Below, piece after piece: positions 1-64,000 of a stretch of DNA of 64,000 bases. The DNA is from an uncultured Ulvibacter sp. (GTDB taxonomy: Bacteria; Bacteroidota; Bacteroidia; Flavobacteriales; Flavobacteriaceae), in the NCBI GenBank assembly GCA_938083445.1, contig CALKCP010000023.1, positions 1 through 64,000 on the forward strand. The letters run 5' to 3'. The notes under the pieces are model-generated. The model saw only the letters and a list, made by a program, of their open reading frames with translations, did no database searches and was not told where the DNA came from. The first letter of the stretch is position 1, and the number at the start of each line of letters is the position of its first letter. The translations under genes were made by a program, and so were the position numbers.

Positions 1-1
1 G

Positions 2-3000
2 ACTAGTGGAGACGCGCTTGCTCCTGGAGTTTATGTTGTGACATACGAAGCAACAGATAGCGTAGGTAATTCTGCATCGTGCTCATTTAATGTAACCGTT
101 GCCGATATGGAAGCTCCAGTCGCAGTTTGTCAAGATATTTCAGTAGACCTTGATGCTTCTGGATCGTTTACTATAACTGCTGCAGATTTAGATAACGGTT
201 CTTCAGATAACTGTGGTATTGTAACTTCTACAATGGCATTTGATAGTGCTGGTACGAACACCTTCGATGTTGGCTTCGCGGCAAATAATGCTGCCGCTGG
301 TAATATGTTTGAAATAATGGCACTTAATGCAATTACAGTTAATTCTTTTGACATTAGTGTTAATGATTCTGCTGGTGAAGCGCATGATTATGAAGTATAC
401 TTTAAAGTAGGTTCATGGATAGGTTCGCAAACTACTCCAGGTGACTGGACGTTGGTGGCTAGCCCAACAGGTATTATTAATGTTGGACCAGGCCAAGCAA
501 CTCCTTTAAATCTTTCATTAGGTATCGATGTAGCGGCGGGAGAATTAGTGGCATTTTATATTACTGCTACTGACGGGTCTACATTAGCGTATACTGGTTC
601 TGCTGGTACTACTGGCGTAGGTAATTTATGGGCTAGTGATGATAATATCGAGTTTTATGAAGGTGCTGGAAAAGGATATCCTTTTGGTTCTACATTTGCT
701 CCAAGAGTTTGGAATGGGCAAATTCAATATGATTCATTTACAACACCATTTTCGGGTACATTTGATTGCTCTAATGTAGGTACAAATAATCTTATTGTAA
801 CACATACAGATGCTGCGGGTAATTCTACTTCTTGTACGTCTACAGTTACTGTTTCAGATGTTACAGCTCCAGAGATTGTTTGTATTGGGCAACCAGCTAC
901 GATTAACGCTTCTGTAAGTGGTGATAATTTAGGTGCAGCTATATCAAATACCCTACCCCCAACAGAATCAGCTGCGACTGTTAGTGAGTCTGGAACTATC
1001 GGAGATAATGCTGCTATACTTAGTGTAGAACTAGACATTACCCATACATGGGATGGTGATTTGACAATTAACTTGACTTCTCCAACCGGAACGGTTTTAG
1101 TATTATCTAACCAAAATGGTGGCAGTGGAGATGACTTTACTGGAACTGTTTTTGCAGATGGCGGTGATGATATTACAGCTGGTACTCCTCCCTTTACTGG
1201 AACTTTTGAGCCAGAAGGAGGTACTTTTGCAGATGCATTTGCAGGTGAAGAAATTACTGGTGACTGGGTATTGAGTGTTGTAGATGGGTTTGGAGGAGAC
1301 GATGGAACTTTAAATGCTTTCAATTTCAACTATAGCTATGACGTCGTTGGAGCTGGACTAGAAGTAGTTTTAGATGCGAACGGGCTTGCCACGATAAATG
1401 CTAGTGACTTATTATTAACAGTAGACGAACCTTGTGGTTGGACTGCATCAGTTGCTGGAGATTTAGCACAAAATAGTTTGACTACTACCTTCGATGGTGG
1501 TAACGGACAAGCTGGTAATATGTTTGATGTTACAGCAATTAATGACCTTACTATCGATTCATTTGATGTTAGTATAGATGACGGTATTACAGACACTGTA
1601 GAAGTTTACGTGAAAGCTGGAACATGGGTAGGTTTTGAAGAGGATGCGGCTGCATGGACACTTCTTGGTACAGTAGCGGATGTTACTTCAGCAGGTCAAG
1701 ATGTACCAACACCACTTAATCAAACCTTTGGATATGATGTTATGGCAGGAGACACGGTTGCTTTTTATGTAACCCTTACAACGTCAACGGCTATTAACTA
1801 TACAAATGGTACTACTGTAGGTGCTTTATTTGTAAGTGATGCTAATATGGAAGTTTTTGAAGGTGCAGGTAAAGTGTATCCTTTTGCTAATACATTTCAG
1901 CCTCGTAATTTCAATGGAAACATTGTTTACTCTGTCGGTGGTGGAGCATCAGCAACGATGGATCTTGATTGCTCAATGTTAGGAGAGAACTTAATTGAAA
2001 TAACAGTAACAGACGATAATGGAAACGTTTCCACTTGTATGGCATCTGTTATTGTTCTTGATGAAACATCTCCAATACTGGTTTGTGCTGACGCAACTAT
2101 TGAATTAGGAGCCGATGGTACTGCGACTGTTGATCCACTGGATTTACTAGCGACTGTTATGAGTACATATAATGTGCTAGTTATTGGTAGTGATTCTCAA
2201 TCTGGAGATGAAGGACTTACAGATATTACAGTTCCAGTAACAGATGCTGAAACAGTATCTTTCGATTGGGACTATGTTTTAAATGACGTTCCTGGGTTCG
2301 AAAGTTTTGGATACCTATTAAATGGAACATATACCGAATTGATTGATCCTAATGTAGGAAACCAACAAGGAAGTGAGACTATTGCTCTTGATGCCGGTGA
2401 TGTTTTCGGATTCCGTGCAGTAACCAGTGATAACTTATTTGGAAACAACGAAACGGTTATAAGTAATTTCTTGCCAGGCTTTACAGGTCAATTTGATCCT
2501 GCTAACTGGACAGTAACCCTAACCGATTCTGATGGATCTGCAACATTTGTTGAGATTCCAGGTGGACCTTTATCTTTCGATGCCTGTGGTATTACAGAGT
2601 ATGCCGTAAGTGTTACTGAAGTAAGTTGTGCCGATGTCGGAACGCCAGTTACTATAACAGTTTTTGCAACGGATGGAAGTGGAAACATTGCATCGTGTAC
2701 TTCAACAGTTACTGTTGTTGATACATTGGCACCAGTTGTTACTTGTCCAGGAAATGTAACGGTTGATCCAGGTGCTGGTAACTTATTCTATGAAGTTCCA
2801 GATTATATTGGAACTGGTGATGCTACAGCAACTGATAACTGTACAGATCCTGTTACAATTACAACACAGGATCCTGCAGCAGGTTCTTTAGTTTCTGATG
2901 GTACTTACACTGTAACAATTACAGGTGAGGATGCGTCTGGGAATGTAGGAACTTGTTCTTTCGATCTTACTGTTGAAAGTGTATTAGGAGTTGAGAGCAA

Positions 3001-3250
3001 TGAATTAAACAATGCTATATCAATGTATCCTAATCCAGCTCAAGACCAAGTAACTATTTCAAACAGTTCTAATATCCAACTTGAAAAAGCTGTGATATAC
3101 GACATGAATGGAAAAATGTTAAATCAAATCGATCTAAGCACTATGCAAGGAGAGCAAGTGATTAACATTTCTGATCTTGCTACTGGAGTATATGTTGTTC
3201 AATTAACGAGTGATACTTCAAGCGCTACAAAACGTTTGATCAAAAAGTAA
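2..3250 (+). CDS. Giant secreted HYR / P-domain protein with T9SS sorting domain (5' end outside window)
   Basis: The reading frame is open to the left edge, so the N-terminus and signal peptide lie upstream; the first visible possible start (GTG at 38) falls inside an HYR-type domain and is not the real start. About 1,080 residues are visible. HYR-like Ig-fold segments recur, with motifs such as 'TDSVGNSASC', 'TDGSGNIASC' and 'GEDASGNVGTC'. A proprotein-convertase P-domain-like segment lies at about 940-1350. A beta-rich module of about 160 residues occurs twice (about 255-735 and 1490-1940). The C-terminus has 'MYPNPAQDQV' and ends in lysines, typical of a type A sorting domain of the type IX secretion system. 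This suggests a cell-surface or released adhesin-like protein. No catalytic domain is visible in this part; one may lie upstream. Confidence 0.9.
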   Translation, partial: TSGDALAPGVYVVTYEATDSVGNSASCSFNVTVADMEAPVAVCQDISVDLDASGSFTITAADLDNGSSDNCGIVTSTMAFDSAGTNTFDVGFAANNAAAGNMFEIMALNAITVNSFDISVNDSAGEAHDYEVYFKVGSWIGSQTTPGDWTLVASPTGIINVGPGQATPLNLSLGIDVAAGELVAFYITATDGSTLAYTGSAGTTGVGNLWASDDNIEFYEGAGKGYPFGSTFAPRVWNGQIQYDSFTTPFSGTFDCSNVGTNNLIVTHTDAAGNSTSCTSTVTVSDVTAPEIVCIGQPATINASVSGDNLGAAISNTLPPTESAATVSESGTIGDNAAILSVELDITHTWDGDLTINLTSPTGTVLVLSNQNGGSGDDFTGTVFADGGDDITAGTPPFTGTFEPEGGTFADAFAGEEITGDWVLSVVDGFGGDDGTLNAFNFNYSYDVVGAGLEVVLDANGLATINASDLLLTVDEPCGWTASVAGDLAQNSLTTTFDGGNGQAGNMFDVTAINDLTIDSFDVSIDDGITDTVEVYVKAGTWVGFEEDAAAWTLLGTVADVTSAGQDVPTPLNQTFGYDVMAGDTVAFYVTLTTSTAINYTNGTTVGALFVSDANMEVFEGAGKVYPFANTFQPRNFNGNIVYSVGGGASATMDLDCSMLGENLIEITVTDDNGNVSTCMASVIVLDETSPILVCADATIELGADGTATVDPLDLLATVMSTYNVLVIGSDSQSGDEGLTDITVPVTDAETVSFDWDYVLNDVPGFESFGYLLNGTYTELIDPNVGNQQGSETIALDAGDVFGFRAVTSDNLFGNNETVISNFLPGFTGQFDPANWTVTLTDSDGSATFVEIPGGPLSFDACGITEYAVSVTEVSCADVGTPVTITVFATDGSGNIASCTSTVTVVDTLAPVVTCPGNVTVDPGAGNLFYEVPDYIGTGDATATDNCTDPVTITTQDPAAGSLVSDGTYTVTITGEDASGNVGTCSFDLTVESVLGVESNELNNAISMYPNPAQDQVTISNSSNIQLEKAVIYDMNGKMLNQIDLSTMQGEQVINISDLATGVYVVQLTSDTSSATKRLIKK

Positions 3251-3280
3251 TCATTCACTGGTAATAACAAACCAATAAGA

Positions 3281-3311
3281 AAGCCCCTTCACTTGTGAAG
3301 GGGCTTTTTTT
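3281..3311 (+). terminator. Intrinsic terminator after the HYR/T9SS gene
   Basis: A perfect 24-nt inverted repeat (AAGCCCCTTCAC and its complement) is followed directly by a T-run on the plus strand. It lies 30 nt past the stop codon at 3250. The opposite strand ends in a less regular T-rich stretch, so the hairpin may also help end the convergent trp operon. Confidence 0.9.
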
Positions 3312-3351
3312 ATTCTATACTATCTTTTTATGCGATGTGGTACTAGTGCTT

Positions 3352-4113
3352 TTACCGAATCGTATTTATAAAATTAGAAATACCATCAATACCATCTTTG
3401 GCCAACATTTTAATAAAGGCACTGCCTATAATCGCGCCTTTTGCTTCGGCGGTAGCCTGCGAAAAAGTTGCCGCGTTACTAATCCCAAAACCAACAATCT
3501 GAGGGTTTGATAATGACAAGGAGCCAATTCTATTAAAATATTGCTCTTGTTTTGAACCGAAACCTTGTTGCACTCCTGTGGTAGTTGCGCTACTCACCAT
3601 ATATATAAAAGCATTAGAAGCTGCGTCAATCTGCCTAATACGCTCTTCTGAAGTCTGAGGCGTAATAAGAAAAACATTCACTAGACCATATTTTTCAAAA
3701 ATTGATTTATAGTGTTCTTTGTATTCTGCTAAAGGTAAATCGGGTAAAATAAGTCCATCGATACCAATTTCATTACATTTTTCGCAAAACGCTTCCACAC
3801 CATACTGAAGTACCGGATTAAAATACCCCATGATAATTAGAGGGATTGAAACCGAATCACGAATCCCTTTTAATTGGTCAAAAAGCAACTCGGTGGTCAT
3901 ACCGTTTTTCAAGGCTTGTTTCGAGCTATCCTGTATAGTTGGTCCATCTGCCAAAGGATCACTAAAGGGCAAGCCTATTTCAACCATATCAACGCCATTT
4001 TTTTCTAGGGACTCTAAAATTGGGATAGTATCATTTATTTTCGGATATCCTGCCGTAAAATAGATAGATAGTAGCTTTTTATTTTCTGAAAGTTTCTTAT
4101 CGATTCTGTTCAT
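3352..4113 (-). CDS. trpA: Tryptophan synthase alpha subunit
   Basis: 253 residues, usual size for TrpA. It cleaves indole-3-glycerol phosphate to indole and glyceraldehyde-3-phosphate and channels indole to TrpB. The N-terminal segment shows 'VEIGLPFSDPLADGP', which contains the catalytic Glu and Asp of the family, followed by 'TIQDSS'. The phosphate-binding end 'VGFGISN...GAIIGSAFIK' is present. Last gene of the trp operon, separated from trpB by 113 nt that hold a small palindrome; the other trp junctions are almost gapless. Confidence 0.97.
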   Translation of the reverse strand: MNRIDKKLSENKKLLSIYFTAGYPKINDTIPILESLEKNGVDMVEIGLPFSDPLADGPTIQDSSKQALKNGMTTELLFDQLKGIRDSVSIPLIIMGYFNPVLQYGVEAFCEKCNEIGIDGLILPDLPLAEYKEHYKSIFEKYGLVNVFLITPQTSEERIRQIDAASNAFIYMVSSATTTGVQQGFGSKQEQYFNRIGSLSLSNPQIVGFGISNAATFSQATAEAKGAIIGSAFIKMLAKDGIDGISNFINTIR

Positions 4114-4128
4114 TGTATTTTTATTTTT

Positions 4129-4160
4129 CGCATTGCCTGCCTTTCAGCCGGAGGGCTGCG
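4129..4160 (-). repeat. Small palindromic element between trpB and trpA
   Basis: The spacer holds CAGCC-GGAG-GGCTG (4145-4158), flanked by cgca/tgcg that could extend the fold, and a CTGCCT segment resembling the GC-rich palindromes at 5800 and 43892. It is the only long gap in an otherwise compact operon. It may be a degenerate intergenic repeat or an mRNA processing/stability hairpin. Confidence 0.4.
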
Positions 4161-4226
4161 CTTTTGTTTGAGTCTGTCTTTACTAAAAATGAATGCGTAC
4201 ACATAGTCTAACAGGGGAATCCTTAC

Positions 4227-5456
4227 TTATAATTTAAAATAATCGATATAGGTATTTAGATCTTTATCCCCTCGACCGCTTAGGTTCACTACGACAATGT
4301 CTTCTGGATTGAACTTTCTGGTTTTGAAAATCGCAAGTGCATGACTGGTTTCGATTGCAGGAATAATTCCTTCTAATTGGCTCAATTCTAGACCGGCCTT
4401 CATGGCATCATCATCGGTTATAGATAGAAATTCACCTCTTCCACTTTGATATAAATGTGCGTGCATAGGACCAACTCCTGGATAATCTAAACCTGCAGAG
4501 ATTGAATAGGGCTCTGTGATTTGACCGTCCTGGGTTTGCATTAACAAGGTTTTACTACCGTGAATAATCCCAGTTTTACCAAGTACCGAAGTAGCAGCGC
4601 TTTCCCCACTGTAAATACCTTTTCCAGCCGCTTCCACGGCTATTATTCCAACATCGGGAGAATCTAGGTATTCGTAATAAGCACCAGCAGCATTACTACC
4701 GCCACCTACACAGGCCACTACGTAATCTGGGTTTGTACGCCCTTCTTTTTCTTGAAGTTGTACTTTTATTTCTTGTGAGATTACACTCTGGAAACGTGCA
4801 ACCATATCCGGATATGGGTGTGGCCCAACAACGCTACCAATAATATAGTGCGTGTCGATTGGATTGTTTATCCAATCTCGTATTGCCTCATTTGTTGCGT
4901 CTTTTAGCGTTTTGCTCCCGCTTAATGCAGGAACTACTGTTGCTCCCAACATTTTCATTCGGGCAACATTTGGTGCTTGACGTTCGATGTCTATTTCACC
5001 CATGTATACAATACACTCCAATCCCATTAGTGCACAAACTGTAGCGGTGGCAACTCCGTGCTGCCCTGCGCCAGTTTCTGCGATAATTCTTGTTTTCTTT
5101 AAACGTTTTGCCATTAGAATTTGACCAATAGTATTGTTTATTTTATGTGCGCCTGTATGGCAAAGGTCTTCCCGTTTGAGGTAAATTTTGGCATTGTATT
5201 TAGATGAAAAACGTTTTGCAAAGTAAAGAGGGGTAGGTCTTCCAACGTATTCTTTGAGCAAGTCTTTAAACTCTTCCTGAAAGCTCTCCTCTTTCATAAC
5301 CTTCAAATAATTGAGCCGAAGTTCTTCTACATTGGGATAGAGCATTTCTGGAATATAGGCGCCTCCAAATGCGCCGTAATATCCTTTTTCGTTCACGTTA
5401 TAGTTCATTTTATTTTTGTTTAGAGAGGTATGATCGCTGCTTTTATTTATTTTCAT
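4227..5456 (-). CDS. trpB: Tryptophan synthase beta subunit
   Basis: PLP enzyme that condenses indole and L-serine to tryptophan. It shows the PLP-lysine motif 'HTGAHKINN', the phosphate-binding 'GGGSNAAG' and the late serine-site region 'LSGRGDKD'. Length is 409 residues from the ATG at 5456. A second ATG at 5408 (MNYNVNEKG) would give 393 residues, nearer the usual TrpB length and beginning where family similarity begins; it is preceded by an A-rich stretch typical of starts in this phylum. Either start keeps it close behind trpF (stop at 5463). Product identity is certain; the start is not. Confidence 0.97.
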
Positions 5457-5462
5457 AATAGG

Positions 5463-6161
5463 TCATTGCTTTAGCCGATCTATCATTTTATTTAAATCAT
5501 CAATATTCTTAAGCCCAGGTGCTGTTTCGAACTTGCTATTTACATCAATTGCGTGCAAAGGAAGCTTCGTGTTCACTATTTTTTTTAGATCTTCAATTTC
5601 TCCCAAACCAATCCCACCACTCAAAATGAATGGTTTTTTTGAAGGATATTTATTTAAAATTTCCCAATTAAAAGCATAGCCATTTCCTCCTTTGTCTTGT
5701 CCTTTTGTGTCGAAAAGGTACTTATCTACAACATGTTCAAACGCCTCCAATACGTCAAAATTGAAGCTGTCTTTTACGCCAAACACTTTCCATATTTCTA
5801 CCCTGTCTGTCGGCAGGCAAGGTCTTCTTAGTGCAGGCGCTTCTAACTGCCCTGATACAGGTGTTTCTTTAGCTTCATTTCGAAAATACTCTTTTAGTCT
5901 TTTGCAGAATTGGGGCGTTTCTTCACCGTGCAACTGCACGACATCAAGCTTGTATTTGTTTGTTTTCTCTAAAATTTCTTCGATGGAGGCATTTACAAAT
6001 ACGCCAACTTTTAAAATTCCGGATGATAGCTCAGGAATTTTACCATTAAAAAATCGGGGGCTTTTATTGTAAAATATAAAACCGAGGTAGTCTGTCTGAA
6101 GTAAAGCAACTTCAGAAGTATTCAGATTCATACCACAGATTTTTAATTTTATTTTCCTCAT
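5463..6161 (-). CDS. trpF: Phosphoribosylanthranilate isomerase with a repeat-derived in-frame insert
   Basis: Amadori isomerase, third step of Trp synthesis. The family core is intact: 'KICGM' with the catalytic Cys near residue 9, 'GFIFYNKSPR', 'VQLHGEE', 'LFDTKG', 'GGNGYAFNW' and 'LSGGIG'. At 232 residues it is about 25 longer than typical TrpF. The extra residues sit at about 94-119, between 'CKRLKEYF' and 'IWKVFGV', a surface loop position in this TIM barrel. The DNA of the insert includes an imperfect palindrome (5800-5823) related to intergenic repeats elsewhere in the window. The frame is kept and there is no stop, so the enzyme is probably functional. It overlaps trpC by 4 nt. Confidence 0.93.
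   Translation of the reverse strand: MRKIKLKICGMNLNTSEVALLQTDYLGFIFYNKSPRFFNGKIPELSSGILKVGVFVNASIEEILEKTNKYKLDVVQLHGEETPQFCKRLKEYFRNEAKETPVSGQLEAPALRRPCLPTDRVEIWKVFGVKDSFNFDVLEAFEHVVDKYLFDTKGQDKGGNGYAFNWEILNKYPSKKPFILSGGIGLGEIEDLKKIVNTKLPLHAIDVNSKFETAPGLKNIDDLNKMIDRLKQ
5800..5823. repeat. GC-rich palindromic repeat inside trpF
   Basis: This 24-nt imperfect inverted repeat folds into a hairpin with G-T wobbles (core CTGTCTGT-CGGCAGGCA). It aligns with the intergenic palindrome at 43892-43913 over about 22 nt, with differences mainly transitions, and its core resembles CCTGCC-ATCC-GGCAGG at 16421-16436. It encodes the C-terminal part of the extra loop of TrpF. Confidence 0.65.
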
Positions 6162-6940
6162 TTTAATTCTTCAATAAATGATTTTGCACTTAGCCCGGGA
6201 TTTTTAGTTTTCATAAAATTCTCTCCTATGAGAAAACCATCAAAACCATATTCTCTTAGTTCCTTAATAGTTGCCGTCGAACTGATGCCACTTTCAGAAA
6301 CCTTTACAAATTCATTTGGGATGTTGGCAGAAAGTGATTTACTCGTTTCGATTGAGACCTCAAATGTTTTTAAATTTCTATTGTTCACACCGAGCATATC
6401 TACAGTTTGTAGTAACGATTTGTCCAACTCCTCTTGGTTATGAACCTCTAGTAAAACGTCAAGATGTAAGCTCTTTGCCAAGGTCGAGAATTCTATCAAT
6501 TCATCTGAGCTTAGAGATGCAGCTATGAGCAGTATAGCGTCTGCACCAAAGGCCTTTGCTTCAACTATTTGGTAGGAATCAACGATAAATTCTTTCCGAA
6601 GCAAGGGAAAAGAAGTGGCAGCTCTTGCTAATAATAAATCATCTAAGGAGCCGCCAAAGTAATTTGTATCTGTTAAGACAGACATTCCACTTGCGCCAGC
6701 CAATTGATAACCCTTGGCAACATCCTGCACCAAAACAGTATCGTTTATAATCGATTTGCTTGGTGAACGCCTTTTATGTTCGGCAATGATTCCAGTTTTA
6801 GAGGAGCGAAGTGCTTTCGACATGGATACAGTTTCTCTATCAAAAAGGGCTGACTTTTCCAAATATGACACCGGGAATGCTGCTTTTTTAGCTGCTACCT
6901 CCTTACATTTATTTGCAATTATGTGATCTAGAATAGTCAT
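6158..6940 (-). CDS. trpC: Indole-3-glycerol phosphate synthase
   Basis: 260 residues, normal for monofunctional TrpC. It closes the ring of CdRP to indole-3-glycerol phosphate. Visible family motifs are 'IAEHKRRSPSKS' (substrate lysine loop), 'LRKEFIVD', 'LLEVHNQEEL', 'LGVNNRNLKTF', 'VSESGI' and 'GFLIGENFM'. It starts 2 nt after the trpD stop and overlaps trpF by 4 nt, which indicates translational coupling. In this organism trpC and trpF are separate genes, unlike the fused E. coli enzyme. Confidence 0.97.
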   Translation of the reverse strand: MTILDHIIANKCKEVAAKKAAFPVSYLEKSALFDRETVSMSKALRSSKTGIIAEHKRRSPSKSIINDTVLVQDVAKGYQLAGASGMSVLTDTNYFGGSLDDLLLARAATSFPLLRKEFIVDSYQIVEAKAFGADAILLIAASLSSDELIEFSTLAKSLHLDVLLEVHNQEELDKSLLQTVDMLGVNNRNLKTFEVSIETSKSLSANIPNEFVKVSESGISSTATIKELREYGFDGFLIGENFMKTKNPGLSAKSFIEELK

Positions 6941-6942
6941 GT

Positions 6943-7938
6943 TTAGATACTACTTAATGATTGTAATTTTTTTAATGCTCCTAATGCATTACCAGACATT
7001 AATGATTCCTGGGCTTTAGTAAATCCTTTTGCTAGACTGCATTTTTGTACTGTAGAAATAGCAAGGCCGGCATTTGCGCAAACCACGTTGTTCTGCGCGT
7101 TTGTTCCAGAACCGTTTAGGATATTCGTAAAAATTTGGGCTGAGCTTTTAACCGATTCACCACCATAAATATCAGATTGCTTTATTTTTTGCACACCGAA
7201 GTCTTCTGGGTGTAAAATGGTTTCAGAAATATTAGATATTGCTTTAACAGCTCCTGTAAGGGATACTTCATCATAGCCATCCATGGCGTGTAAGATTGTA
7301 TAGTTTTTCACTCCTTTTTGATAGAGATAGCCATACATTCTCGCTAATTCTAGATCGAACACTCCTACCAATTGGTTCTTCGGAAAGGCCGGGTTTACCA
7401 TGGGGCCGAGCATATTAAAAAAAGTTTTTACGCCTAATTCTTTTCTTATCGGCGCAACATTTTTCATGGCAGGGTGGAAGAGGGGTGCATGCAACACGCA
7501 GATCCCTGCTTCGTCTAAACATCGCTTTAAAAAATCATGGTCATTACTAAATTTAATACCAAGATATTCCATAACGTTACTGCTTCCGCTTATTGATGAG
7601 ACACCATAATTTCCATGTTTTGTGACCAACACCCCAGCACCAGCGGTAACAAACGATGCAAGTGTTGAAATGTTAAAAGTGTTTTTTCCGTCTCCGCCAG
7701 TGCCGCAAAGATCTATGGTATTATAATCGCTAACATCTACTGCTAAACAAAGATCTAGTAAGGCATCTCTAAAGCCTTCTAGCTCTTCTAAGGTAACCGA
7801 ACGCATCATATAAACTGTTAGAAATGAGGCGATCTGACTCGAATTGTATTTCCCTTCTGAGATAGACACCAAAACACCTCTAGCTTCCTCCTTGGTGAGA
7901 GGTTCGTGGTTTATAAGTCTGTTTAATAGCTGTTTCAT
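6943..7938 (-). CDS. trpD: Anthranilate phosphoribosyltransferase
   Basis: 331 residues, usual length. It joins anthranilate and PRPP. The PRPP-binding glycine loop 'GTGGDGKNTFNIST' is present, as is the segment starting 'KHGN...VSSISGS', where many homologues read KHGNRAVSSKSGSAD. 'GMLGPMVNP'-like and 'DGYDEVSLTG' segments follow. It overlaps trpG by one base. Confidence 0.97.
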   Translation of the reverse strand: MKQLLNRLINHEPLTKEEARGVLVSISEGKYNSSQIASFLTVYMMRSVTLEELEGFRDALLDLCLAVDVSDYNTIDLCGTGGDGKNTFNISTLASFVTAGAGVLVTKHGNYGVSSISGSSNVMEYLGIKFSNDHDFLKRCLDEAGICVLHAPLFHPAMKNVAPIRKELGVKTFFNMLGPMVNPAFPKNQLVGVFDLELARMYGYLYQKGVKNYTILHAMDGYDEVSLTGAVKAISNISETILHPEDFGVQKIKQSDIYGGESVKSSAQIFTNILNGSGTNAQNNVVCANAGLAISTVQKCSLAKGFTKAQESLMSGNALGALKKLQSLSSI

Positions 7939-8504
7939 TAGTTTTCAATCCAGTTTTTAATAATTTGTTTTCCCTTTGGAGTTAGAACACTTTCGGGGTG
8001 AAATTGAACACCTCTAACGTCGAGCGTTTTGTGTCGTAGCGCCATAACCTGGCCGTTTTCATCTTCAGCCGTAACTTCCAATACGTTTGGAAAATCTTTT
8101 CTAGAGACCACCCATGAATGATAACGTCCTACTTCTATTTCTTTTCCCAATCCTTTAAAAAGAGGTTCGTCTGCTACTGTAATCTTGGCATTGGTTGCAA
8201 CGCCGTGAAATACCTCGGTTAAGTTCTCAATGCTTCCACCAAATACTTCCCCTATGGCTTGTTGCCCTAGACAGACACCTAGCATGCTTTTAGAAGCCGC
8301 ATATTTTTTGATGACTTCTTTTAATAACCCAGCTTCGTCGGGAATTCCAGGACCAGGAGAAAGTAGGATTTTATCATATTCCTCGACTTCATCGATATGA
8401 AATCGATCGTTCCGAAGAACGGTTACTTCGCAATCGAGTTCCTCTAAATAGTGAACCAAATTATACACAAAACTATCGTAGTTATCTATTACTAAAATTT
8501 TCAT
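7938..8504 (-). CDS. trpG: Anthranilate synthase component II (glutamine amidotransferase)
   Basis: 188-residue class I amidotransferase that supplies ammonia to TrpE. The nucleophile motif 'GVCLGQQAIGE' and the His-Glu pair in 'GVQFHPESVLT' are both present, so the triad is complete. 'LLSPGPGIPDEAG' is the oxyanion loop. The gene lies 1 nt after trpE and overlaps trpD by one base. No second copy is seen here, so it may also serve PabB if no other amidotransferase exists. Confidence 0.96.
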   Translation of the reverse strand: MKILVIDNYDSFVYNLVHYLEELDCEVTVLRNDRFHIDEVEEYDKILLSPGPGIPDEAGLLKEVIKKYAASKSMLGVCLGQQAIGEVFGGSIENLTEVFHGVATNAKITVADEPLFKGLGKEIEVGRYHSWVVSRKDFPNVLEVTAEDENGQVMALRHKTLDVRGVQFHPESVLTPKGKQIIKNWIEN

Positions 8505-8505
8505 T

Positions 8506-9933
8506 CTAAATATTTTCAGCGAGTTCTAGTGCCTTTGTAAGCGCACCTAATTTATTATATACTTCTTGTAATTCTTTTTCTGGGTCACTTCCCGAAACAA
8601 CACCGGCTCCAGCTTGATAGTGCAAGCTATGATTTTTACTCACAAAGGATCGAATAATAATGGCATGATTGAAATCACCTTCAAAATCCATAAAGCCAAT
8701 GGCACCTCCGTAAAATTCACGATTTACATTTTCATATTCTTCAAGTAATTGCATGGCTTTGTGCTTTGGAGCACCACTAAGTGTGCCAGCCGGAAATGTA
8801 TCAGCGACAATTTGCATTGTAGGGGTTTCAGGGTTTTTTGTCGCTGCAACCTTACTAACCAAATGTATTACATGCGAGAAAAACTGAACTTCACGATAGG
8901 TTTCCACTTCCACATTGCTACCATGCCTACTTAAATCGTTTCTTGCTAAATCGACCAACATTACATGCTCGCTGTTCTCTTTCTTGTCGGCTGCAAGTTC
9001 TTTAGCGAGTTTTGCGTCGTCAAGATCATTGCCTGTGCGCTTAAATGTTCCTGCGATGGGATGAATCTCGGCACGACTCCCTTTCACAATCAACTGCGCT
9101 TCCGGAGAGCTACCAAATATTTTAAACTTTCCGTAGTCAAAATAGAAAAGATAAGGAGAGGGGTTAATGCTTCGTAGCGACCTATAGACATTAAATTCGT
9201 CGCCTGTAAAACCTTGCAAGAAACGTTTGCTGGGTACGATTTGAAAAACATCACCACGTTGACAGTGTTCTTTACATTTCTTCACCAAATCCTTAAAACC
9301 TTGGTCGTCTAAATTCGTTGTTGGAGCGCCATTTCGTTGGAAGGGATATTCGGCAAAGTTCTTCGATTTTAATAGTCTTTCAATTTGAGGAATATTACTT
9401 TCAGAATTATAACAATGTGCAAAGATATACGCTTCGTTGTTGAAATGGTTTATCGCAATAATATTTTGATAGACGGCATAATAAATATCGGGAATTTCTA
9501 GAAGGGATTTCGATTTTGAAATTTCAATGTCCTCAAAATAGCGAACTGCATCGTAAGCGATATAACCGAAAAGACCGTTATTGATAAACTTAAAATCATT
9601 TTTACTAGAAGAAAAGGAGCCTGCAAAACTTTCCAAAACCGATGGTACATTCGTTGACGTATCGCCTGAAGACCCTTTGGAGGTTGTTTTCGACACCTTC
9701 GATATTTGTTCTTTTCCGTCGGGAAACTGTTGTGTAATTACTTCATTTTGAATGTTTATTGAGGCAATTGGATTGCAGCATATATAACTAAAGCTATTGT
9801 CGTTGGCATGATAGTCGCTGCTTTCCAACAGCAGGCTATTTGGAAATTTATCACGTATACGCAGGTAAACCGACACCGGTGTTAAGGTGTCTGCCAATAG
9901 TTTTTTTGAATGAGTATGTAATTGATATTTCAT
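8506..9933 (-). CDS. trpE: Anthranilate synthase component I
   Basis: 475 residues from the ATG at 9933. It converts chorismate to anthranilate with ammonia from TrpG. The C-terminal chorismate-binding domain has 'IFGSSPEAQL', 'HPIAGTFKRTG', 'EHVMLVDLARNDLSRHG', 'AGTLSGAPKHKAMQLLEE' and 'AGAGVVSGSDPEKE'. The N-terminus shows 'LLLESSDYHANDNSFSY', the region that carries the Trp feedback site in the family. The open frame runs to 10002, but a start there would put the attenuator hairpin inside the gene; the ATG at 9933 has the expected A-rich upstream sequence. Confidence 0.96.
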   Translation of the reverse strand: MKYQLHTHSKKLLADTLTPVSVYLRIRDKFPNSLLLESSDYHANDNSFSYICCNPIASINIQNEVITQQFPDGKEQISKVSKTTSKGSSGDTSTNVPSVLESFAGSFSSSKNDFKFINNGLFGYIAYDAVRYFEDIEISKSKSLLEIPDIYYAVYQNIIAINHFNNEAYIFAHCYNSESNIPQIERLLKSKNFAEYPFQRNGAPTTNLDDQGFKDLVKKCKEHCQRGDVFQIVPSKRFLQGFTGDEFNVYRSLRSINPSPYLFYFDYGKFKIFGSSPEAQLIVKGSRAEIHPIAGTFKRTGNDLDDAKLAKELAADKKENSEHVMLVDLARNDLSRHGSNVEVETYREVQFFSHVIHLVSKVAATKNPETPTMQIVADTFPAGTLSGAPKHKAMQLLEEYENVNREFYGGAIGFMDFEGDFNHAIIIRSFVSKNHSLHYQAGAGVVSGSDPEKELQEVYNKLGALTKALELAENI

Positions 9934-9970
9934 CTTAAATTTTATTCTTTTTTTGAAATGCCTACTATTG

Positions 9971-10009
9971 AAAACAAAAAAAAGGCTTGTCGTGATTGAC
10001 AAGCCTTTT
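9971..10009 (-). terminator. trp attenuator terminator
   Basis: On the minus strand an 11-bp perfect stem (AAAGGCTTGTC with its complement, 6-nt loop) is followed by a run of eight T, then GTTTT. It lies between the Trp-rich leader peptide and trpE, 40 nt before the trpE start, where an attenuator terminator is expected. Confidence 0.9.
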
Positions 10010-10036
10010 GTATATTTATACCAATAGTGCTTTAGC

Positions 10037-10093
10037 TCACGAAGTTTGACGTAAGGTTTTCCACCACCAGGTATTTGTATTTATTGTTTTCAT
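10037..10093 (-). CDS. trpL: trp leader peptide (three consecutive Trp codons)
   Basis: The ORF has 18 codons plus TGA and reads MKTINTNTWWWKTLRQTS. Three adjacent TGG codons sit at positions 9-11. Its stop is 28 nt before the terminator stem, and it is immediately upstream of trpE on the same strand. By the known logic of trp leaders, a ribosome stalled at the Trp codons when charged tRNA-Trp is scarce would prevent the terminator from forming. The competing antiterminator pairing is not obvious by eye; only a 4-bp AAGC/GCTT match between the spacer and the 5' arm was found. Confidence 0.88.
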   Translation of the reverse strand: MKTINTNTWWWKTLRQTS

Positions 10094-10117
10094 ATTCTAA
10101 TTGTCAAATATATAAAT

Positions 10118-10125
10118 CAAATTTA
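10118..10125 (-). promoter_or_regulatory. Candidate -7 element for the trp operon
   Basis: TAAATTTG on the minus strand fits the Bacteroidota -7 consensus TAnnTTTG and would place the transcript start roughly 20 nt before the leader peptide ATG. A weak ATTG lies 17 nt upstream. A second match, TATATTTG at 10105-10112, would leave almost no 5' UTR. Confidence 0.4.
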
Positions 10126-10145
10126 AATTGACACTATAAAGACAA

Positions 10146-10712
10146 TTAAAATTTCATCATAACATTTAGGTCAAAATTGTTTGAGATAGCCTTGTCGCCC
10201 AAATCATCAAAGAAATCTCCCGATCCATACTTAATTCCGTATTTCGTGCGATCAATAACAACCGTTGCCGTAGCTTCTAATTCACCCATTTCGATTTGAA
10301 AATTAACGGTTTCAGTAATTCCTTTTATAGTAAAGGCACCCACAACGTTATAGGTATTTCCTGTTTTTTTAGACTCTTTAATGTTCAATGTAGCTGTTGG
10401 AAATTCTGCCACATTAAAGAAATCCTGACTTTTTAAATGCCCTTCTAGGTTTGCTCGACTACCTCCTTCAAGATCGGTATTTTTAAGTGATGTCATATCA
10501 ACTACAAACATCCCGCCAGTCAAGTTATCTCCTTCCATTTCGAAGTAACCGCTTTTGAGATCAAGCGTCCCTTCGTGCGAACTTAAAATTTTCTTTCCTG
10601 TCCAAGTAATACTGCCTTCTTTTATCTCTTTTCTTTCAATTGCATCGTTTGTAAAAGCCGAACCTATTGTTATTACAGCTAAGAGTACTAGTGTCTTCAT
10701 TGTTGTTTTCAT
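10146..10712 (-). CDS. YceI-family periplasmic protein
   Basis: 188 residues with a signal peptide (MKTTMKTLVLLAVITIGSAF). The mature part has YceI features: 'GSITWTGKKILSSHEGTLDLKSG', 'MTSLKNTD...NLEGHLKSQDFFNVAEFPTATLN', and 'GAFTIKGITETVNF'. YceI proteins form a lipocalin-like barrel that binds isoprenoid-type lipids; the substrate here cannot be read. It sits 23 nt downstream of a MarR regulator on the same strand, so the two are likely co-transcribed and this gene is the likely regulated target. Two in-frame ATGs lie four codons apart at the start. Confidence 0.9.
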   Translation of the reverse strand: MKTTMKTLVLLAVITIGSAFTNDAIERKEIKEGSITWTGKKILSSHEGTLDLKSGYFEMEGDNLTGGMFVVDMTSLKNTDLEGGSRANLEGHLKSQDFFNVAEFPTATLNIKESKKTGNTYNVVGAFTIKGITETVNFQIEMGELEATATVVIDRTKYGIKYGSGDFFDDLGDKAISNNFDLNVMMKF

Positions 10713-10735
10713 TGTTTGTTATTATTAGTTATTAA

Positions 10736-11200
10736 TTATTCAGATTTAAAAGTGCGTAATTTATCGAGGAGTTTGTTGAGTTCCTCTAACTCATTTTTAC
10801 TTAGATTTTTTAGTATGTGTTCATTGTTTTGCTCTACAATGGGGTCTAGCTGTTTCAGGATTTTTAAACCATCATCCGTAATAAAAATTTCTATCTTCCT
10901 TCGGTTACGTTCACATACATTTCGTTTCACCCATCCCTTGTCAATAAGCTTGTCTACAAGGCGCGTGGTGTTGCTGTTCTTGTCTATCATTCTTTCCTGA
11001 AGTGTTGATAGATTTGCCGCATTTCCATGCTGACCTCTCAAAATGCGTAGTACATTATATTGAGGTGTCGATAACCCATATTGTTTTAATACAGCAACAA
11101 TGGCCTCCTCCATGATACGCGAGGTGTACATCATATTCACAACCGTTTTAGTTGAAATAGCTAAGGTGTGAATGGATTTTATTGCCTCTTCAATTTTCAT
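10736..11200 (-). CDS. MarR-family transcriptional regulator
   Basis: 154 residues. The winged helix lies at about 55-110: 'LSTPQYNVLRILRGQHG', 'LSTLQERMIDKNSNTTRLVDKLIDKGWVKR' and the wing 'CERNRRKIEIFITDDG'. Flanking helices give the dimer interface. It leads the marR-yceI pair and diverges from the rhodanese genes. Palindromes in the intergenic region are probably its operators, suggesting autoregulation and possibly control of the divergent genes. The ligand is unknown. Confidence 0.92.
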   Translation of the reverse strand: MKIEEAIKSIHTLAISTKTVVNMMYTSRIMEEAIVAVLKQYGLSTPQYNVLRILRGQHGNAANLSTLQERMIDKNSNTTRLVDKLIDKGWVKRNVCERNRRKIEIFITDDGLKILKQLDPIVEQNNEHILKNLSKNELEELNKLLDKLRTFKSE

Positions 11201-11239
11201 ATTTGTAAATACAATATTTGTAGATACAAATGTATTGTA
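11201..11239. promoter_or_regulatory. Tandem palindromic operators between marR and rhodanese genes
   Basis: ATTTGTA-GA-TACAAAT (11216-11231) is a perfect 7-bp inverted repeat with a 2-nt spacer. Fifteen bases upstream, a weaker copy TTGTA-AA-TACAA (11203-11214) abuts the marR start. A third TACAA...TTGTA pair overlaps to the right (11225-11239). The size and symmetry fit MarR dimers binding side by side on one face of the helix; assignment is inference. Confidence 0.65.
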
Positions 11240-11358
11240 TAATTTCTTTAAAACAACTCTTTTTATAAAAATTAATAATTGAATTCATTAAAAAATAAAT
11301 GTCTGTTTTTTTCGTTTAAAATTTATTGTATTATTACTTCAGTAAAAAAAATCAAACA

Positions 11359-11670
11359 ATGGCAGACCTAACACAGAAAGAATGGCGTATTCAATTAGCA
11401 AACGATGCTGAGGCAGTAATTTTAGATGTTCGCACCGAGGCCGAAGTAGCTGAAGGATATGTTCCTCTTATGAGGCATTTGGATATTTACAACCCTTCAG
11501 GGTTTATGGATACTGCAAAACAAATGGATACATCCAAAAATTACTACGTATATTGTAGATCTGGGGCAAGAAGTGCCCAAGCTTGTGCCATTTTAAATTC
11601 CTTAGGTTTCGAAAATACCTATAATTTGTTGGGTGGGTTTATGGAATGGCAGGGAGAAAAAACATTATAA
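11359..11670 (+). CDS. Rhodanese-like domain protein (cytoplasmic)
   Basis: 103 residues from the ATG at 11359 (MADLTQ); the open frame extends 11 codons upstream without family similarity. Single rhodanese domain with the active-site loop 'CRSGARS', nucleophilic Cys66, and 'ILDVRTEAE'. No signal peptide. It would carry a persulfide from or to a sulfur acceptor; the partner is unknown. A second, exported rhodanese follows 15 nt later, so the pair is probably an operon covering both sides of the inner membrane. Confidence 0.9.
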   Translation: MADLTQKEWRIQLANDAEAVILDVRTEAEVAEGYVPLMRHLDIYNPSGFMDTAKQMDTSKNYYVYCRSGARSAQACAILNSLGFENTYNLLGGFMEWQGEKTL

Positions 11671-11685
11671 TAATAACTGTTTCTC

Positions 11686-12084
11686 ATGAAAAAATTAATT
11701 CTATTAGTGGTTTTCGCGCTTGTTATGTCATTTTATGGTTGTAATGAGAGTAAATCTAGTGAAGCGAAGGTTGTTTCTGCTCAGGAAGTCTTTGACGCTG
11801 TTTACGGCAGAGAAGGGGATCATCAATTAGTAGATGTGCGAACTGAAGCGGAGTTTGGGGTAAGTCATCTAAAAAATGCTCAGAATATCTGTGTGACCTT
11901 GGATAATTTTAAGGAAAGAGTCAAGGGACTAGATAAAAACAAACCCGTCTATGTTTATTGTAAATCAGGCGGCAGAAGTGCAAAGGCCGCAAAGATTCTA
12001 ACCGACATTGGTTTTACTAAAGTGTACGACTTACAGGGAGGCATCACCAATTGGAAAGAAAAAGGACTCGAAACTGCGAATTAG
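11686..12084 (+). CDS. Rhodanese-like lipoprotein
   Basis: 132 residues. The N-terminus (MKKLILLVVFALVMSFYGC) is a lipoprotein-type signal with candidate lipidated Cys19. The rhodanese domain follows with 'LVDVRTEAEFG' and the active loop 'CKSGGRS' (Cys92), and ends with 'LQGGITNWKEKG'. It is likely periplasmic or membrane-anchored and paired with the cytoplasmic rhodanese just upstream. Confidence 0.9.
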   Translation: MKKLILLVVFALVMSFYGCNESKSSEAKVVSAQEVFDAVYGREGDHQLVDVRTEAEFGVSHLKNAQNICVTLDNFKERVKGLDKNKPVYVYCKSGGRSAKAAKILTDIGFTKVYDLQGGITNWKEKGLETAN

Positions 12085-12102
12085 TGCAGCCTGCTACTTT
12101 TT

Positions 12103-12249
12103 TTAATAGCGTTCTTTAAGCTCAATAACAATGACCATTACTACAATAAATGCTGCTGTCCAGAATACTAAACCACCTACTCCCATACCTTGTTTTTCTT
12201 TTGTTTTAATTAGAGTGGAAAGATAGTAAAGTTTTTGGTTTCTACGCAT
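12103..12249 (-). CDS. Possible 48-residue single-pass membrane protein
   Basis: The ORF begins ATGCGTAGA at 12249 and ends TAA at 12103. A basic N-terminus (MRRNQK...TKEKQG) precedes one hydrophobic helix (about residues 25-42, 'GLVFWTAAFIVVMVIVI') and a charged tail ELKERY. An internal ATG at residue 22 would give only 27 residues. It is convergent with the rhodanese gene and lies 4 nt from the edge of the duplicated tmRNA tail. The transmembrane pattern is convincing, but no family is recognised. Confidence 0.4.
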   Translation of the reverse strand: MRRNQKLYYLSTLIKTKEKQGMGVGGLVFWTAAFIVVMVIVIELKERY

Positions 12250-12252
12250 GTC

Positions 12253-12365
12253 ATTTTTTCAAAATTAGTGCCTAAAAACAACAAAACCCAATCAAGTAAA
12301 CTTGTTGGGTTTATTATGTTTTCATTCACATAACAGTTGTGAGTGATCGTGGAGCCGGAGGGAGT
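12253..12365. repeat. 113-bp direct repeat, distal copy of the tmRNA 3' tail
   Basis: Perfectly identical by eye to 12413-12525 (period 160 bp). It contains the last 15 nt of tmRNA sequence, the downstream region and a second copy of the terminator hairpin (12284-12312), but not the rest of the tRNA-like domain. Sequence diverges abruptly at 12366 versus 12526. Confidence 0.95.
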
Positions 12366-12412
12366 ACCTACGCTGTTCCCAAGTGGCTTCAGTCCTGCAA
12401 ATACAACTGCTA

Positions 12413-12525
12413 ATTTTTTCAAAATTAGTGCCTAAAAACAACAAAACCCAATCAAGTAAACTTGTTGGGTTTATTATGTTTTCATTCACATAACAGTTGT
12501 GAGTGATCGTGGAGCCGGAGGGAGT
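12413..12525. repeat. 113-bp direct repeat, native copy at the tmRNA 3' end
   Basis: The right-hand copy of the duplication, continuous with the tmRNA gene. The 47 bp between copies (12366-12412) do not resemble either flank by eye. Confidence 0.95.
12444..12472 (-). terminator. tmRNA terminator
   Basis: On the minus strand AAACCCAA-CAAGT...ACTTG-A-TTGGGTTT is followed by TGTTGTTTTT. It sits about 40 nt past the tmRNA 3' end. An identical second copy is at 12284-12312. Confidence 0.85.
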
Positions 12526-12906
12526 CGAACCCTCGTCCAAACAAGTAATAATAACGCTTTCTACATGTGTAGTTTTCAATTAGATTTTCGTTCGCTTGCC
12601 GGTCGAAAACTACCAACGCACAACTTAGCTTCACTGGAGCTTCACCGCCACATCAAAGCCCTATGACGGCTAGGTTTACTTTTACGAAGTCGCTATATCG
12701 ATTGCCGTAAACCAAGGCTATCGAGAGACTTCCTGCTTGCCTACCTTGTAGGCCGAGGCATTATCCTACTGTAATTCGGATTATGCAGCTAGGGCGTAGT
12801 TATTCTCGCCGTTTAAAAAGTGTGAAATATGAGATTTACGAGCTATTTTCCAGCGCTCGACATGCTTACATTACAATTAGGCTCGCTGTCAAAACCAGTC
12901 GGCCCC
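12510..12906 (-). ncRNA. ssrA: Transfer-messenger RNA
   Basis: One-piece tmRNA of about 397 nt. The 5' end GGGGCCGACTGGTTTTGACAG and the 3' end TTCGACTCCCTCCGGCTCC pair to form the acceptor stem, with a GGTTCGACTC T-loop. The CCA end is not encoded. The tag frame reads GGC (12808-12810) onward as GENNYALAA then TAA (12781-12783), a typical Bacteroidota degradation tag ending in ALAA. It rescues stalled ribosomes with SmpB and marks products for proteolysis. The distal tail is duplicated downstream. Confidence 0.97.
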
Positions 12907-12909
12907 AAT

Positions 12910-12929
12910 ATTCCTGCGAAGGCAGGAAT
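12910..12929. repeat. Short intergenic palindrome upstream of tmRNA
   Basis: ATTCCTGC-GAAG-GCAGGAAT, a perfect 8-bp stem with a 4-nt loop, starting 4 nt before the tmRNA 5' end. It resembles generic intergenic palindromes of flavobacteria; a regulatory role is unproven. Confidence 0.55.
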
Positions 12930-12970
12930 CTCATGATCTAAACTAAACCATAAGTATATTTTCAAAGATC

Positions 12971-13018
12971 TGTCATATCGAGTGATTCCGATTTTTCTTC
13001 GGAATTGTATCGAGATGT
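12971..13018 (+). repeat. TCGAG-type intergenic repeat, copy 1
   Basis: TGTCATATCGAGTG, then a hairpin (ATTCCGA...TCGGAAT), then GTATCGAGATGT. The same architecture occurs at 42166-42223 with different stem sequence, so flanks are conserved and the stem covaries. Confidence 0.6.
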
Positions 13019-13035
13019 GGGCGTTTCCCTAAATC

Positions 13036-13083
13036 GGGTCGGGCTTTCATCGTTACAAGGTAACGTCTTCAATCCCTAACGCA
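13036..13083 (-). repeat. GCGTTAGGG...AGCCCGACCC structured repeat, copy 1
   Basis: On the minus strand TGCGTTAGGGA is followed by a small hairpin (GTTAC-ctt-GTAAC) and AAGCCCGACCC. A second copy with longer internal hairpins is at 16410-16492. Conserved ends around variable stems suggest a structured RNA or mobile repeat. It is reminiscent of the Flavo-1 RNA motif, which I could not verify. Confidence 0.55.
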
Positions 13084-13250
13084 TTTTTTTGAAACTTACG
13101 AGTGGGGTTGGCATTTGTACTAAAATCCTTCCTTACATCGTGAGCACCGTTAGACTTTCAAGTACTTTTTCCCAATAATGGAGAGGTAAATTGAAATGCA
13201 AACAGTCGTTTTAATCAAAAAACCGGAAGGCAAAGATACATTAAAAACAC

Positions 13251-13258
13251 TATATTTG
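13251..13258 (+). promoter_or_regulatory. Candidate -7 promoter element for the Lys1-like gene
   Basis: TATATTTG matches TAnnTTTG and lies 32 nt before the start codon at 13291. No good -33 TTTG is found 19 nt upstream. Confidence 0.45.
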
Positions 13259-13290
13259 GTGCCAATTTAACTGAAGAAAAAGTACGAGAA

Positions 13291-14514
13291 ATGCCCATAA
13301 CATTTGCTATTATTAAAGAACGGAAGAATCCTCCAGATCGTCGTGTGGTTTTTTCACCTCAAAAGTGTCAAGAGGTTGTTAAGACCTTTCCACAGGCAAG
13401 AATAATAATAGAGGCTTCAGAGGTGCGAATATTTCCAGATGAAGCCTATCGCGCGGCAGGTTTTGAAGTAAAGGAAGATATTTCAGAGGCAGATGTAATG
13501 CTGGGTGTCAAAGAAGTACCCATGGATGCTTTGATTCCGAATAAAAAATACTTTTTTTTCAGCCATACGATAAAAAAGCAACCGTATAATCAGGAACTTT
13601 TAAAAACCATACTAAACAAGAACATTCAGCTTTTCGATCACGAGACTATAGTGAGAGAGTCTGGAGCTCGCTTAATTGGTTTTGGTCGCTATGCGGGTCT
13701 TGTTGGTGCGTATAATGGTTTTAGAGCCTTGGGATTGCGTGACGGGGTATTCAATTTGCCTAAGGTGGAAAACCTTGCAGACCTCGATGAAGTAAGAGCT
13801 GAGTTGAATAAAATTACACTCCCGAATATAAAAATTGTGTTATCAGGAACAGGAAAGGTTGCTCAGGGTGCAAGAGAGATCTTAGAGCAGCTAAAAATCA
13901 AAGAAGTTTCAGATACGGTGTATCTAACATCAAACTTTACCGAACCAGTATATTGTTTAATCGATGTTATGGAATATAACAGGCGTATCGATGGAAAGGC
14001 AGGCGATAAATTTGAATTTTTTGAAGACCCTTCGGGCTATGAAAGTAACTTTATGCCTTATGCAAAAGTAAGTGATCTATTTATTGCAGGACATTTTTAC
14101 GGCAATGGGGCTCCCTATCTTTTTACAAGAGATGATGCCAAATTGGGCGATTTTAAAATAAACCTAATTGCCGATATTTCTTGTGATGTAGATGGTCCTG
14201 TAGCAAGTAATATTAGAGCCTCTACAATCGCCAATCCTTTTTATGGTTACGATCCAATAAGTGAAACGGAAAAAGAATTTAAAACGCCCAATACCATTAC
14301 TATGATGACGGTAGATAACTTACCTTGTGAGCTTCCCAAAGACGCTAGTGAAGGATTTGGTGATATGTTTCTAGAACATGTGATTCCATCCTTTTTCAAT
14401 CAAGACAAAGACCAGGTGTTAGAAAGAGCGAGAATGACCAATGAGAACGGGGATTTAACCCAGCGATTTGGATATTTGGAGGATTATGCGAAGGGAGAAA
14501 TAGTTAGACAATAA
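13291..14514 (+). CDS. Lysine-type saccharopine dehydrogenase-like NAD(P)-dependent oxidoreductase
   Basis: 407 residues with the AlaDH/PNT-N then Rossmann architecture. 'LGVKEVP' (Lys74) and 'FSHTIKKQ' (His92) match the catalytic Lys and His segments of fungal Lys1. The nucleotide-binding loop reads 'VLSGTGKVAQGA' and 'DISCDVDGPV' follows. In fungi the enzyme makes or breaks saccharopine. No other alpha-aminoadipate pathway gene is near, so the substrate is not known; a role in lysine or other amino-acid metabolism is inferred. Followed 18 nt later by an SDR gene on the same strand. Confidence 0.8.
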   Translation: MPITFAIIKERKNPPDRRVVFSPQKCQEVVKTFPQARIIIEASEVRIFPDEAYRAAGFEVKEDISEADVMLGVKEVPMDALIPNKKYFFFSHTIKKQPYNQELLKTILNKNIQLFDHETIVRESGARLIGFGRYAGLVGAYNGFRALGLRDGVFNLPKVENLADLDEVRAELNKITLPNIKIVLSGTGKVAQGAREILEQLKIKEVSDTVYLTSNFTEPVYCLIDVMEYNRRIDGKAGDKFEFFEDPSGYESNFMPYAKVSDLFIAGHFYGNGAPYLFTRDDAKLGDFKINLIADISCDVDGPVASNIRASTIANPFYGYDPISETEKEFKTPNTITMMTVDNLPCELPKDASEGFGDMFLEHVIPSFFNQDKDQVLERARMTNENGDLTQRFGYLEDYAKGEIVRQ

Positions 14515-14532
14515 AAAGTAAAATAAGCTCAT

Positions 14533-15336
14533 TTGGAAAATTTAAATACATCTGCTAAAACTGCCTTGGTTACAGGAGCTGCTTCAGGCTTAGGATATGA
14601 ACTTGCACTCTTGCTGGCTGGCGATGGGTATGATCTTATTCTAGTGGATATTGACAAAATAAATCTAGAGAAGGCGAAGCTAATAATAGCAAAAGACTTT
14701 CACTCGCATATTACATTAATTGAAAAGGATTTAAGTGCGTCAAATTCTGCACAGGAGTTATTTGATGAGATTGGAAATACCGTCATTGAGGTTCTAATTA
14801 ATAATGCTGGTTTCGGGATCTATGGGTCTTTTGGAAATACAGATTGGGAAAGGGAATCTGATATGTTGAATTTACACGTAATAACAACAACCCATTTAAC
14901 GAAATTGTTTCTAAAAGGGATGTTGGAACGCGGTTCTGGGAAAATATTGAATATGTCTTCCCTAGCGGCATTTCAGCCTGGTCCGATGATGTCTCTTTAC
15001 TATGCGTCCAAGGCCTATATTTTGTCTTTTTCTGAAGCCATTGCCAACGAATTAATTGGCACAGGAGTTACGGTAACGGCTTTGTGCCCAGGACAAACAG
15101 ACACACGTTTTCAGGCGGTTGTTTCTGAAGGGGATTGCACTGAAAATAAAATTAGGTTTAATATAGGGAACGCTGATGATGTAGCCGCATATGGCTACAG
15201 GGCCATGAAAAAAGGAAAAACAGTTGCTGTTCCTGGTGTCTTAAATAAATTCCTTTCTAAAGTACCTCGTTTTGTACCTCGAAGAACTGTTACTGCCATC
15301 ATCCGAAAAATTCAGGACAAAAATAGAAGCGATTAA
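14533..15336 (+). CDS. Short-chain dehydrogenase/reductase
   Basis: 267 residues, classical SDR. The cofactor motif is 'TGAASGLG' (TGxxxGxG), 'NNAG' is in place, the catalytic Ser is in 'NMSSLAA' and YxxxK is in 'YYASKAY'. The Asp after beta-2 ('ILVDID') favours NAD(H). The start appears to be TTG at 14533: an in-frame stop lies three codons upstream and no ATG precedes the Rossmann motif. Substrate unknown. Confidence 0.88.
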   Translation: MENLNTSAKTALVTGAASGLGYELALLLAGDGYDLILVDIDKINLEKAKLIIAKDFHSHITLIEKDLSASNSAQELFDEIGNTVIEVLINNAGFGIYGSFGNTDWERESDMLNLHVITTTHLTKLFLKGMLERGSGKILNMSSLAAFQPGPMMSLYYASKAYILSFSEAIANELIGTGVTVTALCPGQTDTRFQAVVSEGDCTENKIRFNIGNADDVAAYGYRAMKKGKTVAVPGVLNKFLSKVPRFVPRRTVTAIIRKIQDKNRSD

Positions 15337-15377
15337 AGGCCTTTAGTTTGATCTGGTCAATCAATTGTATGCCTTGG

Positions 15378-15402
15378 TAAAAAAGAGCTAAAGTTGCTCT
15401 TG
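15378..15402 (-). terminator. kdsA terminator
   Basis: On the minus strand AAGAGC-7 nt-GCTCTT is followed by a T6 run, 35 nt beyond the kdsA stop. Confidence 0.75.
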
Positions 15403-15435
15403 TAAACGACCTTGTGTGATCTGAGGTATTTCCCT

Positions 15436-16254
15436 TTATAAGTGATTGATTGTTTTTCGGATCGCTACTAAATCGGTTAACAATTTCTCTAACTGATCTA
15501 AATGAAGCATGTTCGCCCCATCACTTTTTGCATTCTTAGGATCGAAATGAGTTTCAATGAATATTCCGTCGGCTCCGGTTGCGATTCCAGCACGAGCAAT
15601 TGTACTAATCATATCTGGCCTTCCACCGGTAACTCCAATCGTTTGATTTGGTTGCTGTAAACTATGTGTTACATCTAAAACTACTGGTGCGTATTGCTTC
15701 ATTGTCGGAATCCCACGAAAATCGACGATCATATCCTGATATCCGAACATGGTTCCACGATCTGTAATCGCTACTTGGTTGTTGCCACAGTCGGTTACTT
15801 TCTTTACGGCATGCTGCATACTTTCGGGACTCATAAATTGTCCTTTTTTCAGATTTACAACTTTCCCTGTATTTGCTGCTGCAACGACCAAATCTGTTTG
15901 GCGTACTAAAAAAGCAGGAATTTGTAAAACATCTACATATTCGGCTGCCTTGGCGGCATCGCTTACTTCATGAATGTCGGTAACGGTAGGTACATCAAAT
16001 GTTTCGGAAACTTTTTGAAGGATTTTTAAAGCCTTTTCGTCCCCAATTCCAGTAAAACTATCAATTCGGCTCCGATTTGCCTTTTTAAAACTTCCTTTGA
16101 AAATAAAAGGAATTTCAAGTCGGTCGGTGATTGAGAGGATTTTCTCTGCAATAGCCATCGCCATGTCTTCTCCTTCAATCGCGCAGGGTCCTGCTAGAAG
16201 AAAGAAGTTGTTTGAATTAGTATGTTTTATCTTCGGAATTAGATCGAGATTCAT
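15436..16254 (-). CDS. kdsA: 3-deoxy-8-phosphooctulonate synthase
   Basis: 272 residues from the ATG at 16254 (MNLDLIPK), seven codons inside the longest open frame. It condenses PEP with arabinose-5-phosphate to Kdo-8-phosphate for the LPS inner core. Family motifs: 'LLAGPCAIE', 'FKGSFKKANRSR', 'PTVTDIHE', 'QIPAFLVRQTDL', 'NLKKGQFMSP', 'TDRGTMFGYQDMIVDFR', 'DVTHSLQQPN' and 'FIETHFDP'. This is the only Kdo gene in the window and lies a few kb from the polysaccharide locus. Confidence 0.97.
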   Translation of the reverse strand: MNLDLIPKIKHTNSNNFFLLAGPCAIEGEDMAMAIAEKILSITDRLEIPFIFKGSFKKANRSRIDSFTGIGDEKALKILQKVSETFDVPTVTDIHEVSDAAKAAEYVDVLQIPAFLVRQTDLVVAAANTGKVVNLKKGQFMSPESMQHAVKKVTDCGNNQVAITDRGTMFGYQDMIVDFRGIPTMKQYAPVVLDVTHSLQQPNQTIGVTGGRPDMISTIARAGIATGADGIFIETHFDPKNAKSDGANMLHLDQLEKLLTDLVAIRKTINHL

Positions 16255-16409
16255 AGGTATGTCTTGGAGCAGCAAAGATAGTAATTATTATTCCTTTGAT
16301 GGTTTTTTGATTGGACAGGATTAGAAAGGTGTAACACAGATATGATGTGGTCTGGGTGTTCGAGATTTACTTGCCTTAGCACTTCTGAAGATCGGCGACA
16401 GTCTAAATC

Positions 16410-16492
16410 TGCGTTAGGGACCTGCCATCCGGCAGGCTGTTAGCAGCGGCATCTCCCGATTGGAATCGGGGATATAGCGAATAGCCCGACCC
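16410..16492 (+). repeat. GCGTTAGGG...AGCCCGACCC structured repeat, copy 2
   Basis: The ends match copy 1 at 13036. Inside are two hairpins: CCTGCC-ATCC-GGCAGG (16421-16436), and a stem of TCCCGATT pairing with AATCGGGG. It sits in the 466-nt kdsA-typA divergent gap. Besides this element the gap holds the typA promoter; nothing else is recognised. Confidence 0.6.
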
Positions 16493-16597
16493 GAAAATTT
16501 GCTAGGACTGTCATGTTTTTATAGATTCAACCTTCTTGAAGGTTTTAAAAGGGATGCGCTCAAATACAGACGAATAAAAGATAAATATCAATAAATG

Positions 16598-16628
16598 TTT
16601 ATAATATGGGGAATTAACATTACTTTTG
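16598..16628 (+). promoter_or_regulatory. typA promoter
   Basis: TTTA (16598-16601), a 19-nt spacer, then TACTTTTG (16621-16628). This fits the Bacteroidota consensus TTTG-N19-TAnnTTTG with one mismatch and predicts a 5' UTR of roughly 85-90 nt. Confidence 0.65.
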
Positions 16629-16720
16629 CACGCTCGTAACTGGGAGCCAGATAAGTAGCTTCCTTTTGTTACGTAAAACACTATTAATTAAACAGATACC
16701 CGTTGATTCGGGCACGTATT

Positions 16721-18514
16721 ATGAATATCAAGAACATCGCAATTATTGCCCACGTAGATCACGGTAAAACAACCTTGGTCGATAAGATTATGCATCACTG
16801 TAGCTTGTTTCGTGAAAACGAGCATACCGGAGACCTTATTTTGGATAATAATGATTTGGAGCGTGAACGTGGAATTACGATTACTTCTAAAAACGTATCT
16901 GTAGTCTATAAAGGAACTAAAATTAATATCATTGATACTCCTGGTCACGCCGATTTTGGTGGGGAGGTAGAGCGTGTATTGAACATGGCAGATGGTGTGT
17001 TATTGTTGGTGGATGCTTTCGAGGGTCCTATGCCACAAACACGATTTGTATTGCAGAAAGCGATCGATCTTGGATTGAAGCCTTGTGTTGTTATTAACAA
17101 AGTAGATAAGGAAAACTGTACTCCAGACGAAGTACATGAAGGAGTTTTTGATCTCATGTTTGAACTTGGTGCTGAAGAATGGCAATTAGATTTTCCAACC
17201 GTTTATGGTTCGGCGAAGCATAATTGGATGAGTGATGACTGGAAAGATGAAACTGAAAATATCGAGCCGTTATTAGATATGGTTCTTGCACACATACCAG
17301 ATCCAAAAATTGAAGAAGGGACACCTCAATTATTAATTACTTCTTTAGATTTTTCTTCTTTTACAGGACGAATCGCGATTGGTAGATTACAAAGAGGAGA
17401 GTTAAAAGAAGGAATGCAAGTTGCGTTGGTGAAACGTGATGGAAAAATTCAAAAAGCAAAAATTAAAGAACTTCACACTTTTGAAGGGCTAGGGCGTAGA
17501 AAAGTAGCTTCTGTGAAAGCAGGTGATATTTGTGCATTGGTAGGAATCGAAGGCTTTGAAATTGGTGATACTATCGCCGATCTTGAGAATCCTGAAGGTT
17601 TAAAGACTATTGCTATTGATGAGCCAACAATGAGTATGTTGTTTACAATTAACGATTCTCCTTTCTTCGGAAAAGATGGAAAGTTTGTAACGTCAAGACA
17701 TATTAGAGAGCGCTTGGAAAGAGAGCTTGAGAAGAACTTAGCTTTACGCATGGAACCTACAGATAGTGCCGACAAATTTATGGTGTTTGGTCGTGGGGTA
17801 CTGCATTTATCAGTTCTTATTGAAACAATGAGACGTGAAGGATATGAACTTCAAATTGGACAACCACAAGTAATCATCAAGGAAATTGATGGTGTTAAAT
17901 GTGAGCCAGTGGAAGAAATGACGATCGACTTACCAGAAACAGTAAGTGGAACTGCTATTAACATGGTTACCATACGAAAAGGTGAAATGTTAAGCATGGA
18001 AGGAAAGGGAGAACGTATGATTTGTAAATTCCAAATTCCATCTCGTGGGATTATCGGAATGCGTAATCAACTATTAACTGCTACCGCCGGGGAAGCGATC
18101 ATGACACATAGATTTTTAGAGTACCAACCTTTAAAAGGGGGTATTCCTGAAAGACAAAATGGAAGTTTAGTTTCTATGGAGAATGGTGCTGCGATTCCTT
18201 ATTCTATTGATAAATTACAAGATAGAGGACGTTTCTTTGTAAATCCGAATGAGGATATCTACGAAGGACAGGTGATTGGTGAAAACACACGTCAAGACGA
18301 TATGACTGTGAACATCACCAAAACGAAGAAAATGAGTAATGTACGTTCTTCTGGAGCGGATGATAAAGCGAAGATTGTTCCTGCTATCAAGTTCTCATTG
18401 GAGGAGGCTTTAGAGTATATTCAGAAAGATGAATATGTTGAGGTAACGCCAAAACATTTACGTCTTCGTAAAGTTTACTTGAAAGAAACAGATCGAAAGA
18501 GAAATAAAATGTAA
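16721..18514 (+). CDS. typA: Translational GTPase TypA/BipA
   Basis: 597 residues from the ATG at 16721 ([18 protein letters not shown]); an upstream in-frame TTG at 16703 adds only six poor residues. G-domain motifs: 'AHVDHGKTT' (G1), 'RGITI' (G2), 'DTPGHADFGGEVERVL' (G3), 'NKVDK' (G4). The TypA-specific C-terminal region follows, with 'PSRGIIGMRNQLLTATAGEAIM' and 'ENGAAIPYSIDKLQDRG'. It acts on the ribosome in assembly and stress or cold adaptation. Monocistronic, with its own promoter and terminator. Confidence 0.98.
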   Translation: MNIKNIAIIAHVDHGKTTLVDKIMHHCSLFRENEHTGDLILDNNDLERERGITITSKNVSVVYKGTKINIIDTPGHADFGGEVERVLNMADGVLLLVDAFEGPMPQTRFVLQKAIDLGLKPCVVINKVDKENCTPDEVHEGVFDLMFELGAEEWQLDFPTVYGSAKHNWMSDDWKDETENIEPLLDMVLAHIPDPKIEEGTPQLLITSLDFSSFTGRIAIGRLQRGELKEGMQVALVKRDGKIQKAKIKELHTFEGLGRRKVASVKAGDICALVGIEGFEIGDTIADLENPEGLKTIAIDEPTMSMLFTINDSPFFGKDGKFVTSRHIRERLERELEKNLALRMEPTDSADKFMVFGRGVLHLSVLIETMRREGYELQIGQPQVIIKEIDGVKCEPVEEMTIDLPETVSGTAINMVTIRKGEMLSMEGKGERMICKFQIPSRGIIGMRNQLLTATAGEAIMTHRFLEYQPLKGGIPERQNGSLVSMENGAAIPYSIDKLQDRGRFFVNPNEDIYEGQVIGENTRQDDMTVNITKTKKMSNVRSSGADDKAKIVPAIKFSLEEALEYIQKDEYVEVTPKHLRLRKVYLKETDRKRNKM

Positions 18515-18546
18515 AAAAAATCCCGCTTTAAGCGGGATTTTTTGTT
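18515..18546 (+). terminator. typA terminator
   Basis: ATCCCGCTT/AAGCGGGAT inverted repeat with a preceding A-run and a T6 tail directly after the typA stop codon. Confidence 0.92.
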
Positions 18547-18672
18547 TCTAGTGCGTTTTAATAGTCTTAGGTTTTGATAAGATTATTTGTATTTGCACCT
18601 ATAAAATGCTTGCTTTTTTGTTAATTTGTGTTCGATCAGCAATGGTATTGATTGTACTTTAATTTTATTATT

Positions 18673-18876
18673 ATGATTTTTTTATATTTCGATGCGGGCA
18701 CAGGCGCCATGATAGTTCAAGGATTGGTCGCAGCTGCAGCGGGAATTATTCTTTTTTCAAAAGGCATTATGTATAAGGTGAAATCTTTTTTAGGCTTGAT
18801 GAAAGAAGAGGAGGATACGTACGATTCGATAGATGTTGAAGAGAAAGACAACGGAGCCAATGACAAGGGAAAGTAA
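18673..18876 (+). CDS. Small membrane protein, 'D-x-GTG' type, heading the polysaccharide locus
   Basis: 67 residues from the ATG at 18673; a TTG at 18652 would add seven. 'FLYFDAGTGAMIVQGL' leads into one hydrophobic helix ('VAAAAGIILF'), then a basic stretch (KGIMYKVKSF) and an acidic tail. It resembles small proteins with a DPGTGS-type start found beside polysaccharide genes. Its last 17 nt overlap the methyltransferase start, which implies coupled translation. Function unknown; a membrane adaptor is inference. Confidence 0.75.
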   Translation: MIFLYFDAGTGAMIVQGLVAAAAGIILFSKGIMYKVKSFLGLMKEEEDTYDSIDVEEKDNGANDKGK

Positions 18877-20257
18877 TTTTGCTCACCAGGCATCTTTCCG
18901 GGATCCTTCAGGCTATATGTTCTATGATGGTGCTATTTTACGAAGAGCCATCAATCCAATTTATTTTCCGCAGTATACTAAATTAAAAGAGACTGGCTTT
19001 TTCGCCACACTTATTGACAAGGGATTGCTTATTTCCCATGAAGAGACGTCGGTTAGTAAAGAGCAAATAATACTTACTCCTGAGAAAATTCCTTTTATAA
19101 CGAACCCATACGAATGGAGTTTTGAGCAATTTAAACACGCTGCGCTTCATACGTTAAAGCTGCAAAAATACGCCTTATCTCAAGGGTTTATTTTAAAAGA
19201 CGCCTCTGCCTATAATATTACTTTTCATAAGGGAAGACCTGTTTTTATAGATACTTTGTCTTTCGATTTTTACGAAGAAAATACTCCTTGGAGAGCCTAT
19301 AAACAGTTTATTACACACTTTTTTGGCCCACTCGTTTTGGCAAAATATCACGGCACCGACATCTTTAAAATGATGCAGACGCATATTGACGGGATTCCCG
19401 TGAAGTTGATTGCGTCTATGCTGCCGAAGAAAACAAAATTAAGTTCTACTTTGTTTACCAATATTCATTTGTTGGCTAAGATGGAAAGTAAGCATAAAGA
19501 GGATTATAAAGCCGAAACTAAAATTGCGAATCTTTCTAGAAAAGCACAAAATAACATTCTTGATAATTTGTTTAATTACATCAAAAATTTAAAGTTAAAC
19601 GAGGCAACGGAGTGGGGAGATTATTATACCAAAACAAATTATGAAGCTGCTGCCTTCGATGCCAAGAAGGAGCTCATTAAAGAGTGGACAACTGCATTAA
19701 ATCCTCAAAAACTAATTGATGTAGGAGGGAATGATGGAACCTTTGCAAGGACCGTCTTAGATAAGGTGCCTCATGTCATTGTTACCGATATTGATAGTAA
19801 TTCGGTAGATCATAATTACAGGCAGCTGCAAAAAAACAAGGAAACAAACATGCTTCCATTTGTTTGTGATGTGTTGCAACCCGCTCCGGGAGTTGGTTTT
19901 AATAATACCGAAAGAGCTTCGTTAATTGAAAGACTAAAAGAGTATGCGCCAGATGTAACACTGGCACTCGCCTTAATACATCACATTACATTATCGGGCA
20001 ATGTTCCGTTTGAGAAATCGGCCGAATTCTTCGCTACATTTTCTAAGCATTTAATCATTGAATTTCCAAAGAGAGACGATTCATGGGCAGAATCACTTTT
20101 GGTGCGTAAGAGAGAATTTATAAATCACTTCGATTTTTACAACGAGACGAATTTTGAAGCTGGCTTTCAACAATACTTTACTTTAGAAAAAAAAGAGACG
20201 GTTGCTGGAACCAAAAGAGTTCTTTATTTGTTTAAAACGAAAGGCTATGGAGGATAA
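18860..20257 (+). CDS. Two-part SAM-dependent methyltransferase of the polysaccharide locus
   Basis: 465 residues from the ATG at 18860 (MTRESNF). The C-terminal half holds a class I methyltransferase: motif I 'LIDVGGNDGTFA' at about 285-296 and acidic 'VIVTDID'. The N-terminal half has 'LKDASAYNITFHKGRPVFIDTLSFD', a pattern like the catalytic and metal loops of kinase-fold proteins but without a clear nucleotide loop. It may modify a glycan or lipid carrier. It overlaps the gene on each side (17 nt and 11 nt), so the first three genes of the locus act as one translational unit. Confidence 0.78.
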   Translation: MTRESNFAHQASFRDPSGYMFYDGAILRRAINPIYFPQYTKLKETGFFATLIDKGLLISHEETSVSKEQIILTPEKIPFITNPYEWSFEQFKHAALHTLKLQKYALSQGFILKDASAYNITFHKGRPVFIDTLSFDFYEENTPWRAYKQFITHFFGPLVLAKYHGTDIFKMMQTHIDGIPVKLIASMLPKKTKLSSTLFTNIHLLAKMESKHKEDYKAETKIANLSRKAQNNILDNLFNYIKNLKLNEATEWGDYYTKTNYEAAAFDAKKELIKEWTTALNPQKLIDVGGNDGTFARTVLDKVPHVIVTDIDSNSVDHNYRQLQKNKETNMLPFVCDVLQPAPGVGFNNTERASLIERLKEYAPDVTLALALIHHITLSGNVPFEKSAEFFATFSKHLIIEFPKRDDSWAESLLVRKREFINHFDFYNETNFEAGFQQYFTLEKKETVAGTKRVLYLFKTKGYGG

Positions 20258-21749
20258 AAAAAAACAACGTTTTTTATTTTCTAAGCATCCTATATTTTAT
20301 CCAATTCTGGCGGCCGTTGCTGCCGGAACCTATCCAATAATATTTTATTTCTCTAATAATTTTACACTAGCTAATACGTGGGGGCATTTGCGCTTTTTTA
20401 CGTTCTTTTATATTGTAGTTCCCAGTGTTGTCTTTGTGCTGGCTGTCAAAATATCTCAAGCTAAAGTTTTCAGTAAATGGCAGAAATACGTATTACCGTT
20501 GTTAAACCTGTTTACGTTTTTTTTCTTAATGGAGTTGTCTGTTTATACGCTCATCAAGAAAAAATTAGCAGTGCTTCTTCTTCTTTTAGCAATCATTTTG
20601 ACCCTTTTTCTTTATAAGCAATTGAAAAAGATACTCATTATGCAATTTGTCTTGGCTGGCATTGGCCTTGTCGCTTTAATACAGGCAGTCGCTTATGTAC
20701 CCGCTTTTCAAGAGGACTGGCTAGACCAGCCAGATGCGATAGGAGAAGCTGTTTTTAAGAAAAAACCTAATATTTATTTTATACAGCCTGATGGTTATTC
20801 AAATTTCTCAAAGTTAGTTAAGGCCCCCTATAATGTAGATCCCAGTCTATTTGAAGACTATTTAACCAAAAACAGTTTCAAGAATTATCCTAATTTTAGA
20901 AGTAATTATGCTTCAACCTTGTCCTCTAATAGTTCTGTTTTTATGATGAAACATCATTACTATGGCACCATTGGTAGTGGGTCAGGACTTAGTGAGGCGT
21001 TAAACGCCAGAAATGTTATTATTTCTAAAAATACGGTGCTAGATGTTTTTAAGAATAATGGATACAAAACACATTTTATTTCTGAAACTCCCTATTTGTT
21101 ATTGAATAGGCCGACTTTGGGCTACGATTATACTAATTATAAGTTGAATGACATTGCTTATATCAACACCGGTTTTAATAGTCACAGAGATGTGTTTTTG
21201 GATTTAAAAGAGAATATAAAAAATACCGACGATACGCCAATGTTCTTTTTCGTCGAGTTTATTCGTCCGGGACATATAAGAAATAATAAGATTGATTCTA
21301 GAGGCGCAGAAGGTGAGCGGGAAAAATGGTTGGAATTATTGGAACAATCAAATGAGAAGCTAACAGAATTAATTGACCTAATTAAAGAAAAAGACCCAAA
21401 TAGTTTAGTAGTTATTTTAGCAGATCATGGGGGCTATGTGGGGTTAAACTATGCCGGTGAAATGTATAAAAAAATGACCGATGAAGATTTGATAAATTCC
21501 ATTTTCACTGCGCAACTCTCTATTCATTGGCCAAATAATGAGATATTTACTGGAGATAAATATTTAAAATCTTCTGTCAATGTTTTTCGAGTTCTATTTT
21601 CATACTTGACAGAAGAGAATAAATATCTTGAACACTTGCAGGATAATAGCAGCTATATTATCTTGAAAGAAGATGCCCCCGAGGGCGTTTATAGGTATAT
21701 TAATGACTCAGGTGAAGTTGTTTTCAAAAAGCACAATCTAGAACCTTAA
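20247..21749 (+). CDS. Membrane sulfatase/phosphotransferase-fold protein (LTA-synthase-like)
   Basis: 500 residues from the ATG at 20247. The N-terminal part has about four or five transmembrane helices (residues about 15-155). A periplasmic alkaline-phosphatase-superfamily domain follows: 'NIYFIQPDGYSN', 'SSNSSVFMM' as a possible nucleophile region and the metal motif 'VILADHGG'. Relatives transfer phosphoglycerol or phosphoethanolamine, or cleave sulfate esters. Which applies here cannot be decided. It overlaps the upstream methyltransferase by 11 nt. Confidence 0.75.
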   Translation: MEDKKKQRFLFSKHPIFYPILAAVAAGTYPIIFYFSNNFTLANTWGHLRFFTFFYIVVPSVVFVLAVKISQAKVFSKWQKYVLPLLNLFTFFFLMELSVYTLIKKKLAVLLLLLAIILTLFLYKQLKKILIMQFVLAGIGLVALIQAVAYVPAFQEDWLDQPDAIGEAVFKKKPNIYFIQPDGYSNFSKLVKAPYNVDPSLFEDYLTKNSFKNYPNFRSNYASTLSSNSSVFMMKHHYYGTIGSGSGLSEALNARNVIISKNTVLDVFKNNGYKTHFISETPYLLLNRPTLGYDYTNYKLNDIAYINTGFNSHRDVFLDLKENIKNTDDTPMFFFVEFIRPGHIRNNKIDSRGAEGEREKWLELLEQSNEKLTELIDLIKEKDPNSLVVILADHGGYVGLNYAGEMYKKMTDEDLINSIFTAQLSIHWPNNEIFTGDKYLKSSVNVFRVLFSYLTEENKYLEHLQDNSSYIILKEDAPEGVYRYINDSGEVVFKKHNLEP

Positions 21750-21861
21750 AGTTTCTTTAGGGAAAGGTACTGCGATTCCTTACAGGTATAAGTGTTTAAT
21801 TGTTTTGTGTAAGTGGCACATAAAACTAAAAAAAAAATTAGCTTTACACCTAGCTTTCTAA

Positions 21862-22875
21862 ATGCAGCGATTCTTGAACACGAATACTACACATACAAAA
21901 ACTTCTATAACGGTTAGAAAATACAAGTCGCAGGACAAACTAATGTGGGACACTTTTGTTACACAGGCCAAGAATGCAACTTTTTTATTTTCTAGAGATT
22001 TTATCGCGTACCACAAAAATAGATTTACAGATTATTCGCTTCTTATTTTTAAAGAGGCATCTTTAGTTGGTGTGGTCCCCGCGAATCTAGAGGGAGATAA
22101 GCTCTATTCTCACCAAGGTCTTACCTATGGAGGATTGGTTCTAAATGGGAAGTCAAAATTAGAAGATGTAAGCGACTATTTTACTGCCGTATTGTCTTTT
22201 CTACATTCGGAAGGAATCGATTCGTTACTTGTAAAATCACTTCCAACAATTTATCACCTTCTGCCTAGCGACGAATTGCAATACCTTCTTTTTATTGCGG
22301 AAGCAAAGCTAGTGCGAACAGATGTTTCTAGCACTATTGAACTGGCTCATGCGCTGAAAATTAAATCCAATCGGATGGAAGGGGTGAAGAAAGCGAAAAA
22401 GCAAAACCTAAGAATTATTGAAGGCGTGGCCTTTGATGAATTTTGGAATGAAATTCTAGTTCCAAACCTAAAGGAACGACATCATACAGCACCTGTTCAC
22501 TCTTTGGATGAAATAAAAGAGTTAAATTTAAGTTTTCCTAATAGCATCCTTCAATTTAATGTGTACGATGGAAATAAAATAGTAGCGGGAGCAACGATTT
22601 TTGAAACAAAAAATGTGGCACATGTGCAGTATATTTCGGCCAATGCCGATAAACAAACTTTGGGAAGCTTGGATTTCTTATTTGAATATTTTATAAAAAA
22701 TCGATTTGCAGATAAAAAGTACTTCGATTTTGGCACATCGAATGAAAATTTGGGTAAGAATGTAAACAAAGGTTTGCAATACTGGAAGGAATGTTTTGGA
22801 GCTAGAAGCATTGTTCATAATACCTATGAGGTGAAGACTTCTAACTACTCGAAGCTTAAAGACGTTTTTATATGA
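21862..22875 (+). CDS. FemAB/GNAT-like acyltransferase
   Basis: 337 residues. The N-terminus has '[27 protein letters not shown]', usual in GNAT proteins of flavobacterial polysaccharide loci. A C-terminal acetyltransferase half follows ('[21 protein letters not shown]', '[11 protein letters not shown]', '[28 protein letters not shown]'). It probably N-acylates an amino sugar, which fits the aminotransferase that overlaps its end by 4 nt (ATGA). Confidence 0.72.
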
Positions 22876-23972
22876 TTCCATTTATAGACCTGCATAGTAT
22901 CAATCACCGCTTTGAAGAAGCATTTAAAGAGGTGTTTAAACAGTTCTTAGATTCGGGCTATTACGTCTTAGGGAAAAATGTAACGGCTTTTGAAAAAGAG
23001 TTTGCCGACTACTGTGGTACCAAGTATTGTGTTGGTGTTGCCAACGGTTTAGATGCATTGCGCCTTATTATTGAAGCCTATAAAATTTTAGGTAAGTTGA
23101 AGAATGGCGATGAGGTTTTAGTGGCTTCGAATACCTATATAGCAACAATAATAGGCATCAAACAAGCCGGAATGATTCCTGTATTGGTAGAGGCTGAGGC
23201 TGAGACCTTTAATTTCAATATAAAGGCCTTAGAACAAGCCATTGGCGTAAAAACCAAGGCTATCTTACCCGTACATTTGTATGGGCAACTTTCCCCAATG
23301 GAGGAAATAAATGCTTTGGCAAAGTCACATAATTTATTCGTTATAGAGGATGCAGCACAGGGACATGGTGCTCGCAACAAAGAGGGCATTCGTGCAGGTA
23401 ATTTAGGAGACGCTGCCGGGTTTAGTTTTTATCCCACAAAGAACTTAGGTGCGTTGGGAGATGGTGGTGCTGTCACCACAAATAATGAAGAATTAGCTTC
23501 AGTGATTCGTGTGCTTCGAAATTATGGTCAGTCGAAAAAATATGTTTGTGATTATGTGGGGGTCAATTCTCGGTTAGATGAAATTCAGGCGGCTTTCTTG
23601 CGAATTAAGCTTCCGAGCTTGGATGCCGATAATAATCGCAGGTCTGAAATTGCTGGGCGTTATCTTTCAGAAATTAAAAACAATAAAATTGTTCTTCCAA
23701 TGTGGAAAGGCGGAGCCGATCATGTATTTCATCTGTTTGTAGTACTCGTGCAAGAACGTGATGCGTTTATAGCTTATCTTAAAAGCAATGATATTGCTAC
23801 TCTTGTTCATTACCCTGTAGCCCCCCATAAGCAAAAAGCACTCTCTGAATATCATCACCTAAAATTTCCAGTCACTGAGAAAATTCACAAGGAGATTGTG
23901 AGTATTCCAATAAGTCCTGTTTTGACGGAGACTCAAGTAAGTCGCATAATTTCAGTATTAAATTTATACTAA
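22872..23972 (+). CDS. DegT/DnrJ/EryC1-family sugar aminotransferase
   Basis: 366 residues. PLP enzyme that aminates an NDP-keto sugar. The PLP lysine is Lys190 in '[16 protein letters not shown]'; Asp160 in '[11 protein letters not shown]' binds the pyridine nitrogen. '[11 protein letters not shown]' and '[12 protein letters not shown]' are family hallmarks. The FdtA-like ketoisomerase at 29992 suggests a 3-amino-3,6-dideoxyhexose (Fuc3N or Qui3N), which would make this FdtB/QdtB-like; inference from context. Confidence 0.9.
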
Positions 23973-25295
23973 TTGAAAATTCCAGAGTTTATACGTAAGA
24001 ACTTGCTGTTGAAGATAACTTCATTGAATACAACAGTGATTGCGATACGACTCTTTATTTCAATATTTGTGCAACGTCTTTTAGCAGAAATGGTGGGCGA
24101 ATCTGGAATTGCGAAAATTGGTCAACTTCGAAACGTATCAGAATTAATTACTTCTTTTTCTTCATTTGGTGTGTTTACGGGTGTTGTAAAGTACGTAGCC
24201 GAATACAAAGAAGATAAGAGTCAATTGCAAAAGCTGTTCTCTACTGTATTCGTGTTGAGTGTTGCAGGAATCGTCTTGTCCTTTCTTATTTTGTTCTTTT
24301 GGGCAACCCAAATAAGTGCGTATTTGTTCCTAACGGCAGACTATGCTTACCTCATAAAACTATTGGCCGTAATTGTACCGTTTATTAGTATGTATAGAAT
24401 TTTTAATGGGGTTGTCAATGGGTTGACGATGTACAAAAAGTTTGCTAAAATTGATCTGTTTTCTTACCTCGCTAGTGCTGGATTATTGGTTTGGTTTTTA
24501 TTACAATATAATATAGATGGTGCCTTGATTGCAATTGTAATAACTCCGGTTATTCAGCTTTCCATGCTACTGTTTCTTTTTTTCAAGGTCCTAAGGGAAT
24601 ATATAAAGTTTTCTGAGCTGTCTTTTAAAGTCCCCATGCTCAATGTGCTTCTAGCATTCTCGTTAATGTCTTTTTTCTCAACGATTCTTTTAAACCTGGT
24701 TACCATAGAAATTCGTAGTATGATAACCGATCGAATTACGGAAGAAGATGCTGGTGTTTGGACGGCTATGACCTTTATCTCTAAAAACTATATGGTCTTC
24801 TCGGGCGCTTTGTTTACGTTGTATGTACTGCCAAAATTTTCTGGGATACATACGGAGCAGAAATTTAAAAAAGAACTTTTTTCAATCTATAAAACACTAC
24901 TTCCCTTGTTTGGTATGGGGATGCTGGTTGTCTATTTTTTACGTGAGTACATCGTAATACTTATTTATCCTGGTTTTGATACCATGCTGCCCTTATTTAA
25001 ATGGCAGCTCTTGGGTGATTTTATTCGTTTGGCTTCTCTGGTGCTCATGCATCAATTCTTAGCGAAAAAGTTGGTAAAGAGTTTTATCTTTTCTGAAGTC
25101 ATATCTCTTGGTTTATTTTATATACTTGCACAGTACTTGATAACGCATTATGGAGTTGAAGGAGTGACCCTGGCACACTTTATCCGATACATTGTTTATT
25201 TTGCGGTTGTATTCTTTCTTATCATGCATTACTTTAACAAGCAAAGAACAACTTCGGAAAGTAATCCGAACAAGGAGGATGAAGCGCCGCTGTAA
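23973..25295 (+). CDS. Wzx-type polysaccharide flippase 1
   Basis: 440 residues with many hydrophobic helices, MOP superfamily: 'VQRLLAEMVGESGIAKIGQLRNVSELITSFSSFGVFTGVVKYVAEYKED' resembles O-antigen translocases. It would flip undecaprenyl-PP-linked glycan repeat units across the inner membrane. The start is a TTG at 23973, immediately after the stop of the aminotransferase. A second flippase follows 30 nt downstream. Confidence 0.85.
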   Translation: MKIPEFIRKNLLLKITSLNTTVIAIRLFISIFVQRLLAEMVGESGIAKIGQLRNVSELITSFSSFGVFTGVVKYVAEYKEDKSQLQKLFSTVFVLSVAGIVLSFLILFFWATQISAYLFLTADYAYLIKLLAVIVPFISMYRIFNGVVNGLTMYKKFAKIDLFSYLASAGLLVWFLLQYNIDGALIAIVITPVIQLSMLLFLFFKVLREYIKFSELSFKVPMLNVLLAFSLMSFFSTILLNLVTIEIRSMITDRITEEDAGVWTAMTFISKNYMVFSGALFTLYVLPKFSGIHTEQKFKKELFSIYKTLLPLFGMGMLVVYFLREYIVILIYPGFDTMLPLFKWQLLGDFIRLASLVLMHQFLAKKLVKSFIFSEVISLGLFYILAQYLITHYGVEGVTLAHFIRYIVYFAVVFFLIMHYFNKQRTTSESNPNKEDEAPL

Positions 25296-25325
25296 ACCTA
25301 ATAATGTGAGAATTTAAACGTCTGA

Positions 25326-26810
25326 ATGAGCGAAAATAAAGATTCATATCGCAATGTAATGAAGGCCACTTCTATTTTTGGAGGCGTCCAGGTCTTTAAT
25401 ATTTTGATTGCGATTGTTCGGTCTAAGTGCATCGCACTTTTTATTGGCCCATCGGGTATGGGAATAGCGAGTTTGTTGAATTCTACCTTAGGGCTCATCA
25501 ATGGAGTTTCTAATTTGGGTCTCGAAAGAAGTGCTGTAAAAGATATTTCTTTTGCCCGTGAAAACGGGAATGACGCAGGAGTTTCAAGGACCATCAGTGT
25601 ATTGAAACGCCTCGTATGGTTTACAGCTTGTTTTGGGGCAGTTTTGATGATACTGGCTTCTCCATGGTTGAGCGAATTTGCCTTTGACAGTAAGGAGTTC
25701 ACGCTGTCTTTTATCTGGATATCGATTGCATTGTTGTTTAAGCAGTTCACGCACAGTCAGTTGGCAATTCTGCAAGGACTTCGAAAGCTCAAGGATTTGG
25801 CAATGGCGAACCTCTTCGGAAACTTTTTAGGCCTGCTAATTACGGTTCCGCTCTATTACTTTTTTCGAATAGACGCTATTGTTCCAGCCATTATATTGAC
25901 GGCATTGATTAGCTTTCTGTTCACGTATTATTATTCAAATAAAGTCGCACTCGTTGCATCACCGGTCTCCTCTTCAGAAGCATTTTCTGAGGGAAAAGAG
26001 ATGATACAGTTAGGTGTGATGCTTAGTATAAGCAGTATGATTTCGTTGTTGGTTGCCTATATCATTCAGATATATATCAGTCAACAGGGAGGCGTGGATG
26101 AGGTTGGTTTATACAATGCCGGTTTCGTGATATTGAATACCTATGTAGGTATTATTTTTACGGCAATGGCAACAGACTACTTCCCTAGATTGGCTGGTAT
26201 AGCTGATGATATCATTAAGATAAGAAAAGCGGTGTTTGAGCAGGCTTTTATAGCCATACTAATTATCACACCTATTATTGTTGTGTTTTTAATGTTTGCG
26301 CAATTCATTATTGTTTTGTTGTATTCTTCCGACTTTACACCTATTGTTAAAATGGTAAGTTGGGGAATATTGGGCATGGTTTTTAAAGCTGTTTCCTTTT
26401 CCATGGGGTATATAATCATTGCAAAGGGCGATTCAAAACTATTTATTAAGACGGCGATCGCTTTTAATTCCATATTGCTTATTAGCAATGTGATTGGTTA
26501 CTATTATGGTGGTTTGGAAGGTTTGGGAATAAGCTTCTTTTTATATTATATCGTACATTTTGTTTCTTTGCGGATTATTACGCATTATCGATATGGGTTT
26601 TACTTCGAAAAAGGTTTTTATGGAGTATTTGCATGCTGTGTTGCGCTATGTGTAGCAGCGTTTATGTTGACTTTTATTGATGATGATTTGCTTAAATATG
26701 GAATCCTTTTGGGAGTGACTGTTTTATCTTTTGTATTTTCATACTTTCAATTGGACAAAAAGATGGATGTGAAGGAATTAATTAATAAGATTTTCAGAAG
26801 AAAGAAATGA
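25326..26810 (+). CDS. Wzx-type polysaccharide flippase 2
   Basis: 494 residues, again a multi-helix MOP-family protein: 'IVRSKCIALFIGPSGMGIASLLNSTLGLINGVSNLGL' is typical of O-antigen flippases. It differs from its neighbour in sequence and length, so it is not a recent duplicate. Two adjacent flippases suggest two different glycan substrates or different specificity. Its end overlaps the acyltransferase by 4 nt. Confidence 0.85.
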   Translation: MSENKDSYRNVMKATSIFGGVQVFNILIAIVRSKCIALFIGPSGMGIASLLNSTLGLINGVSNLGLERSAVKDISFARENGNDAGVSRTISVLKRLVWFTACFGAVLMILASPWLSEFAFDSKEFTLSFIWISIALLFKQFTHSQLAILQGLRKLKDLAMANLFGNFLGLLITVPLYYFFRIDAIVPAIILTALISFLFTYYYSNKVALVASPVSSSEAFSEGKEMIQLGVMLSISSMISLLVAYIIQIYISQQGGVDEVGLYNAGFVILNTYVGIIFTAMATDYFPRLAGIADDIIKIRKAVFEQAFIAILIITPIIVVFLMFAQFIIVLLYSSDFTPIVKMVSWGILGMVFKAVSFSMGYIIIAKGDSKLFIKTAIAFNSILLISNVIGYYYGGLEGLGISFFLYYIVHFVSLRIITHYRYGFYFEKGFYGVFACCVALCVAAFMLTFIDDDLLKYGILLGVTVLSFVFSYFQLDKKMDVKELINKIFRRKK

Positions 26811-27556
26811 TAAATTCACTAAGGAAGGTATATCGAAGGTGTAAAAAGAAATGGAAGTTTTTTAAGTCTGTTAATTGGATAAAAACTATTTATTTCAACT
26901 ATAAAAAATTTCCGTTTGCGATCGCCAGAAAGCTGCCTGTGATATTTTACGGAAATGTTAGGTTTAACAGTATTAAGGGTACTGTGATTATTGAAGGGCC
27001 TATTAAAAAAGCGATGATTGGTTTTGGTCAAAGATATGAGGCAATAACAAAAGCGAAGGGTACGGCCGAACTTTTTTTAGATGGAACATTTGTCTTTAAA
27101 GGTCATGTTCAATTCGGAATTGACTACTTTATACATATTGCTGAAGATGCGTATTGTGAGTTTGGTCATATGTCATCAATGGCATCAAGCGGAAAAATTA
27201 TTTGTCAAGATAAAATTGTTTTGGGAACGTATTCGCGAATTGGATCAGAATCTCAGTTAATTGACACAAATTTTCACCAAATGATAGATACGCTAACTGG
27301 AGAGAAATTTAATATGACATCTCCAATTACTTTAGGGAGCTATAATTTTATTAGTAACAGGGTTTCGATTATGCAAAAAACGATCACACCTAATAATTGT
27401 ACTATAGCATCAAATACGCTCTGTAATAAGGATTATAGAAGTTTGGGTGAAAACATATTGATAGGCGGAATTCCGGCCAAACTATTGAAGGAAAATATCT
27501 CCAGAGATTGGAATGGAGAAAGGGAAAAACTTGAAGATAGTCTCATTGTTAAATAA
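26807..27556 (+). CDS. Left-handed beta-helix acyltransferase
   Basis: 249 residues. The C-terminal two thirds show hexapeptide-like turns ('SSGKIICQDKIVLGTYSRIGSES', 'ITLGSYNFISNRVSIMQKTITPNNCTIASNTLCN', 'ILIGGIPAKLLKE'), the signature end of xenobiotic/maltose O-acetyltransferase types. The N-terminal 60 residues are basic. Likely O-acetylates a sugar. Last plus-strand gene of this operon; converges with a glycosyltransferase after 152 nt that hold no recognised element. Confidence 0.8.
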   Translation: MINSLRKVYRRCKKKWKFFKSVNWIKTIYFNYKKFPFAIARKLPVIFYGNVRFNSIKGTVIIEGPIKKAMIGFGQRYEAITKAKGTAELFLDGTFVFKGHVQFGIDYFIHIAEDAYCEFGHMSSMASSGKIICQDKIVLGTYSRIGSESQLIDTNFHQMIDTLTGEKFNMTSPITLGSYNFISNRVSIMQKTITPNNCTIASNTLCNKDYRSLGENILIGGIPAKLLKENISRDWNGEREKLEDSLIVK

Positions 27557-27708
27557 TCTGTAGTCCATTAACAACGAAAGGAAATACGGCATTTTCTATG
27601 AAAAAGTGTCCTGTTTACTTTATAGTTAGTTGTGGTTTTTAAAGGGCGTTTGTACATCCGCTTTTCTTCTTGCAGCAAAACGGTCTTGTTTCTTTACTAG
27701 ACCATTAT

Positions 27709-28851
27709 TTAAGAGCCATTGTATACTGTCAAATAGTTCTCAGCTACTTTTTTATAATGGTGCTCTTTCTCAATAAAAGCCCTAGCGTTTTTTCCAATTT
27801 GCTCGATTTTTGTAGGACTCTCGATTAACCAACTTAATTTTTCTACAAGTTGATCTACGTCTGGAAGTGCATTGATTGCAACTTCGTCTTCAGAAAGCTG
27901 ATAATGTTCTAGAAATTCTATCTCAGCACCTGTAAAAACGACCTTTCCTGCTGCCATTGCCTCCAAAGCATTATATCCCTGATCATAGGCGTAAACTTGA
28001 TCTAAAATAATATGCGCCTCTTCATAGAGCTTTAAGTATTCCTCGTAGGGTACACTTTCTACACAAATAATTTTCACTTTGTCCAAATAGGTGTCTTTTA
28101 TTATTTTCAGAGCTTTTTCAAAAAAAGGCATCCCTTTTTTATGATAGGTCCATCTGTTTATGCCAAGAAAGATGACCACGGTGTTTTCTATAGCCAATGG
28201 TTTAAAGTGAATACGCTCTGTATTGATAGGGTTGGGTATAAGGCCTAAAAATTTCTTGTGATTTAAAAGCGGTAATACATAATCGAAATCTGTGGCGATG
28301 ACACCTGTGATGTTTTCAAAAACGAATTCGTGTGTTTTTCTATGACTTTTACTTTGGAACTCTTGTATGTACTTATAATCCGTTTTTAAACCTGGATTTT
28401 CGTGAAAAGGATCCATTAAAGAATATCTAAACTTTTTCTCCAGCATAAACTCAAGGCTTATTAGGTCAATCCCGGAGGAAAGAAGAAAGGTCTTTGTATT
28501 TTGTCGAAACAGTCTAGCCAATAAATACCGTTCTAAGAAAGGAAAGGTCTTTATTGGTTTCTCATTTATTAATTGAACAACATTATAGTTCTTAAGGCGT
28601 TTCAGATGATATAAGAAACGAAGACCTCTTTCCAACTCATTCAAATCTATATTGAAAAGTTTATAAAAAGCCATCGTAATCGATCTAATAACAGGTAATT
28701 GAACAATTACCGCTTTAATAGATACATCAACAGGAAAGTTTTTAAAGCCATCACCATCACCAACAATTGTAACCTCGTGGCCCAGGGCTTTTAACCCTTC
28801 TTTTAATGAATTATGAAGTCGACTAAACTCACCTACCAATAAAACCTTCAT
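27709..28851 (-). CDS. Glycosyltransferase (GT-B, family 4-like)
   Basis: 380 residues. GT-B fold indicated by the N-terminal 'LLVGEFSRLHNSLKEGLKALGHEV' and the donor-site segment 'YDQGYNALEAMAAGKVVFTG', with conserved Glu, then 'GKNARAFIEKEHHYKKVAENYL'. Cytoplasmic or membrane-peripheral, adding a sugar from an NDP donor. Divergent from the next glycosyltransferase with only 37 nt between starts. Confidence 0.82.
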   Translation of the reverse strand: MKVLLVGEFSRLHNSLKEGLKALGHEVTIVGDGDGFKNFPVDVSIKAVIVQLPVIRSITMAFYKLFNIDLNELERGLRFLYHLKRLKNYNVVQLINEKPIKTFPFLERYLLARLFRQNTKTFLLSSGIDLISLEFMLEKKFRYSLMDPFHENPGLKTDYKYIQEFQSKSHRKTHEFVFENITGVIATDFDYVLPLLNHKKFLGLIPNPINTERIHFKPLAIENTVVIFLGINRWTYHKKGMPFFEKALKIIKDTYLDKVKIICVESVPYEEYLKLYEEAHIILDQVYAYDQGYNALEAMAAGKVVFTGAEIEFLEHYQLSEDEVAINALPDVDQLVEKLSWLIESPTKIEQIGKNARAFIEKEHHYKKVAENYLTVYNGS

Positions 28852-28888
28852 AAATAATTATATTTGCTCCCAAGTTAAATATTCTGAA

Positions 28889-29995
28889 ATGATAAAACAA
28901 CCCCATTCTAAAATTGCTCTTGTTGGTGACATGCTTGGAGAAGGTGGCGCTGAGAAAGTGCAGGCGCGGTTGTCTTTTTATTTTGAGCAACAAGGAGTCG
29001 AAGTACACCATATAATCGTTAGAGATATTGTTACCTATCAATATGCAGGTACATTATTCAATATGGGGAAATTAAAAAATAAATCAAATGGTTTATTCAA
29101 TAAGCTGAAAAGGTTGCTAGCTCTTAAAAAATATTTAAAAGACAATCAATTTGATTATATCATAGACTTTAGAGTGAAGAACAATTTTATTCAAGAATAT
29201 ATTATTGCTAATTGGATCTATAAGGTGCCCTATATTATGAGCCTTCATAGTTTTGAAACGGCCTATTACTTTCCGAAGAACAATTTTTTTGCACGTATTA
29301 TCTATAAAAAAGCCTATGGATTAGTAGCCGTTTCCAAATTGTTGGAAGAAAAACTGAGAACCAAGTATCATTATAAAAAAATTATAACGATTTATAATCC
29401 GATTGTAGAAAGCGAGATTGAAAAAGGGTCGGGTTCCGAAAAGCCTTTTGATTTTAACTATATTTTGGGGGTAGGAAGAATGGCAGATAATATTAAACAA
29501 TTCGATCATTTAATTAAAGCTTTTAAAAGGTCGGATGCCATTGCAAATAATTTTAAGCTGGTGCTGATTGGCGATGGAACCTATAAAAAGGCACTTATTG
29601 ACTTGGTTCAAAGAGAATCTTTGGAGGATATGGTGGTGTTTTTACCGTATATGGACAATCCATTTCCTTATATTAAAAATGCTTACGTAATGGCTTTAAC
29701 AAGTAAGAATGAAGGTTTTCCTAATGTTTTAATTGAAAGTTTGGCTTGTGGTGTGCCATTAGTGGCGTATGATTGTGAATCTGGTCCCAGTGAAATCATT
29801 TTGAATCAAAGTAATGGTTTATTGGTTAAAAATCAGGATATTGACATGATGGCAAAAGCCATTTCTAGAATGATTAATAATACATCTTTATATCAAAACT
29901 GTAAATCAAACAGTATCGATAGTATTCAAAAATTTAATTTGGATTCCATTGGAAGAGCCTGGCTCGATTATTTAAAAATAACAACAGCATCATGA
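28889..29995 (+). CDS. Glycosyltransferase family 4
   Basis: 368 residues. N-terminal acceptor domain 'IALVGDMLGEGGAEKVQARLSFYFEQQG'; C-terminal donor domain 'GVGRMADNIKQFDHLIKAF', 'LVLIGDGT' and the EX7E motif 'KNEGFPNVLIESLACGVPLVA'. A retaining GT-B transferase. Overlaps the ketoisomerase gene by 4 nt, linking it to sugar supply. Confidence 0.88.
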   Translation: MIKQPHSKIALVGDMLGEGGAEKVQARLSFYFEQQGVEVHHIIVRDIVTYQYAGTLFNMGKLKNKSNGLFNKLKRLLALKKYLKDNQFDYIIDFRVKNNFIQEYIIANWIYKVPYIMSLHSFETAYYFPKNNFFARIIYKKAYGLVAVSKLLEEKLRTKYHYKKIITIYNPIVESEIEKGSGSEKPFDFNYILGVGRMADNIKQFDHLIKAFKRSDAIANNFKLVLIGDGTYKKALIDLVQRESLEDMVVFLPYMDNPFPYIKNAYVMALTSKNEGFPNVLIESLACGVPLVAYDCESGPSEIILNQSNGLLVKNQDIDMMAKAISRMINNTSLYQNCKSNSIDSIQKFNLDSIGRAWLDYLKITTAS

Positions 29996-30393
29996 ACATA
30001 GAACGTATTGACCTGCCAAAGATTGAAGATTTTAGAGGAAATATATCAGTCATCGAAAAGAACATTCTTCCCTACGAGATTAAGCGTGTGTACTATCTTT
30101 ATGATGTTCCTAGCAGTGCAGCTAGAGGGGGGCATGCACATAAAGAACAATTTGAGTTTTTGATACCCATTTCTGGAAGTTTTGACGTTGTTTTGAATGA
30201 TACCAAAGAAAAAAGGACGATTACTCTGAATAAACCAAATAAGGGATTACTAATTAAGAGCAATGTTTGGAGAGAGTTGGAGAACTTTTCCTCGGGTTCT
30301 GTTTGCCTAGTAATCTCATCTGGCGAATATGACGAAGAAGACTATATTAGAGAATTTGATGCCTTTGAAGCTTTTGTAAAAGCTAATAGCTAG
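29992..30393 (+). CDS. FdtA/QdtA-type dTDP-sugar 3,4-ketoisomerase (cupin)
   Basis: 133 residues, usual for FdtA-like cupins. 'DFRGNISVIE', 'IKRVYYLYDVPSSAARGGHAHKEQFEFLIPISGSF' carries the His48/His50 pair typical of the family. It would convert dTDP-4-keto-6-deoxyglucose to the 3-keto isomer for amination by the DegT-family enzyme at 22872. FdtA and QdtA differ in C4 outcome and cannot be told apart by eye. rmlA and rmlB are not in the window. Its 3' end overlaps the convergent glycosyltransferase by 11 nt. Confidence 0.85.
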   Translation: MNIERIDLPKIEDFRGNISVIEKNILPYEIKRVYYLYDVPSSAARGGHAHKEQFEFLIPISGSFDVVLNDTKEKRTITLNKPNKGLLIKSNVWRELENFSSGSVCLVISSGEYDEEDYIREFDAFEAFVKANS

Positions 30394-31318
30394 AAAATTC
30401 GATTCCAAGAGCACGGAGAATACGCTTTATTTTACCAATTCCGAGAAGTGCGAACCTAGGCGTTTTAAGAAGTATTCTTTGTGTCTTATTTAGGTTTGAA
30501 GTATCCATAGACTGAATCATATAAAGGTATCTTTTATTGTCACCATCTAATTTGAATAACTTTGCTTTTATATACCGCTGAAAATCCAAATACTTTTTGA
30601 TGTCTTGTCTGCCTTTAAATTGGGCCTCGTAGAAATCGTAATCAGGAATTGTTTTACCCTTTAGTCCATTTTGGGTGATTTGATTTTCTGAATCTAACAG
30701 ATAGGTAACGGCAGCTTCATCCCAATAGGCTAGTTTGTATGTTGCGTGTGCGCGCAGATTGAAATCGACATCTTCACTGTAATTCACTTCTTCGTTGTAA
30801 TATCCCACGTCTTCAAAAACCATTTTTTTGACACATAAACAAGAAGGGTAGTAGATGGACTGATTTAGATTCGATTCAAAAAAGTTCTTTATAATACCGT
30901 GTTTGGTGAAGTTTTTAAGTTTAAAATCATGAGTGACAATCCTATTTTTTTTATGCAGAACCTCGTACTTGGTCGCAAAGAGAGAGGCCTCGGGATATTG
31001 ATTGATGAGCACATCAATTTTTTCTAAAAAGCTTGGTTTCCAAAGATCGTCGGCGTCTAAAAAAGCGATGTAATTTGCATTTGCCGATTTTATTCCTGTA
31101 TTTCTGGAAGCAGAAAGTCCTTTATTTACTGAATGTTGGATGATGTTAATTCTAGGATCATCGAATCTCGCTACAAGTTGTTCGCTTGTATCTGTAGAGC
31201 AGTCGTTTACCACGAGTACTTCAAAATCAGAAAAAGTTTGATTTAGCAAGCTCTGTATCGTGTTTTCGATAAAATTCTCCTTATTATACAACGGGATTAC
31301 AACAGAAAATCTAGGCAT
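30383..31318 (-). CDS. Glycosyltransferase family 2
   Basis: 311 residues. GT-A fold: 'FSVVIPLYNKENFIENTIQSLLNQTFSDFEVLVVNDCSTD', 'NKGLSASRNTGIKSA' and the metal-binding 'FLDADDLW'. Inverting transferase of the locus. Starts inside the 3' end of the neighbour GT2 (8-nt overlap), so the two are co-translated. Confidence 0.88.
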   Translation of the reverse strand: MPRFSVVIPLYNKENFIENTIQSLLNQTFSDFEVLVVNDCSTDTSEQLVARFDDPRINIIQHSVNKGLSASRNTGIKSANANYIAFLDADDLWKPSFLEKIDVLINQYPEASLFATKYEVLHKKNRIVTHDFKLKNFTKHGIIKNFFESNLNQSIYYPSCLCVKKMVFEDVGYYNEEVNYSEDVDFNLRAHATYKLAYWDEAAVTYLLDSENQITQNGLKGKTIPDYDFYEAQFKGRQDIKKYLDFQRYIKAKLFKLDGDNKRYLYMIQSMDTSNLNKTQRILLKTPRFALLGIGKIKRILRALGIEFSSY

Positions 31319-32201
31319 CTTTTCTATTTTTTAGATCAATATAATACGACAAGCGGTATAAATCGAACCAAAATAAATTTGGTTTTCCTGAAAGAAAATT
31401 TCGCTCCATAGTAGGCTTAAATTTAGAAACCGTATAATTAAATACCGCAACCAATCCCAAACTCTTTAGTTTTAAATAACTCTTTTGCAGTGGCCTCTCG
31501 GCAGAATCCATGAGTCCTTTTTCTTCAAATATTACAGTGGTTTCAACGGCCTTGAGTGCTTTGGTTACAAAGGCTGAATTCGACTCCAATCCTAAGTGAA
31601 TAACTGGATTGTCTATATGGCCAACTTTTGCATTTTGATGTTTTAATTGATTTGAAAAAAAATTATCCAAACCATAATAGTTTTCTGTTACTGTATTTGC
31701 GGCGAGGAAGGTCTCTTTTTTGATAAGCAAGTTTTGAGAGATAATAAAGTACGGAGACTTTTCCCGATCTTCAACACTTTTCGCTTCCCTTTCTCTTCCA
31801 TAAACCCAGCGTAGTAATTGATCTGGCGCGGGTTTTTTATCTTGATAGCTAATACCGCCAAAAACCACATCATTCGTCGTGTTTTGGATATAGGATAGGT
31901 AATCTTTGATAAAAGAAGGGTGCTTTGGTCGTATATCCGCGTCTAAAAACAACAACCATGGGAATGCGGCTGCATGGGCTAACTTTGACCTTGTAGCTGT
32001 TCTTCCATTGTTTTTTTCTGAAAAAGTATACACACTTTGGGGTAGTTTGTTGATGCGTTCATTTTCCGTTCTAAAGTGCTTCGAACAATCGTCGATTACG
32101 ATAATTTCAACAGGAATAGACAAAGCTTCAATTTGTGACTGAAGCTCATGAACCAGGTCGTACACCTTATAATTATATGTCGGGATAAGTATTGAAAGCA
32201 T
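31311..32201 (-). CDS. Glycosyltransferase family 2
   Basis: 296 residues. 'LSILIPTYNYKVYDLVHELQSQ', 'IIVIDDCS', 'NNGRTATRSKLAHAA' and 'LLFLDADIRP' give the GT-A nucleotide and metal sites. It heads the two-gene GT2 unit on the minus strand and marks the right edge of the polysaccharide locus. The 165 nt to the next plus-strand gene are AT-rich, with no recognised element. Confidence 0.88.
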   Translation of the reverse strand: MLSILIPTYNYKVYDLVHELQSQIEALSIPVEIIVIDDCSKHFRTENERINKLPQSVYTFSEKNNGRTATRSKLAHAAAFPWLLFLDADIRPKHPSFIKDYLSYIQNTTNDVVFGGISYQDKKPAPDQLLRWVYGREREAKSVEDREKSPYFIISQNLLIKKETFLAANTVTENYYGLDNFFSNQLKHQNAKVGHIDNPVIHLGLESNSAFVTKALKAVETTVIFEEKGLMDSAERPLQKSYLKLKSLGLVAVFNYTVSKFKPTMERNFLSGKPNLFWFDLYRLSYYIDLKNRKDA

Positions 32202-32366
32202 AATGGTACTATTCTTTCTTGAAACGCTTCTCCTATTTGTTTTATTTGAATTGGTCCATTTATAAAGGCCAATTCACTAAGTCGAACGGAATTGTTTTAC
32301 TAAATTTGAAAGACAAATGTATCAATTTGTTTAGGTCTTGCGCCTTATAATACAATTATTATTTTC

Positions 32367-34004
32367 TTGAAAACACGCTACTATATGTGGATTGCGATCT
32401 GTTTTTTCCAGTATGGAATTGCACAAGACGCGAATGCTTGGTTCTATATTAGGGCCAATGATAGTGTTTTTGAACCCGTATTTAAAGCAGAAAAAGGGGT
32501 ATTGTTATACGTTGGGAATGATCCTATTTTGAAAGAAGTGTTAAAAGGGCATAACATCTCCATTTTTAAAAAGACACTCAGAAAAGCAACCAAAGAAAAC
32601 CTTAAAAAAACATTCTTTGTTGTTTCCGATAGTGAAGAACTATTAGAGGTCTTGTTAGACAAGGCAGGACACCTATTCAATTCGGGTGTGATTATTTCCG
32701 AAGCGGATAAAAAAATCTTTGAACCCAACGATTATGGCCTAACGAGCACTATTGGCGAGAACACTGGCCTGCCTCTTTACCTCGATTATTACGATTATTT
32801 GAATGTACCTAAGGCTTGGTATTATACGACTGGAGAGCGTGATATTTTTATAGGTATTTCGGATGGTGGAATAGATACCACTAATATCGAATTTAAAGGA
32901 AAAATTAGAAACTTGCGCAAATCTCCTTATGTGAAAGGACACGGTATGTCGGTAGCAGCCACTGCCGCCGCGCAGGGAAATAATGGAAGTGGGATGGTAG
33001 GCGTATGCTATGATTGTAGTTTGCTAGGGACTACTTACAACAACCCAAATAATCTAGAACAATTATTAGAACTATCGCGAGCAGGTGCTAAAGTTATTAA
33101 TTGTAGCTGGGGAAGTACTACCTATTATCAAGCAGCTCAAGATGCAATTAATGAAATATACGCCAATGGTACCGTGGTGGTTTCATTACAACACAATGCT
33201 TCTTTTATTAAAACAAAGGGCAAAAAGCTCTATTATCCAGGTAGTTATGACAATGTAATTTCTATTTCTTCAGGGATGCACCGTTATGACAATGTAAGCG
33301 ACAACATTAAATGGAGTACAGGGAGTGGAAAGCCTTATGCCGAAAACATCAAAGGCTATGTTGGCAGAACCATTGGCTTTACGAACAACGACACTACAAG
33401 CACCTTTAGAATTTACCCTCAAAGTGTTCGAAATTTGAACACAAAGGTGGACGTTTTGGCACCTTCAGTCGGGCTTGCACGATACGGGAAGTATGCGTTA
33501 AAAAAAGAAATCGAATACACTAAAACATCCCCTACTTCTGGAGTGGCACCTTTAATTTCTGGAACGGTTGGACTTATGTTCTCATTATATCCTTGTTTTC
33601 CAGTAGATGAGGTGGAAAGTATTTTAAAACTAACGGCTTTGAACATCGACCATATAGAGGCTAACAAACCATATGCGGGATATTATGGCGCGGGTATGTT
33701 GCAGACTGGCGATGCTGTTGAAATGGTGTATCAGCTGTATTCGAATAAAGAAACCGCTACGATCCAAGATCAGAATTTTTCTCGATGGGATTTTAAACTC
33801 ACGTCACTTTCAAAAAGGGTCTTGATGCGCAATCAGACATTTCGAGAAGAAGCCAAGTTGGATTTAAAAGCAAAGAATAGCGTCGTTTTAAGTGAGAACA
33901 CCCACCTAAAACCAGGTGTTAATGGCAAAATTTCTATTAAGATTGATCCGTCGCTTCAAAAGGAGTGTGATCTGAGGTTGCGTGATCCGAGTATTGAGAA
34001 ATAA
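32367..34004 (+). CDS. Secreted S8-family (subtilisin-like) serine peptidase
   Basis: 545 residues from a TTG start; ATG at 32385 is an alternative that loses the basic n-region of the signal peptide (cleavage near 'YGIAQ'). Catalytic triad candidates: Asp166 in 'GISDGGID', His192 in 'VKGHGMSVAA' (usual GHGTHVAG), Ser391 in 'SPTSGVAP' (usual GTSMAAP); Asn277 in 'LQHN' is the oxyanion residue. Triad residues are kept but each motif deviates. No T9SS sorting domain is seen at the C-terminus. Substrate unknown. Confidence 0.82.
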   Translation: MKTRYYMWIAICFFQYGIAQDANAWFYIRANDSVFEPVFKAEKGVLLYVGNDPILKEVLKGHNISIFKKTLRKATKENLKKTFFVVSDSEELLEVLLDKAGHLFNSGVIISEADKKIFEPNDYGLTSTIGENTGLPLYLDYYDYLNVPKAWYYTTGERDIFIGISDGGIDTTNIEFKGKIRNLRKSPYVKGHGMSVAATAAAQGNNGSGMVGVCYDCSLLGTTYNNPNNLEQLLELSRAGAKVINCSWGSTTYYQAAQDAINEIYANGTVVVSLQHNASFIKTKGKKLYYPGSYDNVISISSGMHRYDNVSDNIKWSTGSGKPYAENIKGYVGRTIGFTNNDTTSTFRIYPQSVRNLNTKVDVLAPSVGLARYGKYALKKEIEYTKTSPTSGVAPLISGTVGLMFSLYPCFPVDEVESILKLTALNIDHIEANKPYAGYYGAGMLQTGDAVEMVYQLYSNKETATIQDQNFSRWDFKLTSLSKRVLMRNQTFREEAKLDLKAKNSVVLSENTHLKPGVNGKISIKIDPSLQKECDLRLRDPSIEK

Positions 34005-34026
34005 GAAGGGAGAAGAGAGAATAAAC

Positions 34027-34710
34027 CTAGATCATTTTTTGAACAACTTCAAAAATTTGATTCTCATCACATTTCAACGTTTTCGAAGGATACTTAAGCA
34101 ACAACGCGTAGTCGTGAGTCGCCATTAAAATAGTATTGCCGTTTTTATTAATCTCTTGTAAGACCTCCATTACCTCGACACTGGTCTGTGGGTCAAGATT
34201 CCCAGTAGGTTCATCTGCCAAAATTATTTCCGGATTGTTTAATAGCGCACGGGCGATAGCGACTCTTTGCTGCTCTCCTCCAGAAAGTTGATATGGAAAC
34301 TTAAAGCTCTTAGTTTTCATATCCACTTTGTCAAGCACTTCATTTATTCTATTCTCCATTTCCTTTTTCTCTTTCCAGCCAGTGGCCGAAAGCACAAAAA
34401 GTAAGTTGTCTTTAATTGTGCGATCGTTTAGAAGTTTAAAATCTTGGAAAACAACACCTAGCTTTCTTCTTAAAAATGGAATGTCTTTCTCTTTTAAGGT
34501 TGGTAAGTCGTAACCTACAATAGTGCCTTGTCCCTTTCTCAGTATCAAATCGCCATATAAGGTCTTCATAAAACTACTCTTTCCTGAACCTGTTTTACCA
34601 ATTAGATACACGAATTCGCCTTTTTCAATAGTTACGTTTACATCTGATAACACTAAATTATCTTGCTGGAAAATAGAAGCATCTTTGATAGCTAGAACGG
34701 CTTGTGGCAT
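34027..34710 (-). CDS. ftsE: FtsE-like ABC transporter ATP-binding protein
   Basis: 227 residues. Walker A 'GKTGSGKSS' (38-46), Q-loop 'VVFQDFKLL', signature 'LSGGEQQR' (142-149), Walker B 'IILADEPTG' and the H-loop 'MATHD'. Length and the 'FQDFKLLNDRTIKDN' segment match FtsE, which with FtsX controls peptidoglycan hydrolases at the septum. ftsX is not adjacent here, so the name rests on sequence alone; a LolD-type protein is the alternative. Confidence 0.85.
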   Translation of the reverse strand: MPQAVLAIKDASIFQQDNLVLSDVNVTIEKGEFVYLIGKTGSGKSSFMKTLYGDLILRKGQGTIVGYDLPTLKEKDIPFLRRKLGVVFQDFKLLNDRTIKDNLLFVLSATGWKEKKEMENRINEVLDKVDMKTKSFKFPYQLSGGEQQRVAIARALLNNPEIILADEPTGNLDPQTSVEVMEVLQEINKNGNTILMATHDYALLLKYPSKTLKCDENQIFEVVQKMI

Positions 34711-34798
34711 ATTGATTAACGAATTATTATTTTAGATTTATTGAAATTAATTGGACCCTGCAAAAGTATTTAAAAAAAAGTTGTCTGTCATTTTAATA

Positions 34799-35263
34799 TC
34801 ATTTCTTCGAGGAGGGAATAGCTTCCTTTAAGACTTGTATCTCCTTTTGCTGTTTTATCAAATAGAGTGTGAGCTCTTCCACTTTTTCGAGCAATATCAG
34901 ATTCATAGCCTTCAGCGACATGCCTTCTTCTTCCAGATCTAGGGCCGATGGTACTCCGGGTAAATGATGGTTTTTCTCAATAAATTGGGCAACTTCATCT
35001 AAGGTTAGAAAGGCATAGGATGGGTTCAGTTTCGAATCCCCATCAAAGTAGTTCTCAAAAACATAATCGGGTGCAACGGCACCTTCGAGATCTACTAAAA
35101 CTTCTCGCGTGTGGATGTTTCCATTTACAGTAAGTAGCGCATCAGGGTTTGCGGTTCCGATGCCAATGTTACCATTTTTTTCAAAGATGTTTTTATATTT
35201 TGACCGCTGTGAATAGCTGGTCGCTGTTAGAAGGATTACTATAATTAAGAGTGCATTTTTCAT
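34799..35263 (-). CDS. Secreted S74-like tail protein
   Basis: 154 residues with a signal peptide (MKNALLIIVILLTATSYSQ). 'NGNIGIGTANPDALLTVNGNI' is followed by 'VLVDLEGAVAPDYVFE', 'YAFLTLDEVAQFIEKNHHLPGVPSALDLEEEGMSL' and a helical end 'LLEKVEELTLYLIKQQKE'. This pattern is common in Bacteroidota secreted proteins and resembles the C-terminal chaperone/trimerisation tail of phage fibres. This copy is only the tail, without a long N-terminal fibre. Confidence 0.75.
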   Translation of the reverse strand: MKNALLIIVILLTATSYSQRSKYKNIFEKNGNIGIGTANPDALLTVNGNIHTREVLVDLEGAVAPDYVFENYFDGDSKLNPSYAFLTLDEVAQFIEKNHHLPGVPSALDLEEEGMSLKAMNLILLEKVEELTLYLIKQQKEIQVLKEAIPSSKK

Positions 35264-35548
35264 AAGGTATCGGTATGTAAAAGATGTAACTTTAAAAGTA
35301 CATTAATTTTTAAAAGCAGTTCTATTCGAATGAAAAACTCTTTCAAAAAAACATAATTATCAGACCATTGTTGCGTTATTAGAAAAGCGGTTCGTTGTAA
35401 ATCTGCGGCTGAGCCTTAAATAATTGACATAAGGTGTCGTATTATCAGGGACTTAAGCTGTTAAATAAATGTTGACAACTTCAGCCTTCAGGCGACATGC
35501 CCTTTACTTAAGTTTTATCTTTACACCTATAAAAAAACTTTAAAAGAA

Positions 35549-38500
35549 ATGATTAAGCAACTCCTATTCGTTTTCCTTTTCGCACTTAGTTCTTTTTCTT
35601 CCTATGGGCAGCAAACCGAAGCTTTCACAAATGATTTGGTGGCGTTTAGCAAAGCAGTCGACTTGTATAGAAACAGCCAGTATTTGGCGGCGCAACACGT
35701 ATTCAGTAAAATAAAGGAAATAACGACGAAGGAAACTGTAAAAAGTGATTGTGCTTATTATGTTGCAAGCTGTGCAGTTCGATTGAACCAGCAAGACGCA
35801 GATCAATTAATGGAGTCTTTCGTAACGGATTACCCAACAAGTGTTAAGCGAAATTTTGCCTATATCAATGTAGCACATTATTACTTTGATATCGGGAAGT
35901 ATTCGTATGCTAGTAAATGGTATGATAAAGTAGATTCAAGCAATCTAAGTGGTATCGAATTAGAGCGTTTTAACTTTAATAATGGGTACACTTATTTTAA
36001 AAACAAGCGATATTCGGAAGCTAGAAAATATTTGAATCGGGTTAGTGATTCGGAAAAATATGCGTCTCAGGCAAAGTATTACCTCGGGTTTATCGCCTAT
36101 GATGCTGATGAATACGAAACTGCCAATGCGCTTTTTGAAGAAGTAAAAGGGGAGGAGCGCTATGCTGAAGGATTGTCCTATTATAAAGCAGATATGAATT
36201 TTAAACTAGGAAAGTTTGAAAAAGCAATCGCTTTAGGGAAGGAAAAGTACGATGATTCGAGTCCGGCAGAAAAGAGTCAGCTTTCCAAGATTATTGGAGA
36301 GAGTTACTTTAATTTAGAGAAGTATCAAGAGGCAATTCCTTTTTTAGAGAATTATAAGGGTAGTCAAGGTAAATGGAATAATACTGATTATTATCAGTTG
36401 GGTTATGCGTATTACAAGGAGGGCAACTATGAACGCGCTAGTTCTGAATTTAACAAAATTGTGGGGGGTAAAAATTCGGTAGCACAAAATGCCTATTATC
36501 ATTTAGCTGAAGCTTATGTGAAACAAGATCAAAAGCAGCAAGCTTTAAATGCATTTAAAAACAGCTCAGAAATGGTTTTTAGTGCCGAAATTCAGGAAGA
36601 TGCTTGGTTAAATTATGCCAAGTTGAGTTATGAAATTGGAAATAGCTATGTAAGTGTTCCCCAAGTGCTCCTTTCGTTTATAACAAGCTACCCTGACAAT
36701 AAGAATAACGAGGAACTCAGGGACTTGTTAATCGATTCATATATGACTTCGAAAAACTATCGCGAAGCGATGGAGTTGTTGGAAAACAATAAGTCATTCG
36801 AGAATAAGCTTGCCTATCAGAAGGTCGCTTTCTATCGGGGAGTTGAGGTATATAATGAGGGTAATTATTTGGAGGCGATTACACTTTTCGAAACATCTCT
36901 TAAAGAACCTCGCGATGCTAATTTTACTGCGCGAGCTACCTATTGGAAGGCTGAATGTGACTTTCAACTTTCAAACTTTGAATCCTCTTTAATCGGTTAC
37001 AAACAGTATTTGCAATTGCCAACAGCAGCAGAAAGCCCTGAGTATAGAAACAGTGCATACAACCTTGCCTATAATTATTTTAAGCTGAAAAATTATTCTG
37101 AAGCGATTGCCAGTTTTAATACATATGTTTCGAATCCTGATGCCGAAACTGCCAGAAAGAAGGATGCGCATCTTAGATTGGGGGATAGTTATTTTGTTAC
37201 GAGTGAATATTGGCCTGCGATGGAGAATTACAATGCTGCGATTGAAATGAGTGCCTTAAATAATGATTATGCACAATTTCAAAAAGCGATCAGTTATGGC
37301 TTTGTTGATAGAATAGATACCAAAGTTGAGGCATTGAATGCCTTTATTAAAGACTATCCTAAATCTGTGTACCGCGATGATGCCTTGTATGAATTAGGAA
37401 ACACCTATGTTTCACAAGACCGAACCAATGAGGCAATTTCGATGTATGATAAATTAGCTCTGGAGCTTCCACAAAGTAGCTTTATTTCTAAATCGCTTTT
37501 GAAGAAGGCTTTAATCCTTGATAATACCGGGAAAAGTAATGATGCGTTGCTCATATTCAAGCAAGTGGCAAGAGACTACCCATCAAGCCCCGAAGCGCTT
37601 CAAGCTGTTTCTTCAGCGAAAATTATATATATCGATCAAGGAGATGTAAATGCCTACGCGACTTGGGTGCAAACATTAGATTTTGTTGGTATTGAAGATG
37701 CAGAGCTTGATGACGCGACTTTTCAAGTAGCAGAAAGAGCCTATAGAGAAAGTAAAGTAAGCCAGGCGATATCGAGATTAGAGGATTATTTAGAGCAATT
37801 TCCTGCAGGAAACCATGCCTTGTCAGCACATTTTTATTTAGGTCAGATGTACTTTGCAGATGGAAATAGCGATGCTGCAATTCCACAATATCTGTTTACC
37901 GTTTCAAAGGAGCGCAATGCGTTTACCGAACAGGCATTATCACGTATTTCTGAATTGTACTTAGTGAAAAAAGACTACCAAAATGCGTTGCCCTATTTAG
38001 AACGTTTGGCAATTGAAGGTGATTTTCCACAAAATATTATTTTTGCTCTAACCAATAGTATGAAGGCGAGCTACGAGCTAAAGCAGTATACCGAAGCCGT
38101 TGCCTATGCTGAAAAAGTGCTAGCGAATTCAAGAATTGACAATACCATAAAAAGCGATGCTCAGGTTATCATTGCGCGATCGGCCATGCAAACCGGAAAT
38201 GAAGAAAAGGCAAAAGCGGCCTATATTGAAGTGTCTAAAATCAGTTCTGGGAAGTTGGCTGCAGAAGCACTCTATTACGAGGCTTATTTTAAAAATAAGG
38301 AAGGCGAATTTGCTGCTTCAAACGATACCATACAGGTTTTGGCAAAAGATTTTTCTGGGTATAAATTCTATGGAGCCAAAAGCTTGGTTCTAATGGCTCA
38401 GAACTTTTATGCTTTGGGAGATGCTTTTCAAGCCTCCTATATTTTAGAAAGTGTGATTGCCAATTTTAAGGATTATCCGGATGTTCTCGAAGAGGCAAAA

Positions 38501-38569
38501 GTAGACCTAGCCGCTATAAAGGCGACGGAGGCTAAGACAAATTCATCTATAGAAACGGATGAGAACTAA
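35549..38569 (+). CDS. Large periplasmic TPR protein
   Basis: 1,006 residues with a signal peptide (cleavage near 'SSYGQQ'). Almost the whole chain is TPR-like helices, recognised by repeated 'YYLGFIAYDADEYETANALFEEV', 'YYQLGYAYYKEGNYERASSEF', 'ALYELGNTYVSQDRTNEAISMYDKL' and similar. A protein-interaction scaffold in the periplasm. Its stop overlaps the start of an outer-membrane barrel gene by one base, so the two likely work together. A weak TATCTTTA element lies about 25 nt upstream of the start. Confidence 0.88.
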   Translation: MIKQLLFVFLFALSSFSSYGQQTEAFTNDLVAFSKAVDLYRNSQYLAAQHVFSKIKEITTKETVKSDCAYYVASCAVRLNQQDADQLMESFVTDYPTSVKRNFAYINVAHYYFDIGKYSYASKWYDKVDSSNLSGIELERFNFNNGYTYFKNKRYSEARKYLNRVSDSEKYASQAKYYLGFIAYDADEYETANALFEEVKGEERYAEGLSYYKADMNFKLGKFEKAIALGKEKYDDSSPAEKSQLSKIIGESYFNLEKYQEAIPFLENYKGSQGKWNNTDYYQLGYAYYKEGNYERASSEFNKIVGGKNSVAQNAYYHLAEAYVKQDQKQQALNAFKNSSEMVFSAEIQEDAWLNYAKLSYEIGNSYVSVPQVLLSFITSYPDNKNNEELRDLLIDSYMTSKNYREAMELLENNKSFENKLAYQKVAFYRGVEVYNEGNYLEAITLFETSLKEPRDANFTARATYWKAECDFQLSNFESSLIGYKQYLQLPTAAESPEYRNSAYNLAYNYFKLKNYSEAIASFNTYVSNPDAETARKKDAHLRLGDSYFVTSEYWPAMENYNAAIEMSALNNDYAQFQKAISYGFVDRIDTKVEALNAFIKDYPKSVYRDDALYELGNTYVSQDRTNEAISMYDKLALELPQSSFISKSLLKKALILDNTGKSNDALLIFKQVARDYPSSPEALQAVSSAKIIYIDQGDVNAYATWVQTLDFVGIEDAELDDATFQVAERAYRESKVSQAISRLEDYLEQFPAGNHALSAHFYLGQMYFADGNSDAAIPQYLFTVSKERNAFTEQALSRISELYLVKKDYQNALPYLERLAIEGDFPQNIIFALTNSMKASYELKQYTEAVAYAEKVLANSRIDNTIKSDAQVIIARSAMQTGNEEKAKAAYIEVSKISSGKLAAEALYYEAYFKNKEGEFAASNDTIQVLAKDFSGYKFYGAKSLVLMAQNFYALGDAFQASYILESVIANFKDYPDVLEEAKVDLAAIKATEAKTNSSIETDEN

Positions 38570-40407
38570 TGGACCCCAAACCGACACCAAGAAATCAAAA
38601 TTCTATGCGCAAAATCGCAGTAAATAACAAAACGGCTAATACCTTAAATAAAGGGACCTTTAGCTTCCATCTTTTTTCGAAGTTTGAAACAGGAACCCTG
38701 CTCTTGTTTTCGATATTATTCTTTTCAAGCAGCATCTTATCAGCACAAGAAAAGGATGACTTGGGGACCGAAGTAGTAAATATTGTGAAGCCATATAGTC
38801 CGACGATATCAGATGCTTTCAAAGTAAAAGAAACACCAAGATTAGCCGATTCAATGGCCACAGCGAAGAAGAAGGTCCGTTATCGTATTTTTTCTGTACC
38901 AGTAGCTTCCACATTTACCCCGGCAAAAGGGAAGGCAGCTACGGTTGAAAAAGTCAAGTCTATTAAATTGTTTGATAATTATGCGTCTCTTGCCTTCGGA
39001 AATTATACAAATATTTTGGCCGAATTGTACAGTAATTTTGAAATCAGTCGCACCGACAATGTTGGTTTTTTCTTGAAACATAATTCGTCTCAAGGCGGCA
39101 TTGACGGCGTGCTTGTGGATGATGCCTTTTATGACACTGGGGTAGATGCAAGCTATACAAGCAGGCAGCGAGATGTTTCGTACCGATTGGACGTGGGTAT
39201 AGCACATCAAATGTATAATTGGTATGGTTTAAATGATGATTTCCGTCTGTTTTCAGATAGCCAGCTGGCTTCTATAGACACCAAGCAACAGTACTTTAGC
39301 GGCTATGTTGGTGGTGGTATTTCAATGGATGACTCTTATTTTGAGAAGGCAGCCGCTACCATTCGTTATGCAGGTGACTACTATGGTTCTTCAGAGTTTA
39401 ATATTGCGGCAAAGCCAGAGTTCTCGTTTCCTATTTCAGACGTTGCGCTGAAGGTGGATCTCGACCTAGATTATGTAAGCGGGAATTTTGATAGAAGTTA
39501 TCTTTCAAGCATAGGCGTCAAATACGGTCTTTTTAATGGGGGTATAATTCCTTCAATAGGTTATAAAAACAATGATTTAACGATGCGCTTGGGTGTTGCC
39601 ATGTATGTTGGTATGGATGCTGAGAACAGTACTACCGATTTCTTTATGTATCCGCGTATCACTGCTTCATATCGCCTAGTAGATGAGTTGTTAATTGCAT
39701 ACGGAGGCGTCGAAGGGGGTTTGGAGCAAAATACATATTATGGATTTAAAGAAGAAAACCCATTCGTGTCGCCAACATTATTGATTGCTCCCACAAACAA
39801 ATTGTATGAAGGCTTTGCGGGTTTAAAAGGAAAACTTTCTAATTCGGTCGGGTATAATGTTCGGGCCGCCTATGAAAATGAAAAAAATAAGGCGCTATTT
39901 CAGTTAAATGAGTATCGAGGGTTTCAAACAAATAACAGAGGATATGAGCAAGGAAATTCCTTTGCTATTGTTTATGACGACATTAAAACGCTAACGCTTT
40001 TTGGTGAATTAAAGGTAGAGGTGGCCGATGTGTTTTCGCTTGGTGTGAACGCAACCTTACGCAATTATAGCACGACGCAACAAATGGAAGCGTGGAATTT
40101 ACCAAATTTAGAGGCTTCATTATTTTCGAATTTTACGATTACCGAAGCGCTGTATGGAGGAGTCACTATATTTTATGTAGGAGAAAGAAAGGATTTGTTC
40201 AGTTTAAATGCCCCAGGTATTTCTACCGAAATCAACCTAGATGGGTATGTTGATGCAAATCTGCATCTTGGTTATCGACTCAACAATACGCTTTCATTTT
40301 TTCTAAAAGGAAGTAATTTATTTGGTGATAACTATCAGAAATGGGCAAATTATCAAGTTCAGGGAATCCAAGGGTTGGCTGGGGTAACCTATAAATTTGA
40401 TTGGTAG
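38569..40407 (+). CDS. TonB-receptor-like outer-membrane beta-barrel
   Basis: 612 residues; ATG at 38569 overlaps the TPR gene stop, and an ATG at 38605 is also possible. An unusually long N-terminus precedes a signal-like segment ending 'SSSILSAQ'. The mature protein begins 'EVVNIVKPYSPTISDAFKVKETP', then alternates beta strands and ends in Trp, as outer-membrane barrels do. No plug domain is visible. Possibly a TonB-independent barrel partnered with the TPR protein. Confidence 0.82.
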   Translation: MDPKPTPRNQNSMRKIAVNNKTANTLNKGTFSFHLFSKFETGTLLLFSILFFSSSILSAQEKDDLGTEVVNIVKPYSPTISDAFKVKETPRLADSMATAKKKVRYRIFSVPVASTFTPAKGKAATVEKVKSIKLFDNYASLAFGNYTNILAELYSNFEISRTDNVGFFLKHNSSQGGIDGVLVDDAFYDTGVDASYTSRQRDVSYRLDVGIAHQMYNWYGLNDDFRLFSDSQLASIDTKQQYFSGYVGGGISMDDSYFEKAAATIRYAGDYYGSSEFNIAAKPEFSFPISDVALKVDLDLDYVSGNFDRSYLSSIGVKYGLFNGGIIPSIGYKNNDLTMRLGVAMYVGMDAENSTTDFFMYPRITASYRLVDELLIAYGGVEGGLEQNTYYGFKEENPFVSPTLLIAPTNKLYEGFAGLKGKLSNSVGYNVRAAYENEKNKALFQLNEYRGFQTNNRGYEQGNSFAIVYDDIKTLTLFGELKVEVADVFSLGVNATLRNYSTTQQMEAWNLPNLEASLFSNFTITEALYGGVTIFYVGERKDLFSLNAPGISTEINLDGYVDANLHLGYRLNNTLSFFLKGSNLFGDNYQKWANYQVQGIQGLAGVTYKFDW

Positions 40408-40530
40408 TTCTTTTTTAGTCTTGTGTCTTGCCTTTTTTTCCATCTGTGAGAGCAGTCTATCCTCTTTACCTCACAATAAAGTTTTCTTGTATTCAATGAG
40501 ATGTTTATTTTTACAAAAAATGGTTCCAGA

Positions 40531-42159
40531 ATGAAATATTTTATTTTTATTATCTCCCTCGCCTTCATATCCTGTGCAGAGGATAGAATTCCTGCAGACT
40601 TATTGGTTAAGAATGCGAATATTTATACGGTTAATGTGAATTTTGATAAAGCAGAAGCTTTTGTAGTGAAGGAAGGAAGGATTCTAGAAATCGGGACCAC
40701 CGAAGAATTGGAGGAAAAATACATTACCACCGAAGTTTTTGATGTAGACGGAAAGACCTTAGTACCTGGACTAATAGATGGGCATGCTCATTTATACAAT
40801 TTAGGGTTGTCATTACAGCAAGCGGATTTAGCTGGAACGAAAAGTTATAAAGAAGTATTGGAAACGGTCGTTGCTTTTCAACAAGAAAACAAGGCTAGCT
40901 ATATCGTTGGTCGTGGGTGGGATCAAAATGATTGGGAAGTAAAAGAATACCCAACAAAGAAGGAGTTGGATTCTCTTTTTCCTGATACGCCAGTAGCCCT
41001 GGAGAGAGTAGACGGTCATGCCTTTATTACAAATAGTAAGGCCTTAGCCCTTGCGGGTATTACCAAAAAAACAAAAATGAGTGGTGGAGAGGTTATTCTA
41101 GTAAATGGAGAACCATCAGGTATTTTAATTGACACACCAATGGAATTGATTTATAAAACAATTCCGGCACTGTCTAGAGAGCAGAAAATAAAAGCATTAA
41201 AAGATGCCGAGAAAATATGTTTAGAACTCGGCCTTACGACCATTAATGATGCCGGCTTAAACCGAGATATAATTGAACTTATTGATAGTCTTCAGCAATC
41301 TGGTGAGATGTCAATAAAGGTATATGCAATGATTAGCAATACGAAATCGAATCGAGATTATTATTTTGATAAGGGTATTATAAAAACAGAGCGATTGACG
41401 GTTCGGTCTTTTAAAGTATATGCAGATGGTGCTTTAGGCTCTCGAGGTGCCGCAATGATCAATTCTTATAGTGATAAGGAAAATCATTTTGGAGCATTTA
41501 TTACACCGAAAGATAGTCTTTATTACTATGCACAAAGAATCGCAGTATCAGGCTTTCAAATGAATACCCATGCAATTGGTGATGCCGCCAATGATATTGT
41601 CTCTGAAGCCTACAGGAAAGCACTCGTAGGGACGAAGAATTTAAGATGGAAAGTTGAACATGCTCAAGTTCTTGCCGCAACTGGTTTGCGTTATTTTGGT
41701 AGGGATATGATTCCAAGTGTCCAACCAACGCATGCCACCAGCGATATGTATTGGGCTGAAGATAGAATTGGAGAGGAAAGAATTGAAAGAGCATATGTGT
41801 ATAAAACCTTGCTAAATAAAGCGAAACTAATTGTTTTAGGGACCGATTTTCCTGTAGAAAAAGTCAATCCAATGTATACGTTTTATGCTGCCGTAGCGCG
41901 CAAGGATTTAAATAACTATCCCGAAGATGGCTATAGGCGCAAAGAAGCCTTAAGTCGTTTAGAAACCCTCAAGGGAATGACAATTTGGCCCGCGTTCTCA
42001 AATTTTGAAGAAAATGATAAAGGAAGTATCGTGACTAGAAAATTTGCCGATTTTACGATCTTAGACAGGGATATAATGACAATTCCTGAAGATAGCATTC
42101 CAAAAGTGAAAGTTCTAGCCACCTATATTAACGGTAAAAAAGTCTTCGGAAGAGATTAA
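40531..42159 (+). CDS. Amidohydrolase lipoprotein (YtcJ-like)
   Basis: 542 residues from the ATG at 40531; ATG at 40501 adds ten residues before the signal. The N-terminus MKYFIFIISLAFISC is a lipoprotein signal. Metal site motifs: 'GLIDGHAHLYNLG', 'HAIGDAAND', 'KVEHAQV' and 'LGTDFPVEKVNP'. 'FKVYADGALGSRGA' is typical of YtcJ-like enzymes. Acts on an unknown amide or related bond in the periplasm or at the surface. Confidence 0.87.
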   Translation: MKYFIFIISLAFISCAEDRIPADLLVKNANIYTVNVNFDKAEAFVVKEGRILEIGTTEELEEKYITTEVFDVDGKTLVPGLIDGHAHLYNLGLSLQQADLAGTKSYKEVLETVVAFQQENKASYIVGRGWDQNDWEVKEYPTKKELDSLFPDTPVALERVDGHAFITNSKALALAGITKKTKMSGGEVILVNGEPSGILIDTPMELIYKTIPALSREQKIKALKDAEKICLELGLTTINDAGLNRDIIELIDSLQQSGEMSIKVYAMISNTKSNRDYYFDKGIIKTERLTVRSFKVYADGALGSRGAAMINSYSDKENHFGAFITPKDSLYYYAQRIAVSGFQMNTHAIGDAANDIVSEAYRKALVGTKNLRWKVEHAQVLAATGLRYFGRDMIPSVQPTHATSDMYWAEDRIGEERIERAYVYKTLLNKAKLIVLGTDFPVEKVNPMYTFYAAVARKDLNNYPEDGYRRKEALSRLETLKGMTIWPAFSNFEENDKGSIVTRKFADFTILDRDIMTIPEDSIPKVKVLATYINGKKVFGRD

Positions 42160-42165
42160 TCTAAA

Positions 42166-42223
42166 TGTCACTTCGAGTGAATTTCAAATTGCGGTAGCAA
42201 CTATGAAATTAGTATCGAGAAGT
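42166..42223 (+). repeat. TCGAG-type intergenic repeat, copy 2
   Basis: TGTCACTTCGAGTG, then nested hairpin arms (AATTTCA...TGAAATT with inner TTGC-GGTA-GCAA), then GTATCGAGAAGT. Same plan as 12971-13018. Lies between two convergent genes, 7 nt after a stop codon. Confidence 0.65.
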
Positions 42224-42230
42224 CGAGAAG

Positions 42231-43013
42231 TTATAGCCCACCTTTCGCTTGCAAGTCGGCAATGCAAAGAGGATCTAATTCAGGAACGCCAACGCGACCA
42301 GAGAAGCGCCCTAAGACCTTGGATCTAGTGTTACTTTCAAAATACATTAAGCATTCTTCTACAATACAGTGCTTGGGGTGTCCGGTGTCTTCATGATTGG
42401 TATGAATATCATCATCAAGTAAATTTACCAGCCCAACAATATGTCCCAATTCGTGTTGCAGGGTACTTGATTCAATCGTACTCAATTCTATAGATGGGTT
42501 TGAAGCTGCAAGCATTTGAAGTGTTTTTTCATAGATTACAATAGACGTATTAAGATAAGCCGTGCCCAAGGTAACCGATATATCCGTATCATTCGAAGAA
42601 ACACCATTGGCGAAGAAAACATAAACGGCAATAGTATCTTCAGTAGTATAGGCAGTTCGATTTTCATCTTCCGCAGTAAGAAGTTCTTGTGTTGTAAAAG
42701 GAGAACCTTGAACCTCAGGAACGCTTGTTTCAAGAATAGTAATACCTTCTGGTTTGTTCAGTCGCTCTTCTAAAAAGTCCCTAAGATTCGCAATTGTAAT
42801 GTCCGTAGGTCTGTAGAGTCCAAAATAAACAAGCTCAACTGTAATTTTTGAATAGGTATTGCTTGAAAGAATATCCTGGGCAGAGAGGCCTAAGGATTTT
42901 CTATTTTCTATTTTAAAATCATCTATTGGTTCACTGTCGTCTTCTTCTTTGCAGGATGCAATTAAAAGGAAAGAGAACAATATAAAAACGATTTTAATTG
43001 AAGTATACTTCAT
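42231..43013 (-). CDS. Metzincin-like metalloprotease lipoprotein
   Basis: 260 residues from the ATG at 43013 (MKYTSIKIVFILF), with a lipobox ending 'LLIASC' (Cys21). The zinc site is 'HELGHIVGLVNL' (His187, Glu188, His191). The third metzincin ligand position holds Asn197; His residues in the following 'HTNHEDTGHPKH' may substitute. 'CIVEECLM' gives the C-x4-C-x-M pattern of archaemetzincins, including the Met-turn. Only one further Cys follows. A surface protease of unknown substrate. Confidence 0.8.
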   Translation of the reverse strand: MKYTSIKIVFILFSFLLIASCKEEDDSEPIDDFKIENRKSLGLSAQDILSSNTYSKITVELVYFGLYRPTDITIANLRDFLEERLNKPEGITILETSVPEVQGSPFTTQELLTAEDENRTAYTTEDTIAVYVFFANGVSSNDTDISVTLGTAYLNTSIVIYEKTLQMLAASNPSIELSTIESSTLQHELGHIVGLVNLLDDDIHTNHEDTGHPKHCIVEECLMYFESNTRSKVLGRFSGRVGVPELDPLCIADLQAKGGL

Positions 43014-43130
43014 TGTTTTTTTTTTGGAAAAGGCAAACTTAAACTTATTCTGCACAATATGAAAACCCCTTCCATTATTTTAATGGTTTTTAGTTTTTTT
43101 ATTGTATTGTGCAGTTCTAAAGTTATGAAA

Positions 43131-43832
43131 TTAACTCTGAATTCTTACTAAGTAATCATAATTCTCTCCCCGACTTTTAATTTCAAAGCGAAGACTCTCA
43201 TTAAGGCAAGCACTTTCGAAGAGATTTTCATCAATATAGAGCCAGTCAAAAGCCTTGCTCACCTCACCTTTGTATTTTATTGTATATTCTAGTTCTCCAT
43301 AATAGCGATCGGCTGGAATCCAAATTCCGCCTTCTTCGCCTTGATCATACATATATTGAAGATCGGACGAGTCAATTAAAATTTGGCCACTAGGGGTTAA
43401 TAGTGATTTTAAATGTTGCAGGTACATGGAGACATATTCCAATTTCTGAAAAATACCAGTACCATTCATCAGCAATAAAATAGTGTCAAATTTTTCGTCT
43501 CTTAATTCTAGTAAACTCAGATGCCTTACATCTTCGACCCCTTGCAGTTTGCACACATCCACGGCTCCTTTAGACGTATCGATTGCAGTAACCTGCATGC
43601 CTTTTTTCTGAAGATATAAAGAGTGACATCCTGCGCCGCAACCAACGTCTAGAACTTTTCCCTTACAAAGTTTTAACGCAGCTTTTTCCAAAACAGGCAT
43701 TTCAGAATGTTTTCTAAAAAAGTAAGGCAATGGCAATACATCCTCTTCGCTAATATTTGTCTCATTGATTATATCCTCGGTATAGTTTCCGTGGTAATAA
43801 TCGAGCAAAGCAGTACCTAAAATGTCGATCAT
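43131..43832 (-). CDS. Class I SAM-dependent methyltransferase
   Basis: 233 residues. Motif I 'VLDVGCGAGCHSLYLQKKG', then 'VTAIDTS' with the ribose-binding Asp and 'FDTILLLMNGTGIFQ'. No signal peptide, so cytoplasmic. Substrate cannot be read; it stands alone between unrelated genes. Confidence 0.86.
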   Translation of the reverse strand: MIDILGTALLDYYHGNYTEDIINETNISEEDVLPLPYFFRKHSEMPVLEKAALKLCKGKVLDVGCGAGCHSLYLQKKGMQVTAIDTSKGAVDVCKLQGVEDVRHLSLLELRDEKFDTILLLMNGTGIFQKLEYVSMYLQHLKSLLTPSGQILIDSSDLQYMYDQGEEGGIWIPADRYYGELEYTIKYKGEVSKAFDWLYIDENLFESACLNESLRFEIKSRGENYDYLVRIQS

Positions 43833-43891
43833 TTAACGCAGTGATTTTTAGATTGTTGGTTCATTTGACTTTTGGACCTTTAGACTTTTAG

Positions 43892-43913
43892 ACCTGCCTG
43901 CTGGCAAGCAGGT
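43892..43913. repeat. GC-rich palindromic repeat
   Basis: ACCTGCctgctggcaaGCAGGT in a 150-nt gap, embedded in degenerate TTTAGAC/TTAGATTG iterations (43858-43950). Related to the palindrome inside trpF. Confidence 0.6.
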
Positions 43914-43982
43914 TGTTAGATTGTTAAATCGTTTAGTTATTTAGATTGCTTAATTTTACCCAATACCAATTACCTCATAAAA

Positions 43983-44471
43983 ATGCAAGAAATAATAAAA
44001 GGTCTTCCAAAGCAAGCCAAAGATAAACATATCGAGAACAAAAAGTTCTTCACTTTACTGAAGAAAAGAACACCTAAGCATCTAGATTCTTTAATGCAGG
44101 AATTGCACGATGCCGAGTTTAAAAAGACCGATTGCTTACAATGTGCGAACTGCTGTAAAACGACTGGGCCTTTGTTCACTGATAAAGATGTCAAGCGAAT
44201 TTCCAAACACTTCAGAATAAAAGAACAGCAATTTATTGAAACCTATTTAAAGGTAGATGAAGACAATGACTATGTGCTAAAGTCTGTCCCTTGCGCTTTT
44301 TTAGGAGTGGATAATTATTGTAGTATTTATGATATCCGTCCTAAAGCCTGTAGCGAATTTCCGCATACCGATAGAAGAAAGTTTCAACAAATAACAGACC
44401 TTACCTTAAAGAATGTTGCTGTTTGCCCGGCAGCTTTTAATATCGTAGAGGAGATGAAAAAGCGAATTTAA
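43983..44471 (+). CDS. YkgJ-family cysteine-cluster protein
   Basis: 162 residues. Cysteines sit in 'CLQCANCCKTTGPLF', 'VPCAFLGVDNYCSIYDIRPKACSEFPH' and 'VCPAAF', the zinc- or iron-sulfur-binding arrangement of the CxxCxxCC (YkgJ) family. Cytoplasmic; biochemical role of the family is unknown. Confidence 0.88.
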   Translation: MQEIIKGLPKQAKDKHIENKKFFTLLKKRTPKHLDSLMQELHDAEFKKTDCLQCANCCKTTGPLFTDKDVKRISKHFRIKEQQFIETYLKVDEDNDYVLKSVPCAFLGVDNYCSIYDIRPKACSEFPHTDRRKFQQITDLTLKNVAVCPAAFNIVEEMKKRI

Positions 44472-44581
44472 AAAATCCACGAACACGTACTAATTCCCGA
44501 ACCAAATGCACTAAATAGTATGAAAAAAGCAGTATCTTCATTAACATGCCCCTTTTCTATATTAATTTTAAAAACAGCATT

Positions 44582-46174
44582 ATGAAGAGAATCTACTTAA
44601 TAATGTGGGGCGTTTTGTGTTTTCAGTCGGCTTATAGTCAGGAAATAACTAATTTCTATTTGGAGCCAGGAAGTACGAATGATGAGGTTATTTTAAACAC
44701 TTCGTTTTATTTTTACAATGTCGCAGGTTATATTGAATCTTCCTATACAGTTGACAATAATGTTATTAATTTTACAATGTGTTATATCTTAGGCGCTTCA
44801 ACATCTCCTACCTACGATGACCAGGAATTCATATTAAATGTACCTTCAGGATATCCTGACTTTATTTTAAATGTGGATCTTGTTATTTTCGATAATGATA
44901 CGGGGACGTGCGATTATATGAATGTCTTAGACTCTGGAACAATACTATTTAATTATCCATACCTTCCAACGGATAAAACATTGGTGCCAGACGATAGTTT
45001 CGAGGGTTTTTTAGAATTAAATGGAAATGGCGACGACATCCCAAATAATGATGAAGTTTTTACTCATAGAATTGAAAATATTACTCAATTGATTATGAGT
45101 GATTGGATTTTAAATAGTTCATTTGGTCTGGACGAGATTGAAGTTTTAACTGGAATAGCTGCTTTGGCTAGACTAAAAGTACTACATATTGATGGAAATA
45201 TTATTGAAGATTTTGATGCTACATTTCATCCTGCGCTAACTTGGCTGAATGCAAGAGATAACCCTCTCAGTTCATTGGATTTATCAAACAATCCAGAGTT
45301 AATAAGACTTTGGACTAGGGATGATAACATTGAGGAACTCGATGTATCTCAAAATATAAATTTAATTCATTTATGGGTCAATTCCAGTGATATTGCTACA
45401 CTCGAGTTAGGAGGAGCCATAAGCCTACATAGATTACAATTAGAAGGTACCTTACTAACAGAACTAGATATTTCACAAAATATAAACCTTGAAGAGTTAA
45501 AGTGTAATAATTCACTAATCACATCTTTAGACACAACAAATAACAGTTCGCTACGAACTTTGGACTGTGATAATAATCTTCTCACCTCCCTTATCCTTAA
45601 TAATGATTTGCTAGTTAGTATTAGTTGTTCTCAGAATCAATTAACGAGTCTAGACATTTCCTCTTGCCCTAATTTAGAAAGTTTGTTTTCCCTGAATACA
45701 CCCTTGACTAGTCTAGATATTAGAGACAACCCTGAATTAAGAAGTATATTTTTGTTTGGTAATAATGTAACAACCTTGGATTTGAGAAATGGTAATAACG
45801 AGAATTTTGATCAGCTTCGTGTCTATAATAACCCAGATCTCACCTGTGTCTCTGTCGATGATCCCAGTCTGGCTCCGTACCTATATTGGGATATACAGGG
45901 TTCAAATGTCTTTTATAGTGCCGATTGTGCATTAGGGACCAGCGATTCAGAGCAACAACAAGCAGTTATTTATCCTAATCCGGTTCGAGACATTCTAACA
46001 ATTGAAAGTAAAGAAAGTATGGAGTCGATTCAAATTTACTCGATGTTAGGTGAGTTGTTAGCTTCGGAAAAAGGAGCGGTCCAAATCGATTTTTCTCGTT
46101 ATGCGAAAGGAGTTTATTTCCTGAAAATTGATACTGAAAAAGCTGCTGTTTTTCAGAAGGTAGTGAAGGAGTAG
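44582..46174 (+). CDS. Secreted leucine-rich-repeat protein with T9SS sorting domain
   Basis: 530 residues from the ATG at 44582; the upstream ATG at 44546 adds 12 residues before the signal peptide (MKRIYLIMWGVLCFQSAYSQ). About 20-residue LRR-like repeats run from roughly residue 190 to 410 ('LTWLNARDNPLSSLDLSNNPEL', 'LDISQNINLEEL', 'LTSLDISSCPNLESL'). The C-terminus 'AVIYPNPVRDILTIES...KGVYFLKI...FQKVVKE' is a type A sorting domain. Probably surface-anchored or released through T9SS; ligand unknown. Confidence 0.88.
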   Translation: MKRIYLIMWGVLCFQSAYSQEITNFYLEPGSTNDEVILNTSFYFYNVAGYIESSYTVDNNVINFTMCYILGASTSPTYDDQEFILNVPSGYPDFILNVDLVIFDNDTGTCDYMNVLDSGTILFNYPYLPTDKTLVPDDSFEGFLELNGNGDDIPNNDEVFTHRIENITQLIMSDWILNSSFGLDEIEVLTGIAALARLKVLHIDGNIIEDFDATFHPALTWLNARDNPLSSLDLSNNPELIRLWTRDDNIEELDVSQNINLIHLWVNSSDIATLELGGAISLHRLQLEGTLLTELDISQNINLEELKCNNSLITSLDTTNNSSLRTLDCDNNLLTSLILNNDLLVSISCSQNQLTSLDISSCPNLESLFSLNTPLTSLDIRDNPELRSIFLFGNNVTTLDLRNGNNENFDQLRVYNNPDLTCVSVDDPSLAPYLYWDIQGSNVFYSADCALGTSDSEQQQAVIYPNPVRDILTIESKESMESIQIYSMLGELLASEKGAVQIDFSRYAKGVYFLKIDTEKAAVFQKVVKE

Positions 46175-46340
46175 GCGTGCAGAATTTTTATTTTTCCAAC
46201 AGTCTAACAGTCAATTTAGTTGAATCGTTTATTCGTATAGTTGTTGAGTTGTTTATTTGAAATATTACTTTTCACCGACGTTTACACGTATCAACCAATA
46301 AACGCATCAACTTTTTCACAGTCCAACGGTCTATTTTAAT

Positions 46341-47573
46341 TTATTCATACAACAAATAAGGTTGCCGCATCTTATCATAACTCGCCAATCCATCTAACCA
46401 TGTCTTCCGTATCTCTCGAAATGTATAACCCTTCTCGATCTGCTCTTGAAGTTTTGAGGTTCCAGCATGTGCAGTAAAGTTCTTAGTATTAAAGAATTCG
46501 TTTTTATTTTTGTGATTGTTATAAGCTTCTATTATCCAGGTAAGGTCAATTCGATTCATCTTAGGGGTGCTTCTTAAATCTAGACCATTACATAATACAC
46601 TCTTGTGTTTAGGGTATTTGGACCCGAAATTTGGCTTTGGAGTATAATTAAAGACATACTTGTTTTTAGGTAAATGTGGTGATCCTATAATTTGAAATTG
46701 CATTTCCGTACCGCGACCTGCATTGAGGTTGGTTCCTTCAACAAGACCTAAACTTGGATATAGATTAATAGCTACATCATTTGGAAGGTTAGGTGAAGGA
46801 CGTATCTTAAGAGAATAGGGTAATTGATGATTGTAGTTTAGCACCTTAATTATTTGCAAATCACATACAACCCCATTTTTCAACCATTTTTCTCCATTAA
46901 CCATCTGTGCATATTCACCTATAGTCATTCCGTGAACTAAGGGGACTGGATGCATCCCTAAAAAATTACGATGTTGTTTTTCCATAATTGGGCCATCAAT
47001 GTAATGTCCGTTAGGATTTGGCCGATCTAGAATTATCAAAGGAATATTAGCTTCAGCACAGGCTTCCATAACATAATGCATCGTAGAGATATAAGTGTAA
47101 AAACGAACACCAACATCCTGTATGTCGAAAACCATTATGTCTAAACCTTCAAGTTCTTGTTTGGGTGGCTTTTTGTTTTTTCCGTGGAGCGAAGTTATAT
47201 GCAAGCCGGTTTTGGTGTCGACACCATCCTTTACTAATTCCCCAGCATCGGCTTTACCTCGAAAACCGTGCTCGGGAGCAAATACTTTTTTTACTGAAAT
47301 TTTTTTCGTCAAAAGAAGATCTACCAGATGTTGGCTCCCAACCATCGAGGTCTGATTTGCAACAACACCCACATTCTTATCTCTAAGAGTTGGTATGTAT
47401 TCGAAAACTTGGGCAGCGCCAACGATACTCTCTGGTCCAAAATAATTTTCATCCTGAACTTGAATAAGTACTTCTTGTGGTGGGTTGTCACTTTTTTCCT
47501 TGGTCTGACTTCCACAGGAAAAACAAACCAATAGCGTTAATAAAAGTGTATTTTTGAAAAAAGTAATCGTCAT
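46341..47573 (-). CDS. NamZ-type exo-beta-N-acetylmuramidase lipoprotein (DUF1343)
   Basis: 410 residues from the ATG at 47573 (MTITFFKNTLLLTLLVCFSC); upstream residues of the open frame are antisense to the divergent gene. Family motifs: 'GVVANQTSMV', 'FAPEHGFRG', 'LDIMVFDIQDVGVRFYTYISTM', 'LIILDRPNPNG', 'VPLVHGMTIGEYA', 'SPNLPN', 'LVEGTNLNAGRGTEMQFQ'. The DUF1343 family includes NamZ enzymes that release MurNAc from peptidoglycan fragments. Lipidation suggests a periplasmic cell-wall recycling or scavenging role. Confidence 0.88.
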   Translation of the reverse strand: MTITFFKNTLLLTLLVCFSCGSQTKEKSDNPPQEVLIQVQDENYFGPESIVGAAQVFEYIPTLRDKNVGVVANQTSMVGSQHLVDLLLTKKISVKKVFAPEHGFRGKADAGELVKDGVDTKTGLHITSLHGKNKKPPKQELEGLDIMVFDIQDVGVRFYTYISTMHYVMEACAEANIPLIILDRPNPNGHYIDGPIMEKQHRNFLGMHPVPLVHGMTIGEYAQMVNGEKWLKNGVVCDLQIIKVLNYNHQLPYSLKIRPSPNLPNDVAINLYPSLGLVEGTNLNAGRGTEMQFQIIGSPHLPKNKYVFNYTPKPNFGSKYPKHKSVLCNGLDLRSTPKMNRIDLTWIIEAYNNHKNKNEFFNTKNFTAHAGTSKLQEQIEKGYTFREIRKTWLDGLASYDKMRQPYLLYE

Positions 47574-47582
47574 AAAACTATC

Positions 47583-48818
47583 GTGAATTTCGAATTTTTT
47601 ATCGCAAGGCGAATCATAGCTGCGAAGGACTATAAAAGTAGTATTTCGGCACCAATTATAAAAATTGCCATTACAGCGATTGCAATGGGTCTTATTATGA
47701 TGTTGGTCTCGATTGCCACTGGTGTTGGTCTGCAAAAAAAAATTCGCGAAAAGGTTTCTGCTTTTAACGGAGATATTATTATCACCAATTTTGACACCAA
47801 TTTCTCCAACGATTCTCAAATTCCGATTTCTAAAAAGCAAGACTTCTATCCAAATTTCAAAGGTGTGGAAGGCATTAAACACATACAAGTTACAGCGTCA
47901 AAAGGGGGGGTAATTCGAACAGAGACCGATTTTGAGGGCATTGTTGTAAAAGGTGCAGGAGGCGATTACGATTGGCAATATTTTCAGGATTACCTCATAG
48001 AGGGTACTTTGCCAAACTTTAAAGGGGCATTGAATGAAGATATTTTGGTGTCGCAATATGTAGCAAATCGGCTACAGTTAAAGGTTGGTGAAACGGTGCG
48101 AACTTTTTTCTTTGATAATGAAAGTAAAAATGGTTTTAGAAGTAGAGGTTTTAAAATAAAGGGCATCTACAATAGTGGTTTTCAGCAATTTGATGAACAG
48201 TTTATCATCGCGGATATTCGGCATGTTCAAAAATTAAATCGTTGGGACAAAGATCAGATTGGAGGTTTTGAGTTGTTCGTGGAAGATTTTGATGCGATAC
48301 ATGACGTTGGAAATAAGGTGTATCAAGAAACAGGCAGCACCCTAGACACGCAGACAATTCGGGAGAAATATTACTCCATCTTTGAATGGTTGGATTTATT
48401 CGATTTTAATATCGTGTTAATTATAGGCATCATGATCTTGGTGGCTGGCATCAATATGATAACGGCGTTGTTGGTCCTCATACTTGAAAGAACTCAAATG
48501 ATTGGGATTCTTAAGGCTTTGGGGAGTAGTGATTGGATGGTCCGTAAAATATTTCTTTACAATGCGATGTATCTCATAGGAGTAGGTCTTTTCTGGGGAA
48601 ACCTAATAGGCGTTGGTTTGCTGCTCATTCAAAAGTACTTCAAACTTTTTCCATTAAACCCGAATATCTATTACGTTACCGAAGCCCCTATTTATTTAGA
48701 TATACGGTATATTTTACTCTTGAATGCTGGCACCTTCCTTTTGTGCTTCATAATGCTTTTAATCCCGTCGTTTATCATCGCAAAGATCTCACCGGTGAAA
48801 GCGATTCGATTCGATTAA
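47583..48818 (+). CDS. LolC/E-like ABC transporter permease
   Basis: 411 residues with GTG start at 47583, supported by the conserved N-terminus 'MNFEFFIARRIIAAKDYKSSISAPIIKIAITAIA'-type opening. One N-terminal transmembrane helix, a large periplasmic MacB-like domain, and a C-terminal FtsX domain with three helices ('LIIGIMILVAGINMITALLVLILERTQMIGILKALG'). Likely part of a lipoprotein-releasing or related mechanotransmission transporter; the ATPase is not adjacent. Starts only 9 bp from the divergent NamZ gene. Confidence 0.86.
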   Translation: MNFEFFIARRIIAAKDYKSSISAPIIKIAITAIAMGLIMMLVSIATGVGLQKKIREKVSAFNGDIIITNFDTNFSNDSQIPISKKQDFYPNFKGVEGIKHIQVTASKGGVIRTETDFEGIVVKGAGGDYDWQYFQDYLIEGTLPNFKGALNEDILVSQYVANRLQLKVGETVRTFFFDNESKNGFRSRGFKIKGIYNSGFQQFDEQFIIADIRHVQKLNRWDKDQIGGFELFVEDFDAIHDVGNKVYQETGSTLDTQTIREKYYSIFEWLDLFDFNIVLIIGIMILVAGINMITALLVLILERTQMIGILKALGSSDWMVRKIFLYNAMYLIGVGLFWGNLIGVGLLLIQKYFKLFPLNPNIYYVTEAPIYLDIRYILLLNAGTFLLCFIMLLIPSFIIAKISPVKAIRFD

Positions 48819-48999
48819 CCCCTAGAATTACTTTAAAATAACATTCTTAAATCTCAGGTCGAAATTCCTGAATAACGCCATACATCGTTTTTATTGAACA
48901 TTTATTTCCATTTCCTTTATACCATCGTTAAAGGTAATTTGTTGCGCAGCATTCTAACTTTAATACAACTATTTATTAATTAATTTAAATCAATGTATT

Positions 49000-49629
49000 A
49001 TGAAAAAACAAATCTTATTTAGTATCGTTTGCCTGTCATTATTATTCGTTTCTGTTTCCTGTTCTGATGAAAATAAGGCAGCTGACGTACAAGAACTCAG
49101 CCTCAAGGTTGAGAAGGATGTCGCCAATATTCTCAGGTCTGCAGAGATTATTAGAGAAGATATTGAAGAAAATAGAAATCCAATACCCAATTTTGAAACC
49201 CAAGCCGAACTAGATCAATATTTAGTATTGGTTGGAGAACAACCCGGTTCTGTATCGCTGAGCTTTTTTAACCAGGTGGTTGGCAATATTGGAATCGCAG
49301 AAACAGAAGGAATGGGGTACTTTTTGAATCAGCAGAACTATTCAGGTTTTGCCAGATCAACATTGTTAACCAATAGCGAAGGAGAAGCAATTCCAGATTT
49401 AACCCAAAGGGCAGAATTTTTAAATTTAGATCTTTCTGAGAAGGAAACTATTCTTTTATCGAACATGTTGGTTGATAATTTGCCGCCAAATATTAATGGG
49501 AATGAATGCTATGTCGCAGTCGCTGCGGGTGTCAGTATTGGCACATTGATTTGCGGTCCTGATTGCGGAGTGATAGGCGGTATCGTTGGTGTGGTCTACT
49601 GTTTTTGGGTAAAATTTCATGACCAATAA
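49000..49629 (+). CDS. Lipoprotein with Gly/Cys-rich hydrophobic, bacteriocin-like C-terminus
   Basis: 209 residues. Lipoprotein signal ending 'VSVSC' (Cys21). The middle is helical and acidic. The last 40 residues change character: four Cys (170, 185, 189, 201) within a Gly/Val/Ile-rich segment ('VAVAAGVSIGTLICGPDC', 'GVIGGIVGVVYCFW'), which resembles the hydrophobic mature part of class II bacteriocins or a membrane-inserting tail. No family is recognised. First gene of a tight three-gene set; the next starts 11 nt later. Confidence 0.7.
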   Translation: MKKQILFSIVCLSLLFVSVSCSDENKAADVQELSLKVEKDVANILRSAEIIREDIEENRNPIPNFETQAELDQYLVLVGEQPGSVSLSFFNQVVGNIGIAETEGMGYFLNQQNYSGFARSTLLTNSEGEAIPDLTQRAEFLNLDLSEKETILLSNMLVDNLPPNINGNECYVAVAAGVSIGTLICGPDCGVIGGIVGVVYCFWVKFHDQ

Positions 49630-49640
49630 ATTAGAGTGCC

Positions 49641-50255
49641 ATGAAAAATAAGTTTTTATGGGCCCTGCTGCTCGTCGCATTACAGGTGTTTTCACAAGAA
49701 AATAATAGCTCTAAGGGGAATTACTTTGCAAATTTTTATTTTGGGAATGCAACGATTGAATCTGAGACAAGCTATAAAGTCAATGCCGATGCGTTGGGAG
49801 GCAGTGTGGGGAAGGAGTTTATTTTGAGTAAGCCACTTTCATTGATAACTGCCGTTGAGCTTTTACGCATTCAATATGAAATTCCAGCAGCTAGTACTTC
49901 GAGCCCATTGTTTCAGGTGAATAATTTTATAAAAATTCCTATTTTACTAAGGTATGGCCATGAATTCGCCTCAAAAGCAAGGCTTTATGCTGAAACTGGA
50001 ATCTATATAGCCTCACTGTATGGATTAAAAATTGAAAATAGCGCCTTAAATAGTTGTCAAAAGGAAAGCAATGTGGGCTATAATTTTGGCTTGCAATTGA
50101 ATATGGGGTTGAGGTACCAGTTAAGTGATATCTATAGTTTTGAATTTGGCTTGAGCTCTCAGGGAGATATTTTTCAGGTTTATGATGACACTTTCTCAAA
50201 TCTAAAAATTGCAGAGCTGTATAGTTTTCAATTAAAAATTGTCTCAAAATTATAA
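49641..50255 (+). CDS. Small outer-membrane beta-barrel protein
   Basis: 204 residues, signal peptide (MKNKFLWALLLVALQVFSQ). The mature part alternates short amphipathic strands and turns ('ALGGSVGKEFILSKPLSLITAVEL', 'IPILLRYGHEF', 'GLQLNMGLRYQL', 'YSFQLKIVSKL') and fits an eight-stranded OmpA/PorT-like barrel. Two Gly/Cys features of the upstream protein are absent. Sits between the lipoprotein and the NlpC/P60-like gene with gaps of 11 and 3 nt. Confidence 0.72.
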   Translation: MKNKFLWALLLVALQVFSQENNSSKGNYFANFYFGNATIESETSYKVNADALGGSVGKEFILSKPLSLITAVELLRIQYEIPAASTSSPLFQVNNFIKIPILLRYGHEFASKARLYAETGIYIASLYGLKIENSALNSCQKESNVGYNFGLQLNMGLRYQLSDIYSFEFGLSSQGDIFQVYDDTFSNLKIAELYSFQLKIVSKL

Positions 50256-50258
50256 GAA

Positions 50259-50909
50259 GTGATTCAAAGATTCTCTTTTATTGCAATTGGGTGGTGCTTA
50301 TGCGTCACCCTTTTGCATTGTAAAAAACGAGTTTATGAGGTACAAACAGATTTCTTAGATAAGGAAAAATGGTATCTTGTTTTTAGAGGGACCAACACGA
50401 AAGAAGGACTCGTGTCAAAGGAGTATAATAAGAGCAATAATAAACCGTCACATGTAGGGATTTGTATGTATCAAGATCCCGAATGGCTTGTATACCATGT
50501 TTTGAGTCCGAGGAAAAAGGACAGTACGGCTTTAATTATTGAAAATATTGATTCCTTTTTTGATGTTGAAAAAGAATCAATTTACAATGCGAGTATTTAT
50601 GTGATTGACAATTTAACCACATATGAAATCTTAAAGTTAAAAAGACAGCTGCAGAAGTACGAGAAGCTCAATCTTCAATTTGATCTCAGTTTTAAGTCGA
50701 AAGATACTACGAAGGTATATTGCTCTAAGTTTGTAAGGGATCTCTTAAGGAATGTCAATAATAGAAAATTCAAGGTTGAAACCTCAAAAGTTAAGCTCAA
50801 GCCGCTGCATTCAGTTTATCTTGGGCAAGACTCTCTTGAATATTACCCTGTTGATGTGTTTCAATGTACAGATGATATTTTGTTGTTAAAAGAATGGACT
50901 TTTGAATAG
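50259..50909 (+). CDS. Permuted NlpC/P60-like (YiiX/YebB-type) envelope protein
   Basis: 216 residues, GTG start. A membrane-targeting N-terminus ends near Cys21, though the lipobox is not canonical. 'KPSHVGICMYQ' (His65) precedes 'VYCSKFVRDLL' (Cys155): the reversed His-then-Cys order of circularly permuted NlpC/P60 papain-like enzymes. Likely a peptidase, amidase or acyl hydrolase in the periplasm. Third gene of the set; the activity, if any, might target the cell wall or the other two proteins. Confidence 0.65.
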   Translation: MIQRFSFIAIGWCLCVTLLHCKKRVYEVQTDFLDKEKWYLVFRGTNTKEGLVSKEYNKSNNKPSHVGICMYQDPEWLVYHVLSPRKKDSTALIIENIDSFFDVEKESIYNASIYVIDNLTTYEILKLKRQLQKYEKLNLQFDLSFKSKDTTKVYCSKFVRDLLRNVNNRKFKVETSKVKLKPLHSVYLGQDSLEYYPVDVFQCTDDILLLKEWTFE

Positions 50910-50950
50910 TTTGAGACTTTAAAAAATGACATCTTCCAAGGTAAAATGAT

Positions 50951-50981
50951 TTTCGATTCATAGGGGTATACTGTATCTTTG
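50951..50981 (+). promoter_or_regulatory. Promoter of the cysteine-synthase-family gene
   Basis: TTTC (50951-50954), 19-nt spacer, TATCTTTG (50974-50981), 19 nt before the ATG at 51000. One mismatch from TTTG-N19-TAnnTTTG. Confidence 0.65.
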
Positions 50982-50999
50982 CCATTCTGAAATAAACTT

Positions 51000-51983
51000 A
51001 TGGAATACGCAGAAAATATATTAGGAACCATCGGAAACACACCAATGGTGAAAATGAATAAACTGGTTGAAGATATACCTGCCTTGGTCTTGGCTAAATA
51101 CGAGACCTTTAATCCTGGGAACTCAACGAAAGACCGTATGGCCTTAAAAATGGTAGAAGACGCGGAAGCTGACGGACGCTTGCAACCCGGTGCAACAATT
51201 ATAGAAGGAACCTCCGGAAATACAGGAATGGGGTTGGCACTTGCAGCGATTGTGAAAGGCTATAAGATGGTATGTGTAATAAGCGATAAGCAGAGTAAGG
51301 AAAAGATGGATATTCTGCGAGCAGTAGGAAGTGAAGTAGTCGTATGTCCTACGAATGTTGAGCCTACAGACCCAAGGTCGTATTATAGTACTTCGAAACG
51401 TTTGGCAGAAGAAACACCCAATAGTTGGTATGTGAATCAGTATGACAATCCTAGTAACGCAAAAGCGCATTATGAAAGTACAGGGCCCGAAATTTGGAAA
51501 CAGACTGATGGTAAAGTGACTCACTTTGTTGTTGGAGTAGGAACCGGTGGTACTATTAGCGGCGTTGGTAAATATTTAAAAGAGCAGAATCCAGCTATTA
51601 AAATATGGGGGGTGGATACCTACGGAAGTGTTTTTAAGAAATACCATGAAACTGGCATTTTTGACGAAAACGAAATTTACCCATATATCACAGAAGGAAT
51701 TGGAGAGGATATTCTTCCAAAAAATGTTGATTTTGACATCATAGATGGTTTTACCAAAGTAACTGATAAAGATGCGGCGATTTACACTCAAAAACTATCG
51801 AAGCAGGAAGGAATGTTTTTAGGGAATTCTGCTGGATCTGCAATAAAAGGACTGTTGCAGTTAAAAGAGCATTTCACAAAAGAGGATGTTGTTGTCGTTT
51901 TATTTCATGACCACGGAAGCAGGTATGTAGGTAAAATGTATAATGACGAATGGATGCGCGAGCAAGGTTTTATTGAAGATTAA
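51000..51983 (+). CDS. PLP-dependent cysteine synthase / cystathionine beta-synthase family enzyme
   Basis: 327 residues, fold type II. PLP lysine Lys44 in 'NPGNSTKDRMAL', substrate loop 'EGTSGNTG', phosphate site 'GTGGTISG' and 'GNSAGSA' near the end. It makes cysteine from O-acetylserine and sulfide or performs the related beta-replacement. No CBS regulatory domain and no adjacent cysE, so CysK/CysM and a short CBS cannot be separated by eye. Confidence 0.9.
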   Translation: MEYAENILGTIGNTPMVKMNKLVEDIPALVLAKYETFNPGNSTKDRMALKMVEDAEADGRLQPGATIIEGTSGNTGMGLALAAIVKGYKMVCVISDKQSKEKMDILRAVGSEVVVCPTNVEPTDPRSYYSTSKRLAEETPNSWYVNQYDNPSNAKAHYESTGPEIWKQTDGKVTHFVVGVGTGGTISGVGKYLKEQNPAIKIWGVDTYGSVFKKYHETGIFDENEIYPYITEGIGEDILPKNVDFDIIDGFTKVTDKDAAIYTQKLSKQEGMFLGNSAGSAIKGLLQLKEHFTKEDVVVVLFHDHGSRYVGKMYNDEWMREQGFIED

Positions 51984-52110
51984 ACCTGTGATCGCGGCAG
52001 ATTGTTGTGAACATATCCTAAAAATAAATTTAAAATTTCTCACTCAATTCTACTTTGGCAATGGGCGGTATTCATAATAGCATCGGTGAGTTGCTATTAT
52101 GGTCTCGGTC

Positions 52111-53361
52111 TTATTTCTTGATGTAATTGAAATTATAAACAATGCCGAGATTGACCTCATTAAAATCGGCCTGGAAAAAATTACCATTGATGTGACCTCC
52201 GATATAAAAATTATAGGGACGCTCTTTGGTTGTTGAAAAGAGATAATACTTGACTCCAAACCGAGCTGAAATACTTTTCTTTAATTCGTATTCAAAATTT
52301 AAATCTGCCTTTGCATAATATAACTGACCCCCTGAAATAAATGGAGACGCTTGGCCCACACGTCTTTCTATCACATAAAATGGTTTAAAAATATTGTATC
52401 CTAAGGTAGTCTCAATGCCTATATGACTTAGGATTACTTCTGCGCTAATAAATAGACCAAAATTTGTAGCGTTTTTATATGGATTTTCTTTAAAGTGAGG
52501 GTATTCTTCATTTATTAGTTCCCCCTCGGAGACGATATAATTATAGAACTGTTGGTAGTATCGGTAATAAAAACCGGCACTGTATTTAAAAGTCTTGTTA
52601 TAAATCAGCCCGGCTGAGACAGCAGCAGTATATACTGGTTTTGGGGTGTTTATAATTCGAGAAAATACATTAGCACCCAAACCCGACCTGAACGAAACAA
52701 ATGTATTGCGAAACTCATCTCTTTCCTTATTCACCTTTTCGGCCACGTCCTGCAAGGGGACCCTCTTTGATTTGTATTTAAATTGCACAGAAGTGCTAAC
52801 GAAAAATGAATTGAGACCGTCATTGGGGAGACTAAAATGGCCATTAGATTGATGTATAAACCCCAACCCCAAACGCCAGTTTATTTTGGTGCCAGTTAGT
52901 AACCGATAGTAAAAAAATGCGCGTAAACCCCAGTTTAGATTTGTTGTTATGGCATTATTTTCTGGGTTGGTAACAGGATTGTATTTTTTTGTGAGAAACG
53001 AAATCCCAGCTGCGCTATTTAAGAAAAGGTTCTTTATGTTAAAAAGATTGGTTTCAATAAATGGCATAGCAGATATTGAATAACCAAAAACATCTGGGTT
53101 TCCATAGTCAATTAGGCCTAAGGTGATTCCCGTGGACGGCACTCCTAAACGAAACGCCCATTCTTGGTTGTTGTTGGAATTATCATTGCCAAAATTTAGC
53201 ATAAAGCCTTTTTCGTTTTTTGTTTCAGCAGTGGAGGATGGGATTGTATTTCCTCCTAAAAGTTCGATGGAGAAGAAGTTTGGCCTGTTTGCATTAACAC
53301 CTGAATCTTGAGCGCTTAAAACCTGGAATCCTAAGATTAGGATAAATGTTATTTTATTCAA
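52111..53361 (-). CDS. PagL-like acyloxyacyl hydrolase with a second barrel
   Basis: 416 residues, signal peptide ending 'QVLSAQ'. The first half (about 20-200) is a PagL-like barrel: 'FIHQSNGHFSLPNDGLN' contains the His170-x-Ser172-Asn173 active-site pattern of lipid A 3-O-deacylases. The second half (about 215-416) is another set of beta strands, without this motif, ending 'LGIVYNFNYIKK'. About twice the size of proteobacterial PagL. It may remodel lipid A in the outer membrane. Confidence 0.8.
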   Translation of the reverse strand: MNKITFILILGFQVLSAQDSGVNANRPNFFSIELLGGNTIPSSTAETKNEKGFMLNFGNDNSNNNQEWAFRLGVPSTGITLGLIDYGNPDVFGYSISAMPFIETNLFNIKNLFLNSAAGISFLTKKYNPVTNPENNAITTNLNWGLRAFFYYRLLTGTKINWRLGLGFIHQSNGHFSLPNDGLNSFFVSTSVQFKYKSKRVPLQDVAEKVNKERDEFRNTFVSFRSGLGANVFSRIINTPKPVYTAAVSAGLIYNKTFKYSAGFYYRYYQQFYNYIVSEGELINEEYPHFKENPYKNATNFGLFISAEVILSHIGIETTLGYNIFKPFYVIERRVGQASPFISGGQLYYAKADLNFEYELKKSISARFGVKYYLFSTTKERPYNFYIGGHINGNFFQADFNEVNLGIVYNFNYIKK

Positions 53362-53570
53362 GACGTTTAAGGTTTAAGAAGCGAAAATAAAACGATTTTA
53401 TATAACAAATCAAATTATTTTCAAATTGCTTTTTTGCTCTGAGTTTATTGGGAATTGTAGTGCCTTAGAACGCAATCTATTTTGTAAAGATACAAGTGAG
53501 GATTTCAGAAGAATTAAAACGGCTTTATTTTCTATGGTTAGCATTCACTTAAATAATGTAATTTGCACAG

Positions 53571-53801
53571 ATGTTGTCCACAGTATATAAAATACGCTAC
53601 TATTTTGAAAAGCACGGTTTCTATGTGAGTTCAAGGCTTGCAGAACGCTTAGGAATGAAAGCAAGAAGCGTTCGCTTATTTTTTATATACATATCTTTTG
53701 CTACCCTAGGAATTGGTTTTGGACTCTACTTGACGATGGCCTTCCTATTAAAGTTAAAAGATTTGATCTTTGCTAAAAGAACATCTGTATTTGATTTGTA
53801 A
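53571..53801 (+). CDS. PspC-domain membrane protein
   Basis: 76 residues. 'YFEKHGFYVSSRLAERLGMKARSVRLFFIYISFATLGIGFGLYLTMAFLLKLKD' shows the PspC arrangement: an amphipathic part followed by one long hydrophobic segment. Homologues are small inner-membrane proteins, some linked to envelope stress. TAATTTG lies just 10 nt upstream of the ATG, so the transcript may have a very short leader. Confidence 0.78.
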   Translation: MLSTVYKIRYYFEKHGFYVSSRLAERLGMKARSVRLFFIYISFATLGIGFGLYLTMAFLLKLKDLIFAKRTSVFDL

Positions 53802-54181
53802 ATACACCATTTCATTTTGTTAAAAAAGAAGAATTTGCGGCGTGAGTAGTTCATGATGCAATGCTATTTTGTTTTTGGTGTTGCGAACGAAGATGAGCTT
53901 TTAATTTATGCTGCTATCGAGAGGACTCATTCTAGAGGTAGCTCCTTGCAACGGTTCTGAAGCAATTTATTTGTTGTTTTATTTGCATAACAACTGCGTA
54001 AAAAACTAAAAAGTACTCGAAACGAATCCTAATTGGCAGACCTAATCAAATTGAAAGGCTGAAACAGTTTTATTATGTTTAGCCGTCAGTATCAAATTAT
54101 CATGTTAAAACTTGAATTCGCTGTTTTTTTTTAGCATCTTGCTTTTTAGAAAAAATCTAACCTCTAAATAAAAAAATAATC
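53802..54181. other. 380-nt intergenic region with a candidate promoter
   Basis: No credible ORF, repeat or riboswitch was recognised. TTGA (54051-54054), 19-nt spacer, TATGTTTA (54074-54081) is a weak match to the Bacteroidota promoter and could drive the symporter gene with a leader of about 95 nt. No glycine-riboswitch core was seen, although such switches precede many symporters of this family. Confidence 0.35.
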
Positions 54182-55786
54182 ATGAAGAAATTTCTTCTTT
54201 CAATTTTCACATTCCTAATTCCGTTTTTGTCGTTTGCTCAAGAAGTGACCGAAAAAGGGTTGGATGATAAAGTAAACGAATGGTTTACTCCAATATCCAA
54301 TGCTTGGTCTGGATTTGTTTTTACCTCGGTCAAATTTTCAGAAGACGTAAGTATGCCTATTGTGATTATATGGTTGCTTTTGGCAGGACTGGTTTTCACT
54401 TTGGTGTTCAAATTCGTGAACATTCGATTGATTGGCACTTCAATTAATATTGTGCGAGGTAAGTACGATGATGTTGACCATGCGACTGCAGAGCCAATGG
54501 CTGGTGATGTGACGCCAGGAGGAGATTCGATCGAGACAATAAGAGTAGAAGGTCATGAAGGAGAGGTTTCTCACTTTCAAGCATTAACCGCCGCTTTATC
54601 AGGAACTGTTGGTTTGGGTAATATTGCGGGGGTGGCTATTGCTATTTCGCTTGGAGGTCCCGGAGCAACATTTTGGATGATCGTCGCAGGACTTTTGGGA
54701 ATGTCTTCTAAGTTCGTAGAATGTACCTTGGGTGTAAAATATAGAGATGTTGGAGAGGATGGAACTGTTTATGGCGGCCCGATGTACTATCTTAAAAAAG
54801 GATTAACGGATGTAGGGAAGGGCGGACTTGGTAAAGTATTGGCCGTGATTTTTGCAGTGATGTGTATTGGTGGTTCTTTCGGTGGTGGAAATATGTTCCA
54901 AGCAAATCAAGCTGCACAACAATTTAATTCTATGATTGGCGCAGAATCAGCTTCTGCTGGGGTTATCTTCGGAATTGTTATGGCAATTGTTGTTGCTATT
55001 GTTATCATTGGGGGAATTAAAAGAATTGGTAAGATTACTGAAAGAGTTGTTCCATTTATGGTTGGGATATACTTCCTTGCTGCATTGATCATTATTGTTA
55101 TGAATTTTGGGAGTATTGGTTGGGCTTTTGGTCAAATTATAGATGGTGCGTTTAATGCGAAAGGAGTTTCCGGAGGTGTTTTAGGTGTTCTGATTATAGG
55201 CTTCCAGAGGGCAGCATTTTCTAATGAAGCTGGAGTAGGTAGTGCTGCGATTGCGCACTCTGCAGTAAAGACGAAATATCCGGCTTCTGAAGGCTTGGTA
55301 GCTTTACTCGAACCTTTTATAGATACGGTAGTGGTCTGTACGATGACTGCTTTAGTAATTATTATAACCAACGGTGATGGAAGTATTATGACCTATGGAG
55401 TAGCGGAAGCAGACGGCGTTCTTGCAACTTCGAAAGCCTTTGCATCTGCCTTGCCATGGTTTCCATATGTATTGACCGTGGCGGTCGTGCTATTTGCTTT
55501 TTCAACAATGTTATCTTGGTCGTATTACGGCTTACAGAGTTGGATGTTCCTTTTCGGACGTTCGAAAGCTTCAGATTACACGTTTAAAATTCTTTTCTGC
55601 TTGTTCATCGTTATTGGATCTGCGGCAAGTTTAGGAGCTGTAACTGGTTTTTCAGATGCGATGATTTTCGCAATGTCAGTGCCTAATGTGATTGGACTTT
55701 ATTTCTTGTTTCCAAAAGTAAGGGAAGAGGTGAAAAGATACCTTTCAGCAATAAAGGCAAAGAAAGCTGAGAAAGCTTCAGCTTAG
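54182..55786 (+). CDS. Alanine/glycine:sodium symporter (AGCS family)
   Basis: 534 residues. A signal-peptide-like N-terminus (MKKFLLSIFTFLIPFLSFAQ) and a short periplasmic stretch precede the AGCS core of about 10-11 helices. Family signatures: 'FQALTAALSGTVGLGNIAGVAIAISLGGPGATFWM', 'KFVECTLGVKYR', 'GGPMYYL', 'RAAFSNEAGVGSAAIAHSA' and 'TMLSWSYYG'. Imports alanine or glycine with sodium, consistent with a marine habitat. Confidence 0.94.
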   Translation: MKKFLLSIFTFLIPFLSFAQEVTEKGLDDKVNEWFTPISNAWSGFVFTSVKFSEDVSMPIVIIWLLLAGLVFTLVFKFVNIRLIGTSINIVRGKYDDVDHATAEPMAGDVTPGGDSIETIRVEGHEGEVSHFQALTAALSGTVGLGNIAGVAIAISLGGPGATFWMIVAGLLGMSSKFVECTLGVKYRDVGEDGTVYGGPMYYLKKGLTDVGKGGLGKVLAVIFAVMCIGGSFGGGNMFQANQAAQQFNSMIGAESASAGVIFGIVMAIVVAIVIIGGIKRIGKITERVVPFMVGIYFLAALIIIVMNFGSIGWAFGQIIDGAFNAKGVSGGVLGVLIIGFQRAAFSNEAGVGSAAIAHSAVKTKYPASEGLVALLEPFIDTVVVCTMTALVIIITNGDGSIMTYGVAEADGVLATSKAFASALPWFPYVLTVAVVLFAFSTMLSWSYYGLQSWMFLFGRSKASDYTFKILFCLFIVIGSAASLGAVTGFSDAMIFAMSVPNVIGLYFLFPKVREEVKRYLSAIKAKKAEKASA

Positions 55787-55837
55787 TAAATATGAAAGCA
55801 TAACAAATCCAGCTCCCCTGATGTAATACTAGGAGTT

Positions 55838-56731
55838 ATGAATTCATTAAAATCCCATTTCGTCTTCAATCGAAGTCAACGAAGTGGGATTTTATTTTTA
55901 GTGTTATTAATGACCATTTTAATGCACGTAAATTACTTTTATGACTTTAGCAGTCCGGATATCATGGATATCTATTCTCCGGAAATGAAAGGGCTTCAAA
56001 AAGAAATTGATTCGCTTCGCTTGGTAGAAATTGAGACCCGTAAACCGAAACGATATCCATTCAATCCAAATTATATGACCGATTTTAAGGCATATACACT
56101 TGGGTTGTCTCCTCAAGAATTTGACCGATTGAAAGATTTTAGAATTAAGAATCAATGGGTTAATTCGGTAGCAGACTTTAAAAGGGTCACCAAAGTGTCA
56201 GACGTTGTTTTAGCCGAAATAAGTCCATTGTTTAAATTCCCAGAATGGGTAAGCCAGCCGAAATCAAGAGGCAATAGCTTTGAACAGGAGGGTAGAGCTA
56301 AGGGTTTCACTGAATTGCCTTTCAATAAAAAAACAGACCTAAACCTTGCTACATTAAGTCAACTAGAGAAAGTGAGTGGCATAGGCAAGTCATTAAGTAA
56401 GCGAATTATCGATTACCGCGAGAAATTGGGTGGTTTCTCGGCAGACATACAATTATATGGTGTTTGGGGTTTGCATCAAGATGTTGTGAAACGGACGTTG
56501 CATGTATTTACTGTGAAAACTCCCAAAATAGTAAAGCCAATAAACCTGCATCAAGCTTCTGCATCAGATATTGCAACAATTCCGGGAGTATCCTTTGATC
56601 TAGCGAAAGAGATTTGGGAATTTGTGGTATTGAGAGGTCGTATTGAAAGTGTTTCAGAATTAGAAAAAATTGAGGGTTTGTCTGAAGCTAAATTAAAGCT
56701 AATTCAATTATATTTGTCAATAGAACAGTAA
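55838..56731 (+). CDS. ComEA-like helix-hairpin-helix protein
   Basis: 297 residues. An N-terminal transmembrane helix (about residues 15-35) is followed by three HhH regions: 'KAYTLGLSPQEFDRLKDFRIKNQWVNSVADFKRVTKVSDV', 'DLNLATLSQLEKVSGIGKSLSKRIIDYREKLGGF', and 'NLHQASASDIATIPGVSFDLAKEIWEFV'. It is likely a membrane-anchored DNA-binding protein on the outer face of the inner membrane, possibly in DNA uptake; that role is inferred from ComEA. Confidence 0.85.
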   Translation: MNSLKSHFVFNRSQRSGILFLVLLMTILMHVNYFYDFSSPDIMDIYSPEMKGLQKEIDSLRLVEIETRKPKRYPFNPNYMTDFKAYTLGLSPQEFDRLKDFRIKNQWVNSVADFKRVTKVSDVVLAEISPLFKFPEWVSQPKSRGNSFEQEGRAKGFTELPFNKKTDLNLATLSQLEKVSGIGKSLSKRIIDYREKLGGFSADIQLYGVWGLHQDVVKRTLHVFTVKTPKIVKPINLHQASASDIATIPGVSFDLAKEIWEFVVLRGRIESVSELEKIEGLSEAKLKLIQLYLSIEQ

Positions 56732-56796
56732 ACAGATATACATAATAGCGATGTTGTAATGTATTGACGAATATTTAGGAATAAGAAGAAATATAT

Positions 56797-57963
56797 ATGA
56801 GTAGCATAGATTTTACAGAAGAGCACGATTTTTTCAGAAAAAGCTTTAAAGATTTTTTGCAAAAGGAAGTAGTTCCGCACATTGAAAAGTGGGAAAAAAC
56901 AGGTTCTATTGACCGTTTTATTTGGAAAAAGTTTGGAGAAATGGGCTATTTTGGTTTGTTATACCCCGAGCAATATGGTGGGATGGATTTAGATATATTC
57001 TACACAATTATTTTCTTGGAGGAATTGCAAAAAGTGAACTCTGGAGGTTTTGCTGCCGCTATCTGGGCGCACGCCTATTTGGCAATGACCCATTTAGATA
57101 AGGAAGGAAATCAAGCCCAAAAAGAGATGTATTTGACTCCGAGTATTAGTGGAGAAAAGATAGGGTGCCTATGTATTACTGAGCCATTTGGGGGAAGTGA
57201 TGTTGGTGGAATGAGAACCACGGCTGTTAAAAAGGGAGACAGCTATGTTTTGAACGGTTCTAAAACGTTTATTACAAATGGCGTTTATAGTGATTATTTA
57301 ATTGTTGCTGCAAAAACAGCACCAGAATTAGGAAACAGAGGTATTAGTATTTTTGTTGTTGACCGTGATGTTAAAGGCTTGTCTGCCACAAAACTAGACA
57401 AGCTAGGTTGGAGAGCCAGTGACACAGGAGAAATTGCTTTTGACAATGTAACTATTCCTTTGACGAATTTGATGGGAGAAGAAAATAAAGGCTTCCCATA
57501 TATTATGCAGCATTTTGCATTCGAACGCCTTATTATGGCTGTAAATGCACACGCGCGAAGTGAATTTGCATTAGACTACACGATTCAATATATGAAGGAT
57601 CGAATGGCATTTGGACAATCGATTTCTACCTTTCAGGCTTTACGACACAAAATAGCACAATTGAGCAGTGAGGTTGAAGTGGCTAAAACATTTAATTACG
57701 CCACAGCGAGAAAATTGAAGAATGGCGAATATGCCGTCAAGGAAGCAACTATGGCGAAGCTGGTTTCAACAAAAGTGTCTGATGATGTTATGTATGAATG
57801 TTTGCAATTGTTAGGAGGGTATGGCTATATGGAGGATTATCCATTAGCGCGTCTGTCTCGAGACAGTCGATTGGGCCCCATTGGTGGTGGAACTTCCGAA
57901 ATTCTACGTGAAATAATTGCGAAAATGGTCATAGACGGAAAGGACTATAAGCCTGCTACCTAG
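56797..57963 (+). CDS. Acyl-CoA dehydrogenase
   Basis: 388 residues. FAD site 'CITEPFGGSDVGGMRT', 'KTFITNG', 'FGQSISTFQALRHKIAQ', 'QLLGGYGYMEDYPLARLSRDSR' and 'GPIGGGTSEI'. The late catalytic-Glu position of medium-chain enzymes is Gly in 'IGGGT'. Glu243 in 'FERLIMAV' sits where isovaleryl- and long-chain-type enzymes carry their base, which suggests that subgroup. Single gene; substrate not determined. Confidence 0.92.
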   Translation: MSSIDFTEEHDFFRKSFKDFLQKEVVPHIEKWEKTGSIDRFIWKKFGEMGYFGLLYPEQYGGMDLDIFYTIIFLEELQKVNSGGFAAAIWAHAYLAMTHLDKEGNQAQKEMYLTPSISGEKIGCLCITEPFGGSDVGGMRTTAVKKGDSYVLNGSKTFITNGVYSDYLIVAAKTAPELGNRGISIFVVDRDVKGLSATKLDKLGWRASDTGEIAFDNVTIPLTNLMGEENKGFPYIMQHFAFERLIMAVNAHARSEFALDYTIQYMKDRMAFGQSISTFQALRHKIAQLSSEVEVAKTFNYATARKLKNGEYAVKEATMAKLVSTKVSDDVMYECLQLLGGYGYMEDYPLARLSRDSRLGPIGGGTSEILREIIAKMVIDGKDYKPAT

Positions 57964-58037
57964 AAATTATACTATAAAATACTAAGAGAGATGTTGGTGC
58001 CATCCTTGCAAACGATCTTTTGAAATTTAAAATATAA

Positions 58038-59450
58038 ATGGACTACAGGTTTTTAAAATATTTTCTAGGCTTACTTATTCATGTCTTCTGTATAAGTGCT
58101 TTTGCTCAAACCGAGCTAAGTAGTAAAGTAGCCGACTTTTCAACTTACCTGCCGATTGTAAGTGCCAATATTTATATACAAAACACGACCTTAGGAACGA
58201 TCAGTAATTCAGACGGTAAATTCGTTTTGGTCGTGCCTATTGAATTTGAAAGTGACACACTCGTAGTTTCTTCTATTGGATATAAAAGTTTTAAAATCCC
58301 AATTAATGAATTTGATAATTCGGAAGATATTTATCTCGATACGGATATTGCATCGCTTGATGAAGTTCTTATCATTGCAGAGAGTAGGCCCAAAACAGGA
58401 AATAACATCGTTCTCAAGGCAATCGAAGAATTGTCGTATAATTTGCCAGAGGAACCTTATTTGCAAAAAGGATTTTTAAGGCATAGAGAACGCAATAGGA
58501 AGGAATACAAATGGCTTATTGAAAGTGCGATTACATTATATGACTCTAGTTACGCTTCAGGAGCGGAAGATAATTTGAAAATAAATGTGGATGAGAACAG
58601 AAAGAGCTACGATTTAAGAGAAGTAGACAGTTTATATGCATATGCCGTTTACCTGAAATATCAAAAAAAGAATACCGATTTTAAAGCTAAAAAACTAAAT
58701 AGAGATACCATTGAAACGACGGCTTTGATAGATGCTATCAAATGGAATGATAAAAGAATTAATGGCTTAGAGAATATTTTTAAAGGAAGACTAAATTTAT
58801 TGCGAAATTCAAATATGAAAGAGGCATTATTTGGAGAAGGAATGCTCGATAGACATCAGTTTAAATTAGATACGATTTTAGTTGATAATGGTAGAAAGTT
58901 ATACAAAATAAATATCTCAAAAAGCACCGATTTTGTTGGTTTAAGTACAGAGAATATTTACAATGAGGGGTATCAAGCAAATGGCTGGATATACATATAT
59001 TGGGATACCTATGCGATAAAAAAAATAACCTATGAACTTGTAGCTGCCTCTGAAATCCAAAAAAGCAGAAGTAAGAGCCTTTATGGTACACAGGTCAATC
59101 ACAAACTTATAATGACTTATACCGAGTTTCAAGGAAAAATGTACCCCAACTATTTTTATTACGAGACTCCGAAGCTGGTTAACGTAGGTGACAGATCCTC
59201 GGACAAAGTGAAGATAGACGATAAGGATACGCGTTTTTACTATACGGTTCAGGAAATTTTATTTACTGAAGTTATTCAAGATCCAGATTTGGTAAGCGAA
59301 GCTTTGAAAAAAGATTGGTCTGAAGATATTTTTAAATCCCGACCATACAATAAAGAATTTTGGAAGAACTATAACGTCTTGCTTGAAAGTGAGGAGGAAG
59401 AAAAGCTAATTCAAGATTTAAGTAAACGCGCCACCTTATTCAAACAATAG
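58038..59450 (+). CDS. Carboxypeptidase-like regulatory domain protein
   Basis: 470 residues, signal peptide ending 'ISAFAQ'. Residues about 25-115 form a CarboxypepD-reg-like beta sandwich ('LPIVSANIYIQNTTLGTISNSDGKFVLVVP...LVVSSIGYKS...LDEVLI'), the domain that precedes many Bacteroidota outer-membrane receptors. The rest, 'IESAITLYDSSYASG...WIYIYWDTYAIKKITYEL', is a beta-rich region shared by related hypothetical proteins. No barrel is evident. Periplasmic or surface; function unknown. Confidence 0.78.
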   Translation: MDYRFLKYFLGLLIHVFCISAFAQTELSSKVADFSTYLPIVSANIYIQNTTLGTISNSDGKFVLVVPIEFESDTLVVSSIGYKSFKIPINEFDNSEDIYLDTDIASLDEVLIIAESRPKTGNNIVLKAIEELSYNLPEEPYLQKGFLRHRERNRKEYKWLIESAITLYDSSYASGAEDNLKINVDENRKSYDLREVDSLYAYAVYLKYQKKNTDFKAKKLNRDTIETTALIDAIKWNDKRINGLENIFKGRLNLLRNSNMKEALFGEGMLDRHQFKLDTILVDNGRKLYKINISKSTDFVGLSTENIYNEGYQANGWIYIYWDTYAIKKITYELVAASEIQKSRSKSLYGTQVNHKLIMTYTEFQGKMYPNYFYYETPKLVNVGDRSSDKVKIDDKDTRFYYTVQEILFTEVIQDPDLVSEALKKDWSEDIFKSRPYNKEFWKNYNVLLESEEEEKLIQDLSKRATLFKQ

Positions 59451-59656
59451 ATTGAATGCAAAAAACAAACTAAAACAATAACGCCTGCCCTGCAAGGTGT
59501 CTGTTAGAGTTCGAGTCTGTATATCCTCCAATTACAAAAGCCTCGTTCTTTGGTGTTTGTCTGAGGTATTCTGAATCGTATTTTTAATTGAAATTAAAGA
59601 ATACGATTCGCACAAAAAAAAATAGTGTTCAAGCTTCGTATATCCAAAATCTTATT

Positions 59657-59664
59657 TATATTTG
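59657..59664 (+). promoter_or_regulatory. rpsU -7 promoter element
   Basis: TATATTTG matches TAnnTTTG and lies 37 nt before the rpsU ATG. The -33 box is poor. Confidence 0.55.
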
Positions 59665-59674
59665 CCGACCTAAA

Positions 59675-59685
59675 GAGAGGAGGTT
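59675..59685 (+). promoter_or_regulatory. Strong Shine-Dalgarno of rpsU
   Basis: GAGAGGAGGTT contains a full AGGAGG (59678-59683) 10 nt before the ATG. Other starts in this window are A-rich and lack such a site. In Bacteroidota the anti-SD is occluded on the ribosome by bS21 with other proteins, so an SD on rpsU itself points to autoregulation. Confidence 0.85.
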
Positions 59686-59693
59686 AAGACACT

Positions 59694-59888
59694 ATGCTAA
59701 TAATACCAATAAAAGACGGAGAAAATATAGACAGAGCACTAAAACGTTTCAAGCGTAAGTTTGATCGTACGGGCACAATGCGCCAGTTGCGTTCTAGACA
59801 AGCTTTCTCAAAGCCTTCTGTAGTTAGAAGAAAGCAAGTTCAAAAAGCACAATATATTCAAGGACTTAGAGACGCTGAAGAAATTTAG
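59694..59888 (+). CDS. rpsU: 30S ribosomal protein bS21
   Basis: 64 residues, highly basic: 'IPIKDGENIDRALKRFKRKFDRTGTM' then 'LRSRQAFSKPSVVRRKQVQKAQYIQ'. Flavobacterial bS21 helps hide the 16S anti-Shine-Dalgarno. Followed by a clear terminator. Confidence 0.97.
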   Translation: MLIIPIKDGENIDRALKRFKRKFDRTGTMRQLRSRQAFSKPSVVRRKQVQKAQYIQGLRDAEEI

Positions 59889-59930
59889 TAGAAGCCCACC
59901 TAATCGGGAATTAAATCCTTTTTAAATAAT

Positions 59931-59966
59931 AAACCACCAAGCAATCTATTTGTTTGGTGGTTTTTG
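59931..59966 (+). terminator. rpsU terminator
   Basis: AAACCACCAA and TTGGTGGTTT form a 10-bp stem with a 13-nt loop, ending in a T-run. Confidence 0.88.
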
Positions 59967-60054
59967 CTGTGTAAACGGTTAAGGTTGGTTTTTTTTTTCT
60001 TTTATCAAATTCCTAAAGCGTATACTTATTTTCATAATAACTCGTTTAAACTAT

Positions 60055-60948
60055 ATGCCCTTTATTCCATTTATTGACTACTTAAGGTTGGAGAAGAACT
60101 ATTCTCCTCATACCATAACAGCCTATAAGAAGGACCTAGAAAGTTTCTTGGCATTTGCTTCGGATGGCTATGGGTACAAGAGCATAAAAGAAGTGAATTA
60201 TTCGATTATCAGAAGCTGGATCATATCGTTGGTGGATGGGAATGTTTCAAATCGAACGGTGAATCGTAAAATTTCTTCCTTGAAATCCTATTATAAGTTC
60301 TTGCTTAAAACATCTCAAATCGAAGTAAATCCCTTAGCAGGCCATAAAGCACTAAAGACGTCAAAGAAAATACAGATTCCTTTTTCCGAAGTAGAAATCG
60401 AAAATGTTTTAGAGTCACTTAAATCGGAAGACAACTTTAAAGGAGTGAGAGATAAACTTATTGTGGAGCTTTTTTATTCAACTGGAATAAGACGCGCTGA
60501 GCTTGTGGGCTTAAAACTCTTGGATGTATCTGCTCATCAGAAAACGATGAAAGTCTTGGGTAAAAGGAATAAAGAAAGAATTATTCCTTTGCTGCCCTCT
60601 GTGCTAACAACTATTAAAAGGTATTTAGTTTTAAGAAATGAACAAGTGCCAAGTAAGGATAATGACTGGTTTTTCTTATCTAACAAAGGGGATAAAATCT
60701 ATGAAACCCTTGTCTATAGAATAATAAATACGTATTTTAGTGAAGCTTCTGAAAAGGTTAAAAAGAGTCCGCATATTCTAAGACATTCTTTTGCAACACA
60801 CCTTTTAAGCGAAGGAGCAGATTTAAATGCAGTCAAAGAATTGTTAGGGCATTCGAGTTTGGCTTCAACGCAAGTGTATACTCATAATAGTATCGCTACC
60901 TTAAAAGAGGTCTATAAAGATGCGCATCCTAGGAATTCGAAAAAATGA
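60055..60948 (+). CDS. xerC: Tyrosine recombinase XerC-like
   Basis: 297 residues, two-domain Xer size. N-terminal SAM-like core-binding domain ('FIDYLRLEKNYSPHTITAYKKDL'). Catalytic residues: Arg146 in 'STGIRRAEL', Lys170, His240 and Arg243 in 'HILRHSFATHLL', His266 in 'LLGHSSLASTQ', Tyr275. All are present. Position beside rpsU and hpf and the absence of mobile-element genes favour the chromosomal dimer-resolution enzyme over a phage integrase. XerC versus XerD is by general resemblance only. Confidence 0.88.
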   Translation: MPFIPFIDYLRLEKNYSPHTITAYKKDLESFLAFASDGYGYKSIKEVNYSIIRSWIISLVDGNVSNRTVNRKISSLKSYYKFLLKTSQIEVNPLAGHKALKTSKKIQIPFSEVEIENVLESLKSEDNFKGVRDKLIVELFYSTGIRRAELVGLKLLDVSAHQKTMKVLGKRNKERIIPLLPSVLTTIKRYLVLRNEQVPSKDNDWFFLSNKGDKIYETLVYRIINTYFSEASEKVKKSPHILRHSFATHLLSEGADLNAVKELLGHSSLASTQVYTHNSIATLKEVYKDAHPRNSKK

Positions 60949-61007
60949 AAAGAGCATTATAAGCGTTGCTGTATGTAAATAGTATTAATTTAAAACAAAT
61001 CAAGTCT

Positions 61008-61310
61008 ATGAAAGTAAATGTGCAAACCCCCAATTTTGCCGCAGATAGTAAGCTAAAGGTTTTCATTGAAAAAAAACTGTCCAAGTTGGACCAATTTTAC
61101 GACAAGATCATATGCGCAGATGTTTTTTTAAAAGTTCAAAAGACAAGTGAGAAGGAAAACAAAACAACAGAGATATTATTAAGTATTCCAGGAGGAGATT
61201 TAATGGTTAAAAAAGAGGCTAAGACTTTTGAAGAAGCAACCAATATATGTGTTCAATCTTTAGAAAGACAACTAAAAAAACGAAAGGAAAAATTAAGAGC
61301 GTTTTTATAG
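61008..61310 (+). CDS. hpf: Short ribosome hibernation-promoting factor
   Basis: 100 residues from the ATG at 61008 (MKVNVQTPNF); the longer open frame to 60966 has no similarity. HPF/RaiA motifs: 'FIEKKLSKLDQFYDKIICADVFLKV', 'LLSIPGGDLMVKKEAKTFEEATNICVQSLERQLKKRKEK'. It binds the 30S A/P-site region and silences ribosomes in slow growth. 59 nt after xerC, probably the same transcript. Confidence 0.93.
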   Translation: MKVNVQTPNFAADSKLKVFIEKKLSKLDQFYDKIICADVFLKVQKTSEKENKTTEILLSIPGGDLMVKKEAKTFEEATNICVQSLERQLKKRKEKLRAFL

Positions 61311-61330
61311 CATCTTTTTTTGTAAAAAGT

Positions 61331-61361
61331 TTTTTATAAAAAAATAAATTATCTACATTTG
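61331..61361 (+). promoter_or_regulatory. Promoter of the tRNA-tuf block, overlapping the hpf terminator
   Basis: TTTT (61331-61334), 19-nt spacer, TACATTTG (61354-61361). One mismatch at the -33 element. The predicted start falls within the adjacent hairpin. Confidence 0.55.
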
Positions 61362-61362
61362 C

Positions 61363-61390
61363 AGTCCGCTAGAAATAGCGGACTTTTTTA
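61363..61390 (+). terminator. Intrinsic terminator after hpf
   Basis: AGTCCGCTA-GAAA-TAGCGGACT, a 9-bp perfect stem with a GAAA loop, followed by TTTTTT. It immediately follows the TACATTTG promoter element. Confidence 0.85.
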
Positions 61391-61411
61391 TGACTAAAAG
61401 TTTGTAAAAAA

Positions 61412-61485
61412 GCCGATGTAGCTCAGCTGGCTAGAGCAGCTGATTTGTAATCAGCAGGTCGTGGGTTCGAGTCCCTCCATCGGCT
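61412..61485 (+). tRNA. tRNA-Thr (anticodon TGT)
   Basis: 74-nt cloverleaf. The acceptor stem GCCGATG/CATCGGC, anticodon loop TTTGTAA and T-arm GTGGGTTCGAGTCCCTC are clear. CCA is not encoded. First of four clustered tRNAs upstream of tuf. Confidence 0.96.
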
Positions 61486-61525
61486 CTTTAAAATAACTGA
61501 AAGTTCTTTTAAATACTAGTGTTGA

Positions 61526-61607
<82 letters not shown>

Positions 61608-61758
61608 CGAAGCGTTTTTTAGGAAAAGTTTAGAAGTTTGTCTTTTAGAGTTCCTAAGGAAATGTTTGGATTTGTTTGTTAATCCAAAATACCAACCGTA
61701 GAAAGTCGGTATTGTTTGAAATGTTGAAATTAAACATTCTGAAGTATTCAGGATAAAA

Positions 61759-61831
61759 GCGGGAGTAGCTCAGTTGGTAGAGCGTCAGCCTTCCAAGCTG
61801 AATGTCGCCAGTTCGAACCTGGTCTCCCGCT
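61759..61831 (+). tRNA. tRNA-Gly (anticodon TCC)
   Basis: 73 nt; acceptor GCGGGAG/CTCCCGC, anticodon loop CTTCCAA, T-arm with GTTCGAA. Confidence 0.96.
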
Positions 61832-61943
61832 CGACATAATTAGTAATCAATGATATAGTAATGTTTGATTTCTGATTATAATATTTGAGTTTAAAGTTTA
61901 TTAGTAGAACGTAAGCCCTAAACTCTAAACCTGTGGCCATTAA

Positions 61944-62015
61944 GCCGGTGTAGCTCAGGGGTAGAGCGTTTCCTTGGTAAGGAAGAGGTCATGAGTTCGA
62001 ATCTCATCATTGGCT
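61944..62015 (+). tRNA. tRNA-Thr (anticodon GGT)
   Basis: 72 nt; acceptor GCCGGTG/CATTGGC with a G-T pair, anticodon loop TTGGTAA. Last tRNA before tuf. Confidence 0.95.
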
Positions 62016-62072
62016 CAAAAAAATTAGATTACGATTAAACACTATATATAACTAAGATTAAATTAATACAAG

Positions 62073-63260
62073 ATGGCAAAAGAAACATATGATCGGTCGA
62101 AACCCCACTTAAATGTAGGTACTATTGGACACGTAGATCACGGTAAAACAACATTAACTGCTGCAATTACTAAGGTTTTGGCAGATGCTGGATTTTCAGA
62201 AGCTTCGGCTTTTGATCAAATTGATAATGCCCCTGAAGAAAAAGAAAGAGGTATTACAATAAATTCTTCACACGTTGAATACGCAACAGCTAATCGTCAT
62301 TACGCTCACGTTGACTGTCCAGGTCACGCGGATTACGTAAAGAACATGGTTACTGGTGCTGCTCAAATGGATGGAGCTATTCTCGTAGTTGCGGCTACAG
62401 ATGGTCCAATGCCACAAACGCGTGAGCACATCCTTTTAGGACGTCAGGTAGGAATTCCTCGTATGGTTGTATTCATGAATAAGGTGGATATGGTTGATGA
62501 TGAAGAATTACTTGAATTAGTAGAGATGGAAATTAGAGATCTTCTTTCTTTCTATGAGTATGATGGGGACAATGGACCTGTAATCGCTGGATCTGCTTTA
62601 GGTGCCTTAAACGGTGAGCAAAAGTGGGTTGATACGGTTATCGAATTGATGGAAGCTGTTGATACTTGGATTGAAGAGCCATTAAGAGAAATTGATAAGC
62701 CATTTTTAATGCCTATTGAAGATGTATTTTCAATTACAGGTCGTGGAACTGTTGCAACGGGTCGTATAGAGACTGGTATTGCGAACACTGGCGATCCTGT
62801 TGAAATTATTGGAATGGGAGCTGAGAAATTGACTTCTACAATTACAGGTATTGAAATGTTCCGTCAAATCCTTGATAGAGGTGAGGCTGGAGATAATGCT
62901 GGTATTCTTTTAAGAGGTATTGAGAAATCAATGATTTCAAGAGGAATGGTAATTGTTAAGCCAGGATCAGTTACACCACATGCGAAGTTTAAAGCTGAGG
63001 TGTATGTATTGAAAAAAGAAGAAGGTGGACGTCACACTCCATTTCATAATAACTACCGTCCACAGTTTTACGTTCGTACAACTGATGTAACTGGAAATAT
63101 TAATCTTCCTGATGGAGTTGAAATGGTAATGCCTGGAGATAACTTGACAATAACTGTTGATCTTATCCAATCTATTGCAATGACTATTGGTTTACGCTTC
63201 GCTATTCGTGAAGGTGGTAGAACAGTAGGTGCAGGTCAGGTGACTGAGATTCTAGACTAA
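62073..63260 (+). CDS. tuf: Elongation factor Tu
   Basis: 395 residues. GTPase motifs 'GHVDHGKTT', 'RGITI', 'DCPGHADY', 'NKVDMVDD' and 'GSALGAL', then the two beta-barrel domains ('[13 protein letters not shown]', '[12 protein letters not shown]'). Delivers aminoacyl-tRNA to the ribosome. The tRNA-Thr-Tyr-Gly-Thr-tuf-tRNA-Trp-secE-nusG order is a widely conserved bacterial arrangement. Confidence 0.99.
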
Positions 63261-63280
63261 TTATTAGTCAAAAAATTACT

Positions 63281-63316
63281 AGTCAAGGTGTCTTGAAATA
63301 TCAAGATGCCTTGACT
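63281..63316 (+). other. Long hairpin between tuf and tRNA-Trp
   Basis: AGTCAAGGTGTCTTGA pairs with its partner arm across an AATA loop. The 16-bp stem includes two G-T wobbles. There is no T-run, so it may be an RNase III-type processing site or a weak or partial terminator. Confidence 0.7.
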
Positions 63317-63398
63317 GTTATAACGGGTTTACTTATTATGCTTAAGGAAGCAATAAGTAAAAAAGAGTGGTTTTGTCTGAGAAGTCAGCAAAATAAAA

Positions 63399-63471
63399 AC
63401 GGGTTTAGCTCAGTTGGTAGAGCACTGGTCTCCAAAACCAGGTGTCGTGAGTTCGAGTCTCTCAACCCGTG
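63399..63471 (+). tRNA. tRNA-Trp (anticodon CCA)
   Basis: 73 nt; acceptor ACGGGTT/AACCCGT with discriminator G, anticodon loop CTCCAAA. Its charging level is what the trp leader peptide at 10037-10093 would sense. Confidence 0.96.
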
Positions 63472-63533
63472 CAATAATTGAAATATTTTTGTTGAAGCAT
63501 AGGCTTCAGCATAAAAATACTAAATAATAAGTG

Positions 63534-63722
63534 ATGCTAAATTATCTTAAAGAATCTTATAACGAACTTACAAATCACGTAACCTGGACGACTTGGTCTG
63601 AAGCGCAGCGCCTAACGGTTATTGTTGCGGCATTTTCTGTGGCACTTGCTTTGGCAGTTTGGGGTATCGATTCAGTTTTTGGAGAAGTTATAAAGTATTA
63701 TTTTGATTTGATTAAGTCGTAG
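63534..63722 (+). CDS. secE: Preprotein translocase subunit SecE
   Basis: 62 residues from the ATG at 63534 (a GTG sits one codon upstream). Short amphipathic N-terminus ('LKESYNELTNHVTWTTWSEAQRLTV') and one transmembrane helix, the minimal SecE form. Essential partner of SecY. Position between tRNA-Trp and nusG confirms it. Confidence 0.95.
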   Translation: MLNYLKESYNELTNHVTWTTWSEAQRLTVIVAAFSVALALAVWGIDSVFGEVIKYYFDLIKS

Positions 63723-63729
63723 AGATAAG

Positions 63730-64000
63730 ATGACTGAAACTAAAAGTACAAAAAAGTGGTATGTTGTTCGTTCAGTGAGCGGACAAGAAAACAAGATTAA
63801 GGCCTATCTCGAGTCTGAGATAGTGCGTTTAAATCTTGAAGATTATATTGAACAGGTTTTGGTTCCAACAGAAAAAGTTGTGCAAATTAGGAATGGAAAA
63901 AAAGTTCATAAGGAACGCGTTTTTTTTCCAGGATATATTATGGTGCAGGCTAGTTTGGCCGGAGAAGTGCCACATATTATAAAATCAATAAATGGTGTGA
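63730..64000 (+). CDS. nusG: Transcription termination/antitermination factor NusG (3' end outside window)
   Basis: The ATG at 63730 lies 7 nt after secE; 90 codons are visible and the frame is open at the window edge. NGN-domain features: 'KKWYVVRSVSGQENKIKAYLE', 'VLVPTEKVVQIRNGKK', 'ERVFFPGYIMVQ'. It binds RNA polymerase and couples transcription with translation or Rho. The C-terminal KOW domain is outside the window. Confidence 0.95.
   Translation, partial: MTETKSTKKWYVVRSVSGQENKIKAYLESEIVRLNLEDYIEQVLVPTEKVVQIRNGKKVHKERVFFPGYIMVQASLAGEVPHIIKSINGV

Follow-up and report, generated by a model that had tools for sequence, protein, structure and literature searches.

Upstream of trpE, on the minus strand of the window (the whole stretch of 64,000 nucleotides analysed, from a contig of an uncultured Ulvibacter sp.), lies what its sequence indicates to be a genuine trp attenuator and an ordinary member of the known RNA family RF01692 (Bacteroid-trp), with a probable role in regulation. 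We consider it probable, at about 0.85, that this Bacteroid-trp attenuator is worked by the translating ribosome, with an antiterminator in which UCGUGA pairs with UCACGA (Table 1). The first-pass annotation of this DNA had proposed ribosome-mediated trp attenuation; this is still the best reading, with two corrections: attenuation of this kind is known in the phylum, and an antiterminator is present.

Table 1. Features of the trp leader region in the window; structures and regulatory roles are predicted.
Feature	Position	Strand	Basis or detail
-7 promoter element TATATTTG (TAnnTTTG), putative	10105..10112	-	kept in family leaders
Leader peptide ORF MKTINTNTWWWKTLRQTS, stop TGA included	10037..10093	-	ATG 10093, TGA 10037, 18 codons
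Three Trp codons TGG TGG TGG, putative stall site, also in 5' arm of 1:2 hairpin	10061..10069	-	sequence, fold
1:2 hairpin (anti-antiterminator), predicted	10018..10074	-	MFE; corresponds to structure modelled by RF01692
Antiterminator helix B, 5' strand UCGUGA, contains stop codon; predicted	10037..10042	-	fold, conservation, comparison
Antiterminator helix B, 3' strand UCACGA, covering the final 4 bases of the loop and the initial 2 of the terminator 3' arm; predicted	9990..9995	-	fold, comparison
Antiterminator inner helix, 5' strand AAGC-a-CU-a-UUG, candidate	10022..10032	-	MFE
Antiterminator inner helix, 3' strand CAA-a-AGGCUU, overlapping terminator 5' arm, candidate	10001..10010	-	fold
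Intrinsic terminator, 12-bp stem, 6-nt loop, 8 T; predicted	9976..10009	-	sequence and fold
trpE, anthranilate synthase component I	8506..9933	-	TIGR00564 2.7e-123, 412 bits, under curated cut-off 517.7

The 18-codon ORF with three consecutive TGG upstream of trpE was found as first annotated. Between its stop and the next hairpin there are 27 nt; this hairpin is made, on the minus strand, of AAAAGGCTTGTC (10009-9998), the loop AATCAC (9997-9992) and GACAAGCCTTTT (9991-9980), with a run of 8 T from 9983 to 9976, and sequence and fold together predict an intrinsic terminator between the leader ORF and trpE. The annotated hairpin with its T8 tail is thus retained, except that the stem counts 12 bp, not 11, when all A-T pairs are included. 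From the stem to the trpE ATG (9933) there are 46 nt. Leader and terminator fold with a z of -5.2 to -5.5, none of 200 shuffles being as good. In the 1:2 hairpin, AUACC and GGUGGUG (10074-10062) pair with CACUAUU and GGUAU (10029-10018), enclosing CUUACG (10055-10050) paired with CGUGAG (10041-10036). The gene trpE is the first of an operon in the order trpE-G-D-C-F-B-A, reaching down to 3352, and a YceI-like gene (8.6e-11, under its model's cut-off) ends just upstream of the leader, at 10146. We also observed that trpF (5463-6161, minus strand) carries an insert of some 25 residues, in frame, around NEAKETPVSGQLEAPALRRPCLPTDR (about 5802-5879); several TrpF profile matches are interrupted there (about residues 90-121), and no second copy of the insert DNA was found in the source genome.

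The match to RF01692 scores 67.9 bits, for a gathering score of 49, over model positions 1-131 of 131, and is the single one in a scan of the source genome. Besides the score, the 1:2 hairpin bearing the Trp codons and the place upstream of a trp biosynthesis gene are found here, and the element is the same as that of the family: a WWW ORF with a 1:2 hairpin, upstream of trp genes in Bacteroidetes. The Rfam model pairs the 1:2 hairpin alone and ends at GGCUUGUC, inside the terminator, so that it comprises neither terminator nor antiterminator; its 5' end overlaps the -7 box in the window. The attenuator is therefore not the news for the phylum that the first-pass annotation made of it: RF01692 appears in Table 1 of Weinberg et al. 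2010 (PMC2864571), whose main text names the family once, and a 2019 paper (PMC6414381) likens the Bacteroid-trp leader of F. psychrophilum to the E. coli leader. As to the antiterminator identified here, we did not meet it in print among the open-access literature searched: the full texts, including PMC4833913, PMC8305728 and PMC10994844, gave no description of one and no experiment on this leader.

Matches to RF01692 occur in 208 of the 299 genomes of the window's own family, Flavobacteriaceae, in 62/118, 29/101 and 12/101 genomes of the families numbered f12, f11 and f3, in 21/100 of the sister family f2, and in 19/247 of a class sample (E 0.01) and 42/395 of a phylum sample; the samples overlap, and stricter filters lose weak matches in the large ones. 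These counts underestimate the family, since loci without a Rfam match carry the leader too. TrpE is present in 289 of the 299 genomes, and 130 loci were chosen by trpE from the listed rows, mostly passing over genomes already represented as Rfam loci (a non-random sample). An ORF with WW or WWW and a terminator precede trpE in 129 of them; in the remaining one, L155, the contig ends within the locus, with TGGTGGTGG and a terminator still visible. Twenty of these 130 loci come from genomes without a Rfam match: all 20 have ORF and terminator, and 19 the CGTGA core described below. The conservation of the Trp-codon ORF and of the terminator upstream of trpE, which the first-pass annotation had proposed to look for in Flavobacteriaceae, is thus established for this set. 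Over all loci scanned, the WW or WWW ORF was present in 182/186, and the 175 distinct family leaders have WWW in 170 cases and WW only in five. Among 80 named records also chosen by TrpE, the automatic finder gave ORF and terminator in 76, one of them (L359) spurious through N masking; three others are cut by contig ends, and one, L324, was missed by the finder, although TGGTGGTGG, GTCGTGA and TCTCACGAC are present on reading. These 80 are not an independent set, because 14 of them are probably the same contigs as genomes of the family sample.

The first-pass annotation had stated that a competing antiterminator was not evident. One nevertheless exists, consisting, according to folding and comparison, of helix B (UCGUGA with UCACGA) and of a weaker inner helix. 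The segment 10044 to 9988, which mimics a ribosome sitting on the Trp codons while the terminator 3' arm is just emerging, folds into it with -14.3 kcal/mol (z -3.5, none of 200 shuffles as good). The inner helix by itself was considered as the antiterminator and rejected, as it folds like shuffles (z 0.15); in the models it is weakly supported. In stalled-state folds, 262 of 277 leaders form helix B with at least 5 bp; when the upstream sequence is shuffled, 227 of 1108 do. The inner helix, with at least 4 arm bases paired, is formed by 257 of 277 real leaders, but also by 741 of 1108 shuffled ones.

Pair probabilities computed for growing transcripts of the window leader depend on where the ribosome is. 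For a ribosome placed on the second or third Trp codon, helix B keeps a probability of 1.00 up to the point where 6 nt of the 3' arm have emerged; this drops to about 0.35 at 8 nt and to 0 once the transcript is complete. For a ribosome on the first Trp codon the values are 0.98 at 6 nt and 0.01 at 8. When the ribosome is at the stop codon helix B stays at 0 throughout and the terminator is already at 0.97 at 4 nt. Without a ribosome, UCGUGA remains in the 1:2 hairpin (about 0.8-1.0), helix B reaches at most 0.19, and the terminator wins. In silico, then, the antiterminator forms only with the ribosome stalled at the Trp codons, and the folding that the first-pass annotation had suggested gives an antiterminator for the stalled ribosome and a terminator for the finished or absent one. 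Because the terminator prevails at full length in all ribosome states, a switch of this kind has to be kinetic.

This suggests the following course, in which the stalling, the termination, the Trp response, the transcription start and the ribosome footprint are all deduced. Transcription would begin a few bases ahead of the leader ORF. A shortage of charged tRNA-Trp would make the ribosome stall at WWW, open the 1:2 hairpin and free UCGUGA, which could then pair with the loop of the terminator and the first part of its 3' arm as the polymerase makes the terminator; the polymerase hides the last RNA bases, so that the antiterminator would have its chance during the decision. The inner helix would meanwhile hold the terminator 5' arm, and the polymerase would continue into trpEGDCFBA. 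In Trp excess, a ribosome that has arrived at the stop codon would cover UCGUGA and the terminator would fold; without any ribosome, UCGUGA would be sequestered by the 1:2 hairpin, with the same outcome. The first-pass annotation had envisaged a different switch, by ribosome occlusion of the region between leader and stem. The occlusion is kept here, but not as something separate from the antiterminator switch, because the stretch to be hidden is the antiterminator 5' strand itself.

In the trpL leader of E. coli, a leader peptide with tandem Trp codons and mutually exclusive structures make the position of the ribosome the signal, and the present element shares these three features. It would differ in that its antiterminator grips the loop and 3' arm of the terminator as well, and in that the leader start has no Shine-Dalgarno (by eye) and probably a very short 5' UTR. 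The Rfam matches up to E 1 at the leader comprised no other trp leader model, only a Thr_leader far under its cut-off.

The core of helix B is under strong constraint in Flavobacteriaceae: CGTGA is found in 173 of the 175 distinct leaders, in frame 1 of the ORF in 122, in frame 2 in 34 and after the stop in 17. A sequence kept in two reading frames or beyond the stop points to a constraint on the RNA, not on the peptide. In 174 of the 175 leaders, all those in which it was located, the core starts 26-28 nt downstream of the first Trp codon, while the stop codon lies anywhere from 11 nt before to 8 nt after the core start. In 173 of these 174 the core is wholly within stop-20 to stop+14, where a terminating ribosome, given the footprint assumed, should cover it. 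The two leaders without CGTGA behave differently: L077 is compensated (GTCGTAAG faces CTTACGAC, the change being GUAA:UUAC), and in L166 the pairing is broken. In the named set, read by eye, TCGTGA goes with TCACGA exactly in 62 of 76 records. The 14 others are three Dokdonia records with TCGTAAG and a complementary TTACGA, L309, L311 and L361 with one G-U pair, L320 with a changed but paired variant, six records that lost one end pair (L316, L329, L332, L335, L340 and L360) and the masked L359. As L077 may share a clade with Dokdonia, the compensation within the family may be a single event; and with a core nearly invariant, most rows are without covariation.

For a wider comparison, 236 distinct leaders from f1, f11 and f12 were aligned with MAFFT. 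The five central pairs of helix B are formed in 232/235, 234/235, 235/236, 236/236 and 235/236 rows, the fifth as G-C in 179, A-U in 49 and G-U in 7; the sixth is formed in 219/235, and two flanking pairs in only 134/235 and 127/224. Altogether 88.2% of the cells are paired, a modest excess over shuffles (mean 85.2%, maximum 86.1%), with 20-54% for slid partners; since the rows are related, these pairing counts are to be taken as support, not as a probability. Judging from the sequences, compensated changes occur within the window's own family (Dokdonia) and in f11 and f12. In f2 several leaders carry GUUGGUUC:GAACCGAC at the same offset, a different but complementary pair. When narrow leader and loop segments were folded, at most 5 of 100 shuffles were as good in 173/177 leaders of f1, 20/30 of f12, 26/29 of f11 and 15/21 of f2, so that 10, 3 and 6 leaders of the last three families missed this mark; it was reached by 4/15 leaders of f3 and by none of the five of f69, f60 and f90 together. 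The pairing of f1 with its own loops averages -10.0 kcal/mol, versus -4.2 to -7.7 with the loops of other families, and the loops of f11 and f12 are interchangeable, as expected from their shared motif; a swap with wider segments was noisier, shuffles of f11 and f12 scoring well too. The support for helix B is thus good in f1, f11 and f12, and in much of f2. Six f2 leaders (L272, L275, L277, L278, L282 and L284) have WWW without a complement of helix B, possibly with a different antiterminator.

Other results count against the helix B reading: f3 pairs better with foreign loops (own -4.8, f12 loops -7.8 kcal/mol), and so does the single f90 leader (own -6.4, f1 loops -10.6 kcal/mol). The strongest complementarity in f60, f69, f90 and most of f3 is to the 5' arm and loop, the ordinary form of an antiterminator, and the sequences of these four families do not display the loop and 3'-arm form. 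Outside the window's own family the loci had been selected by means of Rfam; its model covers the leader strand but stops before the loop. The leaders of f60, f69, f90 and most of f3 favour a plain attenuation of E. coli type, with an antiterminator on the terminator 5' arm only, UCGUGA:UCACGA being incidental; the inner helix in the stalled-state fold of the window (AAGC.CU.UUG with CAA.AGGCUU) goes in the same direction. On the other hand this helix alone does not differ from shuffles and is common by chance, while UCGUGA:UCACGA is near-invariant, independent of frame and in places compensated. We find this explanation improbable for the window.

A still smaller chance is left to a kissing interaction, in which UCGUGA would bind the loop of the terminator once formed, as a pseudoknot aiding termination. 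Four of the six pairs (GUGA:UCAC) do fall within the 6-nt terminator loop of the window, so that both structures could coexist there. But the U-A and C-G pairs that extend into the 3' arm are kept, and of the 59 leaders of f11 and f12, 47 have a 4-nt loop and 55 a best helix that includes at least 4 bases of the 3' arm: with so short a loop and a helix entering the arm, helix and terminator are mutually exclusive in these families. Finally, a leader sensed not by the ribosome but by a protein (TrpR- or TRAP-like) or, through a T-box, by tRNA is hardly credible: the inverted repeat TCGTGA...TCACGA could in principle be a protein site, but the Rfam scan of the window at gathering score gave only RF01692 at the leader and no T-box, and a WWW that is in frame and keeps a constant distance to the switch strand fits a ribosome.

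The promoter probably lies very close to the leader ORF. Of the 175 distinct family leaders, 171 have TAnnTTTG in the 60 nt preceding the leader start, compared with 6.5% of shuffled stretches, and in 143 of the 171 a TTG lies 17-21 nt before this box; in the window the -33 element is degenerate. Another candidate, TTG-N17-TAAATTTG (10145-10118), was dropped, as relatives keep TATATTTG instead. With a gap of 11 nt between box and start codon in the window, transcription would start at about 10100-10099, leaving a 5' UTR of about 6-7 nt. This gap is 4-5 nt in 41 of the 171 family leaders and 10 nt or less in 73. For F. johnsoniae, PMC6847099 describes probable promoters with 4-5 nt from box to start, and leaders longer than 10 nt in 87% of the predicted transcripts; the 41 leaders with such a gap therefore suggest that about a quarter of the leader mRNAs are leaderless.

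Taken together, we lean towards a more general statement: in the Trp attenuators of several Bacteroidia families, the antiterminator would engage the terminator loop and 3' arm as well as the 5' arm, which the Rfam model does not show; the 5' strand of this antiterminator would stand at a fixed "ribosome-ruler" distance from the Trp codons, with the stop codon shifting around it, and about a quarter of the examined Flavobacteriaceae leaders would have their peptide made from a leaderless or nearly leaderless transcript. Attenuation requires that the ribosome keeps pace with RNA polymerase. As the phylum is described as naturally without Shine-Dalgarno starts (PMC6847099), and as the switch is nevertheless found at 129 of the 130 trpE loci of one family, coupling must persist at least here. 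With the strands named above, the one-sided Rfam model becomes a switch that can be tested by point changes.

Two variations of the leader ORF may be mentioned. L322 and L324, both Leeuwenhoekiella, seemingly have extra sequence between the candidate start codon and WWW, with TGGTGGTGG, GTCGTGA and the terminator kept. In L062 and L063, from two genomes close to that of the window by TrpE, the third Trp codon is a His codon (WWH).
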